A stretch of 63,119 bases of DNA from Ralstonia sp. ASV6 (lineage in GTDB: Bacteria > Pseudomonadota > Gammaproteobacteria > Burkholderiales > Burkholderiaceae), in contig NZ_JAELUI010000008.1 of NCBI RefSeq assembly GCF_016429285.1, positions 1 through 63,119 on the forward strand, written 5' to 3'. A model generated the notes under the pieces. That model was not told where the DNA came from. It searched no databases and saw only the letters and a list, made by a program, of their open reading frames with translations. This document shows positions 1-63,119 of the stretch, one piece after another; position 1 is the first letter of the stretch; each line of letters opens with the position of its first letter. Both the position numbers and the translations under genes were made by a program.

Positions 1-174
1 ATCGGAATGGTGCTCATAGTGAGTAATTCGGAATCACAAAAAAATCAGCCGCTGCGAAGCGGGAGGGCGCGTAGCGCACACCCGCCTGACGGCGGCTGTC
101 GTTGTTTTGACACGGACACTGTAGTGTAGGCGAACCGCCTGGAGGCAGCAACTGCCGCCCTCTGGGGGTGCCGA

Positions 175-198
175 CCGCGACGCTATGCCGCGTCGCGG
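175..198. repeat. Perfect 8-bp stem hairpin downstream of carB
   Basis: CCGCGACG at 175-182 pairs with CGTCGCGG at 191-198 across an 8-nt loop, 25 bases past the carB stop. No T-run follows on the minus strand, so it is not a classical intrinsic terminator. It may protect the mRNA 3' end or assist Rho-dependent termination. I see no gene in bases 1-223. Confidence 0.4.
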
Positions 199-223
199 GC
201 CAAACTCAGCGTCCCACCAGGCC

Positions 224-3469
<3,246 letters not shown>

Positions 3470-3485
3470 AACCCGCTCGATTCGA

Positions 3486-4160
3486 TTAATTCAGTGTGGC
3501 CGTCGCCAGCTTGGCGGAAAAGCCGATAAACATGGCGCCGACGCCGCTGCTCATACCGGCAGACAAACGTCGTCGCGCGCGGAACGCTGCGGCCAGCCGC
3601 GCGCCCACGAAGATGATGGTGGTCAGGTACAGGAAGCTGCAGATCTGGCAGACCAGCCCCAGCACGACGAACGACACGACCGGCAGCGCGTAGTGCGGAT
3701 CGACGAACTGGATGAAGAACGAGATGAAGAACAGGATCGCCTTCGGGTTCAGCAGGCTGATCACCAGCGCCTTCTTGAACGGATTGGCTTCATCTGCCGG
3801 CGCTGCGCTCTGCTCAACCGACTCGCCAGCCTTGCGTGCGCGCCAGCTGTTCAATGCACCGCGCAACATCTGCAGACCAATCCACGCCAGGTAGGCGGCA
3901 CCGATGTACTTCACAACGTAGAACAGCGCCGGACTCGCCTTCAGCAGCGAAGCCACGCCTGCCGCCGACAGCACCATCAGGATGGCATCGCCCAGAAACA
4001 CGCCACATGCGCCCTGGTAGCCCGCGCGCACACCGCGACGGGCCGCCACCGACAGCACGTACATCGAGTTCGGCCCCGGCAGCAGTACGATGAAGATCGT
4101 GCCGAGCAGGAAGGTCCAGAACTCGGTGACGCCGAAGTGGGCGAGCATGAAGGCGTTCAT
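3486..4160 (-). CDS. LysE/LeuE-family amino-acid exporter
   Basis: This is a 224-residue inner-membrane protein of the LysE superfamily, which exports amino acids. The N-terminal half carries the hallmark [11 protein letters not shown] followed by a GxxxG-rich stretch ([18 protein letters not shown]). Several hydrophobic segments fit the usual six-helix fold, and [12 protein letters not shown] begins the second half as in RhtB/LeuE relatives. The substrate cannot be read from sequence. It lies between carA and carB with short gaps, so it is probably expressed with carbamoyl-phosphate synthesis. That suggests, but does not show, a role linked to arginine or glutamine pools. Confidence 0.88.
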
Positions 4161-4194
4161 GACTGAGTTTGCGTCCGTTTGGCTCTCGTTTGCG

Positions 4195-5331
4195 TTACTG
4201 CTTCGCTGCGTCCATCGCCGCTGTGAAGCGGTCGAACAGATACGCGATGTCGTGCGGGCCGGGCGAGGCTTCCGGGTGGCCCTGGAAGCAGAACGCCGGA
4301 CGGTCGGTCAGCTCGAAGCCCTGCAGCGTGCCGTCGAACAGCGAGACGTGCGTCACACGCGCATTGGCCGGCAGCGAAGCCGGGTCCACCGCAAAGCCGT
4401 GGTTCTGCGAGGTGATCACCACGCGACCATCCTGCAGGTCCTTGACCGGATGGTTGGCACCGTGGTGACCGGTCTTCATCTTGAGCGTCTTGGCGCCGAC
4501 GGCCAGGCCCATGATCTGGTGACCCAGGCAGATGCCGAACGTCGGGAGACGGCGGTCCAGGAATTCCTTGGCAGCGGCGATGGCGTAGTCGCACGGCTCC
4601 GGATCGCCAGGGCCGTTGGAGAGGAACACGCCATCCGGATTGTGTGCCAGCACATCGGCGGCGCTGGTCTGTGCCGGCACCACCGTCACGCGGCAGCCGC
4701 GCTCGGCCAGCATGCGCAGGATGTTGAACTTCACGCCAAAGTCGTACGCGACAACGTGGTACTTCGGAGCTTCCTGCTTGCCATAACCTTGACCCAGCAC
4801 CCATTCGGTCTGGGTCCACTCGTACGGCTCAGTGACGGATACGACCTTTGCCAGATCCATACCCGACAGGCCCGGGAACGAGCGCGCCAGGTCGATGGCC
4901 TTCTGCACGTTGTCTTCGCCAGCCAGAATGCAACCGTTCTGGGCGCCCTTTTCACGCAGGATGCGGGTCAGCTTGCGGGTGTCGATGCCGGCAATGGCGA
5001 CAACCTTCTCGCCCTTCAGGTAATGCGAGAGCGAATGCTCCTTGCGGAAGTTCGACGCGAGGATCGGCAAATCCTTGATGATGAGACCGGCGGCATGGAC
5101 TTTCGTGGCTTCGACGTCCTCACGGTTCACACCGACGTTACCGATATGCGGGTACGTAAGCGTGACGATCTGGCGCGAGTAGCTCGGATCGGTAAGGATT
5201 TCCTGATAGCCGGTGATGGCAGTGTTGAACACCACTTCGCCGATCGTATGACCGGCGGCACCGATGGAATAGCCACGAAAGACCGTGCCGTCTGCAAGCG
5301 CGAGGATGGCGGGCGGGAAAGACGGCAACAC
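4195..5331 (-). CDS. carA: Carbamoyl-phosphate synthase small (glutaminase) subunit
   Basis: This subunit hydrolyses glutamine and passes ammonia to CarB. It has 378 residues. The N-terminal CPSase_sm_chain domain begins [19 protein letters not shown]. The C-terminal class-I glutamine amidotransferase domain shows the nucleophile elbow [12 protein letters not shown] with the catalytic Cys, and [10 protein letters not shown] with the His-Glu pair. It is the first gene of the carA-lysE-carB unit, with a strong promoter about 190 bases upstream. Start and length agree with the family. Confidence 0.98.
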
Positions 5332-5531
5332 GGGTAGCTCCTGCTGGATTCACCCTGTGCCGACCTGATCGCCTTGCTCGCCGAAGCGGAATTCCGGCTG
5401 TGCGGAACCCAGACCGTTTGCGCGTAGAAGCCCGGGCAGAACTCACCGGAAAACGAGGCAGACGGGGCGGCAGGCGGGAGGTAGGAAGCGGTTGGCGCTA
5501 GGGTGATGGGTTTCTGAACTCAAACCTGACA
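5332..5531 (-). promoter_or_regulatory. Predicted ~190-nt carA 5' leader
   Basis: The stretch between the predicted carA promoter and the carA ATG has no convincing gene on either strand. Transcription from the promoter at 5532-5560 would give a leader of roughly 190 nt. I see no clear leader peptide with an attenuator hairpin and U-run. The length alone suggests possible pyrimidine or arginine control, which is inference. Confidence 0.35.
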
Positions 5532-5560
5532 ATTATACCCGGGCGCCACAAAAAACTCAA
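5532..5560 (-). promoter_or_regulatory. Sigma70-type promoter for carA-lysE-carB
   Basis: On the minus strand a perfect -10 TATAAT (complement of 5532-5537) lies exactly 17 bases from a -35 TTGAGT (complement of 5555-5560). It points at carA. Bases 5561-5659 downstream of prpE show nothing else convincing. Confidence 0.75.
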
Positions 5561-5659
5561 TGAAAGGAAGGACTTAACGGCGAGTCGCCCTTGAGTTGGG
5601 ACGCCCCGCCAAGTCTGCAAGCCCCGCTCTCAGTTGTCGAAAAGATCACTTTTCTCGCC

Positions 5660-7561
<1,902 letters not shown>

Positions 7562-7668
7562 GACGTTGTCTCCAGGCCGACCCGCTACGTGGCGTGCCGG
7601 CTCAATGTTCGATGTGCTCGATGCAGCGACTGTGCGACCGCCAACTTACGCAGGTCTTACCGTAGCCC

Positions 7669-7697
7669 AAAAAGAAAACGGCGCCCCGCAGGACGCC
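7669..7697 (-). terminator. Intrinsic terminator after the LysM transglycosylase gene
   Basis: On the minus strand GGCGTCC pairs with GGGCGCC, followed by GTTTTCTTTTT. It lies about 20 bases beyond the stop of the transglycosylase gene, separating it from prpE. Confidence 0.75.
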
Positions 7698-7714
7698 GCT
7701 TCAGTTTGCCAGCT

Positions 7715-9244
7715 TCAGCGCTTCTTGCGCTTGGTCGATGTGCTGGCCACCGGCCTAGCCTTGACGACCGGCTTGCCGGCCACCTTGGCTGTCGAGACCC
7801 GCCCGGTCGACGCCGCCGCCGACGTTGCCGATACCCGCACCGCACGCACACGACCACCGCCGCGCGCCTGCGGCAGCATCAGCACCACGCTGTGCCCCCG
7901 CGGAATCGCATCGCCCGGCAACTGGTTCCACGCACGAAGTTGCGCCACAGACACGCCATAGCGCCGCGATAGGCCTGCCACCGTATCGCGCTTGCCCGCA
8001 CGCACCACCACCTTTCGCAGGTCTGGCATGTCGGGTTCGACGGCCATGGTGGCGTTTTCGGCCAGCTCAGGGCTGATATCGGGCGCATCATCTTTGGCGC
8101 CGTCCGCGCGCGGCACAACCACAGTTGAGCCAGCCTTCAGGCGCATGCCCTTGGGGATGCGGTTGATCTCGCGGATGGTGTCCGGATCAACCTTCAGCCG
8201 CGCCGCCAAGGCTTCCACACGTTCACGGTTGCCCACCGTTACCGCCGTCCAGCTGGACAGGCCGCCGCGATACGTATTCAGGTTGTACTGAAACGTTTCC
8301 GCGTTGTCATACGGCAGCAGAATCTGCGGGTTCGAGGCCCCCAGGATCACTGGCCGGTTGAACGACGGGTTGAGCGCCTTGAACTCATCCATCGGCAGAT
8401 TGGCCAGCCGCGCCGCCAGCACCACATCAATATCACGCGAGGTGGTGACGGTGACGAAGTACGGGTGGTTTGGGATGTCCGGCAGCCGCACGCCGTAGCG
8501 CTCGGGGTTGGCGATGATGTTCTTCACCGCCTGGAGCTTGGGCACGTACATGCGCGTCTCGGCGGGCATGTTCAGGTTGACGTAGTCCGTCGACAGGCCC
8601 GCTGCCTGGTTGCGTGCAATGGCACGCGCGACAGAACCCTCGCCCCAGTTGTAGGCAGCCAGCGCCAGTTGCCAGTCGCCAAACTGATCGTGCAGCTTGG
8701 AGAGGTAATCCAGCGCGGCGTCTGTCGAGGCGAGCACGTCGCGGCGCTCGTCCTGGAAGACGTTCTGCTTGAGGTTGTAGGTTCGGCCGGTACTCGGGAT
8801 GAACTGCCACATCCCGGCTGCCTTGGCGCTCGACACTGCCTGCGGGTTGAACGCACTTTCCACGAACGGCAGCAGCGCCAGTTCAGTGGGCATGTTGCGC
8901 CGCTCCAGCTCCTCAACGATGTGATACAGGTAGCGGTTCGAGCGTTCGACCATCCGCTGGAACGCTTCGGGGCGCTGCGCATACCAATCGGCACGGTCAT
9001 CCACGGCCGAGCTTTGCAGGTCGGGCATGGAAAAACCCTGGCGAATGCGCGCCCAGAGATCCTTAGCCGGCCCTTTCAGGGAGGCTACGGGCTGCTGATC
9101 AACATTGACGACCGGCGCATTTTGGCCGGAAGTGGAGGCAGAGGCGCTTGCGCTGGCAGTGTCGGCATTCGGAGCGGGAGCCGTCGCACAGGCCGCGAGA
9201 AGCAGACTGAGCACAGATGCCGCAAGAAGTCGCACGGATCGCAT
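7715..9244 (-). CDS. mltD: Membrane-bound lytic transglycosylase with LysM domains (MltD-like)
   Basis: This cleaves peptidoglycan glycan strands non-hydrolytically in the periplasm. I chose the start at 9244, which gives 509 residues and a lipoprotein signal, LSLLLAACATAP, ending in a lipobox Cys. The middle holds the SLT domain: LLPFVESAFNPQAVS with the catalytic Glu, GMWQFIPSTG, and ALAAYNWGEGSVARA. Two C-terminal LysM repeats follow (VEALAARLKVDPDTIREIN and VAGLSRRYGVSVAQLRAWN), which bind glycan. The tail is basic and Lys/Arg-rich. It lies downstream of gloB on the same strand, the usual MltD neighbourhood. Confidence 0.92.
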   Translation of the reverse strand: MRSVRLLAASVLSLLLAACATAPAPNADTASASASASTSGQNAPVVNVDQQPVASLKGPAKDLWARIRQGFSMPDLQSSAVDDRADWYAQRPEAFQRMVERSNRYLYHIVEELERRNMPTELALLPFVESAFNPQAVSSAKAAGMWQFIPSTGRTYNLKQNVFQDERRDVLASTDAALDYLSKLHDQFGDWQLALAAYNWGEGSVARAIARNQAAGLSTDYVNLNMPAETRMYVPKLQAVKNIIANPERYGVRLPDIPNHPYFVTVTTSRDIDVVLAARLANLPMDEFKALNPSFNRPVILGASNPQILLPYDNAETFQYNLNTYRGGLSSWTAVTVGNRERVEALAARLKVDPDTIREINRIPKGMRLKAGSTVVVPRADGAKDDAPDISPELAENATMAVEPDMPDLRKVVVRAGKRDTVAGLSRRYGVSVAQLRAWNQLPGDAIPRGHSVVLMLPQARGGGRVRAVRVSATSAAASTGRVSTAKVAGKPVVKARPVASTSTKRKKR

Positions 9245-9382
9245 CAAGTTCTGAGGGGTTGGACCTAAAAATTGCCCCAGATAGTAAGAAAGGCATCCCG
9301 CGGCGTCAACCCGCGTTGACCCTGCGATTGCCCCGGCAGCATCCCGGTGCACAGGTGGCGACACCCCGCGCGGCCTGTATTC

Positions 9383-10222
9383 TCAACGGAAGCCGTTCTT
9401 CCACTCGCGCAAAGCGGCGAATACGGCCACCGGATCTTTTGTATCAATACCGGCGTGACGAGCCACCGCTTGCGTTACTTCAGGCGCGTCCGATCGTACA
9501 AAAGGGTTGGTCGCGCACTCGTGGCCAACGGTGGTGGGCACAGTCGAGCGGCCGTCGGCCCGCAGCGCCCCGACCTTAGCCTCCCAGGCGGCCAAGCTGG
9601 CGTTGCCCGGCTCGACTGCGCGTGCAAAGCGCACATTCGATGCGGTGTACTCATGCGCGCAGTAAACAAGAGTGGTTGGCGCCAGCGCCGCCAGCTTGGC
9701 CAGCGATGCACGCATCTGCGCGGGCGTGCCTTCAAAGAGCCGGCCACAACCCGTCGCGAATAGCGTGTCACCGCAAAACAGGCTGGCAGGCGCCTTGTCG
9801 CCTTGCAGATGGCCGACGTAGGCGACATGGCCACTGGTGTGACCCGGCACATCAAGCACGCGGAACGTGGCGGCCGGCTGAGCGAGCGAGACGATGTCGC
9901 CTTCGCGTACGGCCTGGGTGCGGCACGGGATAGATTCGCCTGCCGGGCCGATTACCGGCAACGGTGCACCCTCGGGATTCTCCGGATACGCGGCGACCAG
10001 TTCTCGCACCCCACCAACGTGATCGCCGTGGTGATGTGTGATTACAATGGCACCGAGCGCAAGCCCGCGCTCCTGCAGAAAGCGCAGCACCGGTTGCGCG
10101 TCGCCTGGGTCCACGACAGCAGCCACGCGGCCATCATGAAGCGCCCAAATATAATTGTCGGCAAACGCGGCGATCGCCTCTACCTCAAGTGCTGCCACCA
10201 GCGGCACACCACCCTGGACCAT
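9383..10222 (-). CDS. gloB: Hydroxyacylglutathione hydrolase (glyoxalase II)
   Basis: This hydrolyses S-lactoylglutathione to lactate and glutathione, the second step of methylglyoxal detoxification. The metallo-beta-lactamase motif [10 protein letters not shown] binds the metal pair, and the family opening [14 protein letters not shown] is present. [17 protein letters not shown] and [13 protein letters not shown] match the C-terminal half. With the ATG at 10222 the protein is 279 residues, slightly long. In-frame GTG codons a few residues later (around [12 protein letters not shown]) would give the more usual ~265-270. The ATG overlaps the start codon of the divergent methyltransferase gene. 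Confidence 0.93.
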
Positions 10223-11129
10223 GCCCGACTCCTCTAACGATCGTCGCATTATAGATTGGCACCACTGGCTGGCTTCACCGCCTGGACAGTACGTCCTACG
10301 CTGGGAGCAGGCGCAATTCGATCGCACCGTGGCCGACATGTTCGGTTTTCACGCGCTGCAACTCGGCCACCCTGGCTTTGGCGCGCTGCGCGAGAACCGC
10401 ATCCCCCTGATTGCGCGCGTGATCGACGATATCGACCCGACCGCCCCCATTGAAACGCTCGACCCAATGGACGGCGACCCGGCCGAGCCCGTAGACGCCT
10501 CCGCCGACGGCGAGAGCGATGCCAGCGCGACCCAGCGTCAGGCCAAGCCTCGTGTGATCTGCCGCTACGACGAACTGCCGTTCGCCTCGCAAAGCATCGA
10601 CCTCGTAGCCCTGCCCCATGTGCTGGAATTCACAGACGACCCGCACGAAGTGCTGCGCGAAGTGGCGCGTGTGCTGATGCCTGAAGGGCGATTGATCATC
10701 ACCGGCTTCAACCCGCTGAGCCTGTGGGGCATGCGCCAGGGCATGCGGCGCCTGGGTACGGAATCGTTCCTGCCCGCGCAAAGCCAGATGATTGCCTTCA
10801 CCCGACTGAAAGACTGGCTCAAGCTGCTCGGATTTGATATCGTGCGCGGCCGTTTCGGCTGCTACCGCCCACCCAACCGTACCGAAAAGTGGCTGCAGCG
10901 CACGGCCTTCATGGAGAAGGCTGGCGATCGCTGGTGGCCGATCTTCGGGGCGGTCTACATGCTGCAGGCCGTCAAGCGCGTGCGCGGCATGCGTATGGTT
11001 GGCCCCGCATGGAAGACCCGGAAGTCTCCCACGCTGGTGCCGGCTGGTACGCCAGTCGCCACGCCATCGGGTTCGCATTCGACCAAGACGCCGCCGGCCG
11101 CCGCGTGCGAGGGCAAATCGGGCGCGTAA
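10221..11129 (+). CDS. Class I SAM-dependent methyltransferase (YafS-like)
   Basis: This is a 302-residue cytoplasmic protein with a degenerate Methyltransf_11 fold. After the N-terminal [20 protein letters not shown], the conserved block [20 protein letters not shown] is followed by [20 protein letters not shown]. The latter is the motif preceding the last Rossmann strand in this family. It sits between gloB and rnhA as yafS does in enterobacteria. The target is unknown. The C-terminal ~40 residues are Pro/Thr/Ala-rich and low complexity. The start at 10221 keeps the conserved N-terminus but overlaps the divergent gloB ATG by two bases. Confidence 0.85.
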
Positions 11130-11183
11130 CTTCAGCCGATCGGCGCTGCCGCCCTCACCCACTCACTGATCGCTTTCGTATTC

Positions 11184-11639
11184 ATGCAGGAAGTTACCGT
11201 CTATTCCGATGGCGCATGCAAGGGCAACCCCGGCCTTGGCGGCTGGGGCACCGTGCTCGTCTCGGGCGGCCACGAAAAAGAACTCTTTGGCGGCGAAGCC
11301 GTCACCACCAACAACCGCATGGAGTTGATGGCCGTCATTGAAGCGTTTCGTGCGCTCAAGCGGCCGTGCCGGGTCAAGGTCTACACCGATTCGCAGTACG
11401 TGCAGAAAGGCATCAGCGAATGGCTGGCCGGCTGGAAAGCACGCGGCTGGAAGACCGCCGACAAGAAGCCCGTGAAGAACGACGACCTGTGGCGCATCCT
11501 CGATGAGCTCGTCGTCACGCACGAGGTGAGCTGGCACTGGGTAAAGGGCCATGCTGGCCACCCCGGCAACGAACGCGCCGATGCGCTCGCCAACAAGGGC
11601 GTGGAGTTGGCGCGTCAGGCATTGCAGGCTGGCGCCTGA
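11184..11639 (+). CDS. rnhA: Ribonuclease HI
   Basis: This degrades the RNA strand of RNA:DNA hybrids such as R-loops and primers. At 151 residues it is close to the E. coli enzyme. The catalytic carboxylates are visible in [21 protein letters not shown] and VYTDSQYV, and the late Asp in GNERADALA. The handle region ([20 protein letters not shown]) is intact. It follows the methyltransferase gene by 54 bases on the same strand and converges with the secreted-protein gene at 11654. Confidence 0.97.
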
Positions 11640-11653
11640 CGCGCCGCCAACGC

Positions 11654-12163
11654 TCACCTGCCAACGCAGCGCACTGTCGGGATTTGCGGTGCATTGGGTA
11701 GGACGGTAGTGACGTATTGCGGTTTGCCCGCCTGGTCGAAGATCAGGCGCAGCGGGCCCCGCTTGGATAAGCCGTCATCAATGTCCGCCTGCAGCAAACC
11801 ACTCTGCCTCCAAAGGTCCCCGCCGACACTGCGCTTCTGCATCATGGCAGGACGATTGGTGCCGTCAGCCCAATTGGCGTCGCGCTCAGGCACATAGCGG
11901 TTGGGCAGCGTGCCATAGGCATAAAGCGCATTCAGCGTGTCGGCAAGGTACCGCCCGGCCTGTTCATTGAAGCGAGGCAGATCCTGCCGCACAAGTTCGG
12001 CGCCGATGCGTTGGGCTTCGGCCGTACAAGTGGGCAGAGCTTCGTCGGCCGCTCGCGCATAGGAAACACCCATCGCAATGGCGGCGGCAGCCACCCAGAT
12101 CAGCACGCGATGCAGCTGGCGCGGGGGAACGGTGTGAATCACGGACATCGGTTCGTTACGCAT
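11654..12163 (-). CDS. Small secreted protein with two cysteines, last gene of the DUF2589/lysozyme cassette
   Basis: I do not recognise this family. From the ATG at 12163 the protein has 169 residues. An N-terminal signal-like segment (LIWVAAAAIAMGVSYARA, predicted cut after ARA) indicates export to the periplasm. The mature part has just two Cys, one near its start (LPTCTAEAQ) and one at its end (PTVRCVGR), suggesting a clamp-like disulfide. It follows the lysozyme gene by 38 bases on the same strand, so cotranscription is likely. An inhibitor of, or partner for, the lysozyme is one possible role, based only on position, size and predicted export. Confidence 0.65.
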   Translation of the reverse strand: MRNEPMSVIHTVPPRQLHRVLIWVAAAAIAMGVSYARAADEALPTCTAEAQRIGAELVRQDLPRFNEQAGRYLADTLNALYAYGTLPNRYVPERDANWADGTNRPAMMQKRSVGGDLWRQSGLLQADIDDGLSKRGPLRLIFDQAGKPQYVTTVLPNAPQIPTVRCVGR

Positions 12164-12201
12164 GGAGGTTCTCCGGTTGAACAACGTTGTGGTGCTGGCA
12201 A

Positions 12202-12654
12202 TCAGGACAGAAACAGCCGGCGCTCAGCCTGGCGACGTTTGGTCAACCCCTTTAGCGCTTTGCCGCCGGCCTTGTCCCATAGGAGAAACTGATCGGCAGC
12301 CCCCGCGTAGTCGCCCGCATTGAGCTTGCGCAGCAGCGTTGACGAGCGCAGCCGCCCCGCCCCCAGGTTGAATACAAACGACGCCAGCGCGTCGAATTGC
12401 CCCTGCGTGATCGATACCCGCACGGCGCGGGCGATGCCCTGCTCGGTGTCGTACAGGTCTTTGCGCAGCAAGGCTTCGGCCTGCTGTTGCGAGATCGGGC
12501 CGTTGAAGGTCTCGCCGGGCCGGATGAGGTGGCCATAGCCGATGGTCGGCTTGCCGACGGCATCGAGATACGTGGACAAGCGCAGGCCTTCGGACTCCTT
12601 GATGAGGGCGAGGCCCCTCTCGCCTGTAGTGCGCGGGTTGTTGTCAGTGCTCAT
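12202..12654 (-). CDS. Phage-type lysozyme (GH24, T4-lysozyme-like)
   Basis: This is a peptidoglycan N-acetylmuramidase of 150 residues. The T4-type triad has exact spacing: Glu22 in KESEGLRL, Asp31 in YLDAVG and Thr37 in PTIGYGH (offsets 9 and 15, as in T4 E11/D20/T26). The C-terminal part (FDALASFVFNLGAG, LLRKLNAGDY, KGLTKRRQAER) also matches the family. There is no signal peptide or signal-arrest-release helix at the chosen start, so export would need help. Its ATG lies 11 bases inside the end of the upstream gene, with an AGGAGA ribosome-binding site 7 bases before it. No other phage gene is nearby. Confidence 0.9.
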   Translation of the reverse strand: MSTDNNPRTTGERGLALIKESEGLRLSTYLDAVGKPTIGYGHLIRPGETFNGPISQQQAEALLRKDLYDTEQGIARAVRVSITQGQFDALASFVFNLGAGRLRSSTLLRKLNAGDYAGAADQFLLWDKAGGKALKGLTKRRQAERRLFLS

Positions 12655-13408
12655 CGCTCTTCTCCTGGGGCGTGCTGTTGGGGGTGGCGTCCGGCGCTGC
12701 GTCGGCCTTGACTGGCCGCGGCAGCAACCGGTTCGTGTATTCATCGATCAACCGCATCACGGCCTCAGGCGGCTGCAGCGCGGTGAACTTCATCTGGATG
12801 TCGATGTGCTCGCTATCGCGGCCGCCACCGTCTCCTGCACCACGCTTTGAATGCGGTGCGAGCGAAACGTAGAACTTGCCAACGCCACCTACGCCACCTT
12901 GCGCAGGCAGGGTCTCGGCCAGATCGCTGCGCACGGTCATGTCCACGGTCATCTCGTCGAGCGCGAGGCCACGTGGCACGGCCAGCGACACCAGCGGCAA
13001 CGCGAGCCGGTGCTGACTGTCGAGCGCCAGCTCCACCTCGCGGGCAACCAGCGTGCCGTTTTCATCCGCATCAAAGAACTGATCGAGCAGCACGGTGTAT
13101 TGCTGCGCCAGCATCTGATTGGCCGATGAGGCAGCGTGCTGCATGCCGCGCGTGATGTCGTCGAGCGTGAGACCGTTGAAGCCCGGATGTCCGTGGCTGT
13201 TGCTGCCACCGCCGGCACCACCACCGGGCGGTGACGAGCTGGGGGGCGACGGTGCATCGGCCCCGGCTGGGGGCGGTGTATCCGATGCCGCGCCTTGAAA
13301 CGGTGCGGCGCCGGAAGGCATATCAAGCTGCGCAGACGACGCAGGCGCCATATTGGCGAGTGGCGCGCGGTCGTCGTCACGCCGCCGCCGGCTGAAGAGT
13401 TTGAACAT
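12644..13408 (-). CDS. DUF2589-like protein with Gly/Pro/Ser-rich N-terminus
   Basis: This protein has 254 residues from the ATG at 13408. Residues 1-90 hold a basic start (MFKLFSRRRRDDDR) and a Pro/Ser/Gly-rich linker. After LTLDDITRGMQHAASSANQM comes a segment resembling the DUF2589 core: a helix (MLAQQYTVLLDQFF), then predicted beta-strands (VSLAVPRGLALDEMTVDMTV, KFYVSLAPHSKRG, HIDIQMKFTA). The ending PPEAVMRLIDEYTNRLL parallels PPEALMRVMEFLTDAAT in the upstream DUF2589 protein, so the two are divergent paralogues. Function is unknown. It lies between DUF2589 and lysozyme genes and overlaps the latter by 11 nt. Confidence 0.75.
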   Translation of the reverse strand: MFKLFSRRRRDDDRAPLANMAPASSAQLDMPSGAAPFQGAASDTPPPAGADAPSPPSSSPPGGGAGGGSNSHGHPGFNGLTLDDITRGMQHAASSANQMLAQQYTVLLDQFFDADENGTLVAREVELALDSQHRLALPLVSLAVPRGLALDEMTVDMTVRSDLAETLPAQGGVGGVGKFYVSLAPHSKRGAGDGGGRDSEHIDIQMKFTALQPPEAVMRLIDEYTNRLLPRPVKADAAPDATPNSTPQEKSDEH

Positions 13409-13521
13409 GGTGTCGGGCTGAACGAGGTCAATGGGCGACGCGCGGCCCAATTGAGGCAGAACGCGCGCCGGTCAGGACACCAGCTGTGGGGAGGCGGGCC
13501 GGTGCCCATCGCCGAAGTGGC

Positions 13522-14190
13522 TTACGGGTTAGCCGGAGCCGGGGCCGGGGCGTTGCCGCCGGCGGGCACCTTCTCACCAACCATCGTGCCGTCGGTCGGC
13601 GTGGCCGGCAGCGGCTTGACGTCGTTCTCCTTGCCCTTCACCACCACCGGCTTGGTGGCAGCGTCGGTCAGGAATTCCATCACGCGCATCAGCGCTTCAG
13701 GCGGGTTCTGGCGCTTGACCTGAGTGTGGAAGGAATACTTGGCACGTGTATCAGTGCTGCGCGTCTGCTCCGATTTGTGGGAGGCGCGGCCCGACACCGA
13801 CACGCTGAACGGGCCCCAGCCCAGCTTGGCCTGGAACGAACCCTCCGCCTCGGTGGACGAAGACGACTTTTCCGACTGCGAGATTTCCAGCTCGAAGTCG
13901 ATCGTGCCTTCTTCGATGGCAATTACCGGATGCACAACCGCACACAGCAGCGGAATGCGCATCGTCTTCTGGATCGTGCCCTGCGACACACCCTTCTCAT
14001 CGACGATGGTTTCGTCATAGTCGAATTGCACCGCAACGGCCTTGCCATTCTGAATACACACCTGCAGCAGAAAATCCGCATAGGATTTTGCTGCCGAGGT
14101 TTGCGCCGCGATCATTGCCTGCAGCGGCGCGGAGATCATCTTGTCGATCGGCAGCGCGTTGATAACCGATCCGATAAGTCCGTTGTCCAT
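13522..14190 (-). CDS. DUF2589 domain protein, first gene of the cassette
   Basis: This is a 222-residue protein. The N-terminal helix region (ALPIDKMISAPLQAMIAAQT, then AAKSYADFLLQVCI) matches the typical DUF2589 opening. A beta-rich middle follows (AVAVQFDYDETIV, MRIPLLCAVVHPVIAIEEGT, IDFELEISQSEKSSSS). The second half resembles the segment in which these proteins are compared to themselves (GPFSVSVSGRASHK, AKYSFHTQVKRQNPPEALMR). There is no signal peptide or clear membrane helix. A clean AAGGAG sits 8 bases before the ATG, and a long leader hairpin abuts it. The family has no established function that I know of. Confidence 0.82.
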   Translation of the reverse strand: MDNGLIGSVINALPIDKMISAPLQAMIAAQTSAAKSYADFLLQVCIQNGKAVAVQFDYDETIVDEKGVSQGTIQKTMRIPLLCAVVHPVIAIEEGTIDFELEISQSEKSSSSTEAEGSFQAKLGWGPFSVSVSGRASHKSEQTRSTDTRAKYSFHTQVKRQNPPEALMRVMEFLTDAATKPVVVKGKENDVKPLPATPTDGTMVGEKVPAGGNAPAPAPANP

Positions 14191-14200
14191 TTAAAACTCC

Positions 14201-14251
14201 TTACTTTGAATTATTTTGACGCACAGGTTTGTGCGCCAAAATCCAAAGTAA
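14201..14251 (-). promoter_or_regulatory. Long imperfect inverted repeat abutting the DUF2589 ribosome-binding site
   Basis: The arms 14201-14225 and 14230-14251 are near-complementary: TTACTTTG at the outer edge pairs with CAAAGTAA, ATTTTG with CAAAAT, and CGCACA with TGTGCG at the inner edge. The loop is about 4 nt. In minus-strand mRNA the hairpin would end exactly where the AAGGAG ribosome-binding site starts. This placement fits translational control, a 5' stabiliser or a dyad operator. Bases 14252-14439 hold no gene. Confidence 0.7.
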
Positions 14252-14439
14252 GTGCTTTGACGACGAGGTTCGATGCCACGAAAGTCCCAGTCGTGGCCCC
14301 AGTACAGCGGCCTAATACCTGGCGATAACCCGCCCGTGACTTTCGGCACTGAACTTCCGTTTCAATGCACCCGGATCATTCGCGCCCTACAAAATAATCG
14401 GTTTCGCTTGAGAATAATTAACCGAAGTACGAGGGGTCG

Positions 14440-15099
14440 ATGAATATTCTGGTAATCGATAGCTTGCCGCTTTTTGCGGCAGGTGTGTCCAATGTATTGA
14501 ATGCACTCGATGCACAGGGTGTGTTTATCGATACACACTATTCCGCGTCAATTGGACCAGCCTGCAGAGAGGCAGAGCCCAGCGCGGTGGTCATGGAATG
14601 GAGTGCGCAGGATGATGATGCGCGGCAGCGCCTGTCAGACCTGAAAGCCGTCTTGCCGGAAGTGCCTGTCTTGCTGACGGTGCAGGCCGTTGGCCGGCAC
14701 GTGGTGGGCGATGCGTTGCGTTTTGGCGCCGCCGGTGTGGTCGACCGCCAGGCCACCGCCGATGTTCTGCTCGAAGCTTTGCAGCGCATCACTTCGGGCG
14801 CGGTCTATCTGCCGCCCATCAGCAACCTGTACCCCGATGATCCGCGACAGGCCAGCGGCGAAAGCCCGGCCGAAGTGTGGCGCCGCCTTACGCCGCGCCA
14901 GCACGAAGTGCTGCAATTGCTTGCTGAAGGCAAATCCAACAAGCAGATCTGCCGCATGCTCAATGTGGCCGAAGGCACCATCAAAAATCATCTGTACGCG
15001 CTGTTCCGGCAGATCGGGGTGAGCAACCGCACGGAGGCCGCACTCTGGCTGTCGCGCTGTAAGGCCGGCATTGCACGCCTGCAACTGTGTGCGATGTAG
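14440..15099 (+). CDS. LuxR/NarL-type regulator with degenerate receiver domain
   Basis: This 219-residue regulator has an N-terminal response-regulator-like domain and a C-terminal LuxR helix-turn-helix (LTPRQHEVLQLLAEGKSNKQ, then VAEGTIKNHLYALFRQIGVS). The receiver is degenerate. The usual Asp-Asp pocket reads IDSLP, the phospho-acceptor Asp is replaced by Glu53 (AVVMEWSAQ), and the conserved Lys loop reads GVVDRQ. It is therefore probably not controlled by phosphorylation, and Glu may mimic the active state. It is divergent from the DUF2589/lysozyme cassette across 249 bases, so it is the likely regulator. An inverted repeat (TCGGTT...AACCGA) lies just upstream of its GAGGGG ribosome-binding site. 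Confidence 0.85.
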   Translation: MNILVIDSLPLFAAGVSNVLNALDAQGVFIDTHYSASIGPACREAEPSAVVMEWSAQDDDARQRLSDLKAVLPEVPVLLTVQAVGRHVVGDALRFGAAGVVDRQATADVLLEALQRITSGAVYLPPISNLYPDDPRQASGESPAEVWRRLTPRQHEVLQLLAEGKSNKQICRMLNVAEGTIKNHLYALFRQIGVSNRTEAALWLSRCKAGIARLQLCAM

Positions 15100-15298
15100 C
15101 CGGGGGATTGGATCGAGCCGCCGGTCACGTGCGGGTGCCGGCGGCCATACACACTGACACACGCCTCGTGCCGCGAGAGAAACCCAGGGTTGACGCCGGT
15201 CTAAACCGCTTCGTAACGACATTGCATTCAGCCACTCGCGCCATACACTGGAGCAATAGCGGCGCACGGCGCATCGCCTTTTTTCATGGAGGCCGGCC

Positions 15299-15577
15299 AT
15301 GAAATCGATTGAATTCCACACAGGCACTCCGCGCTACTGCGCAGCAGATCTCACCCTCACCTGCACCGCCAGCGTCGATGGCACGTACGCCTGCTATGCG
15401 GTGACGGCGGAGGCACTGGAAGAACATTTCGGCGCCCGCTCCTGGCGGCAGGAAGATCTGCTGCAAGCGATGGAAACCCATCGCGGAACCATCGAAGACA
15501 TGGCGCGCTCGCTGTTCAAGCTGACCGACTCACACAACATCGTGCTGCGCAGCGGACACTTTCGCTTCGGCATGTAG
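15299..15577 (+). CDS. DUF1488 family protein
   Basis: This small cytoplasmic protein has 92 residues and resembles DUF1488. It has an N-terminal beta region, then VDGTYACYAVTAEALEEHFG, and a helical C-terminal half with ETHRGTIEDMARSLFKL. Function is unknown. A GGAGG ribosome-binding site precedes the ATG. It is codirectional with the phasin-like gene 173 bases downstream. No catalytic motif is visible. Confidence 0.75.
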   Translation: MKSIEFHTGTPRYCAADLTLTCTASVDGTYACYAVTAEALEEHFGARSWRQEDLLQAMETHRGTIEDMARSLFKLTDSHNIVLRSGHFRFGM

Positions 15578-15750
15578 CGCAAGCATCTCAGAAGGTGGCG
15601 CCACCCCGGTTGCGTCACCTGCCAAGGGCGGTTTCGCCTGCACCAGAACAGCGAACGGCCTTTGGGGGACCGGGGGAGAAAGGGGCGCCATGCGAGACAG
15701 CGGACAACATCGGCAGGGCCTCGCCACCCACCCATTTTTGGAGGCACGCC

Positions 15751-16242
15751 GTGCAAGCACCGATCGATCTCTCCCTCGAAGTCTTTCGCACTCAGCTACA
15801 AACCGCCCTGCACACCCTGACCACGCTGGAGGAAACGCAAGAACGCGCGCTCAAAATCACGCTTAAGGGCGTGGAAGATGCGGAGCGGCGCGCACTGCAA
15901 GCCTGCGCCTCAGTTTCTGAAGCTACCAACTGGGAAGACCTGGCCGCGCTGCCGGCCATCCTGCTGCAAACCCGCATCGAGCAAAGCAGTCGCCTCTTCC
16001 AGACCATCCTGAGTATGGTGAACGAGCAGCAGAACGCCCTGTTACAACAGGCCACCACATCGGCAGAAGCCTGGCGCACGCTGGCGACACATTGGGGAGA
16101 CGAACCGATGATCGCACCAGTCCGCGCTCTGTTCGGCGCGCTGAGGGCCACGGAACTGCAAGGCATGCCGCAAACACTTCAGCCTTCAGACAAGAAAAAG
16201 GCGAGCGCGAAACACGCTGAGCCCGCTGCCCCGGCGGTGTGA
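15751..16242 (+). CDS. Phasin-like protein
   Basis: This is a 163-residue, almost entirely helical protein with a Lys/Ala-rich tail (KKKASAKHAEPAAPAV), typical of phasins that coat PHB granules. I chose the GTG at 15751 because TTGGAGG lies 6 bases before it and the preceding in-frame codons look non-coding. The core (FRTQLQTALHTLTTLEETQE, NEQQNALLQQATTSAEAWR) has amphipathic heptad-like patterning. A second phasin-like gene lies at 59055. Assignment is by composition and fold class, so moderate. Confidence 0.65.
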   Translation: MQAPIDLSLEVFRTQLQTALHTLTTLEETQERALKITLKGVEDAERRALQACASVSEATNWEDLAALPAILLQTRIEQSSRLFQTILSMVNEQQNALLQQATTSAEAWRTLATHWGDEPMIAPVRALFGALRATELQGMPQTLQPSDKKKASAKHAEPAAPAV

Positions 16243-16270
16243 GCACAGCAACGCACCGGCGGTTGACGCG

Positions 16271-17779
16271 CTAGTCAGGCTTGCACTCGTACTTCATTTC
16301 GCGCCGACCGTCTTCGTAGACCACCTCCAGCCGGCAGGTGAAACCCCAGAGCCGGGTAACGTGGCGCACCATCTCTTCGTAGTTGCTGCCCAGGGGGCGG
16401 CGGTGGTTCTGCTGATGCCGCATGGTCAACGAGCGATCGCCCCCCACGTCCACATTGGTGACCTGGATGTTCGGCTCGATATTGGACAGGTCGTACTGAC
16501 TCGCCAATAGTTGGCGAATCATGCGATAGCCCTCGTCGTCGTGGATGGCGGTCACGCGCAGCTTGGGCTCGCGATCGTCATCCAGCACCGAGAACAACTT
16601 CAGCTCGCGAATCACCCGCGGTGACAGGAACTGCAGCAGAAAGCTCTCGTCCTTGAAGTTGCGCATGGCAAAGTCGAGTGTTTCCTGCCAATCGCTGCCG
16701 GCGATCTCGGGGGCCCAGCGGAAATCTTCATCGGTCGGGGCTTCGCAAATGCGGCGGATGTCCTGAAAGATCAGGAAGCCAAGCGTGTACGGATTGAAGC
16801 CGCTGTAGTACGGGCTGTTGTATGGGGGTTGATAAATCACATTGGTATGTGCCTGCAGCAACTCCAGCATGAAGGCATCGTTGACGAGCTTTTCGTCGTA
16901 TAGCTTGTGCAGGATGGTGTAGTGCCAGAACGTAGCCCAGCCTTCGTTCATGACCTTGGTCTGCCGCTGCGGATAGAAGTACTGTGCGATCTTGCGCACG
17001 ATACGCACAATCTCTCGCTGCCAGGGCTGTAACTTCGGCGCGTTCTTCTCGATGAAGTAGAGAAGGTTCTCCTCCGGCTCTAGCGGAAACTTCGGTTCCG
17101 GCTCTGGCGCATCGTCTGCGGTGGCTAGCGCATGCGCACGGTGCTTGGGCAGCGTGCGCCATAGGTCATTGACCTGCGCCTCCAGGTATTTTTCGCGTTC
17201 GTCCTGGCGCGCTTGCTCCTCGGTAATCGACAGTTTCTTGGGCCGTCGGTAGCGGTCCACCCCGTAGTTCTGCAGCGCGTGGCATGAATCGAGCAGCAAC
17301 TCCACTTCCTGCTCGCCATAGCGGCGTTCGCACTCCGCCACATAGCTCTTGGCGAACAGTAGGTAGTCAACAATGGCGTCAGCGTTGGTCCAGGTGCGGA
17401 AGAGGTAGTTGCCCTTGAAGAAGGAGTTGTGGCCGTAGCAGGCGTGCGCGATCGTCAGCGCCTGCATCGGCATCGTGTTCTCCTCCATCAGGTAGGCGAT
17501 GCAGGGGTTGGAGTTGATGACGATCTCGTAAGCCAGCCCCATCTGGCCGCGCTGGTAGCCGCGCTCGGAAGCCAGAAAATGCTTGCCATATGACCAGTGG
17601 TTGTAGCCCAGAGGCAAGCCGGACGACGCATAGGCATCCAGCATCTGCTCTGCGGTAATGATCTCGATCTGATTCGGATACGTGTCCAGACCAAACTCGC
17701 CGGCAATGCGGGCGATGTTCTGGTCATAGAGCTTGATCAGATCGAAGGTCCATTCCGAGCCTGTCGAAAGATAGGCCAT
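16271..17779 (-). CDS. SpoVR family protein
   Basis: This is a 502-residue member of the SpoVR/YcgB family, close to the usual length. Conserved stretches include LPLGYNHWSYGKHFLASERG, YEIVINSNPCIAYLMEENTM and HACYGHNSFFKGNYLF in the N-terminal half, and KVMNEGWATFWHYTILHKLY in the middle. The His/Glu-rich pattern looks metal- or active-site-like, but no activity is established. It is last in prkA-yeaH-spoVR, a set conserved in many proteobacteria and linked to stationary phase and nutrient stress. A 93-base gap separates it from yeaH. Confidence 0.93.
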   Translation of the reverse strand: MAYLSTGSEWTFDLIKLYDQNIARIAGEFGLDTYPNQIEIITAEQMLDAYASSGLPLGYNHWSYGKHFLASERGYQRGQMGLAYEIVINSNPCIAYLMEENTMPMQALTIAHACYGHNSFFKGNYLFRTWTNADAIVDYLLFAKSYVAECERRYGEQEVELLLDSCHALQNYGVDRYRRPKKLSITEEQARQDEREKYLEAQVNDLWRTLPKHRAHALATADDAPEPEPKFPLEPEENLLYFIEKNAPKLQPWQREIVRIVRKIAQYFYPQRQTKVMNEGWATFWHYTILHKLYDEKLVNDAFMLELLQAHTNVIYQPPYNSPYYSGFNPYTLGFLIFQDIRRICEAPTDEDFRWAPEIAGSDWQETLDFAMRNFKDESFLLQFLSPRVIRELKLFSVLDDDREPKLRVTAIHDDEGYRMIRQLLASQYDLSNIEPNIQVTNVDVGGDRSLTMRHQQNHRRPLGSNYEEMVRHVTRLWGFTCRLEVVYEDGRREMKYECKPD

Positions 17780-17872
17780 GCTCGTTCCCCGTTGACTCCG
17801 TCACATGCTGCAGCGTGTTTGCCGCATGTTGGCAAATACGTCGGGCCAATGCAGCGCCGCGGGCACTGCCAT

Positions 17873-19135
17873 TCAGGTGGTGCGCTTCTGGAACAAATCG
17901 TGCAATACCGGATAGATCTCGTCGGCCTTGAGGATGCGCTGCATCGCAAAGTTCTCGTATGCAGCCTGCACCGTAAGATACTCCTCCCACAGGTTCTGTG
18001 GCTCCGTCGAGACCACCTCGATGTACGCGAAATACTGCGTCACCGGCAGGATCGATTCGCGCAGCAGCTGGGCGCAAAGCTCTGAATCCCCCGCCCAGTT
18101 ATCGCCGTCCGACGCCTGAGCGCAGTAGATGTTCCATTGGCTGGGTGGATAGCGATCATGGATCACTTCCGTGACGAGCTTGAGCGCGCTCGATACCACC
18201 GTGCCGCCAGATTCACGTGAGTGGAAGAAGTCCTCCTCACTGACCTCCTTGGCCACGGTGTGGTGACGGATGAAGACGACGTCGATGCGTTCGTAGTTCC
18301 GCTTCAGGAACAGGTAGAGCAGCATGAAGAAGCGCTTGGCAAGATCTTTGCGCTGCTCATCCATCGAGCCCGACACATCCATCACGCAGAACATCACCGC
18401 CTGCGCCTGTGGACGCTTGCGTTGCACGCGATTGTTGTAGCGCAGGTCGAGCTTCTCGATAAAGGGCACACGATCGAGGCACGAGCGCAGGTGCCGCATC
18501 TCCTTCATCAGCTCCAACGCGCGGGCACAGTACGGCCCGTCGTTCTGGAGTACCTCGTTGTACTCAGTCTCCAGTTCATGCAGGCGCCGCTGATACGGGC
18601 TGGATAGCGCAATGCGGCGGCCGAGGGAGCTGCGCATCGTGCGCAGGATGGACAGGTTCGAAGGCGTGCCGTCCAGCGAATAGCCAGCCCGCACCTTGCG
18701 CACCTCCGCGATCTTGGCCAGGTGCCGCTTGGCCATGTCGGGCAGCGCCATGTCCTCGAAGAAGAAGTTGAGGAAGTCCTCGCGTGAGAGCGTGAAGACA
18801 AAGTCGTCCTCGCCCTCGCCCGAATCACTCGCCTGGGAGCCCGTACCACCGCTGCCCTGCTGCTGGCGGTCGAAGCTGTCGCCCCGGACAAACTGCCTGT
18901 TGCCGGGATGGACGCCCTCCCGGCGCCCGCCCGAGCCGTGGTGGAACATAGGCTCGGAGATGTCCTTGACCGGAATGGACACCTGCCCGCTCTGCTCGAT
19001 GTCCATGATCTTCCGGCCGGACACCGCCTTGGCCACCGCGCGACGGATCTGCTCCTTGTAGCGCTTGATGAAGCGCTGCTTGTTGACGGTACTCTTGCCG
19101 CCGCCGTTCTCCCGCCGATCGATGATCGTGCCCAT
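17873..19135 (-). CDS. yeaH: YeaH/YhbH family protein (DUF444, von Willebrand A-like)
   Basis: The protein has 420 residues from the ATG at 19135, the conserved family start MGTIIDRRENGGGKSTVNKQ. The C-terminal half holds a vWA-like fold with the MIDAS signature FCVMDVSGSMDEQRK (DxSxS metal site). The middle is Gly/Ser/Gln-rich and low complexity, as usual for the family. It is the partner of the PrkA kinase in the prkA-yeaH-spoVR operon and acts in the cytoplasm. The molecular role is unknown. Confidence 0.93.
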   Translation of the reverse strand: MGTIIDRRENGGGKSTVNKQRFIKRYKEQIRRAVAKAVSGRKIMDIEQSGQVSIPVKDISEPMFHHGSGGRREGVHPGNRQFVRGDSFDRQQQGSGGTGSQASDSGEGEDDFVFTLSREDFLNFFFEDMALPDMAKRHLAKIAEVRKVRAGYSLDGTPSNLSILRTMRSSLGRRIALSSPYQRRLHELETEYNEVLQNDGPYCARALELMKEMRHLRSCLDRVPFIEKLDLRYNNRVQRKRPQAQAVMFCVMDVSGSMDEQRKDLAKRFFMLLYLFLKRNYERIDVVFIRHHTVAKEVSEEDFFHSRESGGTVVSSALKLVTEVIHDRYPPSQWNIYCAQASDGDNWAGDSELCAQLLRESILPVTQYFAYIEVVSTEPQNLWEEYLTVQAAYENFAMQRILKADEIYPVLHDLFQKRTT

Positions 19136-19178
19136 GTGCCTGCCCTCGGTTGGAAGTTGTCTGCCTGGCACCCTCTCC

Positions 19179-21101
19179 TTAAGACGACTTCCGTACGCGC
19201 AGATACCACTCCACCAGCAGGCGCACCTGCTTCTCGGTATAGCCCTTTTCCACCATGCGGTTGACGAAGTTCTCATGCTTCGCCCGATCGTCGTGCGACG
19301 ACTTGGCGTTGAACGAGATCACCGGCAGCAGGTCTTCCGTGGTCGAGAACATCCGCTTTTCGATCACCGCACGCAGCTTCTCGTAGCTGGTCCAGAGCGG
19401 GTTCTTGCCCCCGTTCTTGGCCCGCGCGCGCAGCACGAAGTTGACGATCTCGTTGCGGAAATCCTTCGGGTTCGAGATGCCCGCCGGTTTTTCCACTTTC
19501 TCAAGCTCATCGTTCAAGGCGCTGCGATCGAGAATTTCGCCGGTGTTCGGATCGCGGTACTCCTGATCCTGGATCCACAGGTCGGCAAACACCACGTAGC
19601 GATCGAAGATGTTCTGCCCGTATTCCGAATACGACTCCAGATAGGCGGTCTGAATCTCCTTGCCGATGAACTCCACATAAGGCGCAGTCAGATACTCCTT
19701 GATGTAGGACATCAGCTTGGATTCGGTCTCCGGGGCAAACTGCTCACGCTCGATCTGCTGTTCGAGCACGTACAGCAGGTGCACCGGGTTGGCGGCAACC
19801 TCCGCCCCATCAAAGTTGAAGACCTTGGACAGCACCTTGAAGGCAAAGCGCGTCGACAACCCGGTCATGCCCTCATCAATGCCGGCAAAATCGCGGTACT
19901 CCTGATACGACTTCGCCTTCGGGTCAACGTCCTTGAGGCTCTCGCCGTCATAGACGCGCATCTTGGAGAAGATGTTGGAATTCTCCGGCTCCTTGATGCG
20001 CGTGAGCACCGCAAACTGCGCCATCATCTTCAGCGTGTTCGGCGCGCAAGGCGAGTTCGACAGCGAGCTGTTACGCAGCAGCTTGTCGTAGATCTTCACC
20101 TCATCCGACACGCGCAGGCAGTACGGCACCTTGACGATATAGATGCGGTCGAGGAAGGCCTCGTTGTTGCGGTCGGACTTGAAGCTCTGCCACTCCGCCT
20201 CGTTCGAGTGCGCTAGGATGACGCCGTCAAACGGAATCGCGCCAAAGCCCTCCGTGCCCTTGTAGTTGCCTTCCTGCGTGGCCGTCAGCAACGGGTGCAA
20301 CACCTTGATGGGCGCCTTGAACATCTCCACGAATTCAAGCAGCCCGCGGTTGGCCAGGCACAGCCCGCCCGAATACGAGTAGGCATCCGGATCGTCCTGC
20401 GGATAGTCCTCCAGCTTGCGGATGTCGACCTTGCCGACCAGCGATGAAATGTCCTGATTGTTCTCGTCGCCGGGCTCCGTCTTGGAGATCGCAATCTGCG
20501 ACAGCACCGACGGATGCAGCCTCACCACGCGGAACCGCGTGATGTCGCCGTTGAATTCGTGCAGCCGCTTGACGGCCCACGGCGAGGCAATCGAGTTCAG
20601 ATAGCGCCTTGGGATGCCGTAGTCTTCCTCTAGGATCTTGCCGTCTTCCTCGGGCGAGAACAGCCCGAGCGGGGACTCGTGAATGGGCGAGCCCTTGAGC
20701 GCGTAGATGGGAATCTGCTCCATCAGCGCCTTCAGCTTTTCAGCCAGAGAAGACTTGCCGCCGCCCGGTGGCCCGAGCAGATAGAGGATCTGCTTGCGTT
20801 CCTCCAGGCCCTGCGCGGCATGCTTGAAGAACGAGACGATCTGCTCGATCGTGTCCTCCATGCCGTAGAACTCCCGGAAGGCCGGGTAGATGCGGATGAC
20901 CTTGTTGAAGAACAACCGCGACAGCCGAGGATCGTGGTGGGTGTCTACCAATTCCGGCTGACCAATTGCAGCAAGCATGCGCTCGGCTGCGGTCGCATAA
21001 GCGGTGGAGTCTTTCTTGCAGATATCCAGGTACTCTTGGATGCTGTACTCGTCCTCTTTGCGAGCTTCGAAACGCGTAGCGTAGTGGCGGAAAATATCCA
21101 T
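19179..21101 (-). CDS. prkA: PrkA family serine protein kinase (YeaG-like)
   Basis: This protein has 640 residues from the ATG at 21101 (MDIFRHYATRFEARKEDEYS), with a GGGGGAGA ribosome-binding site. The N-terminal AAA-type domain has Walker A GPPGGGKSSLAEKLKALME. The C-terminal PrkA domain has RDFAGIDEGMTGLSTRFAFK and ENFVNRMVEKGYTEKQVRLL. Relatives phosphorylate protein targets during stress and starvation. It heads the three-gene operon with yeaH (43-base gap) and spoVR. The upstream 670-base region probably holds its promoter, but I found no convincing sigma54 or sigma70 match. Confidence 0.95.
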   Translation of the reverse strand: MDIFRHYATRFEARKEDEYSIQEYLDICKKDSTAYATAAERMLAAIGQPELVDTHHDPRLSRLFFNKVIRIYPAFREFYGMEDTIEQIVSFFKHAAQGLEERKQILYLLGPPGGGKSSLAEKLKALMEQIPIYALKGSPIHESPLGLFSPEEDGKILEEDYGIPRRYLNSIASPWAVKRLHEFNGDITRFRVVRLHPSVLSQIAISKTEPGDENNQDISSLVGKVDIRKLEDYPQDDPDAYSYSGGLCLANRGLLEFVEMFKAPIKVLHPLLTATQEGNYKGTEGFGAIPFDGVILAHSNEAEWQSFKSDRNNEAFLDRIYIVKVPYCLRVSDEVKIYDKLLRNSSLSNSPCAPNTLKMMAQFAVLTRIKEPENSNIFSKMRVYDGESLKDVDPKAKSYQEYRDFAGIDEGMTGLSTRFAFKVLSKVFNFDGAEVAANPVHLLYVLEQQIEREQFAPETESKLMSYIKEYLTAPYVEFIGKEIQTAYLESYSEYGQNIFDRYVVFADLWIQDQEYRDPNTGEILDRSALNDELEKVEKPAGISNPKDFRNEIVNFVLRARAKNGGKNPLWTSYEKLRAVIEKRMFSTTEDLLPVISFNAKSSHDDRAKHENFVNRMVEKGYTEKQVRLLVEWYLRVRKSS

Positions 21102-21714
21102 ATCTCCCCCGTAGATTTCTTCCTCACCACCAGCATGGTCATGCTGGAACGAGGCTAGTTCTTGCGTGCGTTGAATGCGGTACTTATTCCACTGTAGACC
21201 AATCGCGGATGAGCACAAGAACGCTTGAGCAACTCGAGCGGTGCACAGCCACTCGCGATCGCATTAGCGCTCGACACAATGCAGTGCCAAATCGGAACGG
21301 CTCGCAATCTCATCAGCATATTCATACGCAGCAATTTGTCGCCGCTGCGCACATCGCCAGCACGTCCGCTCAGGTAGAGCAGAAAGCGTACCCAGTTCCA
21401 CGGGTGCGCTCGCATGTTTGTACGTAACCGATCTGCATGAGTTCCCACCAACCGCCCCAACGGAAGCAGGGGTTATCCCGGCCCTCCGCACACAATGGTT
21501 GCTGCGCTGTTGCATGCACAGCAACCCAGGCGGCATCCCAGTTGTACTGGCAACCTTCCCACCATTGAGCAACGGCCAATTGCACAAAACAGGGCGAGTG
21601 GCCTCGATTCGGTGCAGGCGTCACCCACATCATTCAAGCGGGCTGTTTGTCGTTTTTTTTCGCGCCAGAGAGGAGATGCCGCAGAGCGCGCGGGAGCGAA
21701 TAACGAAGATGGCA
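21102..21714. other. Intergenic region upstream of prkA
   Basis: About 610 bases carry no gene I can support. Short open frames exist on both strands but lack ribosome-binding sites and familiar protein patterns. The prkA promoter must lie here. A TTGGCAC-like element on the minus strand (near 21284-21290) lacks a correctly spaced -12 GC element. Confidence 0.5.
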
Positions 21715-21756
21715 AAGAAAAAAGGCCCTCGGCGATTGCCAGAGGGCCTTTTTTTT
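21715..21756 (-). terminator. Terminator downstream of tRNA-Val (bidirectional shape)
   Basis: A GGCCCTC/GAGGGCC stem has A-runs and T-runs on both sides (21721-21756). On the minus strand it ends the dnaQ/tRNA-Val transcript 18 bases beyond the tRNA. Confidence 0.85.
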
Positions 21757-21773
21757 GCGATTGCTCGCGAATT

Positions 21774-21848
21774 TGGTGGGTGGTACAGGGATTGAACCTG
21801 TGACCCCTGCCGTGTGAAGGCAGTGCTCTACCGCTGAGCTAACCACCC
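21774..21848 (-). tRNA. tRNA-Val (anticodon CAC)
   Basis: On the minus strand the gene runs from GGGTGGTTAGCTCAG to a genomically encoded CCA. The anticodon stem CTGCC/GGCAG encloses the loop TTCACAC with anticodon CAC, decoding GUG. The T-arm GGTTCAATCC and the acceptor pair GGGTGGT/ACCACCC are intact. It lies 95 bases downstream of dnaQ on the same strand. Confidence 0.97.
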
Positions 21849-21943
21849 GAAAACTGCTGCCGGGATGCGGCGAAAACAAGATTATGGCGAAAAGCTATGC
21901 CCGTGTAAAGCCCCCGGCCGCACTTTTTTGCTTCGACTTTGCA

Positions 21944-22675
21944 TCAAGCCGCCGGAGGCGCGGCTTCCTGCGCCTCCCGTGTCCAGACGGTCTTGCCGCC
22001 GCTGGCTTTGTCGATCTCCTTGAGCACGCCGGCATGGGCCGCGGCTTCCGCCTCGGTGGCCTGCAGCACTGGCAGTTCAAGCGCGCTCAGATCGATGGTG
22101 GCGGCCTCTGCCGAAGCGCTCTCGCCGCCGTCCAGCATGTCGATCACCAGGGTATTCTGGCCCCGCGTCATGGCCAGGTAGACCTCGGCCAGCAGCTCCG
22201 CATCCAGCAAGGCGCCGTGCAGCGTACGGTGCGCGTTGCTCACGCCCAGCCGGTCGCACAGCGCATCCAGCGAGTTGCGCTTGCCCGGAAACATCTGGCG
22301 CGCCTCGCGCAAGGTATCGATATGCCCCGACAGATGCTCGCGGAAGGTCGGCAGACCCAGGCGCTGGAATTCCATGTCCAGGAAGCCCAAGTCGAACGGG
22401 GCGTTGTGGATGATCGCCTCGGCACCCTGCACGTAGTCGCGGATCTCGTCGACGATTTCCGCAAACTTGGGCTTGTCGGCCACGAACTCGTTGGTGATGC
22501 CGTGCACCGCCATCGCGCCCGCGTCGATTTCACGCTCAGGGTTGATGTAGAAGTGCAGATTGCGGCCGGTCAGCCGGCGGTTGACCATCTCCACACAGCC
22601 GATTTCGATCACGCGGTCGCCAGTGGCGGCGTTCAGGCCCGTGGTTTCGGTATCGAGGATGATCTGTCGTGTCAT
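21944..22675 (-). CDS. dnaQ: DNA polymerase III epsilon subunit (3'-5' proofreading exonuclease)
   Basis: This 243-residue DEDDh exonuclease provides proofreading to the replicative polymerase. Exo I motif is IILDTETTGL (Asp-x-Glu). Exo II is around IIHNAPFDLGFL. Exo III is HRTLHGALLDAELLAEVYL with the catalytic His and Asp. The C-terminal tail would bind the alpha subunit. It lies 15 bases after purU on the same strand and is followed by tRNA-Val. The usual rnhA-dnaQ pairing is not kept: rnhA is 10 kb away. Confidence 0.95.
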   Translation of the reverse strand: MTRQIILDTETTGLNAATGDRVIEIGCVEMVNRRLTGRNLHFYINPEREIDAGAMAVHGITNEFVADKPKFAEIVDEIRDYVQGAEAIIHNAPFDLGFLDMEFQRLGLPTFREHLSGHIDTLREARQMFPGKRNSLDALCDRLGVSNAHRTLHGALLDAELLAEVYLAMTRGQNTLVIDMLDGGESASAEAATIDLSALELPVLQATEAEAAAHAGVLKEIDKASGGKTVWTREAQEAAPPAA

Positions 22676-22690
22676 ACGCCCACCTACCCG

Positions 22691-23557
22691 TTACTTGAAG
22701 ACGACGGTCTTGTGGCCGTTGAGCAGGATGCGATGCTCGGCATGCCACTTCACGGCGCGAGCGAGCGCCACGCATTCCACGTCGCGGCCAACGGCGGTGA
22801 GCTGCTCCGGGTCCATGCTGTGGTCCACGCGCTCGATCTCCTGCTCGATGATCGGACCTTCGTCCAGATCGGCTGTCACATAGTGGGCCGTCGCGCCGAT
22901 TAGCTTCACGCCGCGCTCATGTGCCTGGTAGTACGGCTTGGCGCCCTTGAAGCTCGGCAGGAACGAGTGGTGGATGTTGATGGCACGGCCTTCCAGCTTG
23001 CGGCACAGGTCGTCCGAGAGGATCTGCATGTAGCGCGCGAGCACGACCAGGTCGATCTGCTGCTCCTGGGCAATTTCCCAGATGCGGGCTTCCTGCTGGG
23101 CCTTTTGTGCGTCAGTCGCCTGCAGCAGCGGCAAGTGCATGAACGGCACGTCGTACGACGCAGCCAGTTGATAGAAATCGCGATGGTTCGAAACGATGGC
23201 GGCAATCTCGATCGGCAGTTGGCCGGCGCGGGCGCGGAACAGCAGGTCGTTCAAACAGTGGCCGATCTTCGAGACGAGAATCATCACGCGCGGCTTGATC
23301 GCGGCGTCGAACATGCCCCATTGCATCGAAAACCGTTCGCCGATAGGTGCAAAGCGGTCGCGCAGCGTCTGCAGGTCCAGCGGCTGGCCCTGCGGCACGA
23401 AATGCACGCGCATGAAGAAGCGGTTGGTGAACTCGTCGCCGTACTGGTCGGAATCGAGAATATTGCAGCCCTGCTCGAACAGCAGGCCGGACACGGCATG
23501 AACGATGCCGGGCTGGTCCGGGCAGGACAGGGTGAGGATGAAACCGGAGTGACTCAT
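22691..23557 (-). CDS. purU: Formyltetrahydrofolate deformylase
   Basis: This hydrolyses 10-formyl-tetrahydrofolate to formate and tetrahydrofolate, balancing one-carbon pools. The protein has 288 residues. An N-terminal ACT domain (FILTLSCPDQPGIVHAVSGL) is followed by the formyltransferase fold with VLARYMQILSDDLCRKLEGR, INIHHSFLPSFKGAKPY and ATAHYVTADLDEGPIIEQ, where the catalytic Asn/His/Asp region lies. It follows the Nudix gene by 8 bases and precedes dnaQ by 15, so the three are probably one transcript. Confidence 0.95.
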   Translation of the reverse strand: MSHSGFILTLSCPDQPGIVHAVSGLLFEQGCNILDSDQYGDEFTNRFFMRVHFVPQGQPLDLQTLRDRFAPIGERFSMQWGMFDAAIKPRVMILVSKIGHCLNDLLFRARAGQLPIEIAAIVSNHRDFYQLAASYDVPFMHLPLLQATDAQKAQQEARIWEIAQEQQIDLVVLARYMQILSDDLCRKLEGRAINIHHSFLPSFKGAKPYYQAHERGVKLIGATAHYVTADLDEGPIIEQEIERVDHSMDPEQLTAVGRDVECVALARAVKWHAEHRILLNGHKTVVFK

Positions 23558-23565
23558 GAAGCGTT

Positions 23566-24420
23566 TTACGTATTGTTGTCAGGCGCGAACCGTTGCAGCA
23601 CCACGGACGGAATCAAGCGCGCCAAGGCGCCAAGGGTGACGAGCGTGGCGTCCACCGTCATCGCGCAATCCGCCATGATATCAAGCGCCGCGTCAGGGCT
23701 GGCGCGCAGGTGGCCGGCGACCTCGCCGTCTTGGTTGGCAGGGGTGAAGCTTGCAGGCAGCGTCAGGTCAAAGGCAAATAGGGTCTCGTTCTGGATGCCC
23801 TCGGGCACGGCACGCAGGACGTCGATCGTGCCGCGCGGCATCAGCCCGGCTGCCAGATCGGCGCCGATGCCCGCCTCTTCCCAGCATTCTTTCTCCAGCG
23901 CGCCGCGCGCGTCGAACCCATGGCCGATGCCGCCGGCGACGAGGTTGTCCCACATACCGGGGTCGATCGGCTTGGTGTTGGCACGGCGGGCCAGCCAGAG
24001 CATCGGCCCTGCGTCACCCCCCCCCTCGATCAAGCCGTTCATGTGGGCGGCGTAGGTGCGGATGCCGAAAAAGCGTGCGGCCGCGCGTTCGATCAGCGCC
24101 AGTACAGGCGTGCCCCAGCCGGTGTTGACGACGAATTGCTCGTCGCGCCACCCGCGTACATGCCCCCCCTCGGCCAAACGCTCAATCACCTCGGCCAAGG
24201 CGGCCGTACGCTCGCCCTCGGTGGCAAGGGTGTTGCGCAAATCGACCCGCCCGGCCGACACCTCGAACCACTGCGGCCAGCGCCCAAGCAGCGCGGCGCG
24301 CTTGGCGTCCAGCCAGCCGACGCGCTGCCCTGCAACAATCCAGGGCACCAAAGCTGCAGCGTCAAAGGCGCTGCGGGCCGCCAAGCCGTCAACGACCTGA
24401 TGAACACGCGGGTCAGTCAT
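23566..24420 (-). CDS. Nudix hydrolase with N-terminal DUF4743 domain
   Basis: This 284-residue cytoplasmic protein resembles the Tnr3/DUF4743-type Nudix family. The N-terminal ~125 residues form the accessory domain (VAGQRVGWLDAKRAALLGRW). The Nudix domain includes AHMNGLIEGG, WDNLVAGGIGHGFDARGA and KECWEEAGIGADL. The box departs from consensus: the first Glu position is Phe and the usual Arg before Glu is Lys, although the EE pair and last Gly remain. Substrate is unknown, and relatives act on thiamine-phosphate-like or NDP-linked compounds. It is first gene of Nudix-purU-dnaQ. Confidence 0.82.
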   Translation of the reverse strand: MTDPRVHQVVDGLAARSAFDAAALVPWIVAGQRVGWLDAKRAALLGRWPQWFEVSAGRVDLRNTLATEGERTAALAEVIERLAEGGHVRGWRDEQFVVNTGWGTPVLALIERAAARFFGIRTYAAHMNGLIEGGGDAGPMLWLARRANTKPIDPGMWDNLVAGGIGHGFDARGALEKECWEEAGIGADLAAGLMPRGTIDVLRAVPEGIQNETLFAFDLTLPASFTPANQDGEVAGHLRASPDAALDIMADCAMTVDATLVTLGALARLIPSVVLQRFAPDNNT

Positions 24421-24535
24421 ACGATCACCGTACAAGGCAGCACGGCATTGTGCTTTCTGCGCCGTGCCCGAATGTGCTGTTCATGCGCGATAATGCAGCG
24501 TTAGTAGAAGCCATCATTAGATTGGAGAAACAAGG

Positions 24536-24925
24536 ATGGATGAAATCGACGAGCTGTCGGATCTGCCGACCCCGCGCTTTATCTGGGGGTTCGCCATTGC
24601 CGTCACACCGTCCGGCGAAGTGTCGCACGATGAATTCGAATACCTCACGCACACGCGTTCGCCGCGCTTCACGTGCCGCGTGGTGGAACTCGAAGACATG
24701 CCCGCCGCGCCGGAAGACGATGGGGATATCGACGGCCGCATCGTCCACTTCGAAAACCCCAAGCGCATGTTTTACATCACTGACTTGGGCCTGGCGCTGA
24801 TGAACTTCACGCTGTTCGACAAGGTGGACAACAAGGCCAAGCTGAAGAATGCCTGCGACGAAGCCATCGCCGACTGGCTGACCCGACGCGATTTCCTCGA
24901 TTCCGAGGAAGACGACGAGGAGTAA
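24536..24925 (+). CDS. Conserved hypothetical acidic protein
   Basis: I recognise no named family. The 129-residue protein is strongly acidic, with an EEDDEE-type tail and an acidic start (MDEIDELSDL). It has a compact alpha/beta pattern: FIWGFAIAVTPSGEVSHDEF, RMFYITDLGLALMNFTLF, then NACDEAIADWLTRRDFLD. No signal peptide or catalytic motif is visible. AACAAGGATG lies at the start. It is divergent from the Nudix gene and its stop is 5 bases from the stop of the convergent unknown gene at 24931. Confidence 0.7.
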   Translation: MDEIDELSDLPTPRFIWGFAIAVTPSGEVSHDEFEYLTHTRSPRFTCRVVELEDMPAAPEDDGDIDGRIVHFENPKRMFYITDLGLALMNFTLFDKVDNKAKLKNACDEAIADWLTRRDFLDSEEDDEE

Positions 24926-24930
24926 TCCGC

Positions 24931-25488
24931 CTAGCTTGCCTGGCCTGCGCTGTCACCGTCGAAGCGCAGGTCGGTCAAGCGCACATCGGCATAAGAGCGC
25001 CCGGCGTCGAGCAGCGCAGACACCTGCGCCTTCACGCGCTCTTTCTGCGCCCGCAACGCGCGCGGCGGCACCATCGGATCCTGTCCGCTGTGGTGCAGAT
25101 AGAGCATCTTGTAGGTGAGCTGACTCACCATCCACTGCCGCAGCACGCGGCGACGGCCTGCGTGATCGGCCTCCAACGCATCCACCTGCATCAGCAGCGC
25201 CGAGAAGGCTCGCGCCATGCTGGCGGCATCGGACTCGGCCCCGGCAATGCAACGTTCGGCCAGAGCACGCGCCTCAGCTGGCGACATGACATCAGTTTCG
25301 ACAAAACGATCTGCGGGCGGGCTGACGGTCACGCCCTGGCGTGCGAGCCGGGCCGATACGGCACTCAGGGCTTCCTGTGCGCGGCGGATGGAGGCGTCCA
25401 ATGATTCAGTGCTCGCTTGCAGCAAACCGATAGTCGACGGCTCGTTAGCCAATGGGTTGGGCGATTCGGCAAGTTTTTTCGCGTCCAT
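24931..25488 (-). CDS. Hypothetical helical protein
   Basis: I do not recognise this gene. The ATG at 25488 follows a GGAGGGG ribosome-binding site and gives 185 residues. The sequence is mostly helical and Ala/Arg-rich (EALSAVSARLARQGVTV, MARAFSALLMQVDALEADHA, RVKAQVSALLDAGRSYADV). There is no membrane segment, signal peptide or known motif. It converges with the acidic protein gene. Confidence 0.65.
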   Translation of the reverse strand: MDAKKLAESPNPLANEPSTIGLLQASTESLDASIRRAQEALSAVSARLARQGVTVSPPADRFVETDVMSPAEARALAERCIAGAESDAASMARAFSALLMQVDALEADHAGRRRVLRQWMVSQLTYKMLYLHHSGQDPMVPPRALRAQKERVKAQVSALLDAGRSYADVRLTDLRFDGDSAGQAS

Positions 25489-25760
25489 GGTCCCCTCCGG
25501 TTGCCGCCCGCAGTTAAAAATCCACCGAGGCGAAAAATCCGATTGTAAGGCGCATAGCGCACAACGCGACAAAAGATCACATTTGCGCCGACAAAATCGC
25601 ACTGGGCTGTCACAAAGCGCAATCAACCCGGCCACGCCTGTTGGCTTACATCAACGCCGCAATACTGCTCCACGGTTAAAATACGAAATTACGCGCAGCG
25701 TGTCCCCCTGCCCTGCGCCCTCTCATTTGCTGACCGCCTTTGCGCGGCAAGGAAGTCGCC

Positions 25761-26663
25761 TTGATCAAGTGGATTCTCGTTGCCCTCTACCTGGGCTCCA
25801 TCCTGTACGTGCACTTTCGCGGCAAGGTGCGCCTGAAGTTCTGGCGCCAGATGTTCGACCACTCCGCCGTTGTCGCGCCGGTCAACTGCTTCATGTATGC
25901 GTTCTCGGGCGTGCCGCAGACGGCCTATGTGCCGGTCGAACGCTTTCCGGATCTGGAAAAATTGCAGGCCGCGTGGCCACAGATTCGTGACGAAGGCCTG
26001 GCGCTGGTCAACCTTAGCAAGATCAAGGCGGCCGAGAAGAACGACGACGCAGGCTTCAACTCCTTCTTCAAGAATGGCTGGAAGCGTTTCTACCTGAAGT
26101 GGTACGAAGCGAGCCATCCGTCAGCCGAGCAGCTTTGCCCAAAGACCGTGGCACTGTTGCGTGAATTGCCCAGCGTGAAGGCTGCGATGTTTGCCGAGCT
26201 GCCGCCGGGCGGCAAGCTCAACCCGCACCGAGACCCGTTTGCCGGCTCGCTGCGCTACCACCTGGGCCTGGCCACGCCGAACGATGACCGCTGCTTTATC
26301 GAAGTCGATGGCGAGCGCCACAGCTGGCGCGACGGCGAAGGCGTGGTCTTCGACGAGACCTACCTGCACTGGGCGCAGAACGGCTCCGACAAGGATCGCC
26401 TGATCCTCTTCTGTGATATCGAACGCCCGATGAAATTCGGCTGGGCGCAGCGTATCAACAAGTGGCTCGGCCGCAAGGTGATGACGGCCGCTAGCTCGCC
26501 CAACGATGAGGGCGACCAGACCGGCGGCATCAACAAGCTGTTCCGCTATGTCTGGCTGATGGGCCAGTATCGCCGCCGCTTCAAGGCATGGAACCGTAAG
26601 GTCTACTACGTGGTGAAATTCGGTCTGATCATCGGCGTGGTTGGGCTCATCGTCTGGATCTGA
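25761..26663 (+). CDS. lpxO: Aspartyl/asparaginyl beta-hydroxylase family enzyme (LpxO-like)
   Basis: This is a Fe(II)/2-oxoglutarate dioxygenase of 300 residues. The LpxO branch 2-hydroxylates lipid A acyl chains at the inner membrane. N-terminal (IKWILVALYLGSILYVHF) and C-terminal (VVKFGLIIGVVGLIVWI) hydrophobic segments are membrane anchors. The metal motif is LNPHRDPFAGSLRYHLGL, with the distal His in FDETYLHWAQN and the 2-oxoglutarate Arg in DKDRLILFCDIERP. There is no ATG at the start. I chose the TTG at 25761, 7 bases after AAGGA. Another TTG lies at 25740. LpxO rather than another family hydroxylase is inferred from the membrane anchors. Confidence 0.8.
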   Translation: MIKWILVALYLGSILYVHFRGKVRLKFWRQMFDHSAVVAPVNCFMYAFSGVPQTAYVPVERFPDLEKLQAAWPQIRDEGLALVNLSKIKAAEKNDDAGFNSFFKNGWKRFYLKWYEASHPSAEQLCPKTVALLRELPSVKAAMFAELPPGGKLNPHRDPFAGSLRYHLGLATPNDDRCFIEVDGERHSWRDGEGVVFDETYLHWAQNGSDKDRLILFCDIERPMKFGWAQRINKWLGRKVMTAASSPNDEGDQTGGINKLFRYVWLMGQYRRRFKAWNRKVYYVVKFGLIIGVVGLIVWI

Positions 26664-26687
26664 CCTTCGGCTATTGCACCGCACCAG

Positions 26688-26711
26688 AAACCGGCCTCGC
26701 GCCGGTTTTTT
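26688..26711 (+). terminator. Intrinsic terminator after the LpxO-like gene
   Basis: AAACCGGC pairs with GCCGGTTT across CTCGC, followed by TTT and an AT-rich tail. It lies 25 bases beyond the stop. Confidence 0.88.
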
Positions 26712-26971
26712 ATTGCGCTTGCAAAACATGCAAGCGACATGGCGTTCTTTCGCTTTTACACAAACCCGTGTGAAAAAGCGCTACGTCAGCCACAAATCTC
26801 GCCTAATGTCAGGAACTGAGCGCTCAGGCGTTCATCTGATATGGCGGGCACGCCGCTTGCTGCCAGAAGATTGACACCCTTGGCCGACAAGTTCGGGGCC
26901 CACGTCAGCTCGTTACACAGGGCGCGTTTGCTCCTTTTGGCCCCCTTTCCACAACACTGAGACCGATCGCC
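26712..26971. other. Intergenic region upstream of the SYLF lipoprotein gene
   Basis: This stretch holds no gene I can support. The promoter of the downstream gene should lie here. I found no clear consensus boxes. Confidence 0.4.
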
Positions 26972-27577
26972 ATGAATAAAAACCTCATCAGCCGTCGTAC
27001 TGCCGCCACGCTTGCTGCTATCGCGTTGCTTGGCACCCAGATCGCAGCCTGTACCACCACCAGCCCGAATGCTGAGGGCTCCGACGTCATGACGTCGACC
27101 AACAAGCACGCCACCACCAACTCGCAGGCCGATTCCGTGCTCTCGCGCCTGTACACGACGGCCAATGGCTCGCGTGAACTCGTTGGGCGCGCCAAGGGCG
27201 TGCTGGTGTTCCCGTCGGTGCTCAATGCCGGCTTCGTGGTCGGCGGACAGTACGGCGAAGGCGTGCTGCGCACCGGCGGTGGCAAACCGCTGGGCTACTA
27301 CAACATCGCCTCCGCTTCGGTGGGCTTCCAGGCAGGTGCCCAGTCGCGCGCGCTCATCATCCTCTTCATGACGGACGAAGCGCTGCAGAAATTCCAGAAC
27401 AGCCAAGGTTGGACGGCCGGCGTGGACGCCACCGTGGCACTGGCCAAGATCGGTGCCAACGGCGCGATCGATACCAATACCGTGCAACAGCCGATCATCG
27501 GCTTCAACCTGACCAACGCAGGCCTGATGGCCGGCGCATCGGTCGAAGGCACGAAGATCACCAAGCAGACCAACTGA
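26972..27577 (+). CDS. SYLF/YSC84 domain lipoprotein
   Basis: This 201-residue exported protein has a basic start, a hydrophobic run and the lipobox LLGTQIAACTTTSP, so it is probably a lipoprotein. The rest is the YSC84/SYLF domain, linked elsewhere to phospholipid binding: KGVLVFPSVLNAGFVVGGQY, GEGVLRTGGGKPLGYYN, and ASVGFQAGAQSRALIILFMT. Relatives in Burkholderia and Ralstonia are small envelope lipoproteins of unsettled role. It is monocistronic, with its own terminator. Confidence 0.88.
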   Translation: MNKNLISRRTAATLAAIALLGTQIAACTTTSPNAEGSDVMTSTNKHATTNSQADSVLSRLYTTANGSRELVGRAKGVLVFPSVLNAGFVVGGQYGEGVLRTGGGKPLGYYNIASASVGFQAGAQSRALIILFMTDEALQKFQNSQGWTAGVDATVALAKIGANGAIDTNTVQQPIIGFNLTNAGLMAGASVEGTKITKQTN

Positions 27578-27601
27578 TCTACGTACACTGCCCGCTGCAA
27601 G

Positions 27602-27630
27602 AACCGCCGTCTCGTACGGCGGTTTTTTTG
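27602..27630 (+). terminator. Intrinsic terminator after the SYLF gene
   Basis: AACCGCCGT pairs with ACGGCGGTT across CTCGT and is followed by a seven-T run. It starts 25 bases past the stop. Confidence 0.9.
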
Positions 27631-27781
27631 ATAATTCCGACCCAACCCCGCCGCTTCACCGCTGGGCATAGCGGTTGCCTGCGTAAAACGCATGAGTACA
27701 TAAGAAAATACTATTTGGAATTCGCATACTGCCTCTACCAGAATGCATGAACCACATGCATGACTGGGATCAATCAGGCTG

Positions 27782-28756
27782 ATGGAACTCCGACAACTCG
27801 AAGCGTTTGCTGCCGTCATGTCGACCGGCAGCGTCACTGCGGCAGGCAAACTGCTGGGCCGTTCGCAGCCCGCCATCAGCCGGCTCATTCAAGACCTCGA
27901 AGCCGAAATCGGCTATGCCCTGTTCACGCGTGCAGGGCCGCGCGTCTCGCCCACTGAGCAGGGCTTCCTGCTCTATGAAGACGTCGAACACACGCTGATC
28001 AGCTTGCGGCAAATCCGCACGCGCGCAGAAGAGATCGCGCGCGGCGAGGCGCGCCCGCTGCGGCTGGCAGCCACTTCCGCACTGGCGGCCGGGCTGCTGC
28101 CCGCGGCGCTCGCCGATCACCCCGAGTTGGCCCAGCACGTGCAGATTCGCAGCGCCTCGCCCGAGCAGGTCGTGCATGCCGTGCTGACTGGCGCGGCAGA
28201 TCTCGGCATCAGCAGCCTGCCGTTGGAGCATCGCGGCGTGACGGTGCATTGGATTGGCGAATCGGCATGCGTGGCTGCGGTGCAGCAAAGTGACCCGCTG
28301 GCCGCCGCCTCACGCGTGACACTGTCCGATTGCGCTGGACGGCGCATCGTGACGATGCACAACCCGTATCGCCTGCGCCGTCGCCTGGATCAGGCACTCG
28401 CGCAAGCCGGCGTCACGCCAACCGAATTAATAGAAACCAACGCCTCATTCAACGCGCTGACCGCCGTGCGTGCCGGCCTGGGCGTGGCGCTGCTGGAGCC
28501 CGTCACGGCATACGGCGTGCCGATTGATGGCGTGACCGTGCGCCCAATCGATGCCGACATCCCCTTTTTCTTTGGCGTGATCACACCCGAGGCCAAGCGG
28601 CCATCAGCCGCCGTAACCGCGCTGATCGACGCCCTCTCCCGCGCTGCGCAACGACTGCTGCCTGACTGCAAGCTGCACGACCCGGCACGCCACGCCAGCA
28701 TGCTGCAAGTGCTGTACGGCGAACCCACCAACGAAACAGAAGACGCGTCCGCATGA
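27782..28756 (+). CDS. LysR-type transcriptional regulator, first gene of the ABC/flavoprotein operon
   Basis: This 324-residue regulator has the LysR helix-turn-helix at its N-terminus (MELRQLEAFAAVMSTGSVTA, then GKLLGRSQPAISRLIQDLEA) and a periplasmic-binding-like effector domain from about residue 90. Unlike most LysR genes it is not divergent. It is codirectional with, and overlaps by 4 nt, the flavoprotein gene, so it heads the 10.5-kb unit and probably autoregulates. The effector is unknown. An amino-acid or sulfur/nitrogen-source signal would be typical of such importers. Confidence 0.92.
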   Translation: MELRQLEAFAAVMSTGSVTAAGKLLGRSQPAISRLIQDLEAEIGYALFTRAGPRVSPTEQGFLLYEDVEHTLISLRQIRTRAEEIARGEARPLRLAATSALAAGLLPAALADHPELAQHVQIRSASPEQVVHAVLTGAADLGISSLPLEHRGVTVHWIGESACVAAVQQSDPLAAASRVTLSDCAGRRIVTMHNPYRLRRRLDQALAQAGVTPTELIETNASFNALTAVRAGLGVALLEPVTAYGVPIDGVTVRPIDADIPFFFGVITPEAKRPSAAVTALIDALSRAAQRLLPDCKLHDPARHASMLQVLYGEPTNETEDASA

Positions 28757-30258
28757 CCGCCGTACAACAAGACAACGCACCGCAAGCAACCGGGCCCACC
28801 GGACTGAAGGCACTGGAAGCCCGGTTGCGCCAGGACCTTGCCTGGCTGGAACTCCCCGCCAAGGCGTGGACGCTACCGCATGAACTGAACGGCCAACCCG
28901 TGCTGGACGTGGCCGTCATTGGCGGCGGCATGGCTGGCCTGGCGGCTGCAACATCGCTCAAGCATCTGGGCATCGGGGCCGTGGTGTTCGACCGCTCGCC
29001 CGTTGGCTTCGAAGGCCCGTGGGCAACCACCGCACGCATGGAAACCCTGCGCTCTCCCAAGCAGTTGACGGGCCCTGCGCTGGGCCTGCCCGCGCTGACC
29101 TTCCGCGCGTGGTTCGAGGCACAGTTCGGTACCGATGCGTGGGAAGTGCTCGACAAGATCCCGCGCCTGCAATGGATGGACTACCTGCGCTGGTACCGCC
29201 ATGTGCTGCAGATTGATGTACGCAATGAGCACCACGTGAAGGCGATTCACCCACGCAAGGATGGCGCCGTCGAACTTGTGATCGACGTGCCGGGCCAGCC
29301 AACGCAACGCGTGTACGCGCGCCGCGTGGTGCTGGCCACCGGACGCGACGGCCTGGGTGGCCCGACCGTGCCGGACTTTGCACGTCGCCTGCCGCGCCGC
29401 TGGTGGGCGCATTCGTCAGATGAGATGGACTACGGCACCTTGGCCGGCAAGCGCGTTGGCGTGATCGGCGCGGGCGCGTCGGCGATGGACTCGGCAGCGA
29501 CGGCGCTGGAAGCGGGCGCCGCGAGCGTCGATCTGCTCATCCGCCGCTCCGACCTGCCCCGCGTCAACAAGGGCAAGGGCGCCGGCAGCCCCGGGCTCGT
29601 GCACGGCCACCTGCATCTGCCCGACGCATGGAAATGGCGCATCCGTCATTACATCAACGTTGAACAGGTTCCGCCGCCGCGTGGCAGCACGCTGCGCGTG
29701 TCGCGCCACGCCAATGCACGCTTCAACCTCGGCTGCGCCATTCTGGGCGTGGACGAGCACGACGGCGTGCTGCACGTGGCCACACCTAAAGGCGTGTTCC
29801 ATCTGGACTTCCTGATCTTCTCGACAGGCTTTCGCACCGACTGGACCTCGCGCCCCGAATTCAGCCAGCTGGCGCCGCATATCCGCCAATGGCGCGACCG
29901 TTACACTCCGCGCCCCGGCGAGGAAGACACAGAGCTGAGCGACTCCCCCGATCTCGGCGCCGCATTTGAATTTCGCGAGAAGGTGCCTGGCTCGCTGCCC
30001 GGTCTGTCGCGCATACATTGCTTCTGCTATCCGGCATCCCTCACGCACGGCAGTGTGTCGGGCGACATCCCCGCCATCAGTGAAGGCGCGAAACGCTTGG
30101 CGCAAGGCATTGCAGGCCTGCTGTATCAAGAAGACATCGACGCGCATTACGCCGCCATTCAGGCCTATGCCGAGCCGGAAATTTTCGGTGATGAATGGAC
30201 GCCTGCAGCGCCGCCCGAGCCCGTGCAGAACGCACCGCGCAAGGAGGTCGCGCGATGA
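28753..30258 (+). CDS. FAD/NAD(P)-dependent oxidoreductase (flavin monooxygenase-like)
   Basis: This 501-residue cytoplasmic flavoprotein has two Rossmann motifs: the FAD-binding VAVIGGGMAGLAAATSLKHL near residue 53 and the NAD(P)-binding VGVIGAGASAMDSAATALEA near residue 236. The FMO-like core includes LIFSTGFRTDW, a family-type ATG/STG motif. The N-terminal ~45 residues are an extra helical segment (LEARLRQDLAWLELPAKAW). Its ATG overlaps the LysR stop and its stop overlaps the permease ATG. Oxidation of the imported compound is a reasonable inference from context; the substrate is unknown. Confidence 0.85.
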   Translation: MTAVQQDNAPQATGPTGLKALEARLRQDLAWLELPAKAWTLPHELNGQPVLDVAVIGGGMAGLAAATSLKHLGIGAVVFDRSPVGFEGPWATTARMETLRSPKQLTGPALGLPALTFRAWFEAQFGTDAWEVLDKIPRLQWMDYLRWYRHVLQIDVRNEHHVKAIHPRKDGAVELVIDVPGQPTQRVYARRVVLATGRDGLGGPTVPDFARRLPRRWWAHSSDEMDYGTLAGKRVGVIGAGASAMDSAATALEAGAASVDLLIRRSDLPRVNKGKGAGSPGLVHGHLHLPDAWKWRIRHYINVEQVPPPRGSTLRVSRHANARFNLGCAILGVDEHDGVLHVATPKGVFHLDFLIFSTGFRTDWTSRPEFSQLAPHIRQWRDRYTPRPGEEDTELSDSPDLGAAFEFREKVPGSLPGLSRIHCFCYPASLTHGSVSGDIPAISEGAKRLAQGIAGLLYQEDIDAHYAAIQAYAEPEIFGDEWTPAAPPEPVQNAPRKEVAR

Positions 30259-31247
30259 CGGGTTGGCTCGGTTGGCTAGTAGGACGTATCGGCCAGGCGC
30301 TGCTGGTCGTGCTGGTGATGACGGTGATCGTTTTTGTTGGACTGCACGCCATCGGCAACCCGGTCGACATCCTGATCGGTCAGGACGTGGACCAGATCGA
30401 CCGCGCACGCATCATTGCCGAACTCGGCCTGGACAAGCCGCTGTGGCAGCAGTACCTGAGCTTCCTGAACGGTGCTGTGCACGGCAACCTCGGCAAGAGC
30501 TTCGTCTATAACGAACCCGCCATCCAGCTGATCCTGCAGCGTCTGCCAGCCACGCTGGAGCTGGCGTTTGCGGCGCTCATCATCGCGGTGGTGATCGGCG
30601 TGCCACTGGGGCTGTTCGCAGGGCTGTACCCGAATCATCCGGTGTCGCGTCTGCTCATGACGGGCAGCGTGGTGGGCTTCTCGCTGCCGACCTTCTGGGT
30701 GGGCCTGATGCTCATCATGGCCTTCAGCGTAAGCCTCGGTTGGCTGCCCGCCAGCGGGCGTGGCGAGACTGCCCGCCTGTTCGGCGTCGAGTGGTCGTGG
30801 CTCACGGCCGATGGCCTGCGCCACCTGCTGTTACCCGCCATCAACTTATCGCTGTTCAAGCTCTCGCTGGTGTTGCGGCTGACTTCAGCCGGCGTGCGCG
30901 AGGTGCTGCCGATGGACTTCGTGAAGTTCGCACGCGCCAAGGGCCTGTCGCCGCTACGCGTGGTGCTGGCGCACGTGCTGCGCAATACGTTGATCCCGCT
31001 GGTGACGGTGCTCGGCCTGGAGCTGGGCTCGACCATCGCCTTTGCCGTTGTCACGGAGAGCATCTTCGCCTGGCCCGGCGCGGGCAAGCTGATTCTAGAC
31101 AGCATCAACTCGCTGGATCGCCCCGTTATCGTTTCCTACCTCATCGTTGTGGTGTGCCTGTTCGTGTCGCTCAACCTGATCGTCGACATCCTGTACCGCA
31201 TGCTGGACCCGCGCGTGCGCGCAGCAGATAACGCGGAGGCCGCATGA
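30255..31247 (+). CDS. ABC importer permease (DppB/OppB family)
   Basis: This 330-residue inner-membrane permease has an N-terminal helix (IGQALLVVLVMTVIVFVGLH), then further membrane segments. The EAA loop is around DFVKFARAKGLSPLRVVLAH, matching OppB/DppB proteins. Start at 30255 overlaps the preceding TGA and follows AAGGAGG. It overlaps its partner permease gene by 4 nt. It would form the heterodimeric channel with the DppC-type protein. Confidence 0.94.
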   Translation: MTGWLGWLVGRIGQALLVVLVMTVIVFVGLHAIGNPVDILIGQDVDQIDRARIIAELGLDKPLWQQYLSFLNGAVHGNLGKSFVYNEPAIQLILQRLPATLELAFAALIIAVVIGVPLGLFAGLYPNHPVSRLLMTGSVVGFSLPTFWVGLMLIMAFSVSLGWLPASGRGETARLFGVEWSWLTADGLRHLLLPAINLSLFKLSLVLRLTSAGVREVLPMDFVKFARAKGLSPLRVVLAHVLRNTLIPLVTVLGLELGSTIAFAVVTESIFAWPGAGKLILDSINSLDRPVIVSYLIVVVCLFVSLNLIVDILYRMLDPRVRAADNAEAA

Positions 31248-32175
31248 ACGCGTCTTCGCAAACCACAGTGGCGACTGCCGCGCCGACCGCTCCGGCGCCG
31301 CGCAAGCAGTCCCCCTGGCGGCGTGTGGCAGCGGATTTTCTCGCATCCAAATCCGCCATCTTCGGGCTGGTCGTTGTCGTGCTGTTGATCGCCGCTGCGC
31401 TGGCCGCACCGTGGATCACGCCGCAAAACCCGTATGACCTGATGCAGCTCGACGTGCTGGACTCGCGACTGCCGCCGGGTTCGCCCAACGGTCTGGGCAC
31501 GTTTACGTACTGGCTCGGCACGGACGGCCAAGGACGCGATCTTTACTCCGGCATCCTCTACGGTCTGCGCATCAGCCTGGGTGTAGGGATCGGCTCGGCA
31601 GCCGTCGCCGCCGTGATCGGCACGTTGCTCGGGCTGATTGCCGCCTACGCCGGTGGCAAGGTCGACAACTTCATCATGCGCACGGTCGATCTGCTGCTGT
31701 CGTTTCCGTCCGTGCTGGTGGCGATGATGATCCTGGCCTACCTCGGCAAGAGCATCAGCAACGTGGTGCTGACGCTGGTGCTGCTGGAGTGGGCGTACTA
31801 CGCGCGCACGGTGCGCGGGCAAGCGCTGGTCGAGCGCCGCCGCGAATACGTGGAAGCCGCACGCTCGCTCGCCCTGCCCAGCTGGCGCATTGCACTCAAG
31901 CACATCCTGCCGAACTGCCTGCCGCCGCTGATCGTCGTGGGCACGCTGCAGGTGGCGCGTGCGATCACGCTGGAAGCCACCCTCTCCTTCCTGGGCCTGG
32001 GCGTACCGATTACCGAGCCATCCCTGGGGCTCCTGATTGCCAACGGATACCAATACATGTTGTCTGGTCAGTACTGGATCAGTTTCTATCCGGGCATTGC
32101 ACTGCTGCTGGCGCTGGTCGCTATCAACCTGGTGGGCGACCGCCTACGCGAAGTGCTGAACCCGAGGACACAACG

Positions 32176-32179
<4 letters not shown>
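31244..32179 (+). CDS. ABC importer permease (DppC/OppC family)
   Basis: This 311-residue inner-membrane protein begins with an Ala/Thr-rich cytoplasmic tail, then the first helix (KSAIFGLVVVVLLIAAALA). The conserved LGTDGQGRDLYSGILYGLRI is typical of DppC/OppC. The EAA-like loop is REYVEAARSLALPSWRIALK. It pairs with the upstream permease and overlaps both neighbours by 4 nt. Confidence 0.94.
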
Positions 32180-33182
<1,003 letters not shown>

Positions 33183-33186
<4 letters not shown>

Positions 33187-34184
33187 GCACGCCGCTGGTA
33201 GAACTCAAGCAAGTCGGCAAGCGCTTTGGCGATCGGAAAATCGGCCCTGTTGACAGCATTCTGCAGCGTCTGGGGCTCGCGAAACCGCCCGCCGTGGTGC
33301 GCGCCGTCGACGGCATCGACCTGGCAATCCAACCGGGTGAAGTCGTCGGCCTTGTTGGCGAATCAGGCTGCGGAAAATCCACGCTCGGCCGCATCGCCGC
33401 AGGGCTGATGCCGCCGTCCGACGGCGAGGTGCGCGTGGATGGAAAGTCAGTCAACACGCTCTCAGCCGATGAAGCGCGCGATGCCCGACTGAAGATCCAG
33501 ATGATCTTCCAGGACCCATACGCCAGCCTCAACCCGCGCCTGCGCGTGGAAGAGATCATCGGCGAGGCGGCCCGTGTACACGGTCTGACCGACCGCGCCG
33601 GTTTTGCCGATTACGTGGCCGCGCAGATGCAGCGTGCGGGCCTCGACCCCGCCCTGCGCGACCGCTACCCGCACCAGTTCAGCGGAGGTCAGCGGCAGCG
33701 CATCGGCATTGCGCGGGCGCTGGCAGTGCAGCCGTCGATGCTTGTCTGCGACGAGGCAGTGGCGGCGCTGGACGTGTCCATCCAGGCGCAGATCCTGAAC
33801 CTGTTCATGGACCTGCGTGAACAGCTCAACCTGACGTACCTGTTCATCAGCCACGACCTGGGGGTAGTGGAGCACCTGTCAGATCGCGTGGTGATCATGT
33901 ACCTGGGCCGCGTGGTGGAATCGGCGCCGGCAGAGGAAGTCTTCCGCCGCCCGAACCATCCTTACACGCAGACACTGCTGGCGGAGATCCCGCGCCTGTC
34001 TGCACGGCACAAGACCTTCACGGCCATTCAGGGCGAGATGCCCAGCCCGTTGAACCCGCCCACCGGCTGCCATTTCCACCCGCGCTGTCCGCACGCCATG
34101 CCTCGCTGCAAGACCGAAGCCCCAACCCTGCGCGGCATTGCGGTCAACCACATCAGCGCCTGTCATTTGAACGACGCGATCTGA
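33183..34184 (+). CDS. ABC importer ATPase (DppF/OppF family)
   Basis: This 333-residue partner ATPase has Walker [19 protein letters not shown], signature [17 protein letters not shown] and Walker [17 protein letters not shown] (note EAVAALD where DEPTSALD is usual). The oligopeptide tail [16 protein letters not shown] is present. The ATG at 33183 overlaps the DppD-type stop by 4 nt. A 44-base gap separates it from the binding-protein gene. Confidence 0.95.
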
Positions 34185-34228
34185 ACGATCTTCAATAAGC
34201 CAACCAAACAACTACAAAGGGAACAACC

Positions 34229-35797
34229 GTGAAACGCCTCCTAGCCTCGTCGCTTGCCGTTGCCCTGTTTGCCGCTGCTGGTGCTGCCGGCGCACAGACA
34301 CTCAGCATCGGCTTTGCCGATCCGCTGTCGTCGCTCGACCCGCAGCTGAACAACCATGCCGGCGACCGCTCTGTCGACGTGCACTTCTGGGACCTGCTGG
34401 TCGAGAACAAGTGGAACAAGCTGCAACCCGGCCTGGCGCTGTCGTGGAAGACGCTGGACCCGAAGACGTGGGAATTCAAGCTGCGCCCCGGCGTGAAATG
34501 GCACGACGGCCAGCCTTTCACGGCCGATGACGTCATCTTCTCGTACCAGCGCGCGCGCAGCGTGCCGGGCAGCGTGGCGACCTTCGCGGGCTATCTGCGC
34601 ACGGTGGAATCGGTCACGGCCAAAGACCCGCTCACGCTCATCATCAAGACGAACATCCCGAACCCGGACCTGCCGCTGAACCTCGCCTCCGTGCACATCG
34701 TCAGCAAGCACGTGGGAGAAAAATCCGCCACTGAGGACTACAACGCTGGCCGCGCCGTCGTGGGCACCGGCCCGTACAAGTTCGTCTCGTATGTGCCGGG
34801 CGACCGCGTGGTCATGGCGCGCAATGACAGCTACTGGGGTGGCAAGCAGATCTGGGAGAAGGTCAACTACCGCTACATCAACAACGCCGCCGCGCGCACG
34901 GCCAACCTGCTCTCGGGCGAGGTGGACGTGATCGACAAGGTGTCGGTGGCCGACCTCGCACGTCTGCGCCAGTCGCCCAACGTGAAGGTGTTCGCCTACC
35001 CCGGCCTGCGCGTGATGCTGCTGCAGCCGAGCTTCCGCAAGGGCCCGAACGAATACATCACGGGCAACGACGGCAAGCCGCTCGCCAACAATCCGCTGCT
35101 GGACGTGCGCGTGCGCCAGGCGCTGTCGCTGGCGGTTGACCGCAAGGCCATCGTCGACCGCATCCTGCAAGGCGCAGCCACTGTCGCCAACCAGTGGATG
35201 CCTGCCGACACGTACGGCTACAACCCCGACGTGAAGAACATTGCCTACGACCCGGCGCAAGCGAAGAAACTGCTGGCCGACGCAGGGTTTCCGCAGGGCT
35301 TCAACCTGACCATGCATGTGCCGAACGATCGCTACCCGCAAGGCCCGGAAACGGCGCAAGCGGTGGCACAGTTCTGGTCGCGCATCGGCGTGAAGACCAA
35401 GGTGGAGGTGGTGCCCTGGTCGGTCTACTCGGGCCGCGCCAACAAGAATGACTACGCGATGAGCATGCTGGCGTGGGGCAACGGCACCGGCGAGGCGAGC
35501 TACGCGCTGGTCAACGTACTGGCCACCGTCGACACCAAGAAGGGCCTGGGTGCATCCAACTGGGGCCACTACAGCAACGCGGCCGTGGACAACGCGCTGA
35601 ACGCCTCCACCGAGGAATTCAACGTCGAGAAGCGCGCGGCCATCCTGCGCCATTCGGTCAAGCTCGTGTCGGACGATGTGGGCGTGCTGCCCCTGTACCA
35701 CTACCAGAACGTATGGGCTGCCAAGAAGGGCCTGAAGGTGACCCCGATGACCAGCGACCGCACAGCCGCGCAGATGGTTACCAAGGACGGCAAGTAA
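34229..35797 (+). CDS. ABC importer substrate-binding protein (SBP_bac_5 family)
   Basis: This 522-residue periplasmic binding protein starts with a cleavable signal peptide (MKRLLASSLAVALFAAAGAA, cut near AGAQ). The family-5 pattern is visible in LSIGFADPLSSLDPQLNN, FKLRPGVKWHDGQPFTADDV and VRQALSLAVDRKAIVDRILQ. It looks like the KPN_01854-type binding proteins that recur with CMD/AhpD-like genes (from memory of TIGRFAM TIGR04028). The ligand cannot be read from sequence. The fusion gene begins 7 bases after its stop. Confidence 0.92.
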   Translation: MKRLLASSLAVALFAAAGAAGAQTLSIGFADPLSSLDPQLNNHAGDRSVDVHFWDLLVENKWNKLQPGLALSWKTLDPKTWEFKLRPGVKWHDGQPFTADDVIFSYQRARSVPGSVATFAGYLRTVESVTAKDPLTLIIKTNIPNPDLPLNLASVHIVSKHVGEKSATEDYNAGRAVVGTGPYKFVSYVPGDRVVMARNDSYWGGKQIWEKVNYRYINNAAARTANLLSGEVDVIDKVSVADLARLRQSPNVKVFAYPGLRVMLLQPSFRKGPNEYITGNDGKPLANNPLLDVRVRQALSLAVDRKAIVDRILQGAATVANQWMPADTYGYNPDVKNIAYDPAQAKKLLADAGFPQGFNLTMHVPNDRYPQGPETAQAVAQFWSRIGVKTKVEVVPWSVYSGRANKNDYAMSMLAWGNGTGEASYALVNVLATVDTKKGLGASNWGHYSNAAVDNALNASTEEFNVEKRAAILRHSVKLVSDDVGVLPLYHYQNVWAAKKGLKVTPMTSDRTAAQMVTKDGK

Positions 35798-35804
35798 GCG
35801 CGCC

Positions 35805-37697
35805 ATGGCAACGTTCGTGCTCAATGTCACGCCGGCGGATGACCTGATCGACGTGCAGCGCCGCATTGTCGTGACGGGGTTGGCGCCCGGCGCGCAAGTC
35901 GGCATCGTCGCGCAAACGCGTCGTGGCAACGGCGTCCTGTGGCACAGCCGCGCTGCTTTCGTCGCTGACGCGCAAGGCACCGTCGACCTGACCCGCGATG
36001 CGCCGGTCTCTGGCGATTACACAGGCATCAGCGCCATGGGCCTGATCTGGAGCCAGCGCCCGGAAGACGGCAAGGCGCGCGAGGTCTTCCCGCAACCAGT
36101 GACCGCGCCGCTGACGACCACGCTCACGGCCACCGCCGGCGGCGAGTCGATCCACGCGCGTTTCGTGCAGCGACTGGCAGCACCCGGCGTGACCCGCCAC
36201 GAGGTGCGCGCATCGGACAATGATGAGGGCCTGGTCGGCACGCTCTACTTGCCGGACGCCTATGCCCACCCCGGCCCGCGCCCGGCGGTGCTGATCCTCA
36301 ATGGCTCGGGCGGCGGTATCAACGAGCCGCGCGCGGCGCTGTACGCCTCGCACGGTTATGCGGCGTTTGCGCTGGCCTACTTCAAGGCGCCGGGGCTGTC
36401 GGACTACATCTCCAACACGCCGTTGGAGTACTTCGAGCGTGCACTCGCATGGCTGCGCAAGCGCGTCGAGCCGCTGCACGACTTTGTGGCGGTGAGCGGT
36501 CAATCGCGCGGCGGTGAACTGGCATTGCTGCTGGGTGCGACGTTTCCTGAGGCCGTGTCCGCCGTGATCGGCTACGTGCCGGGTGCAGTCGTGCACAGCG
36601 CACAGAATGCCGCCGACCCCGCCATCGGCCGTGAAGGCCCGACGTGGCTGTACCGCGGCCAGCCGCTGCCACACCTGTGGGAGGGCAACCGTACCGCTAC
36701 GTGGGCACCATTCGATGAAGGCCCGGCGCCGCACCGGCATGAGCGCGCCATCCGCACCGCGCTGCAGGATATGGATGCCGTCGCCCGTGCACGCATCCGC
36801 ATCGAACGCGCGCGTGGGCCGGTGCTGCTGCTCTCGGCCACCGACGACGGCTCCTGGCCCTCAGGCGATTACTCGCGCATGGTCACCGCCAAGCTGGCCG
36901 AGGTACGCCACCCCTACCCCGTCGAGCATTTCGACTACGAAGGCGCCGGCCACGCCATCGTCTTCCCGTACGTGCCGACCACACAGCTCGTCTACGCACA
37001 CCCGGTGTCGGGTCGCATCAGTACCGGCGGCGGCGAACCGCGCGCCAACGCACGTGCCGACGCGCAGTCGTGGGCCGCTGTACGACGTTTTCTCGCCAGC
37101 GCGGTGGCTGCGCGCGGCGCCTCCGTACCCGATTCTCGGAGCCTTTCAACGATGGATTTCACGCCCGCTCAAGATGTTGTCGATCAGGTTGCCGGCCTGG
37201 ACGACGGCGGCGCCACGCACGCGCTGCGTCACGCCCGCGAAAAGGTGGCGACCGCCACACAAGGCAGCTACGACGCCCTGTTCGACCCCGCTCTGCCCGG
37301 CCTCACGCTTGGTGAACGCCTGCTGGTGGCGCTCTATGCTTGCCGTCTGACGCCTGCCCCTGAACTGGCCGAGCATTACCGCGCGCGGCTGGCAGAAACG
37401 CAGGTCGATGCCACTGCATTGCAGGCGGTCGACCACGGTGAAGTGGAAGCGCTGACAGATCCGCGTTTGCACGCCATCCTCACCTTCACGCGCACCCTCA
37501 TCGAGCGCCCCATCGAAGGAGATCGCGAAGCATTGCAGAAGCTGCCCGCCGCCGGGCTTGCCACGACGGATGTCGTCACCCTCGCGCAGCTGATTGCCTT
37601 CCTCTCGTACCAGACGCGGCTGGTCGCCGGCCTGCGTGCGCTGGACGCAGCCGTCGGCCCCCATGCATCCGCAACTTCCACGGAGACTGCAGCATGA
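35805..37697 (+). CDS. Fusion: BAAT/acyl-CoA-thioesterase-like hydrolase plus CMD domain
   Basis: The 630-residue frame joins two normally separate proteins. Residues ~1-425 form an acyl-CoA thioester hydrolase/BAAT fold: N-terminal beta domain, then an alpha/beta-hydrolase with nucleophile Ser234 in VSGQSRGGELAL, an Asp in LLSATDDGSWPS and His383 in EGAGHAIVFPY. Residues ~450-630 resemble the carboxymuconolactone-decarboxylase-like Avi_7170 family (from memory TIGR04029) but lack a CxxC pair. An in-frame ATG at 37152 with GGAG 10 bases before it could also make a separate 181-residue CMD protein. Function in the operon is unknown; hydrolysis or activation of the imported compound is inference. 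Confidence 0.82.
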   Translation: MATFVLNVTPADDLIDVQRRIVVTGLAPGAQVGIVAQTRRGNGVLWHSRAAFVADAQGTVDLTRDAPVSGDYTGISAMGLIWSQRPEDGKAREVFPQPVTAPLTTTLTATAGGESIHARFVQRLAAPGVTRHEVRASDNDEGLVGTLYLPDAYAHPGPRPAVLILNGSGGGINEPRAALYASHGYAAFALAYFKAPGLSDYISNTPLEYFERALAWLRKRVEPLHDFVAVSGQSRGGELALLLGATFPEAVSAVIGYVPGAVVHSAQNAADPAIGREGPTWLYRGQPLPHLWEGNRTATWAPFDEGPAPHRHERAIRTALQDMDAVARARIRIERARGPVLLLSATDDGSWPSGDYSRMVTAKLAEVRHPYPVEHFDYEGAGHAIVFPYVPTTQLVYAHPVSGRISTGGGEPRANARADAQSWAAVRRFLASAVAARGASVPDSRSLSTMDFTPAQDVVDQVAGLDDGGATHALRHAREKVATATQGSYDALFDPALPGLTLGERLLVALYACRLTPAPELAEHYRARLAETQVDATALQAVDHGEVEALTDPRLHAILTFTRTLIERPIEGDREALQKLPAAGLATTDVVTLAQLIAFLSYQTRLVAGLRALDAAVGPHASATSTETAA

Positions 37698-38284
37698 CCG
37701 AGATCATCCGCGCCCACGGCTTCACCAACGAATCGCTGGAATGGCAGGCATGGCTCGATGTGGTGGACCTTGACCGCGCCACGCCCGAGCAGATCGCCGT
37801 GCTGGAAGAGAGCCACCCCAAGGCGAAGACGTCGGACTACTACCGCTTCCTCGTTCATCAGCCGGAGATCCTGCGCCAGCGCTCGGCAGCATTCAACGCG
37901 ATCATGTACGCACCAGGCGGCCTGTCTCGCGCGGAGCGCGAACTCGCCAGCGCGGTGGTATCGCGCGTGAACGGCTGCGTGTACTGCGCATCGGTGCACG
38001 CGCAGCGCTTCGAGCAGCTTGCCAAGCGCAACGACGTGATCAAACAGGTCTTCGAAGACCCACACACCGCCGGCACCAATGCGCGTGAACGGGCCATCGC
38101 ACTGTTCTCCATCGACCTGACACTGCGCCCCGGTGACATACGTGCCGAAGACCTGCAGCCGCTCAAGGCCGCTGGGCTGACAGATGCGGAAATCCTCGAC
38201 CTGATCCACGCCGTGGCGATCTTCGCGTGGGCGAACCGGTTGATGCTGAACCTGGGCGAGCCGGTGTTTCCGGACGTCGCCTGA
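37694..38284 (+). CDS. AhpD-like alkylhydroperoxidase domain protein
   Basis: This 196-residue protein resembles the Avi_7169-type peroxidase-related family (from memory TIGR04030). The core redox motif is VNGCVYCASVHAQRF with Cys95, Cys98 and His102, the AhpD-type arrangement. It overlaps the fusion gene stop by 4 nt and is the last gene of the LysR operon. A shared terminator follows. The redox role on the imported substrate is inferred. Confidence 0.9.
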   Translation: MTEIIRAHGFTNESLEWQAWLDVVDLDRATPEQIAVLEESHPKAKTSDYYRFLVHQPEILRQRSAAFNAIMYAPGGLSRAERELASAVVSRVNGCVYCASVHAQRFEQLAKRNDVIKQVFEDPHTAGTNARERAIALFSIDLTLRPGDIRAEDLQPLKAAGLTDAEILDLIHAVAIFAWANRLMLNLGEPVFPDVA

Positions 38285-38300
38285 GTCCGTCTCCACCTCA

Positions 38301-38340
38301 AAGAAAAAACCGCAGGTTTTGAGCCTGCGGCTCTTTCTTT
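38301..38340. terminator. Bidirectional terminator between convergent genes
   Basis: CCGCAGG pairs with CCTGCGG (38310-38330), with an A-rich flank on the left and CTCTTTCTTT on the right. It can end the ABC operon on the plus strand and the iorB-like gene on the minus strand. Confidence 0.88.
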
Positions 38341-38357
38341 TCAACGCAGCTGCGTCA

Positions 38358-40655
38358 CTACGCCATCGGCAACTGCCGCACCGGCTTGCCGGTCAACTGC
38401 GCCACGGCATGTGCCACCGCGGGCGCAATCGGCGGCACGCCAATCTCACCCACACCGGTCGGCTCTGCCGTGCTCGGCACAATGTGCGTTTCAATGACGG
38501 GCGCCTCGGCCATCTTGAGTGCTGGGTAGTCAGGGAAGTTCGATTGCACGACCTGCCCGTCCTTGATGTCGATCTTCCCGTACAGCGCCGCCGTCAGGCC
38601 AAAGATCACCGCGCTTTCCATCTGCTGCGCGACGATGCCTGGGTTGATGACCGTACCGCAATCCACCGCACACACAACGCGGTGCACACGCGGTTTGCCA
38701 TCCTTCAACGACACCTCCACCACCTGCGCCACCACCGAGCCGAAGCTCGGGTGCAGCGCAATGCCGCGTGCACGCGGTGCGCCATCGGCGGCAGGCGGCA
38801 GCGGCTGCCCCCAGCCCGCGGCCTGCGCAGCCGTGTCGAGCACCTTCAACTCACGCGGATGCGCCTTCAGCAGGTCGCGCCGCATCGCCAGCGGATCCAG
38901 CTTGGCGGCAGCCGCCACGTCATTGAGGAAGCCCTCCATGAAGAACCCGTTATACGAGTGCCCCACGCTGCGCCAGAACCCCACCGGGATCGGCAAATCC
39001 ACCGCCACATGCGCGATGTGCTCGTGCTCGATCTCGTACGGCAGGTCGAACAGCCCTTCGGCGGTATAGCGATCGATGCCTGCGGAGGGTGCGCCGAACA
39101 GCCTGTCCAACTCACCCGCCAGGATCGACTGACCAGCGCTGCGCGAGGCAATTGCCGTGATCTTGCCGTTCTCCACACGCGCCTTCAGCCGTGCAATGGC
39201 GTGCGGACGATAGAAATCGTGACGGACGTCCTCTTCGCGCGACCAGATGACCTGTACCGGCTTGCCTTCGGTCTTGGTGGCAATGGTGACGGCCTGGCTG
39301 ATGAAATCGGACTCCAGCCGCCGCCCGAAGCCGCCGCCAATCAACGGGATGTCGATGTGGACCTTGTCGCCGCTCACGCCTGCTGCACGTGCTGCCACCA
39401 GTTGTGCCAGCGTGGCGACCTGCGTGGGCGCCCACAGATGCACCCCATCCGCTGTCACCTGCGCCGTGCAGTTGATCGGCTCCATGGCCGTGTGCGCGAG
39501 ATACGGTGCGGTGTATTCCGCTTCCACAAGCGTGGCGCCGTCAGCCTTGTCAAAGGCCTTCAAGCCGTCGCCGAGCGAGCGGTAGGTGAACCCACCCTTG
39601 TCGCTATCCAGCGCGCTGACGAGTTGCTGCCTGATGCCCGCGGAATCGAGCGTGGCATGCGGGCCGTTGTCCCACACGGGCTCAACGGTCGCCAGCGCCT
39701 GGCGCGCCTGCCAGTAGTGATCCGCCACAACGGCCACGCCAGGCGCACCGCCCGCCGAACCTTCAAACGGCACCACATAGCGCACACCCAGCATGCCGAG
39801 CGCCGCCTTCGACTGGAACGTCTTGAGCTTGCCGCCAAAGACGGGGCACATTACGACGGCGGCGTACAGCATCCCTGCCGGACGCGCATCGATGGAGAAG
39901 CGCGCGCTGCCATCCGTCTTGGCGACCAGATCATTGCGCGGCGCAGGCTTGCCGATCAACTGGTATTGCGAAGCCGGCTTGAGTACGACGTTGGACGGCG
40001 GTGCAATGGCGCGCGCAGCTTTCGCCATACCACCGAAGGTCGCCTGCTTACCGCCCGGGCCGATCAGCTGGCCATCGTGCACGCTTACCTGCGCGGCGGG
40101 TACGTTCCATTCGCGCGCGGCGGCCTCTACCAGCGCGGCGCGGGCCGTGGCGGCGGCTTCGCGCACCGGCTGCCAGCCGTCTGCCACACTGCTGCTGCCA
40201 CCGGTGATGATGAGCCCGATCTCGCGCGCGCTCTTGGCCATGACCCAGTGCAGCGCGCGGGCCCAGGTCTTGTCTGCGCTGTCCGGGTGCAGCGGGAGTG
40301 AACTGTCCCCCATGGCGACCACGTTGCCGTAGATGCGCTCCACCGGCGACGTCTCGATACTCACGCGCGCCAGCGGAATGTCCAGCTCCTCCGCCGCTAG
40401 CATCGACAACGCGGTGTGAATGCCCTGCCCCATCTCCACGCGCGGCATGGCCAGGATGACGTTGCCCTCCGGGGTGATCTTGATCCACCCATTCAGGGCG
40501 ACCTCGCCCCCGTGTTCGGGAAACAGCGCCGGATCCCCCACGCGGCTGCGCGGTGGCATCACGCCCCAGCCCACCACCAGCGCGCCGCCGACGGCCAGCG
40601 CACCCAACAGGAAACGGCGGCGCCCACTGCGTGGCTTGGTTGCCTTGGCGTTCAT
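38358..40655 (-). CDS. Aldehyde/isoquinoline oxidoreductase, large molybdopterin subunit (IorB-like)
   Basis: This 765-residue xanthine-oxidase-family large subunit binds molybdopterin. The N-terminus carries a twin-arginine-type signal, [20 protein letters not shown], so it is exported folded. Family blocks include [35 protein letters not shown] and [20 protein letters not shown] with the conserved Glu near the active site. Start at 40655 overlaps the end of the small-subunit gene. Oxidation of an aldehyde or N-heterocycle is expected; the substrate is unknown. Confidence 0.88.
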
Positions 40656-41119
40656 GCCTGGCCCTCCCGCAGTACCTTCGCCGCACGTTTGATGGCCGCG
40701 CGCACACGCGGATACGTGCCACAGCGGCAAATGTTGGTCATGGCCGTATCGATGTCAGCGTCGCTTGGATCGGGTTGCCGCGCCAGCAGATCCGCTGCGG
40801 CCATCAGCATGCCGGACTGGCAGTAGCCGCACTGCGGCACCTGCTCGTCCACCCACGCCTGTTGCAGCGCGTGGCGCTTGCCTTCGCCCCCGGCCAACCC
40901 TTCGATGGTAGTGATGCGCTTGCCCGCCACCGCAGCCACCGGCAACACACACGACCGTACGGCCGCCCCGTCCAGGTGAACCGTGCATGCACCGCACGCC
41001 GCAACACCGCAACCGAACTTGGTCCCGGTCATGTTCAGGTGATCGCGCAAGACCCACAGCAGAGGCGTAGCCGGGTCGCAGTCGACACTGACCGGCCGGT
41101 GGTTGACGTCCAATTCCAT
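40652..41119 (-). CDS. 2Fe-2S subunit of the IorAB-type oxidoreductase
   Basis: This 155-residue electron-transfer subunit has a plant-type ferredoxin domain ([17 protein letters not shown], with a later Cys in VRSCVLPV). The second cluster domain has [17 protein letters not shown] and [21 protein letters not shown] lies 9 bases before the ATG at 41119. It overlaps the large-subunit gene by 4 nt. The usual third component, a c-type cytochrome gene, is not found nearby. Confidence 0.93.
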
Positions 41120-41534
41120 GAGGGTGGTCTCCTTGTTTTTGTGTTCTTTTTTGTGGCGAAAGCGTACGTTCAAACGCCTCCGCACCGCAATAGTGGAACG
41201 CCTCGATTCATGAGAATTCCGCAAAAGAATCAACGGGCTAGCAACGCGCAAAAGCGCATCGGCCTTCCGCAGGTATGCGCACTACGCACAACACGTGGAC
41301 AGCCGTCGTGTGCCATGCGCTTGCGGCCATCGGCACAACGCCCCGAATAGGCCCAGTCCTACACCACAGCGCGCCGCTTTAGGACTGATCCGCTTTTCGC
41401 GCTCCCCTGGACTCAATACAGTCTGCGCATCGTCCTTCGCGCATGCTCGTGTCAGTGGTCATGCACAACGCCGGCATTCCGTGGCGAGATCGTCACAGAG
41501 AAGCTGCAACTGCCCTGCAACACGCGCCATCATC
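41120..41534. other. Intergenic region between iorA-like gene and regulator
   Basis: About 415 bases hold the divergent control regions for the minus-strand oxidoreductase genes and the plus-strand response regulator. No gene is supported here. The half nearest the oxidoreductase is T-rich around 41130-41155. Confidence 0.4.
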
Positions 41535-42206
41535 ATGAATCCCGTCCTGATCCGCGTCGCCATCGCCGACGACCACCCGGCCATCCTGTTTGGCGTCAAA
41601 CATGAACTGGCCAGCCGCCAATCGATCTCGATCGATGGCCTCGTACGCAATTCGACCGAGCTGATCGAGCTGCTCGACCGCACACCCATCGACGTGCTTG
41701 TGTGCGACTACGCCATGCCTGGCGGCAGCTATGGCGACGGCATGGCATTGCTGACGCTGGTCCAGCAGCGTTACACGCATGTGCGCATCGTGGTTCTGAC
41801 GATGATGGAGAACGTGGCGATCCTCTCAGCGCTCATGACGGGTATCCAATGCATCGTCAGCAAATCCGATCTGACAAACCACCTGTCACTCGCCGTGCAC
41901 GCCGCGTTTGCAAACGGCCGCTATGTATCGCCGACGATCGAGAAGATTCTGCGCACGCTGGAGCCAACCCACAAGGACGCGCCTGGCAATGCACAACTGA
42001 CCAGCCGCGAACTCGAAGTCATCCGCCTGTACGTATCAGGCATGACGATCAACGAGATCGCCGCGCGCCTGAGCCGCAGCAAGAAAACCATCAGCACGCA
42101 GAAGAGCAGCGCTATGCGCAAGCTCAATATCCACCGCGAGGTGGACCTCTTCTACTACGGTGTTGAAACGGGCCTGATCCCGTCCGTCATGCGGCCGGCA
42201 CGGTAA
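41535..42206 (+). CDS. RcsB/BvgA-like response regulator A
   Basis: This 223-residue NarL/FixJ-type regulator has an intact receiver: the Asp pair in AIADDHPAILFG, phospho-acceptor Asp58 in DVLVCDYAMPGGSYGDG and the Lys in IVSKSDLTNH. The LuxR-type helix-turn-helix is LTSRELEVIRLYVSGMTINE and RSKKTISTQKSSAMRKLNI. Start at 41535 gives the conserved N-terminus. It is convergent with its close paralogue at 42597. No kinase gene is intact nearby. Confidence 0.9.
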   Translation: MNPVLIRVAIADDHPAILFGVKHELASRQSISIDGLVRNSTELIELLDRTPIDVLVCDYAMPGGSYGDGMALLTLVQQRYTHVRIVVLTMMENVAILSALMTGIQCIVSKSDLTNHLSLAVHAAFANGRYVSPTIEKILRTLEPTHKDAPGNAQLTSRELEVIRLYVSGMTINEIAARLSRSKKTISTQKSSAMRKLNIHREVDLFYYGVETGLIPSVMRPAR

Positions 42207-42359
42207 CGCACGAGCCTTTCCTTATCCGGCCCGATCCGCCCCACTACCAGACAGGTCTGATAGACGGACCACTTTCCACCCCATAACGTAGATAGATTCG
42301 CGCCATGACACCGGTGCGACATGCGCAGCGCGCGCAGCGTTGCCATTGGAGACCAGATC

Positions 42360-42578
42360 ATGAAGCAGACTGAACGAGACAACCTACGGCACATTCTGCT
42401 CGGCTTTGCCGAGCTGACGGCGCCGGCGCGCCACGCGTTTCTGGGCGCCATGAACGAATACCTGTTCTCGTCGCCGCAGCGCAGGCGGCAGATTGTCGAA
42501 GCCTGGAAGCAGCCGGACGCGCCCGCGCCAGACAAACCGCAACCGCGCAGTGTGCCGCCCGCAGAGCGGCCGGTCTGA
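42360..42578 (+). CDS. Small helical ORF between the two regulators
   Basis: I do not recognise it. The 72-residue protein starts at the ATG at 42360 (MKQTERDNLRHILLGFAELT). It has a helical body (RHAFLGAMNEYLFSSPQRRR) and a Pro-rich tail. No membrane segment is present. A partial GGAGACC site lies before the ATG. It follows regulator A by 153 bases and converges with regulator B. A real small gene is plausible. Confidence 0.5.
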   Translation: MKQTERDNLRHILLGFAELTAPARHAFLGAMNEYLFSSPQRRRQIVEAWKQPDAPAPDKPQPRSVPPAERPV

Positions 42579-42596
42579 CCCCTCTGCGTTCAACGC

Positions 42597-43280
42597 TCAG
42601 TTGGCGTCACGCGGCGGCGTTTGCGATGACGACAACCAACCGTGCTCTTTGGCGTACGTGAAGAGATCTGCATCGCGCGAGATGCCGAGCTTTTCCATGG
42701 CCCGGTTTTTCTGGGTGCTGATGGTCTTCTTGCTGCGATTGAGCCGTTCGGCAATCTCATCCACCCGCAAGCCGGACACATACAACCGCACCACCTCTGC
42801 CTCGCGCGGGCTCAGCTCAGTCGATGCCGGAGCGCCGGCTCGCTGAGCTTCGCGTTCCTCCAGCACAGCAGCAACGGTTGGCGAGTGGTACTTGCCCCCC
42901 GTATGCGCGGCATGAATGGCAGGAACGAGATGCGACACCGCGTCGGACTTACTGACAATCGCACGGACGCCAATATCATCGAGCGAACCAAGGATGGCCG
43001 GACTGTCGAGCATCGTCAGCACGACAAGCTTCACTTGGGGAAAGCGCCGGCCGATGAAGCCAAACAGCGTAATGCCATCGCCATAGTCGCCCGTGGGCAT
43101 GGCGTAGTCGGACACCAGCACATCGCACGGCGTCGATTCGAGCAGCTTGACGAGGTCAGTCGAGTTGGTGGCATGCCCTTTCAACACGATGGTGTCCACC
43201 GATGACAGCTCATGCGATATCCCGGCAATCATCCCCGGATGGTCGTCCGCCAACACCACGCCAATGCTGAAGCTGCTCAT
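42597..43280 (-). CDS. RcsB/BvgA-like response regulator B
   Basis: This 227-residue regulator has an intact receiver (VVLADDHPGMIAG; phospho-acceptor Asp58 in DVLVSDYAMPTGDYGDG; Lys in IVSKSDAVSH). Its LuxR domain reads LSPREAEVVRLYVSGLRVDE and RSKKTISTQKNRAMEKLGI. A GGGAGGGA ribosome-binding site precedes the ATG at 43280. It is close to regulator A across its length, with Asp58 at the same position. The region upstream holds the decayed histidine kinase, so this was probably its partner. Confidence 0.9.
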   Translation of the reverse strand: MSSFSIGVVLADDHPGMIAGISHELSSVDTIVLKGHATNSTDLVKLLESTPCDVLVSDYAMPTGDYGDGITLFGFIGRRFPQVKLVVLTMLDSPAILGSLDDIGVRAIVSKSDAVSHLVPAIHAAHTGGKYHSPTVAAVLEEREAQRAGAPASTELSPREAEVVRLYVSGLRVDEIAERLNRSKKTISTQKNRAMEKLGISRDADLFTYAKEHGWLSSSQTPPRDAN

Positions 43281-43356
43281 TCCTTCCCTCCTTTTGCCGA
43301 CTGTGGGTCCGCTAGGCCTCAACAGACAATACAATTTTACGATGAACGCTGTTCAA

Positions 43357-43840
43357 CGGCGCTCATGAGCGCAACGCAACCCTCCCGATCGCCAGTCCAC
43401 AGCGCAACGTACAAGGATTCCAGCAGGTCATGCGTTGGACTCTTGAGCCCGGCAAGTACCCGTCGGGTAGGCGCCTCTCACCAATGCTCTCGCGGCTCGT
43501 CTGCCTGCCGTCTACACGAGGGCACTGCGCAGACCGATCGCGCCATCCATCAGGCGACCAACCGATGGCACAACGCAAACCCCGGCCCGCTGCGGTCAAA
43601 CCCGCGCAAGATGGTCGAACAGCACGTCGACTTCATTCGTGAATTTGATCGCGTTGCTGAAAACAGGATGGCCTCGATCGACGCCTGACCCGCCTCGATC
43701 TTGGAGAAATCGAGCACGTCGTTGATGCTGCCCAGCAGCGCGTGGCCGCCAGATTCACGGCTGGGCCGATCGCGCTGCCATCCACCGTGGCGATGGCCCC
43801 GTCAGCGCCATGAAAAGCGCCAGCACGGATGGTCAGCAAA
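43357..43840 (-). pseudogene. Remnant of a hybrid histidine kinase gene
   Basis: On the minus strand the segment near 43680-43760 reads GGHALLGSINDVLDFSKIEA, the DHp/linker motif found after the phospho-His helix of BvgS/RcsC-type kinases. About 20 codons later, in another frame, comes SNAIKFTNEVD (the N-box of HATPase), then a stop. The DNA between kinase landmarks is missing and the frames shift repeatedly (e.g. a further open stretch EAPTRRVLAGLKSPTHDLLE near 43380-43480). A large deletion plus frameshifts explains this. Upstream limits are approximate. Confidence 0.55.
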
Positions 43841-43984
43841 CCACATTCGCCCCTGTCCTATGCCATCACGCATCCGAATCGGACAAATCTCATTCAGCGC
43901 GCGGTGACTCTTCGAGAGAATGACGGTGCTGGATGCGCGGTCCACTCCCGCCGCCCAGCAACTTGTTTCAGACACTTTCCATTT

Positions 43985-44010
43985 CGCCGCCTCTGAGCGG
44001 CGGTTTTTTT
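43985..44010 (+). terminator. Intrinsic terminator just upstream of the Nudix gene
   Basis: CGCCGC pairs with GCGGCG across CTCTGA and is followed by GTTTTTTT. It is only 27 bases before the Nudix ATG, and no plus-strand gene precedes it. It could end a small RNA or act as an attenuator. Confidence 0.7.
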
Positions 44011-44036
44011 ATGTTCACCGCCATGGAAGCCCAACC

Positions 44037-44456
44037 ATGAAAGAACGTGCAACCGTCCTCTGCAAACGCGGTGACCGGATTCTTCTGGTCGCCCGCCCCA
44101 GCGCACACTGGGTTCTGCCCGGTGGCAAACCGCACCGCGGTGAAACACTGGGCGACGCCGCCCGCCGTGAGTTGGCCGAGGAAACGGGCATCGTCTGCCG
44201 TGACGTACGCCCATTGTTCCAATTCGCTGGTGGCAACAAGCACCACCACGTATTCGTTGCCGACATAGAAGCCAGTGCAATCGCCCGCCCTGCTGAGGAG
44301 ATTGCCCACTGCGCCTGGTTTGACAGACAGGCGATTGCGTCGATTGACTGCAGCCGACCGACGCCGCTCATCGTCAAACGCGCACTCAAAGTCCTCGACA
44401 ACGAGCGCTACGTCATGGCCTACATGGAAGCGATGCTGCTGCAGGCAGCAGCCTAG
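44037..44456 (+). CDS. Nudix hydrolase
   Basis: This 139-residue hydrolase has a canonical Nudix box in GGKPHRGETLGDAARRELAE followed by ETGI, with REL and EE intact. The N-terminus ATVLCKRGDRILLVARPSAH matches the start of the fold. Start at 44037 was chosen for the family start; no strong ribosome-binding site is visible. The substrate is unknown (nucleotide-sugar or NDP compounds are typical). It converges with the autotransporter gene. Confidence 0.88.
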   Translation: MKERATVLCKRGDRILLVARPSAHWVLPGGKPHRGETLGDAARRELAEETGIVCRDVRPLFQFAGGNKHHHVFVADIEASAIARPAEEIAHCAWFDRQAIASIDCSRPTPLIVKRALKVLDNERYVMAYMEAMLLQAAA

Positions 44457-44480
44457 ACCGCCTCCGCCATTCAAGCCAAC

Positions 44481-47400
44481 TCACCACGCCCAACGCACCC
44501 CCACGTTGCCCAGGATCGTGCGCTGGTGCTCGCCCCCCAGATTCGTGAGATAGCTGACCGTTGCATACGCGCTGCTGCGCTTGCTCAGCTGCGCGACCAG
44601 CCCCGCACCGACCTGCCCAGCCGTCTGGCCGACCTGCGAGCCAATCGTGGTACCCCCACCAAACGTGGTCTTGTCGTCCGAGCCGAACGAGCGCAGCACG
44701 TTCAAGCGCAGATACGGCTTCCAGTTGATCCCGTTCGAATCGAACGACCATTGCAGTCGCGCACCCACGCGGCCCAGAAACGTGTTGCCGTTGTTCCACG
44801 ACACGTTCGAGATGCCATCGTTGAAATCCTTGAGCGACAACCGTTGCCAAACCAGTTGCGCCTGCGGCTCCAGCGTCAGTCCTTGGCTGAGCGGGATCGG
44901 TAGCCCGGCTTCGACAGAGCCTGTAATAGCGTTACCGTTGGTGGAACCGTGCACGTTATCGTTTGAGCTTGTACGCACCGTCAGTGCACTGCCCATCAGC
45001 ACCACATCGGTATACCAGTTGCTCGGCGCAACGTGCGTCCAGTAGCCGCCCAGGTTGTAGCCGTTGACCTGCAGCGAGCCAACCCCCATGTTCTGCTGGG
45101 CCAACGCGAAACCGTTCACGTCGCCCACCGCACGCGAGAAGCCCAGCAGCACACCGTAGTGGTTGCGATGGCCGTTCTGCTGAGTGTCCGCATACAGATC
45201 CTGGCCAACCTGCATGCCCCACACCGTGCCATCAAACGACGGGGTCACGTCGCCTTTCTGCTTGATGTTGGTATTGCCCCCCCACACACGGGCCCATGAG
45301 GCCGGCACGGTGCCGTTCTCGGTCAGCAAGCCCTGCTCGCCCTGGCGATCGTGGAACGTATCGATCTGCAGCAGCCCGAGTTGACGTGCGACAGCTGGCG
45401 CTTCTGAATACAGCGGCACCTCCGGGCGATAGATGGGCAGTGGAGCAGCACCCGGCGCTGCGTCTGCAATCGCCTCGACGATCGAGGTCGGCGTGCCTTC
45501 AGCCGGCGTGATGGGAGGCACCGGCGCAGGCGTCGGAGTCGGGGCTGGCGCGGGGGAAATCGTGTTACGCAGATACCAGTTGTTACCGGTGCCGCTTGAT
45601 GCGCCACCCTTGGCCAGGAAGTACGTATAGGCCCCGGCACTGACTGAGCCGCCCGACAGCGTGAAGGCATTCGCACCGGTCGTCGCACCATTGATTGCCT
45701 GCACGACCTGAATGCCGTCGGCGATCGTTTGCGCGCCCGCCCCACCCGCGTTCGTCACCTTGAGCGCGCTTGAGCCGCTTGCAGTGCCGCCACTCACAAC
45801 GAGTTTGTCCGATGCTGAGCCGTCGCCCGCCAGTACCGAGTTCAGCGCGATCGTCGCGTTCTGACCGGTGTAGTTACCCGCCACGGTCAGCGTGTTGCCG
45901 ACCCCGCTGCCACCAAGCTGCGCAAGTCCGGCGTTCGTCAGGTTGCCGTTGATCTGGAAGTTGCCGGTTGCGCCGCCGGCCAAGCCGGCCAACGCGTTTG
46001 CGACTGCGATCGTGCCATTGTTCGTCACGTTGCCGGTGACGCTGCCATAGCCGCCAAGCGTCGCGCCACCTGCCACCGACACCGCGCCGCCGCCAGAGAG
46101 TGCCGCCGATGCACTGGAGCCATCGCCGACAACAAGGGTGCCGCCATTGACGTTGGTACCGCCGGCGTAGCTGTTTGTGCCGTTCAGCGTGAGGACACCG
46201 CTGCCGAGCTTGGTCAGCGAACCCGTTCCGGTGATGTTCTGCGTGACCGTGGAATTGAAGCCCTGCGTATCGATCGTGCCGTTGTTGGCCGTGATCGACA
46301 CCGCGCGGCCGGGTGTCAGGTTGAATGTGCTGCCGAGTTGTAGCGTACCGCCGTTGAACTCGAGTCCGCCCGAGGACGCGCCCAGTGCATTGTCTGCGGC
46401 CACCGACAACGTACCCTGCGTAATGGTGGTGCCGCCCGCGTAGGTATTGCTGCCAGACACGGTCAAGGTACCCGCGCCGGTTTTCTCAACCGCACCAGAC
46501 CCGCTGATGGTGCCTGTGTAGGTGCCGGCGCTGTCCTGCTGGAAGCGCACGAGCCCATTGTCAGTCACGGACAGTGGCAGGTTCGACGCATTCGCCTGCA
46601 GCGTAGCGCCATTGTTAACGGTCGCAACGACGGAGGCCGTGGTCGCGCCAAGCGTGCCCGTCAGGTTGAGCGTGCCGCTCTGCACCAGCGCGGTCGAAAA
46701 CGTACCGGTGCCCGCCCAGGTCCAGGCCGTCCCGGCCATGGTCAGGCTCTGGAAGTTGGTAAACGCGTTGGACGCCGTGCCCGTACCTTGCAACGTCACG
46801 GTGTTGGTGCCCGCGCCGCCGTTGGCGGCACCGATAATCTGCGAGCCGGTCTGCAGGATCAGCGTCACATTGCCATTGCCGCCCTGAATGGCCGTGCCAC
46901 CACCGCCCTGGATCAGCCCTGCGTTGGTGATTGTCGTGGCGCCATTGGTTGAGCGCACACCAATACCGTTGCTGCTGATGATCTGGCCGCCAGTCTGGTT
47001 GTTGATGGTTGCCGTAAACGAGCTGCCGAGTGTGTTCGACACCACCGCATCAACGCTGCCGCTGCTCGATGCGGTACCTGTCGTCTGAATCGTGCCGCTG
47101 TTGTTCAGCGTGTCGTTATTGCCCTGCATATAGACGGCCGGGGCATCCCTGCCGTTGGAAGTCAGCGTACCGCTGTTGTTGACGGTGCCGTTACCGCCGA
47201 GCAACGACACGGCGCGCGCATTGCTTCCAGACGTCGTTACCGTGCCGGTGTTGGTAATCGTATTGCCCGAGGCACCCGGATTGCTTTGGCCCCACGCGGC
47301 AGTCATCCCATACGAATTGTTGCCCGTCGTTGTAATGGAGCCATTGTTGACAAGCACGTTGTTATTGCCGTTAGCGGCCATGCCATCGTTGTACGTGCCG

Positions 47401-47786
47401 GTGGTCGTGATTACACCGGTTGCACCATTGGTGATCGTGTTGTTGTTATTCACCCCGATCAGCATGGCACCGCGGTTTGCAACACCAGTGCCGTTACCAG
47501 ACAGCGAGAGATTGCCGTTGTTGGTGATTGCGCTTTGCGTGTCGACAGAAAATGGCGTCGGCGTTGTCGCCAACGCATAGCTGCCAGTGGCCGTTGAATC
47601 AATATTGATGGTGACGTTGGTACTGCCCGCAACCGCATTCACCGATGGAATGCCCGGATTCGAGCAGGTGACGGTCGTACCACTGGCCGGTGCTGTTGAC
47701 GAACAGGCGGCGTAGGCGCCCACCGGCATCGTACCGGTGATCATCGCTATCCCACCAACACCCAGACTCCACGCATTCTTATTCAT
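44481..47786 (-). CDS. Type V (classical) autotransporter
   Basis: This 1101-residue surface protein starts at the ATG at 47786, with a signal peptide (MNKNAWSLGVGGIAMITGTM, cut near AYAA). The Gly/Asn/Thr-rich passenger (~30-790) has many parallel beta-helix repeats such as GTVTTSGSNARAVSLLGGNG, and passenger-associated repeats near residues 440-560 (GAGTLTVSGSNTYAGGTTIT; GVLTLNGTNSYAGGTNVNGG). A Pro-rich linker (PAPAPTPTPAPVPP) leads to the C-terminal ~290-residue barrel ending in GNVGVRWAW with a terminal aromatic. It probably acts as an adhesin or surface factor; no protease triad is seen. Confidence 0.93.
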   Translation of the reverse strand: MNKNAWSLGVGGIAMITGTMPVGAYAACSSTAPASGTTVTCSNPGIPSVNAVAGSTNVTINIDSTATGSYALATTPTPFSVDTQSAITNNGNLSLSGNGTGVANRGAMLIGVNNNNTITNGATGVITTTGTYNDGMAANGNNNVLVNNGSITTTGNNSYGMTAAWGQSNPGASGNTITNTGTVTTSGSNARAVSLLGGNGTVNNSGTLTSNGRDAPAVYMQGNNDTLNNSGTIQTTGTASSSGSVDAVVSNTLGSSFTATINNQTGGQIISSNGIGVRSTNGATTITNAGLIQGGGGTAIQGGNGNVTLILQTGSQIIGAANGGAGTNTVTLQGTGTASNAFTNFQSLTMAGTAWTWAGTGTFSTALVQSGTLNLTGTLGATTASVVATVNNGATLQANASNLPLSVTDNGLVRFQQDSAGTYTGTISGSGAVEKTGAGTLTVSGSNTYAGGTTITQGTLSVAADNALGASSGGLEFNGGTLQLGSTFNLTPGRAVSITANNGTIDTQGFNSTVTQNITGTGSLTKLGSGVLTLNGTNSYAGGTNVNGGTLVVGDGSSASAALSGGGAVSVAGGATLGGYGSVTGNVTNNGTIAVANALAGLAGGATGNFQINGNLTNAGLAQLGGSGVGNTLTVAGNYTGQNATIALNSVLAGDGSASDKLVVSGGTASGSSALKVTNAGGAGAQTIADGIQVVQAINGATTGANAFTLSGGSVSAGAYTYFLAKGGASSGTGNNWYLRNTISPAPAPTPTPAPVPPITPAEGTPTSIVEAIADAAPGAAPLPIYRPEVPLYSEAPAVARQLGLLQIDTFHDRQGEQGLLTENGTVPASWARVWGGNTNIKQKGDVTPSFDGTVWGMQVGQDLYADTQQNGHRNHYGVLLGFSRAVGDVNGFALAQQNMGVGSLQVNGYNLGGYWTHVAPSNWYTDVVLMGSALTVRTSSNDNVHGSTNGNAITGSVEAGLPIPLSQGLTLEPQAQLVWQRLSLKDFNDGISNVSWNNGNTFLGRVGARLQWSFDSNGINWKPYLRLNVLRSFGSDDKTTFGGGTTIGSQVGQTAGQVGAGLVAQLSKRSSAYATVSYLTNLGGEHQRTILGNVGVRWAW

Positions 47787-48003
47787 TTTTCTCTCTCGCA
47801 ATATGACGGGGGCTATTGCTACGAATTGTTGCGTCAGTGTTTATATCACCGGTCTAGATTGGCTCGCAAGGACTGGAAAATGCGGCGAAGATCGATTTGC
47901 AGTCCTAACCAAATCGGCCTAGATTCCTTTGCTGTGCTCACAAATGGCGCCCGCCCCGGAACCCTTGACGAAGGCGGCAATTGCGCATGATTTCGCGTAA
48001 ACG
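47787..48003. other. Intergenic region between autotransporter and barrel gene
   Basis: The region holds the autotransporter promoter on the minus strand and no gene. A plus-strand sigma70-like pair (TTGCTA ... TTTATA near 47815-47845, ~18-base spacing) points toward the terminator at 48004, so a small RNA is possible. Confidence 0.3.
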
Positions 48004-48039
48004 AAAATCGCTCAGACTTGCAATCCGAGCGATTTTTTT
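48004..48039 (+). terminator. Strong terminator without an assigned plus-strand gene
   Basis: AAAATCGCTC pairs with GAGCGATTTT and is followed by TTTT, a perfect 10-bp stem. No plus-strand gene precedes it, and the minus-strand side has a weak T-run for the barrel gene that ends at 48144. Confidence 0.75.
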
Positions 48040-48143
48040 GCAGGCCGTTGTGACAACGCCCGAAGCGCGTCAACGCTCCGGGCGCAAAACCAACATGACG
48101 GGTTTCCCCCTGTGGGGATTAGGAAACCATCGCAAACAGATAT

Positions 48144-48851
48144 TTAGAACTTGTAGCGCGCACCGAGGTAGATTTCATGCGAGACCAGCTTGGCACGCAG
48201 CATTTCGTCTTGCATGCCGACAGCGTTGGTGAATGCATTCCAGCCGCTTTCCGTCTTGCCCATATCGACATAGCGATAGCCCAGGTCCAGGGTCAGCTTC
48301 TTGATCGGGGAGTAAGAAACACCCACACCCAGCGACCACGCCAGATTGGTCTGGCTTGCGGCGTTGAAAGGACCACCAAAACCATTGGCCGGGTTGATCT
48401 GAGCGCCTTCCGATTTCAGCATGGCCAGACCCAGGCCGCCCATGGCGTACACCGACACGTTCTTGGCAACCGCGAAATCGCGGTACACATTGGCCATCAC
48501 GCGCTGCGATTTGATGTCGTGATAGTTGTTACTGGGCCAACGGGTCGAACCGCTCACAAAGGAATCGGTACGCGGCAGCGTGTATTCACCTTCAACACGC
48601 CAGCCGTTGGCGAAGTCGTAACCCAGAGCGAACGAGCCCGTGATGAGATTGGCGCTGTCGTCAATCGAAACGAAACTACCGATCCGCGGTCGGGCAGTGG
48701 AAGCCATGTCGTCGGCCTTGTGCTTGGCACCCACGATGCGAGCAGCGCTGTAGTAGCCCTCTTCCTTTGAAGCATCGGCGGCGGCTTGGGCAAATGCCGC
48801 GCCCGAGAACAGCAGCGCCAGCGCGCCAGGCAGTGCAAGAGTCTTGATCAT
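48144..48851 (-). CDS. Outer-membrane beta-barrel protein (OmpW/OmpA-like)
   Basis: The 235-residue protein from the ATG at 48851 has a signal peptide (MIKTLALPGALALLFSGAAF, cut near AFAQ). Alternating hydrophobic beta-strands follow: FALGYDFANGWRVEGEYTLP, NVSVYAMGGLGLAMLKSEGA, LAWSLGVGVSYSPIKKLTLD and the last strand SHEIYLGARYKF with a terminal Phe. It is an 8-strand-type barrel, an opacity/OmpW-like family. Function is unknown. It lies between the autotransporter and the M23 peptidase, both on the same strand. Confidence 0.82.
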   Translation of the reverse strand: MIKTLALPGALALLFSGAAFAQAAADASKEEGYYSAARIVGAKHKADDMASTARPRIGSFVSIDDSANLITGSFALGYDFANGWRVEGEYTLPRTDSFVSGSTRWPSNNYHDIKSQRVMANVYRDFAVAKNVSVYAMGGLGLAMLKSEGAQINPANGFGGPFNAASQTNLAWSLGVGVSYSPIKKLTLDLGYRYVDMGKTESGWNAFTNAVGMQDEMLRAKLVSHEIYLGARYKF

Positions 48852-48984
48852 GAAAACGGTCGTTGAAACGATGAGAGGAGAGAGGCATTCATCGTAGAAA
48901 GCACACCGTTTCCGTTGAACCCGGTTAGCTACGGGTAGCACCTCCGTAGCGCTACGGAGGCGGACCGCAGACCTGGCATGTGCA

Positions 48985-50124
48985 TCAACACACGTTGTTC
49001 TGGGTGGCAGATGCCGCCACCACCGATGCTGGCCCGGCACCGGCAAGACGCATCATCGCCAAGGTAGCAACGCGCTGGAATGCCGCCAGCTGATCGCCGC
49101 GTAGCGCTTGCGTGCTTGCCTTGCGAATCAAGGCAAGTGGATCGATAGGCCGATCGTCACGACGGACTTCGAAATGCAGGTGCGGCCCGGTCGCCGTTCC
49201 GGTACGGCCAACCGCACCAATGCGCTGAGTGCGCTCGACGGGCACTCCGACCCGCAACTTGGGTTCGATCTTGGAGAGATGCGCGTAGTAGGACGTGTGG
49301 CCATCTGAATGCCGAATGACCACATATTTCCCGTAGCCACGCCGCTCATTGCCGATGTGCGCAACCACGCCCGCCTCGGACGCATGCACAGCCCTGCCGA
49401 TCGGCGCCGCAAGGTCAACGCCGGAATGTCCGTGATGGGCACCCGTAACAGGATGCGTGCGTTCGCCGAAATCCGAACTGATACGCGTCGCCTGAACCGG
49501 CAAGGTAAAGCGCAGCCCCGCCATGAGCGTGCCGTCGAATCGGTAGTAGTCGCCCTGCGGATGCTCGTTCGTTGCAAACCAGACGCCCGCATAGTGCTTG
49601 CCCTGGAACCGCACCTCGATCGCGGTCAGACGGAGTGCCTGCTCGCAGCAGGCTTCTGCAACCGGTTCATAGGCGACACGGAAGTAGTCGCCCGCCGCAC
49701 CTCGCGCCGACATGTCGACCCTTCCACGAAACAGTCGCGTGATCTGCTGCAACAGGTCGCCCGGCAGGTCTGCGCGCGTGAGTGCCTTGCGGAACGTGCT
49801 CGCGATCTCGCCCGCTCGCATGCCAGATTGAAAATCTGCTGTCGGTGACTGCACCGCAGATGCGCCCCACGGCGCATGAGAGGGATTGGAGAAACGCACA
49901 TCGACAAGGTTGCCGGCCGTCGGCCTGAATGCCACGTTCGAGACTGCAGGCGCATCCGCTACCGGCGTCACACCCAGTGCGGGTGCGGGGATGACTGCCG
50001 TCATGGACCCGTATAGCAGGGCAAAACAAGCACATAGCGACCGTCGGACTCGACGCGCCGGGACGACATTGCCCGCAGGGCGACCTTGTTCGCGTGCGAG
50101 ACGGGAACGCAGGTCGAACCGCAT
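48985..50124 (-). CDS. M23 family metallopeptidase (peptidoglycan endopeptidase-like)
   Basis: This 379-residue exported protein has an N-terminal hydrophobic segment (CACFALLYGSMTAVIPAPAL) that acts as signal or anchor. The C-terminal LytM domain carries the metal ligands GAHHGHSGVDLAAPIGRAVH (HxxxD) and the HxH region GTATGPHLHFEVRRDD. All zinc residues are present, so it is likely active on peptide crosslinks. The N-terminal ~190 residues (e.g. FRKALTRADLPGDLLQQITR) resemble the accessory domain of other exported M23 proteins. It is separated from the barrel gene by 133 bases. Confidence 0.93.
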   Translation of the reverse strand: MRFDLRSRLAREQGRPAGNVVPARRVRRSLCACFALLYGSMTAVIPAPALGVTPVADAPAVSNVAFRPTAGNLVDVRFSNPSHAPWGASAVQSPTADFQSGMRAGEIASTFRKALTRADLPGDLLQQITRLFRGRVDMSARGAAGDYFRVAYEPVAEACCEQALRLTAIEVRFQGKHYAGVWFATNEHPQGDYYRFDGTLMAGLRFTLPVQATRISSDFGERTHPVTGAHHGHSGVDLAAPIGRAVHASEAGVVAHIGNERRGYGKYVVIRHSDGHTSYYAHLSKIEPKLRVGVPVERTQRIGAVGRTGTATGPHLHFEVRRDDRPIDPLALIRKASTQALRGDQLAAFQRVATLAMMRLAGAGPASVVAASATQNNVC

Positions 50125-50416
50125 GGCGTCATCACTCGCTTGAGAATTGAGAAACAGAAAATCGGGTCATGCCGCACGACACAAAAATTTGCGTCACGCA
50201 AGGCATGGAGGTCGAATGTACCGATGCGCCCCTTGCAGGTGTATAAGACCTGTCCGATTTGGCACGATGAATTGCCCGCTGATTGGCGGCAGCGTGTTGG
50301 GAGGTGGCCCATGGCTCGCTTCCCATGAGATTCGGGCCTATGCATCACGGAACTTTAGCGACGATCGCGTGCGGGGCTTGGCGTCCTTGTCCGGTGTGCT
50401 ACAATCGCGGGCTTCC

Positions 50417-50507
50417 GGAGAGATGGATGAGTGGTTGAAGTCGCACGCCTGGAAAGCGTGTATAGGTTAATAGCCTATCAGGGGTTCGAATCCCCTTCTC
50501 TCCGCCA
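50417..50507 (+). tRNA. tRNA-Ser (anticodon GGA)
   Basis: It runs from GGAGAGATGGATGAG to TCTCTCCGCCA with encoded CCA, 91 bases, including the long variable arm typical of serine tRNAs. The anticodon stem CACGC/GCGTG encloses CTGGAAA, giving anticodon GGA. The T-arm GGTTCGAATCC is intact. Confidence 0.97.
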
Positions 50508-50520
50508 GAATTCACGCAAA

Positions 50521-50550
50521 ACGCCCGCCCACGCGGGCGTTTCTGTTTTC
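50521..50550 (+). terminator. Intrinsic terminator after tRNA-Ser
   Basis: ACGCCCGC pairs with GCGGGCGT across CCAC, followed by TTCTGTTTTC. It begins 14 bases past the tRNA end. Confidence 0.85.
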
Positions 50551-50570
50551 TGACTGACGTTTCGATCCAC

Positions 50571-50607
50571 AAAAACAAAAGACCCAGTCTCCCGACAGGG
50601 CCTTTTG
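50571..50607 (-). terminator. Terminator of the small unknown gene at 50658
   Basis: On the minus strand AAAAGGCCC pairs with GGGTCTTTT, followed by TTGTTTTT. It lies 50 bases past the stop of the convergent small gene. Confidence 0.65.
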
Positions 50608-50657
50608 CATCCCACGCGCCAACACGTCACGCGTGCCGGCATCCCCCTCGCATCACC

Positions 50658-50939
50658 TCAGTGCAGCGTCGCCCGCGCTTCGGTCAGCAACAGCGTATGC
50701 GTCACCTGTTCGCGGATCGACTGGGCCTTCATCAGCAGGCGCAACGCAATGTCCGCACCGCGGCTGGCGGCCACACGTTCAATGAAGGCGGAACGTGCGC
50801 GCTCGTTCAAGGTGGCGACATGTGCCGCTTCTGACCACACCTGCCAGGCAGCGGGCTGACCAGCAAACTGCTGGCGGCGGCGCAGCAGGTCTGAATCGAT
50901 GGCAGCGGCAATTTCGACGTCTTGAATGGTGCGGTTCAT
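50658..50939 (-). CDS. Small hypothetical helical protein
   Basis: I do not recognise it. The 93-residue protein starts at the ATG at 50939 after a G-rich site. It is helical and charged (MNRTIQDVEIAAAIDSDLLR, RSAFIERVAASRGADIALRL, MKAQSIREQVTHTLLLTEA). No export or membrane signal is seen. It has its own terminator and no close partner. Confidence 0.6.
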   Translation of the reverse strand: MNRTIQDVEIAAAIDSDLLRRRQQFAGQPAAWQVWSEAAHVATLNERARSAFIERVAASRGADIALRLLMKAQSIREQVTHTLLLTEARATLH

Positions 50940-51454
50940 GGTGGCCCCCTTCTGTCTGTACGTTGCGCCCTGTGCCGGGCAGGTCTGACCGAATTACGCA
51001 ACGTCCATGCCAGTTTCAATGACAGAGCGATGGCCGCCGTCTAGCCCCAATCGCACACCGGACGCGCCTGTTTGAAACGCAATGCCGACAAGCATTTGCG
51101 CGCCACACCCCTACGTCGGTGGGGTGCAAGTTTCTCATCCGAACATGGCGCGTCACGCGTGTTTCCTTCACGTTCGTTACGCAGCGCGTTACGTAACGCG
51201 GCGACCGTTTCGGGCCAGGAACGCGCGGATCTGGCGGCGCCAAGCCCGTCGCGTGCTGTATGTCGATAGGCATGCTTGGTGCTTCATCGATTGCGCCCAA
51301 GCCGCTGGCGCGTGGTCGACCGTGTCACCCACCCTTCCTCGTACAGCCCTTCCGCTTGACCAGCTTCCTGATCGGAAGCGACTTGCCGTATGCCGCCCCT
51401 CGGCATGCCGGCCATCCCCCCAAACAAATAAGAGCAGTCAGAAGGAGACATCCC
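50940..51454. other. Intergenic region with a perfect 16-bp palindrome
   Basis: No gene is supported. The perfect palindrome CGCGTTACGTAACGCG lies at 51185-51200, with a related GTTACG half-site a few bases earlier. It is a candidate operator for the downstream hydrolase gene or another regulator. Confidence 0.45.
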
Positions 51455-53458
51455 ATGCAGATGGGCAACCCACGTGTGCGGCTGGGCCGCATGTTGACGT
51501 CAGCGCTGTTGTGCGCGGCACTCGCGCTGTCGGGCTGCGGCGGCGATAGCAGCGGCGTCGCCGCAGCCGGCAGCACCCCCACCGATTCAAACACCATTGC
51601 GCCGCCGATCAAGCCAGCGGCGGCCAACTGGACCACGCTTGGCACACGCGCCACGCTCGCACAACCCGGCACGTCCATTACGACCAACGCAAGCGCCAAG
51701 TGGATCGACTACAACCCACCGATGCTCTACGCCGGTATCGCACGGCAAGCCACGCAGTACATCACGATGCCGGACGGCACCAAGCTGGCAGCCTATGTCA
51801 CGCTGCCGGCAGACGCCTCGGGCAACCCCGCCACTGGTGCTTTCCCAACGGTACTCGTGCAGACCTCGTACAACGGCGGCAACGCACAGTACACAGCGTC
51901 GATCGGCACCGCGCTGGGCGGAGCCGACCCCTACATCGTCCAGCATGGCTATGCGACGGTGGTGGTGGATGTGCGCGGCACAGGCCAGTCGCAAGGCACG
52001 TGGGATGCATTTGGGGCGGATGAGCAGAGCGACTACGGCCACGTGGTCGACTGGGTCACGCAACAGCCATGGAGCAACGGCGCGATCGGCCTGTACGGCG
52101 TGTCGTACCTCGGCATTACGACCGTCATCACGGCGGCGCAGAACCATCCGGCAGTCAAGGCGGCGTTCCCCATCGTGCCGATTGGCGACGGCTACCGCGA
52201 CATCGTCTTCACCGGCGGGCAGACCAATCTGACATTCATCCCGGCGTGGTTCGGGCTGGTGTCAGTGCTGAGCCTGACCGATCCGACACTGGTGACCAAC
52301 CCGACGATCGGCCTGCCCGCGGTGCTGCAACACCTGGTGTCTGCGGTGACGACATTCCAGTTGCCGACCATGCTGCAAGCCTTGCTTGGCACGACCACCA
52401 CTGCGTATGACGGCGCGTTCTGGGCAACGCGCTCACCGCTGGAGAACGACGGCAAGATCAAGGTGCCCACCTTCGTGGTCGGAGGCCTGCACGACCTCTT
52501 CCAGCGCAGCGAACCGCTCACCTACGAAGCCATCAAGACGCAGGCGCCGGCCAAGCTGCTGATCGGCCCATGGACGCACTTGCAGGCAGCGTTAGGCAGC
52601 GGGTTGCCGGTCGATGGCGTGCCGCCACTCAACCACATTCAGTTGCAATGGTTCGATCAATATGTGAAAGGCATGAACGTGGGCGCCGACGCGTTGCCCA
52701 ATGTCACCCAGTACGTAACCGGGTATGGCCACTACGCTACCGCGACCGACTGGCCGCATCCGCAGGTGCAGGCGCAAGCGCTCTATCTGCGGGGCGACAA
52801 GAGCCTGTCGGCCAGCGCACCGGGGGCCAATGAAGCCGCCAACCAGGTGATTCAGCAACCGCTGAACGGGGCGTGCTCGATCAGCCTTTCGCAATGGACG
52901 GCGGGCCTGACCGGCTTTCTCCCACTGCCGTGCCAGACTGACGACGCCCTTGCCGAGGCTGCTGACGTGAAGTTCGAGACACCGCCCATGCCGGCGGATA
53001 CCTATCTCAACGGCCCGATCGAAGCCGATGTGTGGGTCTCCACCACCGCACTCGATGCCGGCGTGTCGGTACGCATTGATGATGTGGACGCGGCGGGTAA
53101 CGTGACACCGCTCACCGATGGCATCCAGACGGCTTCGCTGCGTGCGGTGGATGCCAGCCGCTCTCGCCTGATGAACGGGCTGATGATCCAGCCGTGGCAT
53201 CCGTTCACGCCGGACTCCGTGCAGCCGCTCTCGCCGGGCAAGGCCGTGCTGGTGCCGGTGGAGGTGTTTCCAACCAGCGCACTGATCGGCAAGGGCCACA
53301 AGCTGCGCGTGGCCGTGGGGGCGAGCAACCTCCCACAGGGCGTGCCGCCGCTACCCACCTTGCTCAACTCGCTGATCGGTGTACTGACGATCTATGGCGA
53401 CGCAGCGCACCCGTCCAGGGTTGTGCTGCCGGTCGTGCCGGCATCCGCCCTTCAGTAA
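51455..53458 (+). CDS. CocE/NonD-family hydrolase lipoprotein (S15 / X-Pro dipeptidyl-peptidase-like)
   Basis: This 667-residue exported protein starts at the ATG at 51455 after GAAGGAGA. A lipobox (LCAALALSGCGGDSS) makes it a probable lipoprotein. The alpha/beta-hydrolase core has the nucleophile elbow IGLYGVSYLGITTVITA (G-x-S-x-L), and the typical VVVDVRGTGQSQGTWDAF precedes it. The C-terminal jelly-roll domain (DVWVSTTALDAGVSVRIDDV) is as in CocE and PepX. Substrate (ester or peptide) is unknown. It is monocistronic with a terminator. Confidence 0.87.
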   Translation: MQMGNPRVRLGRMLTSALLCAALALSGCGGDSSGVAAAGSTPTDSNTIAPPIKPAAANWTTLGTRATLAQPGTSITTNASAKWIDYNPPMLYAGIARQATQYITMPDGTKLAAYVTLPADASGNPATGAFPTVLVQTSYNGGNAQYTASIGTALGGADPYIVQHGYATVVVDVRGTGQSQGTWDAFGADEQSDYGHVVDWVTQQPWSNGAIGLYGVSYLGITTVITAAQNHPAVKAAFPIVPIGDGYRDIVFTGGQTNLTFIPAWFGLVSVLSLTDPTLVTNPTIGLPAVLQHLVSAVTTFQLPTMLQALLGTTTTAYDGAFWATRSPLENDGKIKVPTFVVGGLHDLFQRSEPLTYEAIKTQAPAKLLIGPWTHLQAALGSGLPVDGVPPLNHIQLQWFDQYVKGMNVGADALPNVTQYVTGYGHYATATDWPHPQVQAQALYLRGDKSLSASAPGANEAANQVIQQPLNGACSISLSQWTAGLTGFLPLPCQTDDALAEAADVKFETPPMPADTYLNGPIEADVWVSTTALDAGVSVRIDDVDAAGNVTPLTDGIQTASLRAVDASRSRLMNGLMIQPWHPFTPDSVQPLSPGKAVLVPVEVFPTSALIGKGHKLRVAVGASNLPQGVPPLPTLLNSLIGVLTIYGDAAHPSRVVLPVVPASALQ

Positions 53459-53481
53459 ACGAGATTCATTCGCATGAATGG

Positions 53482-53504
53482 CCCGCCTTCTAGGCGGGTT
53501 TTTT
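53482..53504 (+). terminator. Intrinsic terminator after the CocE-like gene
   Basis: CCCGCC pairs with GGCGGG across TTCTA and is followed by TTTTTT. It lies 24 bases past the stop. Confidence 0.88.
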
Positions 53505-53988
53505 GGTTTACACACAAGCAACGGCAGAAATATGTAAGCGGATTAATACATCAATCGAAAACGTTTCTCATATGAACCAACGAAGAAAAAATCGATTCAT
53601 ACCTGATATAAATTAATCAAGATAAGGTATTTATTCTCCACTTGGCGCCCGATCCGCAAAATCCATCACACAATCCAGAATTGTGGAGCACCCCAGAGCA
53701 AACAAAGCGCTAGGCCTTATAGATCAAGGCCTCCACAGCCCTAGAAAGAACTAAGTGGAAACCTGCACAAAATTGATGTTCAGGATTTCCAGACCCCGCC
53801 GATAACCCCGTGAAGATCATCTGAATCAGGCTGGAATAACCAGTCTCACCTACCCCAACGGGGACGCTTTCGAAGTCCGCAGGAAACAGCAATAAAACGG
53901 TGGCAGGTTCACCCGCCTCTCTCGTGCCATACCGGGTGGTAGCCAAGCCAATCATGATTGCATCCATCTTGTAAGACTGGAGGACGCT
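53505..53988. other. AT-rich intergenic region upstream of the chemoreceptor
   Basis: About 480 bases carry no supported gene. Bases 53508-53690 are markedly AT-rich compared with the surrounding GC-rich sequence. A perfect sigma28 -10 octamer GCCGATAA lies at 53798-53805, pointing at the chemoreceptor gene 184 bases away, but the -35 match is weak. A minus-strand 85-codon frame at 53710-53967 is not supported. Confidence 0.45.
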
Positions 53989-55575
53989 GTGAACCTTTCC
54001 CAGATGACCATCAAGGCCAAGCTCACCGCAGGCTTTGGCGTGCTGGCAGCCATCGTCGTCGTGGTATCAGGCATGTCGTTGCACGCGCTGTCCAATTCGA
54101 CAGAAGGCTTTTCCAATTTCGTGCACGGCGTCAACGCCCGTGCCGCAGTCGCCACGGAAGTGCGTACAGCGGTGGATCGCCGCGCCATTGCCGCACGCAA
54201 CCTCGTGCTGGTGGTCACCCAGCAAGACCTGGAACTGGAGAAGGCCGACGTATTCCGCGCGCACGAAGATGTGCAGAAGCAACTCAAGCTACTCAAGGAG
54301 CTGATTACCAACGCCAAGGACTCCACCGATCGTGCCCGCGCGCTGGTGGCCGATATCGACAGCGTGGAGTCGCGCTATGGCCCAGTGGCGACCGATATCG
54401 TGTCGCTGGCACTCGCTGGCAAGCGCGAGGAAGCCATCCAGAAAATGGATAACGACTGCCGCCCGCTGCTGGCCGCGCTGGTCAAGGCCACGGAAGCCTA
54501 CGCTGCCTATACCCGCGAGCGCCAGGAACAGCTTGTGCAGGACTACGACGCAAACTACGCCAACCAACGCAACATGTTGATCGCGCTGTCGGTTGGTGCG
54601 GCACTGCTGGCAGTCATTGCGGGTGCGATCATCACGCGCTCGATCACGCAGCCGATCCGTGTTGCCGTGGACGTGGCCAAGACCGTGGCACGCGGCGATC
54701 TGAGCAGCCGCATCGACGTGCGCGGCAAGGATGAAACGAGCCACCTGCTCTCAGCCCTGCGCGACATGAACGGCCGCCTGACGGAGATCGTCGACAAGGT
54801 GCGCGACAGCAGCGGCAGCGTGGCCGGTGCAGCCAAGCAGATTGCCGCCGGCAATGCCGACCTGAGCCAGCGCACGGAAGCACAGGCGTCGTCGCTACAG
54901 GAAACGGCCGCCAGCATGGAAGAGCTGACCTCCACCGTGAAACAGAACGCCGACAACGCACAGCAAGCCACGGTGCTGGCAGCCAACGCATCGGAAGTCG
55001 CGCAGAAAGGCAGTACCGTCGTCAGCCAGGTGGTGTCGACCATGCAGGACATCAGTGACCGCTCCAGCAAGATTGCCGATATCACCGGCATCATCGAGGG
55101 CATTGCCTTCCAGACCAACATCCTGGCGCTGAATGCTGCGGTGGAAGCCGCGCGCGCGGGCGAGCAGGGCCGTGGCTTTGCGGTGGTCGCCAGCGAGGTG
55201 CGCAGCCTGGCGCAGCGCTCGTCCACGGCGGCCAAGGAGATCAAGGAACTGATCGCCTCGTCGGTGGAGCGCATTCATGATGGCTCCACATTGGCAGGCG
55301 AAGCAGGCCACACCATGACCGAAGTCACGCAGGCCGTGGCGCGCGTCACGCACATCATGGAAGAGATTGCCGCTGCGTCAATCGAACAACGGCGCGGCAT
55401 CGAGCAAGTCAACCAGGCAATCTCGCAGATGGACGAAGTCACCCAGCGCAATGCAGCACTGGTGGAAGAAGCTGCAGCCGCCTCGCAATCGCTGCAGGAT
55501 CAGGGGCAGGAGCTCAACGCGGCGGTAGCCTTCTTCCGCATTGATCCGCAAGCCGCGCATACCGCGCACGCCTGA
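53989..55575 (+). CDS. Methyl-accepting chemotaxis protein (Tsr/Tar-like)
   Basis: This 528-residue inner-membrane receptor starts at the GTG at 53989, preceded by TGGAGGA. The first membrane helix (~10-30) is followed by a periplasmic four-helix-type domain (to ~190), a second helix ([20 protein letters not shown]), HAMP (~213-265), and a cytoplasmic signalling domain. Its highly conserved hairpin is [20 protein letters not shown]. The C-terminus lacks the NWETF-like tether for CheR. The ligand is unknown. A terminator follows. Confidence 0.95.
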
Positions 55576-55606
55576 GCCGCACACCGTATTCTCCAAGCCG
55601 TCATTG

Positions 55607-55637
55607 AGCCCGCTGCCGAGAGGTCGCGGGCTTTTTT
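55607..55637 (+). terminator. Intrinsic terminator after the chemoreceptor gene
   Basis: AGCCCGC pairs with GCGGGCT and is followed by a six-T run. The following ~250 bases to 55885 hold no supported gene. Confidence 0.88.
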
Positions 55638-55885
55638 CTTTGCCTTCGGGGCTGCGCTGCACACCCGTTCCGTGTCTTTCGTTAGGCCGTCGTTCGTAAC
55701 TTCCGCTGCATTGGCGAACCCGCACACGCGACGCAAAGTGAGTTTGTCCCGCCCGACAAAAGAGGCGTGGCAAGCCCGGGCTGCGCACAGCCCGCCCCGC
55801 CCACGAAGGCCACCATGCAACCGAACAACCCACACTTGCGGGGCCACCCCTTCTGCGCCGCCATGCCGCGCGATGGGAGGCCGGC

Positions 55886-56893
55886 ATGATCCCGCTCACC
55901 CTCGTGCAGTGGTTTCGCGCCCGCCCGGTGCCGCACAAGCTTCCGGGCGCAGCACTTGCCGACCAGCTGCGCGAAGAATGCGAAGCCATGGCGCGCTATG
56001 CCCTGCACCACGGGCTGCCGGTGGCGCCGGAGATCATTGCTCAGCTCGGTGGCCTGATCGATCGGCAACTGCCTGCGCATGCGTCCCCCCACCACGCGCT
56101 GGCCGCCATCCACCGCAAGCTGGCGGCCACCATTGCCCCCGCCACACCGCAGGCAGTCACCCTGCTCGACGCGCAGCACCGCAGCGACCATCCTCTCGCC
56201 TGGCTCGGGCCAGTGCCGCTGATCCGGCTGCTGACCAGCGCCGCCATCGTTTTCCTGATCGCGGTGATTGCCACGGGCATGTCGCCCGACGTGTCGAGCG
56301 AGAACATCGACCGCGGCTTCCTACAGTCTGACGGCACGCGCCTGTTGTGGAACACGCTGTTTCTGCTGTTCTGTGCAGGGCTGGGCGCATCATTTGCCAC
56401 GCTGTTCCAGGCGCACCGCTACGTGGCAGCCTCCACCTACGACCCGAAGTACGACGCCTCCTACGGTGCGCGATTGATCCTCGGGGTCATTGCGGGATTG
56501 ATCCTGGTAGAGATGCTGCCCGCGCAGTTGTTCGACCGCGGCAGCATGCACAACTTCGGCAAGCCCGCGATGGCCATGCTGGGCGGTTTCTCGGCCACGG
56601 CCGTGCATCGGTTGCTGCAGCGGCTGGTGGATGCGCTGGAGACCCTTGTGCGCGGCGACCGCTCAGCTGATGCCGACGCCGCCATGCAGACCTACCGCGC
56701 CCGCGCCGCCAGCGAGCGCACGCAATGGCAGAGCGAACTCGCCGCCAATCTGATTGACCTGCAGCAATCGCTCGATGGCAGCGCGTCGCCCGAGGCCATG
56801 CGCCAGCGCCTGGCCGACTTCACGCGCGCCATGCTGGCCGCAGGCGACCCCACGACCTCTGCCCCTCTCAACCCCCGGCCATTCAAGGAGTGA
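55886..56893 (+). CDS. Membrane protein of unknown function
   Basis: I recognise no named family. The 335-residue protein starts after GGGAGG. An N-terminal soluble helical part (~1-110) is followed by four hydrophobic segments (LLTSAAIVFLIAVIATGMSP, LLWNTLFLLFCAGLGASFAT, LILGVIAGLILVEMLPAQLF, and a weaker one around GGFSATAVHRLL). The C-terminal ~80 residues are helical and Ala/Arg-rich. It is 4 bases from the next membrane gene, so the two are probably one unit. Confidence 0.68.
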   Translation: MIPLTLVQWFRARPVPHKLPGAALADQLREECEAMARYALHHGLPVAPEIIAQLGGLIDRQLPAHASPHHALAAIHRKLAATIAPATPQAVTLLDAQHRSDHPLAWLGPVPLIRLLTSAAIVFLIAVIATGMSPDVSSENIDRGFLQSDGTRLLWNTLFLLFCAGLGASFATLFQAHRYVAASTYDPKYDASYGARLILGVIAGLILVEMLPAQLFDRGSMHNFGKPAMAMLGGFSATAVHRLLQRLVDALETLVRGDRSADADAAMQTYRARAASERTQWQSELAANLIDLQQSLDGSASPEAMRQRLADFTRAMLAAGDPTTSAPLNPRPFKE

Positions 56894-56897
56894 CCCC

Positions 56898-57701
56898 ATG
56901 CTGTTCCTGTACAACATCCCCGCGTGGGCAATGGGGGCGGTCATTGTCTTCTCCACGCTGGCCATAGCGCTCGGCGGCTACGTGCTGTTTCGCCATCTCT
57001 GTCCGGTCATGCTCGACGCCGAACAGCGTGGCATGACGATCGCCATGATGACTGCAGTGACCACCATCAACTCATTGCTGGTCGCGTTCTCGGCCATCTC
57101 GGTGTGGGGCGCGTATCAGGCCGCCGCCGATATCGTGGCGGCCGAAGCTGCCTGCGCCACGGAACTCGCGCACGACCTATCAGCGTTCTCGCACCCGAGT
57201 GCCGCGGCTGCACGGCGCGAGCTGGTGACCTATCTGGAACACGTCGTCCATGACGAATGGCCGAGCATGCAACAGCAAGCGCGTGCAGATGTGCGCACCG
57301 AAGCCGCGTTCAACCGTATGTTCGCCACCACCAATCGCATCACGCCCAGCGACGACCGCGAGCGCGCACTGCTGACCGAGGTGCTGGCCCGAGCCAACGA
57401 GATGGTCAAGTACCGCGAGAAACGCCTGCAGAACCTGGACGCCGCCATGCCCGCCACGCTCTGGGGCGTGATGCTGATCGCCAGTGGGCTATCGCTGTTG
57501 CTGCTCTATGCGTTGCCAGCGTCGCGCTTTCACATGGCGCTGGTAGCGGCATGGGCTACCACGCTGGGCCTGGCGTTCTTCTTCGTGCTGGCGGTGGACC
57601 GCCCCTTTGCCGGCGAGGTCAGCGTAAGCCCGGCACCGATCGAGCGGACCATCCAGACGCTCTCCGAAGACGAGGTGCAGATCAACACAACGCCCGGTTG
57701 A
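56898..57701 (+). CDS. DUF4239-like membrane protein
   Basis: This 267-residue membrane protein starts at 56898, with AAGGAG 8 bases before the ATG and within the end of the previous gene. It has N-terminal helices (MGAVIVFSTLAIALGGYVLF, MTIAMMTAVTTINSLLVAFS), a helical soluble middle and C-terminal helices (LLLLYALPASRFHMALVAAW, ATTLGLAFFFVLAV). The layout resembles DUF4239 proteins. No function is known. The upstream gene is the likely partner. Confidence 0.7.
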   Translation: MLFLYNIPAWAMGAVIVFSTLAIALGGYVLFRHLCPVMLDAEQRGMTIAMMTAVTTINSLLVAFSAISVWGAYQAAADIVAAEAACATELAHDLSAFSHPSAAAARRELVTYLEHVVHDEWPSMQQQARADVRTEAAFNRMFATTNRITPSDDRERALLTEVLARANEMVKYREKRLQNLDAAMPATLWGVMLIASGLSLLLLYALPASRFHMALVAAWATTLGLAFFFVLAVDRPFAGEVSVSPAPIERTIQTLSEDEVQINTTPG

Positions 57702-57909
57702 TCGCGCCTGCCTCCATGTGTTGCGCTCACGGAAGCGGCCACACGTGCGGCCACCTCTGGACATGCGGGCTTCTACGTGACACGTGCGATCGGTCATAGA
57801 ACGTTGTCTCAACCATCCACCCTATTCAGGCACGCCGCGCGCCCGCATACGCTGCACCCTCGCCAGCACCTTCCCCAACGTCCGTCCATCCAACAACCAG
57901 GAGCCCAGG

Positions 57910-59022
57910 ATGCAGCTCACGGCAACACACCTTCCCCGCCAAAAGAAGACCCCGTCAACCAGCCTCCGTGCCAGGGCGCTGTCCTATGTGATTGCCGGCA
58001 TCGCGCTGACTGCCACCGCACTGTGCCAAGCGGCAGGCGCAGATGACGCCCCGCTGGGCGCCTACAACGCCGATCTCAAGCGCGTATCGGTGTCGGGGCT
58101 GTCATCGGGTGCATTCATGGCAGCGCAGTTTGACGTGGCGTACTCCAGCGAGCTGATTGGCGCAGGCATCGTTGCAGGCGGACCGTATCACTGCGCCGGG
58201 CTATCGACGCTCGTGCCGCCCTTTACCGCCGCTGCCACGCTATGCATGCAGCCTGTGGGCGCGGCACCCGCCGCAGAAGATGCCTGGCGTGACGCGCAGG
58301 ACTTCGCCAAGAAGGGGCTGATCGACGACCCGGCCAATCTGCGCACACAGCGCATCTATGTGTTCAGTGGCGGCAAGGACAGCGTGGTGTCAACACGCGT
58401 GGTTGATCAGACTGCCCGTTTCTACGCACTCGCCGGCGTGCCCAACCGACAGGTCAACTACTTCCGGATGCCGAATGCCGGCCACGCCTTCATCACCAAC
58501 CAGCCGCGGGACGCCGATTGCGGGTCCAACCGCAGCCCTTACATCAGCAACTGCGGCTTCCAGCAATCGCACGACATCGTGCGCTGGATCTACGGCGCAG
58601 CGGACACCCCGGTCAAGGCACCCGCCCAAGTCGCGCGGGGCAAGCTACTGACGTTCGACCAGCGGCCGTTCGATACTACACACCGCGCGTCGCTGCTGCG
58701 GACCGGTTTCGTCTACGTGCCGGCCGACTGCGAAGCTGGTGGCTGCGCGGTTCACGTGGTCTTTCACGGCTGCATGCAAAGCGCCGAGGCCGTCGGCAAA
58801 TACCTCGCGAGCGGCATTGGCTACAACGAGATCGCCGACACCAACCGCCTGATCGTGCTGTATCCGCAGGTGACCAGGTCTTCGGTCAATCCGCTCGGCT
58901 GCTGGGATTTCTGGGGCTATACGAGCGCCGATCCGGACCACCTCGACTTTTACACGCGTCAGGCACCGCAGATGGCAGCCGTGATGCAGATGATTCGGCA
59001 ACTGGGCGAGACCCGCCCGTGA
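57910..59022 (+). CDS. PHB-depolymerase-family esterase (PhaZd-like)
   Basis: This 370-residue alpha/beta-hydrolase hydrolyses poly(3-hydroxybutyrate) or related esters. A signal-like segment (LSYVIAGIALTATALCQAAG) may direct export. Catalytic Ser65 sits in the lipase box VSGLSSGAFMA. The His is in MPNAGHAFITN. VHVVFHGCMQSAEAVGKY supplies the oxyanion His region of the esterase_phb family, and NPLGCWDFWGYTSADPDHLD ends the fold. No fibronectin or substrate-binding domain follows, as in short PhaZd-type enzymes. It is cotranscribed with the phasin-like gene 32 bases downstream. Confidence 0.85.
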   Translation: MQLTATHLPRQKKTPSTSLRARALSYVIAGIALTATALCQAAGADDAPLGAYNADLKRVSVSGLSSGAFMAAQFDVAYSSELIGAGIVAGGPYHCAGLSTLVPPFTAAATLCMQPVGAAPAAEDAWRDAQDFAKKGLIDDPANLRTQRIYVFSGGKDSVVSTRVVDQTARFYALAGVPNRQVNYFRMPNAGHAFITNQPRDADCGSNRSPYISNCGFQQSHDIVRWIYGAADTPVKAPAQVARGKLLTFDQRPFDTTHRASLLRTGFVYVPADCEAGGCAVHVVFHGCMQSAEAVGKYLASGIGYNEIADTNRLIVLYPQVTRSSVNPLGCWDFWGYTSADPDHLDFYTRQAPQMAAVMQMIRQLGETRP

Positions 59023-59054
59023 GCCTCCTTCCACCCACAACACGCAGACCACCC

Positions 59055-59606
59055 ATGCTCACCACTCTGTTCTCTCAGTTGCAGGCCGTCCAACGCGATG
59101 CGCTGCAGCGCTGGACCCACGCTGTCAGCGATACCGATACCGGCACCGCCCCATCCCTGCCCGCCGCCAATCTCGACACCTGGCGCCGCATCGCGCTGGC
59201 AGCGTTGCAGACCAGCCAGCACTACTCCACCGCCTGGCGCTCGGCACTCGATGCCGGCTGGCGTGAGCAGCGCGATCGCCTCGCGCTCGATGGTTCAGCC
59301 AATGCCCTGCGTTCGCTCGCCACGCTGCAGGCCGACCTTGCCGCTCGCGCCGGTGAAGCTCGCGCCCAGCATGCCAACGCGATGGCCGCATCGGCTGCGC
59401 AGTACCTGCAAGACCTGAACCAGGCGCGCGACGCTACCGACATCGCATTGGCGCTCACAAGGTTGGCGACAGACAACCAGGCCCACAGCCGCGAACACGG
59501 TCTGCAGCTCGCCGCATTGGCTGGCGGCCTTCAACCGGCGCTGGCGCAATGGACCGAGCGCGCACTGTCGCACGCGCGCGCACCGGAAACCACGTCGTCG
59601 GAATAA
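59055..59606 (+). CDS. Phasin-like protein
   Basis: This 183-residue, almost fully helical, Ala/Gln/Arg-rich protein (LFSQLQAVQRDALQRWTHAV, ASAAQYLQDLNQARDATDIA, LQPALAQWTERALSHARAP) resembles phasins that coat PHB granules. Position directly after a PHB-depolymerase-family gene supports the role. The ATG at 59055 lies 32 bases after that stop. A Thr/Ser/Glu tail ends it. Assignment is by composition and context. Confidence 0.72.
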   Translation: MLTTLFSQLQAVQRDALQRWTHAVSDTDTGTAPSLPAANLDTWRRIALAALQTSQHYSTAWRSALDAGWREQRDRLALDGSANALRSLATLQADLAARAGEARAQHANAMAASAAQYLQDLNQARDATDIALALTRLATDNQAHSREHGLQLAALAGGLQPALAQWTERALSHARAPETTSSE

Positions 59607-59740
59607 GCGCCGTAGCGCAATCACCAACAATTGCGCCGCGATCATGCCGCATGTGTTCATGCGTAGCCGAATGCTGTGATGGGCTGACGGGAGAGGTCAG
59701 CCCCCGGCGGCCGGCGCTTCAGGCATCGGCCGCCCCCTTG

Positions 59741-59767
59741 GCCGGCTCGTCGGGGCCGGCGTTTTTT
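59741..59767 (+). terminator. Intrinsic terminator after the phasin-like gene
   Basis: GCCGGC pairs with GCCGGC across an 8-base loop and is followed by GTTTTTT. It ends the plus-strand unit just before the convergent symporter stop at 59771. Confidence 0.8.
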
Positions 59768-59770
59768 CTG

Positions 59771-61834
59771 TTACAGCGGATCGCGAATGTAGCCGACCAG
59801 CTTGTCGACCACCGGTCGGTTCGGTTTGGTCAACAGGCTGACGACAATGGCCGCCACAAACCCAGCCGGCACCCCAAACGCGCCCGATGCAATCGGGTCC
59901 ACGCCAAACCAAGGCTGACCCAGGATGCCTGTCATGCGCGTGAAGAACGGGTAGTTGACGAAGATGTAATAGACGCTGACCGCCAACCCGGCAAGCATGC
60001 CCGCGATGGCACCGGCGCGGTTCGTGCGCTTCCAGAACACCCCCAGCACCAGCACCGGGAAGAAGCACGAAGCCGCCAGTGAAAACGCCGCCCCCACCAG
60101 GAAAAGAATGTTGCCGGGCTTGAGTGAGGTCACATACGCTGCCAGCAACGCCACCCCCAGCAACACCACCTTGGCGCTTGTCACGCGCCGCTGGTGGCTG
60201 GCGGTGTTGTCGATCATGTGGAAGTACACGTCGTGCGATAGCGCATTGGCGATCGTCAGCAGCAGGCCGTCGGCAGTGGACAGCGCAGCCGCCAGTGCAC
60301 CGGCAGCAATCAGCCCGGACAGCACATACGGCAGCCCGGCAATCTCGGGCGCTGCCAGCACCACCATGTCCGGCTGGATCATCACCTCTGCCCACTGGAC
60401 GATGCCATCGCCATTGATGTCGCGCAGCGTCAGCACGGCCGGATCGACCTTGCGCCACGGCACGATCCACTGCGGCAGATCAGCGAACGGCGCGCCGACC
60501 AGATGCTGCAGCAGATCAAGCTTGACGAGCGCCGCCAGCGCCGGCGCCGAGACATACAGCAGCACCACGAAAAACAATGTCCAACTCACCGAATTGCGCG
60601 TCTCGCGCACCGACGGCGTGGTGTGAAAGCGCGTGAGGATGTGCGGCAGGCTGGCGGTGCCCACCATCAGGCAGAACACCAGCAGCACAAAGTTCAGCCG
60701 CTCGGTGCCACGCTCGGCCTCGGACTTGGACGGGAACGGCTCGGCAGATGGTGGCGCCGCGCGGCTGCGCTCCAGGGCCGCCTCGCGCTCCAGGTTCCAC
60801 AGAATCGACGCGCTGGCCGCGTCTGCGGGAAACGCTTCGCGCGCACGCTCCAGCGTCTTGATCTCACGCAACGGTGCGTTGCGCTCGCGCGCCAGCTTCA
60901 GTTGCGTGTTCAGAGCCTCCCGCGACTCATCGAACGATTGCGGCAGCCGGGCAATGCGCTCCTCCAGTGCCTGTGCTTCGGCCAGGAAATGATCGCGCAC
61001 GCGCTGTTCAGCCGGGTCGTGGGCAATGCGTTGCTCTTCCTTTTCAATCTGCTGCAGCAGATGACCGGTCGAGAGCTGCGGCACCGGATCGTGATACCGA
61101 TGCCAGCCGATCAGCCCCACCACGCCCAGGAACGACACGATCATGATGATGTACTGCGCCACCTGCGTCCAAGTCACGGCACGCATGCCCCCCAGGAACG
61201 AGCACACCAGAATGCCCGCCAGCCCGAAGAACACCCCCACCGAAAACTCCACGCCGATGAAGCGTGTGACCACCAGCCCGACGCCCTGGATTTGCGCGAC
61301 AAGGTAGACGAAGGAGCACAGTGTCGCGCCCAGCACGGCAATGCCTCGCACCACCGAACTACCGCCCCGCTCCCCGTTGCCGTAGCGGTTGGCGAGAAAA
61401 TCCGGCACCGTGTAGCCACCGAACTTGCGCAGATACGGCGCCAGCAGGAAAGCAACAAGGCAGTAACCGCCCGTCCAGCCCATCACATAGGCCAGCCCTT
61501 CATAACCCGAGGCAAACACAATGCCCGCCAGGCCGATGAATGAAGCCGCACTCATCCAGTCTGCCGCGGTGGCCATGCCGTTGAAGAATGCAGGCACGCG
61601 GCGACCAGCTACGTAGTACTCAGTCAGATCTGCCGTGCGACAGATCAGCCCGATGCACGCATAGATGGCAATGGTGACGAACAGGAACACATAGCCGAGC
61701 CACACACCCGGCCCGCGCACATGCTCGATCGCCCCCATCATGACGATGAACAGCAGCAGCCCGACGGTGTAGAGCCCGTAATACAGAAACAGCCGCTTGC
61801 GAAAGCGGCTGTCTTGTTGAGGATCGGTAGCCAA
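59771..61834 (-). CDS. Sodium:solute symporter, VC_2705-type
   Basis: This 687-residue inner-membrane symporter is longer than ActP-type transporters (~550). Helices include LFLYYGLYTVGLLLFIVMMG and ATAADWMSAASFIGLAGIVF; the sodium-site-like SLAASCFFPVLVLGVFWKRT is typical. A charged helical insertion of ~120 residues (HLLQQIEKEEQRIAHDPAEQ to ALERSRAAPPSAEPFPSKSE) lies between membrane helices and looks coiled-coil. It matches the long VC_2705 subfamily from memory (TIGR03648). It is 21 bases after acs, so uptake of acetate or a related acid is likely. The substrate is not proven. Confidence 0.87.
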   Translation of the reverse strand: MATDPQQDSRFRKRLFLYYGLYTVGLLLFIVMMGAIEHVRGPGVWLGYVFLFVTIAIYACIGLICRTADLTEYYVAGRRVPAFFNGMATAADWMSAASFIGLAGIVFASGYEGLAYVMGWTGGYCLVAFLLAPYLRKFGGYTVPDFLANRYGNGERGGSSVVRGIAVLGATLCSFVYLVAQIQGVGLVVTRFIGVEFSVGVFFGLAGILVCSFLGGMRAVTWTQVAQYIIMIVSFLGVVGLIGWHRYHDPVPQLSTGHLLQQIEKEEQRIAHDPAEQRVRDHFLAEAQALEERIARLPQSFDESREALNTQLKLARERNAPLREIKTLERAREAFPADAASASILWNLEREAALERSRAAPPSAEPFPSKSEAERGTERLNFVLLVFCLMVGTASLPHILTRFHTTPSVRETRNSVSWTLFFVVLLYVSAPALAALVKLDLLQHLVGAPFADLPQWIVPWRKVDPAVLTLRDINGDGIVQWAEVMIQPDMVVLAAPEIAGLPYVLSGLIAAGALAAALSTADGLLLTIANALSHDVYFHMIDNTASHQRRVTSAKVVLLGVALLAAYVTSLKPGNILFLVGAAFSLAASCFFPVLVLGVFWKRTNRAGAIAGMLAGLAVSVYYIFVNYPFFTRMTGILGQPWFGVDPIASGAFGVPAGFVAAIVVSLLTKPNRPVVDKLVGYIRDPL

Positions 61835-61855
61835 GATCGGCGACCAGCGCTGCGG

Positions 61856-63119
<1,264 letters not shown>

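Follow-up and report, generated by a model that had tools for sequence, protein, structure and literature searches.

The locus examined here raises the question of how a lysozyme that carries no export signal could reach the cell wall, and of what is achieved by the genes encoded with it, two of which belong to the family DUF2589. It lies in a stretch of 63,119 nucleotides of Ralstonia sp. ASV6 (contig NZ_JAELUI010000008.1), referred to below as the window. Its five neighbouring genes behave as a single unit that is gained or lost together, in which the DUF2589 pair is tied to the lysozyme. With moderate confidence, the locus is read here as a phage-derived lysis or release cassette, in which the lysin is exchangeable and a soluble pair of DUF2589 proteins acts as an undescribed partner of the lysin.

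Genes and boundaries of the block

The original prediction described four consecutive genes on the minus strand, encoding two DUF2589 paralogues, a GH24 lysozyme and a secreted protein, and this description is confirmed by Pfam matches and by the sequence itself. From 14190 downwards, the order is A, B, the lysozyme and the exported protein, called Sec from here on (Table 1). As a unit, the proposed four-gene cassette was incomplete: its genes are real, but a divergent LuxR-type gene had been missed, and this gene is counted here as a member because the block missing from one close relative, G011 (approximately 11621-15211), includes the regulator along with the other four genes.

Table 1. Genes of the block in the window and the segment absent from a close relative
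Feature	Positions	Strand	Remarks
DUF2589 protein A (first gene of the cassette)	13522..14190	-	222 aa; PF11655, E 3.2e-25
DUF2589 protein B	12644..13408	-	254 aa; PF11655, E 2.6e-12; likely ATG at 13408, from the sequence
GH24 lysozyme	12202..12654	-	150 aa; PF00959, E 1.5e-45; likely ATG with upstream AGGAGA
Sec, secreted barnase-family protein	11654..12163	-	169 aa; N-terminal hydrophobic segment; profile match to binase/barnase chains
Divergent LuxR-type regulator, degenerate receiver domain	14440..15099	+	PF00196, E 8.5e-18; receiver, 0.011
Segment missing as a whole from relative G011	11621..15211		blastn of window positions 10101-18000 against four cassette-less relatives

The starts of B, the lysozyme and Sec were chosen from the sequence, the ORF list having placed all three too far upstream. 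With likely starts at 13408 for B and 12654 for the lysozyme, the latter begins inside the end of B, an overlap of 11 nt. Both DUF2589 proteins exceed the curated PF11655 cut-off of 23 bits (89.7 bits for A and 47.8 bits for B) and were the only two matches in the whole genome; in B, the domain follows a Pro/Gly-rich segment of about 75 residues. The lysozyme reaches 155 bits against PF00959 (cut-off 22.3), it matches endolysin PHROGs, and the whole-genome search with PF00959 returned no other GH24 protein. The earlier description of this enzyme as holding an intact Glu-Asp-Thr triad and no signal is borne out by the spacing E-x8-D-x5-T in its sequence and by a simple hydropathy scan, in which no hydrophobic segment was detected in the lysozyme, A or B. 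Over these three proteins, Sec, the LuxR-type protein and two neighbours, the sole hydrophobic stretch was the N-terminal one of Sec (residues 20-38), and no holin was found in the cassette. This stretch and the two cysteines of Sec agree with the description of the last gene as encoding a signal-bearing two-Cys protein.

The neighbouring genes were also read by eye, and none looks phage-like, as had been stated. A recent prophage in the window is not supported, since A gave a single match, at 4e-5, in 50,697 phage records. Assignment to a defence system was likewise rejected: A, B, the lysozyme and Sec had no match in PADLOC, and only the LuxR-type gene matched its models (several of them), mostly through the DNA-binding end. 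Promoter-like and terminator-like sites are about as frequent as in shuffled sequence.

Presence, absence and recurrence of the block

Within the genus, a search of 16 genomes detected DUF2589 in 12, and these same 12 have GH24, adjoining the pair in each of them; the remaining four genomes hold neither, and extra GH24 genes occur elsewhere in four of the 12 that bear the cassette. The presence of both families in identical genomes, always adjacent, indicates that the association is not due to chance. In G011, the flanking genes rnhA and SpoVR share 98.7% and 99.4% identity with those of the window, whose DNA aligns up to 11620 and resumes at 15212, with all five genes missing together. Of the original idea of a self-contained lysis, release or competition module, the self-contained character is therefore upheld by the absence of the entire block from a close relative. 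In G010, part of the exported gene persists in broken form, which speaks for a deletion there; the stretches examined of G002 and G009 yielded no trace of any of the five. In wider samples, all of which include the genome of the window, DUF2589 is present in 20/150 genomes of the family (3/25 genera), 3/369 of the class and 9/398 of the phylum, and it was not found in 14 named control genomes.

For the comparison of loci, the best 80 of 240 relatives were kept from a named collection; counting was done by phmmer or tblastn on the complete set of ORFs, and gene calls made by ORF choice are crude and wrong in places. In this set, B accompanies A in 77/80 loci, the remaining three ending at most 350 bases from A. 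A GH24 gene lies within 2 kb of the A-B span in 42/80, well beyond Ralstonia, and hence the search for recurrent DUF2589-GH24 adjacency outside close relatives was successful. The triad spacing is intact in all 42 GH24 loci, in 41 of which B and the lysozyme overlap, the other showing a gap of 10 nt.

By tblastn and phmmer, loci of Ralstonia, Burkholderia, Paraburkholderia and Trinickia share the order regulator-A-B-lysozyme; the arrangement A-B-lysozyme is seen in Kosakonia, Ewingella, Rahnella, Cedecea, Pseudescherichia and an Ochrobactrum. The Pectobacterium loci begin with B, the lysozyme and a small membrane protein, TM1, with A located some 0.4 to 3.7 kb further on; in one of them, L091, the genes between the lysozyme and A look biosynthetic, a label given by eye. 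The Ralstonia flanks, rnhA and SpoVR, were not found next to the cassette in five longer stretches (L041-L044 and L046) that belong to other genera of the family, so the chromosomal position differs. Pairwise identities of A, B, the lysozyme and the regulator correlate with r of 0.91 to 0.95 (41 loci), as would be expected for co-travelling genes, although shared descent alone would also give high values.

Exchange of the wall hydrolase

The hydrolase beside the pair is not always GH24. Among the best 80 of 240 relatives, a pesticin-type enzyme occurs in 7/80 loci (with a match of 2e-47 for the gene of Pseudomonas L084) and GH19 in 1/80, and 30/80 hold none of the seven hydrolase types used as queries. 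In five of these 30, the sequence stops no more than about 350 bases from A or B; of the remaining 25, 21 are labelled Pseudomonas. No further copy of the seven types was found elsewhere in the 1.25 Mb of locus sequence searched.

Fourteen further distant loci (nine additional stretches, L039, L040 and three plasmid loci) were also inspected, and in nine of them an identified hydrolase is encoded near DUF2589. These enzymes are a GH24 lysozyme in L150 (1.2e-45), an amidase-3 in L151 (4.3e-10), a PF11860 muramidase (N-acetylmuramidase) in L131 (1.9e-66), GH19 enzymes in L149 and L153, a pesticin-type enzyme in L154, an M15C endopeptidase in L155 (4.5e-5), and MltF-type transglycosylases in L132 (2.7e-39) and L130 (2.1e-49). 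The last two enzymes adjoin DUF2589 pairs on Vibrio plasmids, and the GH24 gene belongs to a genome from another family of the same class. Between DUF2589 and the hydrolase, there are two intervening genes in L150 and L155, and five annotated ones in L131; L155 and L152 have apparently a single DUF2589 gene instead of a pair. L153 is apparently a duplicate of record L085 in the 80-locus set.

In L039 (a 4.1 kb contig), L040, L148, L152 and L156, no hydrolase appeared among the Pfam matches listed (108 neighbour ORFs, 25 of 74 families listed, so that individual hydrolases may have escaped notice), the scan covering for L148 just the DUF2589 genes; the search with hydrolase queries was also without match in L148, L152 and L156. 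For the neighbour proteins of L104, the only hit was an uncharacterised chain, and those of L151 had no hit. As a point of reference, a rough general estimate puts the share of random genes with a wall hydrolase no further than 4 kb away at about 5%.

In these gene neighbourhoods, the DUF2589 pair is the constant part of the cassette and the lysin its exchangeable part, with regulator and accessory genes that vary. Lysis cassettes are laid out in this way, the constant component being new here. Because the pair stands beside several unrelated wall hydrolases, in other bacteria as well as in phage-like sequences, the cassette may represent a type of lysis or release system not described so far.

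Phage-like contigs and holin-like proteins

A collection of viral contigs yielded 145 relatives of A, and 80 of these 145 were kept. Three of the 80 loci are cassettes of the Kosakonia type. The remaining 77 hold a second DUF2589 gene in 76/77, an endolysin-like gene in 47/77, and a small holin-like protein, similar to two query examples, in 39/77. The endolysin-like query examples have matches to PG_binding_1 or to endolysin PHROGs. L206 encodes, in this order, a small membrane protein, B, A and a PG_binding_1 protein; the first matches PHROG 2429 at 2.7e-4, a family named for bacteriocin production or immunity, and several endolysin PHROGs are matched by the last. The endolysin-like gene of L200 matches PHROG 33083 (endolysin) at 9.7e-16 and has no Pfam match. 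The labels YqaJ, RecT and tail on the viral contigs were assigned by eye.

In the set of the best 80 of 240, TM1 is encoded in 16/19 GH24-bearing loci of Enterobacterales and in 0/22 of Burkholderiaceae. According to a simple scan, TM1 has two or three hydrophobic segments and its partner, TM2, one to three, both proteins with basic tails. The two genes occur in 45 viral loci, six of them of the Kosakonia type. Of the other 39 viral loci with TM1, TM2 is present in 37 and a GH24, PF11860 or M15-like gene in 26, some stretches being incomplete. No DUF2589 A was found within the stretch examined of those 39, which indicates that the holin-like pair and DUF2589 are separable. TM1 and TM2 are called holin-like on account of their occurrence with lysins in viral contigs; neither has a Pfam holin match, TM2 has no PHROG match, and those of TM1 are weak (PHROG 1024, of unknown function, at 0.014-0.085, plus one other).

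Self-lysis or release is the probable outcome, judging from the kinds of lysin, the holin-like neighbours and the occurrence in phage-like contigs. Two main problems for this interpretation are that no holin-like gene was found in the window's own cassette and that many Pseudomonas loci lack a recognised hydrolase. Since Sec is the only membrane-associated protein of the cassette and TM1 is missing from all 22 Burkholderiaceae loci, no route of the lysozyme to the wall is visible there.

A phage origin might also mean that the block is a decayed prophage remnant without function, as could be argued from the endolysin PHROG matches of the lysozyme, the DUF2589 genes of phage-like contigs and the relative that retains only a broken piece. 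This is very improbable, given that the triad spacing is intact in 42/42 GH24 loci (best 80 of 240), that order and overlap are conserved at different chromosomal places, and that A is 97-100% identical in 7/8 Ralstonia-group loci listed and 95% identical in the eighth.

The exported barnase-like protein

Sec of the window has no Pfam match. A profile of 19 homologues, the window's included (alignment A2), matches chains of the ribonucleases binase and barnase, at best at 1.1e-12, and a single Kosakonia homologue gives a ribonuclease match at 3.7e-9; the relationship spans about 80-95 residues. In contrast to barnase and binase, the family lacks both catalytic residues, Glu73 and His102 in barnase numbering. 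By eye, in alignment A2 and the HMMER alignments, the position of the Glu is occupied by Q, L, A, V or S in 19/19 rows, and no His is found at that of His102 in the 16/16 rows reaching it. Instead, the family has an invariant cysteine near the mature N-terminus. On the basis of these alignments, Sec is read as a conserved periplasmic pseudo-enzyme, which could be a brake, an immunity protein or cargo. A literature search for barnase and lysozyme inhibitors turned up, in the excerpts available, only work on hot-spot prediction.

Bacteria that inject peptidoglycan hydrolases into other cells through a type VI secretion system (T6SS) pair such effectors with periplasmic immunity proteins. The window likewise encodes a signal-less wall hydrolase followed by a small exported protein, and against the lysis interpretation, a periplasmic protein beside a lysozyme also fits an effector-immunity pair. 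The cassette would then serve interbacterial competition, the hydrolase being a cytoplasmic effector destined for another cell, A and B its carrier or adaptor, and Sec the periplasmic immunity protein. Within the best 80 of 240 relatives, Sec-like proteins accompany GH24 in 28/42 loci; a different exported protein, SecP, is encoded close to the pesticin-type gene in 6/7, and it is found without that gene in 19/30 hydrolase-less loci, as an orphan immunity protein would be. Toxin-like genes also occur elsewhere, namely an RNase A-like CdiA-CT domain in Kosakonia and a class 3 lipase in L086. However, no gene for an injection system, secretion or adaptor was noticed in the cassettes read, the exported protein is missing from 14/42 GH24 loci, and the holin-like genes of related cassettes, together with the phage-like contigs, point to lysis from inside. 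Competition is thus a possible but rather unlikely explanation.

Regulators

A LuxR-type gene stands divergently beside A in the Burkholderiaceae loci. At the presumed phosphorylation position of its receiver domain (alignment read by eye), Glu is found in the seven Burkholderiaceae rows reaching it, Asp in seven enterobacterial rows, Asn in four of Pectobacterium and Ala in Ochrobactrum. In Pseudomonas and Vibrio loci, a Mor-type regulator replaces the LuxR-type one, and it is present in 22/30 hydrolase-less loci, mostly of Pseudomonas (best 80 of 240).

A LuxR-type regulator could also fit a stress response, and the cassette might make a regulated, local and non-lethal cut in the wall, for instance for the passage of a large structure or product, with A and B positioning the hydrolase. 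The MltF-type enzymes beside the two Vibrio plasmid pairs agree with such remodelling, this class having housekeeping members, and so do the genes of L091 labelled as biosynthetic by eye. Nevertheless, the other named partners are mostly lysin-type enzymes, and the patchy presence within the genus is unlike a general wall function, which makes envelope remodelling improbable.

The DUF2589 proteins

In the PHROG search, the DUF2589 proteins had no match below 0.05, the best one for B being a family of unknown function at 0.089. A first structure model of A was poor (pLDDT 51.6); a second, built from 128 rows with B and viral rows added, reached a pLDDT of 67, with a predicted confident core formed by a long helix (residues 15-45), a beta-sheet and a C-terminal helix. 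Against the PDB, the A model found no relative at E <0.001, and the top viral model carries no name. The helix 15-45 is only mildly amphipathic, and the predicted amphipathic beta-strands are scattered over several parts of A, with no single membrane hairpin standing out. Vip1 was considered as a relative of A and set aside, as the match of profile A1 (E 0.025) is too weak for use.

The literature searched contained no mention of PF11655. Archaeoglobus is not known to possess murein. According to the available excerpt of PMC3949148, the one paper of that literature in which DUF2589 is named, a region of DUF2589-related genes is raised on lactate in Archaeoglobus, so some members of the family may serve something other than wall lysis.

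Proposed mechanism and relation to known systems

In the lysis or release reading, a phage-derived block would have been kept on the chromosome to cut the cell's own wall from inside, leading to cell lysis or to the release of its contents. The LuxR-type regulator would switch the cassette on and the GH24 lysozyme would cut the peptidoglycan, while the soluble proteins A and B would be the conserved partner that makes the lysin work, by binding it, helping it across the membrane or disturbing the inner membrane. The exported pseudo-enzyme would act in the periplasm, either restraining the lysozyme or serving as cargo. The original prediction had suggested that the DUF2589 proteins may deliver or gate the lysozyme and that the secreted protein, here seen to be barnase-related with lost catalytic residues, may guard the periplasm. 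A bolder version, which we regard as doubtful, would make the DUF2589 pairs a new class of lysin partners: soluble proteins, assembling on the inner membrane, through which signal-less hydrolases of many folds are let out. They would replace a holin in Burkholderiaceae, whereas in Enterobacterales and phages they would act together with holin-like proteins.

Among the closest counterparts are the Type 10 secretion systems or repurposed lysis cassettes, such as SmaLC of Serratia and YenLC of Yersinia entomophaga, which the available part of PMC10847048 describes as clusters of holin, endolysin and spanin acting by lysis. Like the window, where the absence of a prophage was judged by eye, they have a chromosomal endolysin gene outside a prophage and near a regulator (PMC10847048). 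Unlike them, the window cassette has no holin that the hydropathy scan of the cassette and two neighbours could find, and it includes the DUF2589 pair and the barnase-like protein, neither of which is mentioned in the available description of Type 10 systems (PMC10847048). The holin-endolysin cassettes of phages use the same GH24 endolysin family, and the viral combination of TM1, TM2 and a lysin resembles the Enterobacterales versions; the LuxR-type regulator and the DUF2589 proteins without PHROG matches below 0.05 set the window's cassette apart from them.

Pfam gives no function for DUF2589, and the link to seven hydrolase families (GH24, pesticin-type, GH19, amidase-3, PF11860, M15C and MltF-type) makes its role testable. 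If the interpretation is true, the DUF2589 pair would represent a new class of component for phage lysis and bacterial release systems, and it may explain how some lysozymes are used without an export signal or a neighbouring holin.

Neighbours of the barnase-like gene and of other DUF2589 genes

In G010, a congeneric relative devoid of the DUF2589 (PF11655) cassette, the exported barnase-like gene is reduced to a broken piece, with nothing more kept. At four other loci (L075, L095, L111, and L092), this gene is followed by one for an extra protein, in which an NSCGAY-like motif, including a cysteine, was recognized by eye.

Distant DUF2589 pairs are accompanied in six loci by a conserved small protein, with no Pfam match in either of the two examples tested. 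Another DUF2589 subtype holds a third related protein, encoded between or beside the DUF2589 genes, for which a Pfam match was also absent where tested.

The Kosakonia cassettes L081 and L082, which encode a protein bearing an RNase A-like CdiA-CT domain, have an additional GH24 gene, located upstream of A, one of the paired DUF2589 genes. In a Pectobacterium locus (L091), genes that by eye resemble a peptide/polyketide synthesis cluster are placed between A and the part holding the lysozyme and TM1 (the holin-like membrane protein of Enterobacterales cassettes), and also after A. On a Vibrio plasmid (L132), the genes upstream of the DUF2589 pair include one annotated as an HlyD-type adaptor and another as a peptidase-domain ABC transporter.

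Positions of the features described, internal to each locus
Feature	Position	Strand	Pfam
Barnase-like remnant (G010)	L289 about 6011-6378		
Extra protein	L075 10432-10998		
Small protein, about 88 residues	L149 8317-8583; L150 5997-6263; L151 7458-7712; L130 6911-7186; L131 6906-7190; L132 6821-7096		
Third related protein, about 220-280 residues	L039 1776-2498; L040 7424-8242; L155 6354-7028; L156 about 13614		
RNase A-like CdiA-CT domain protein	L081 and L082, about 11348-11881	+	PF18431, 1.5e-8 in L081
Synthesis-like genes	L091 4577-16570		
Adaptor and transporter	L132 909-4264		
LuxR-type regulator	window 14440-15099		

LuxR-type regulator

In the receiver of the window's LuxR-type regulator, the usual phospho-Asp position seems to be occupied by Glu, a residue that the other aligned Burkholderiaceae regulators also seem to have there.
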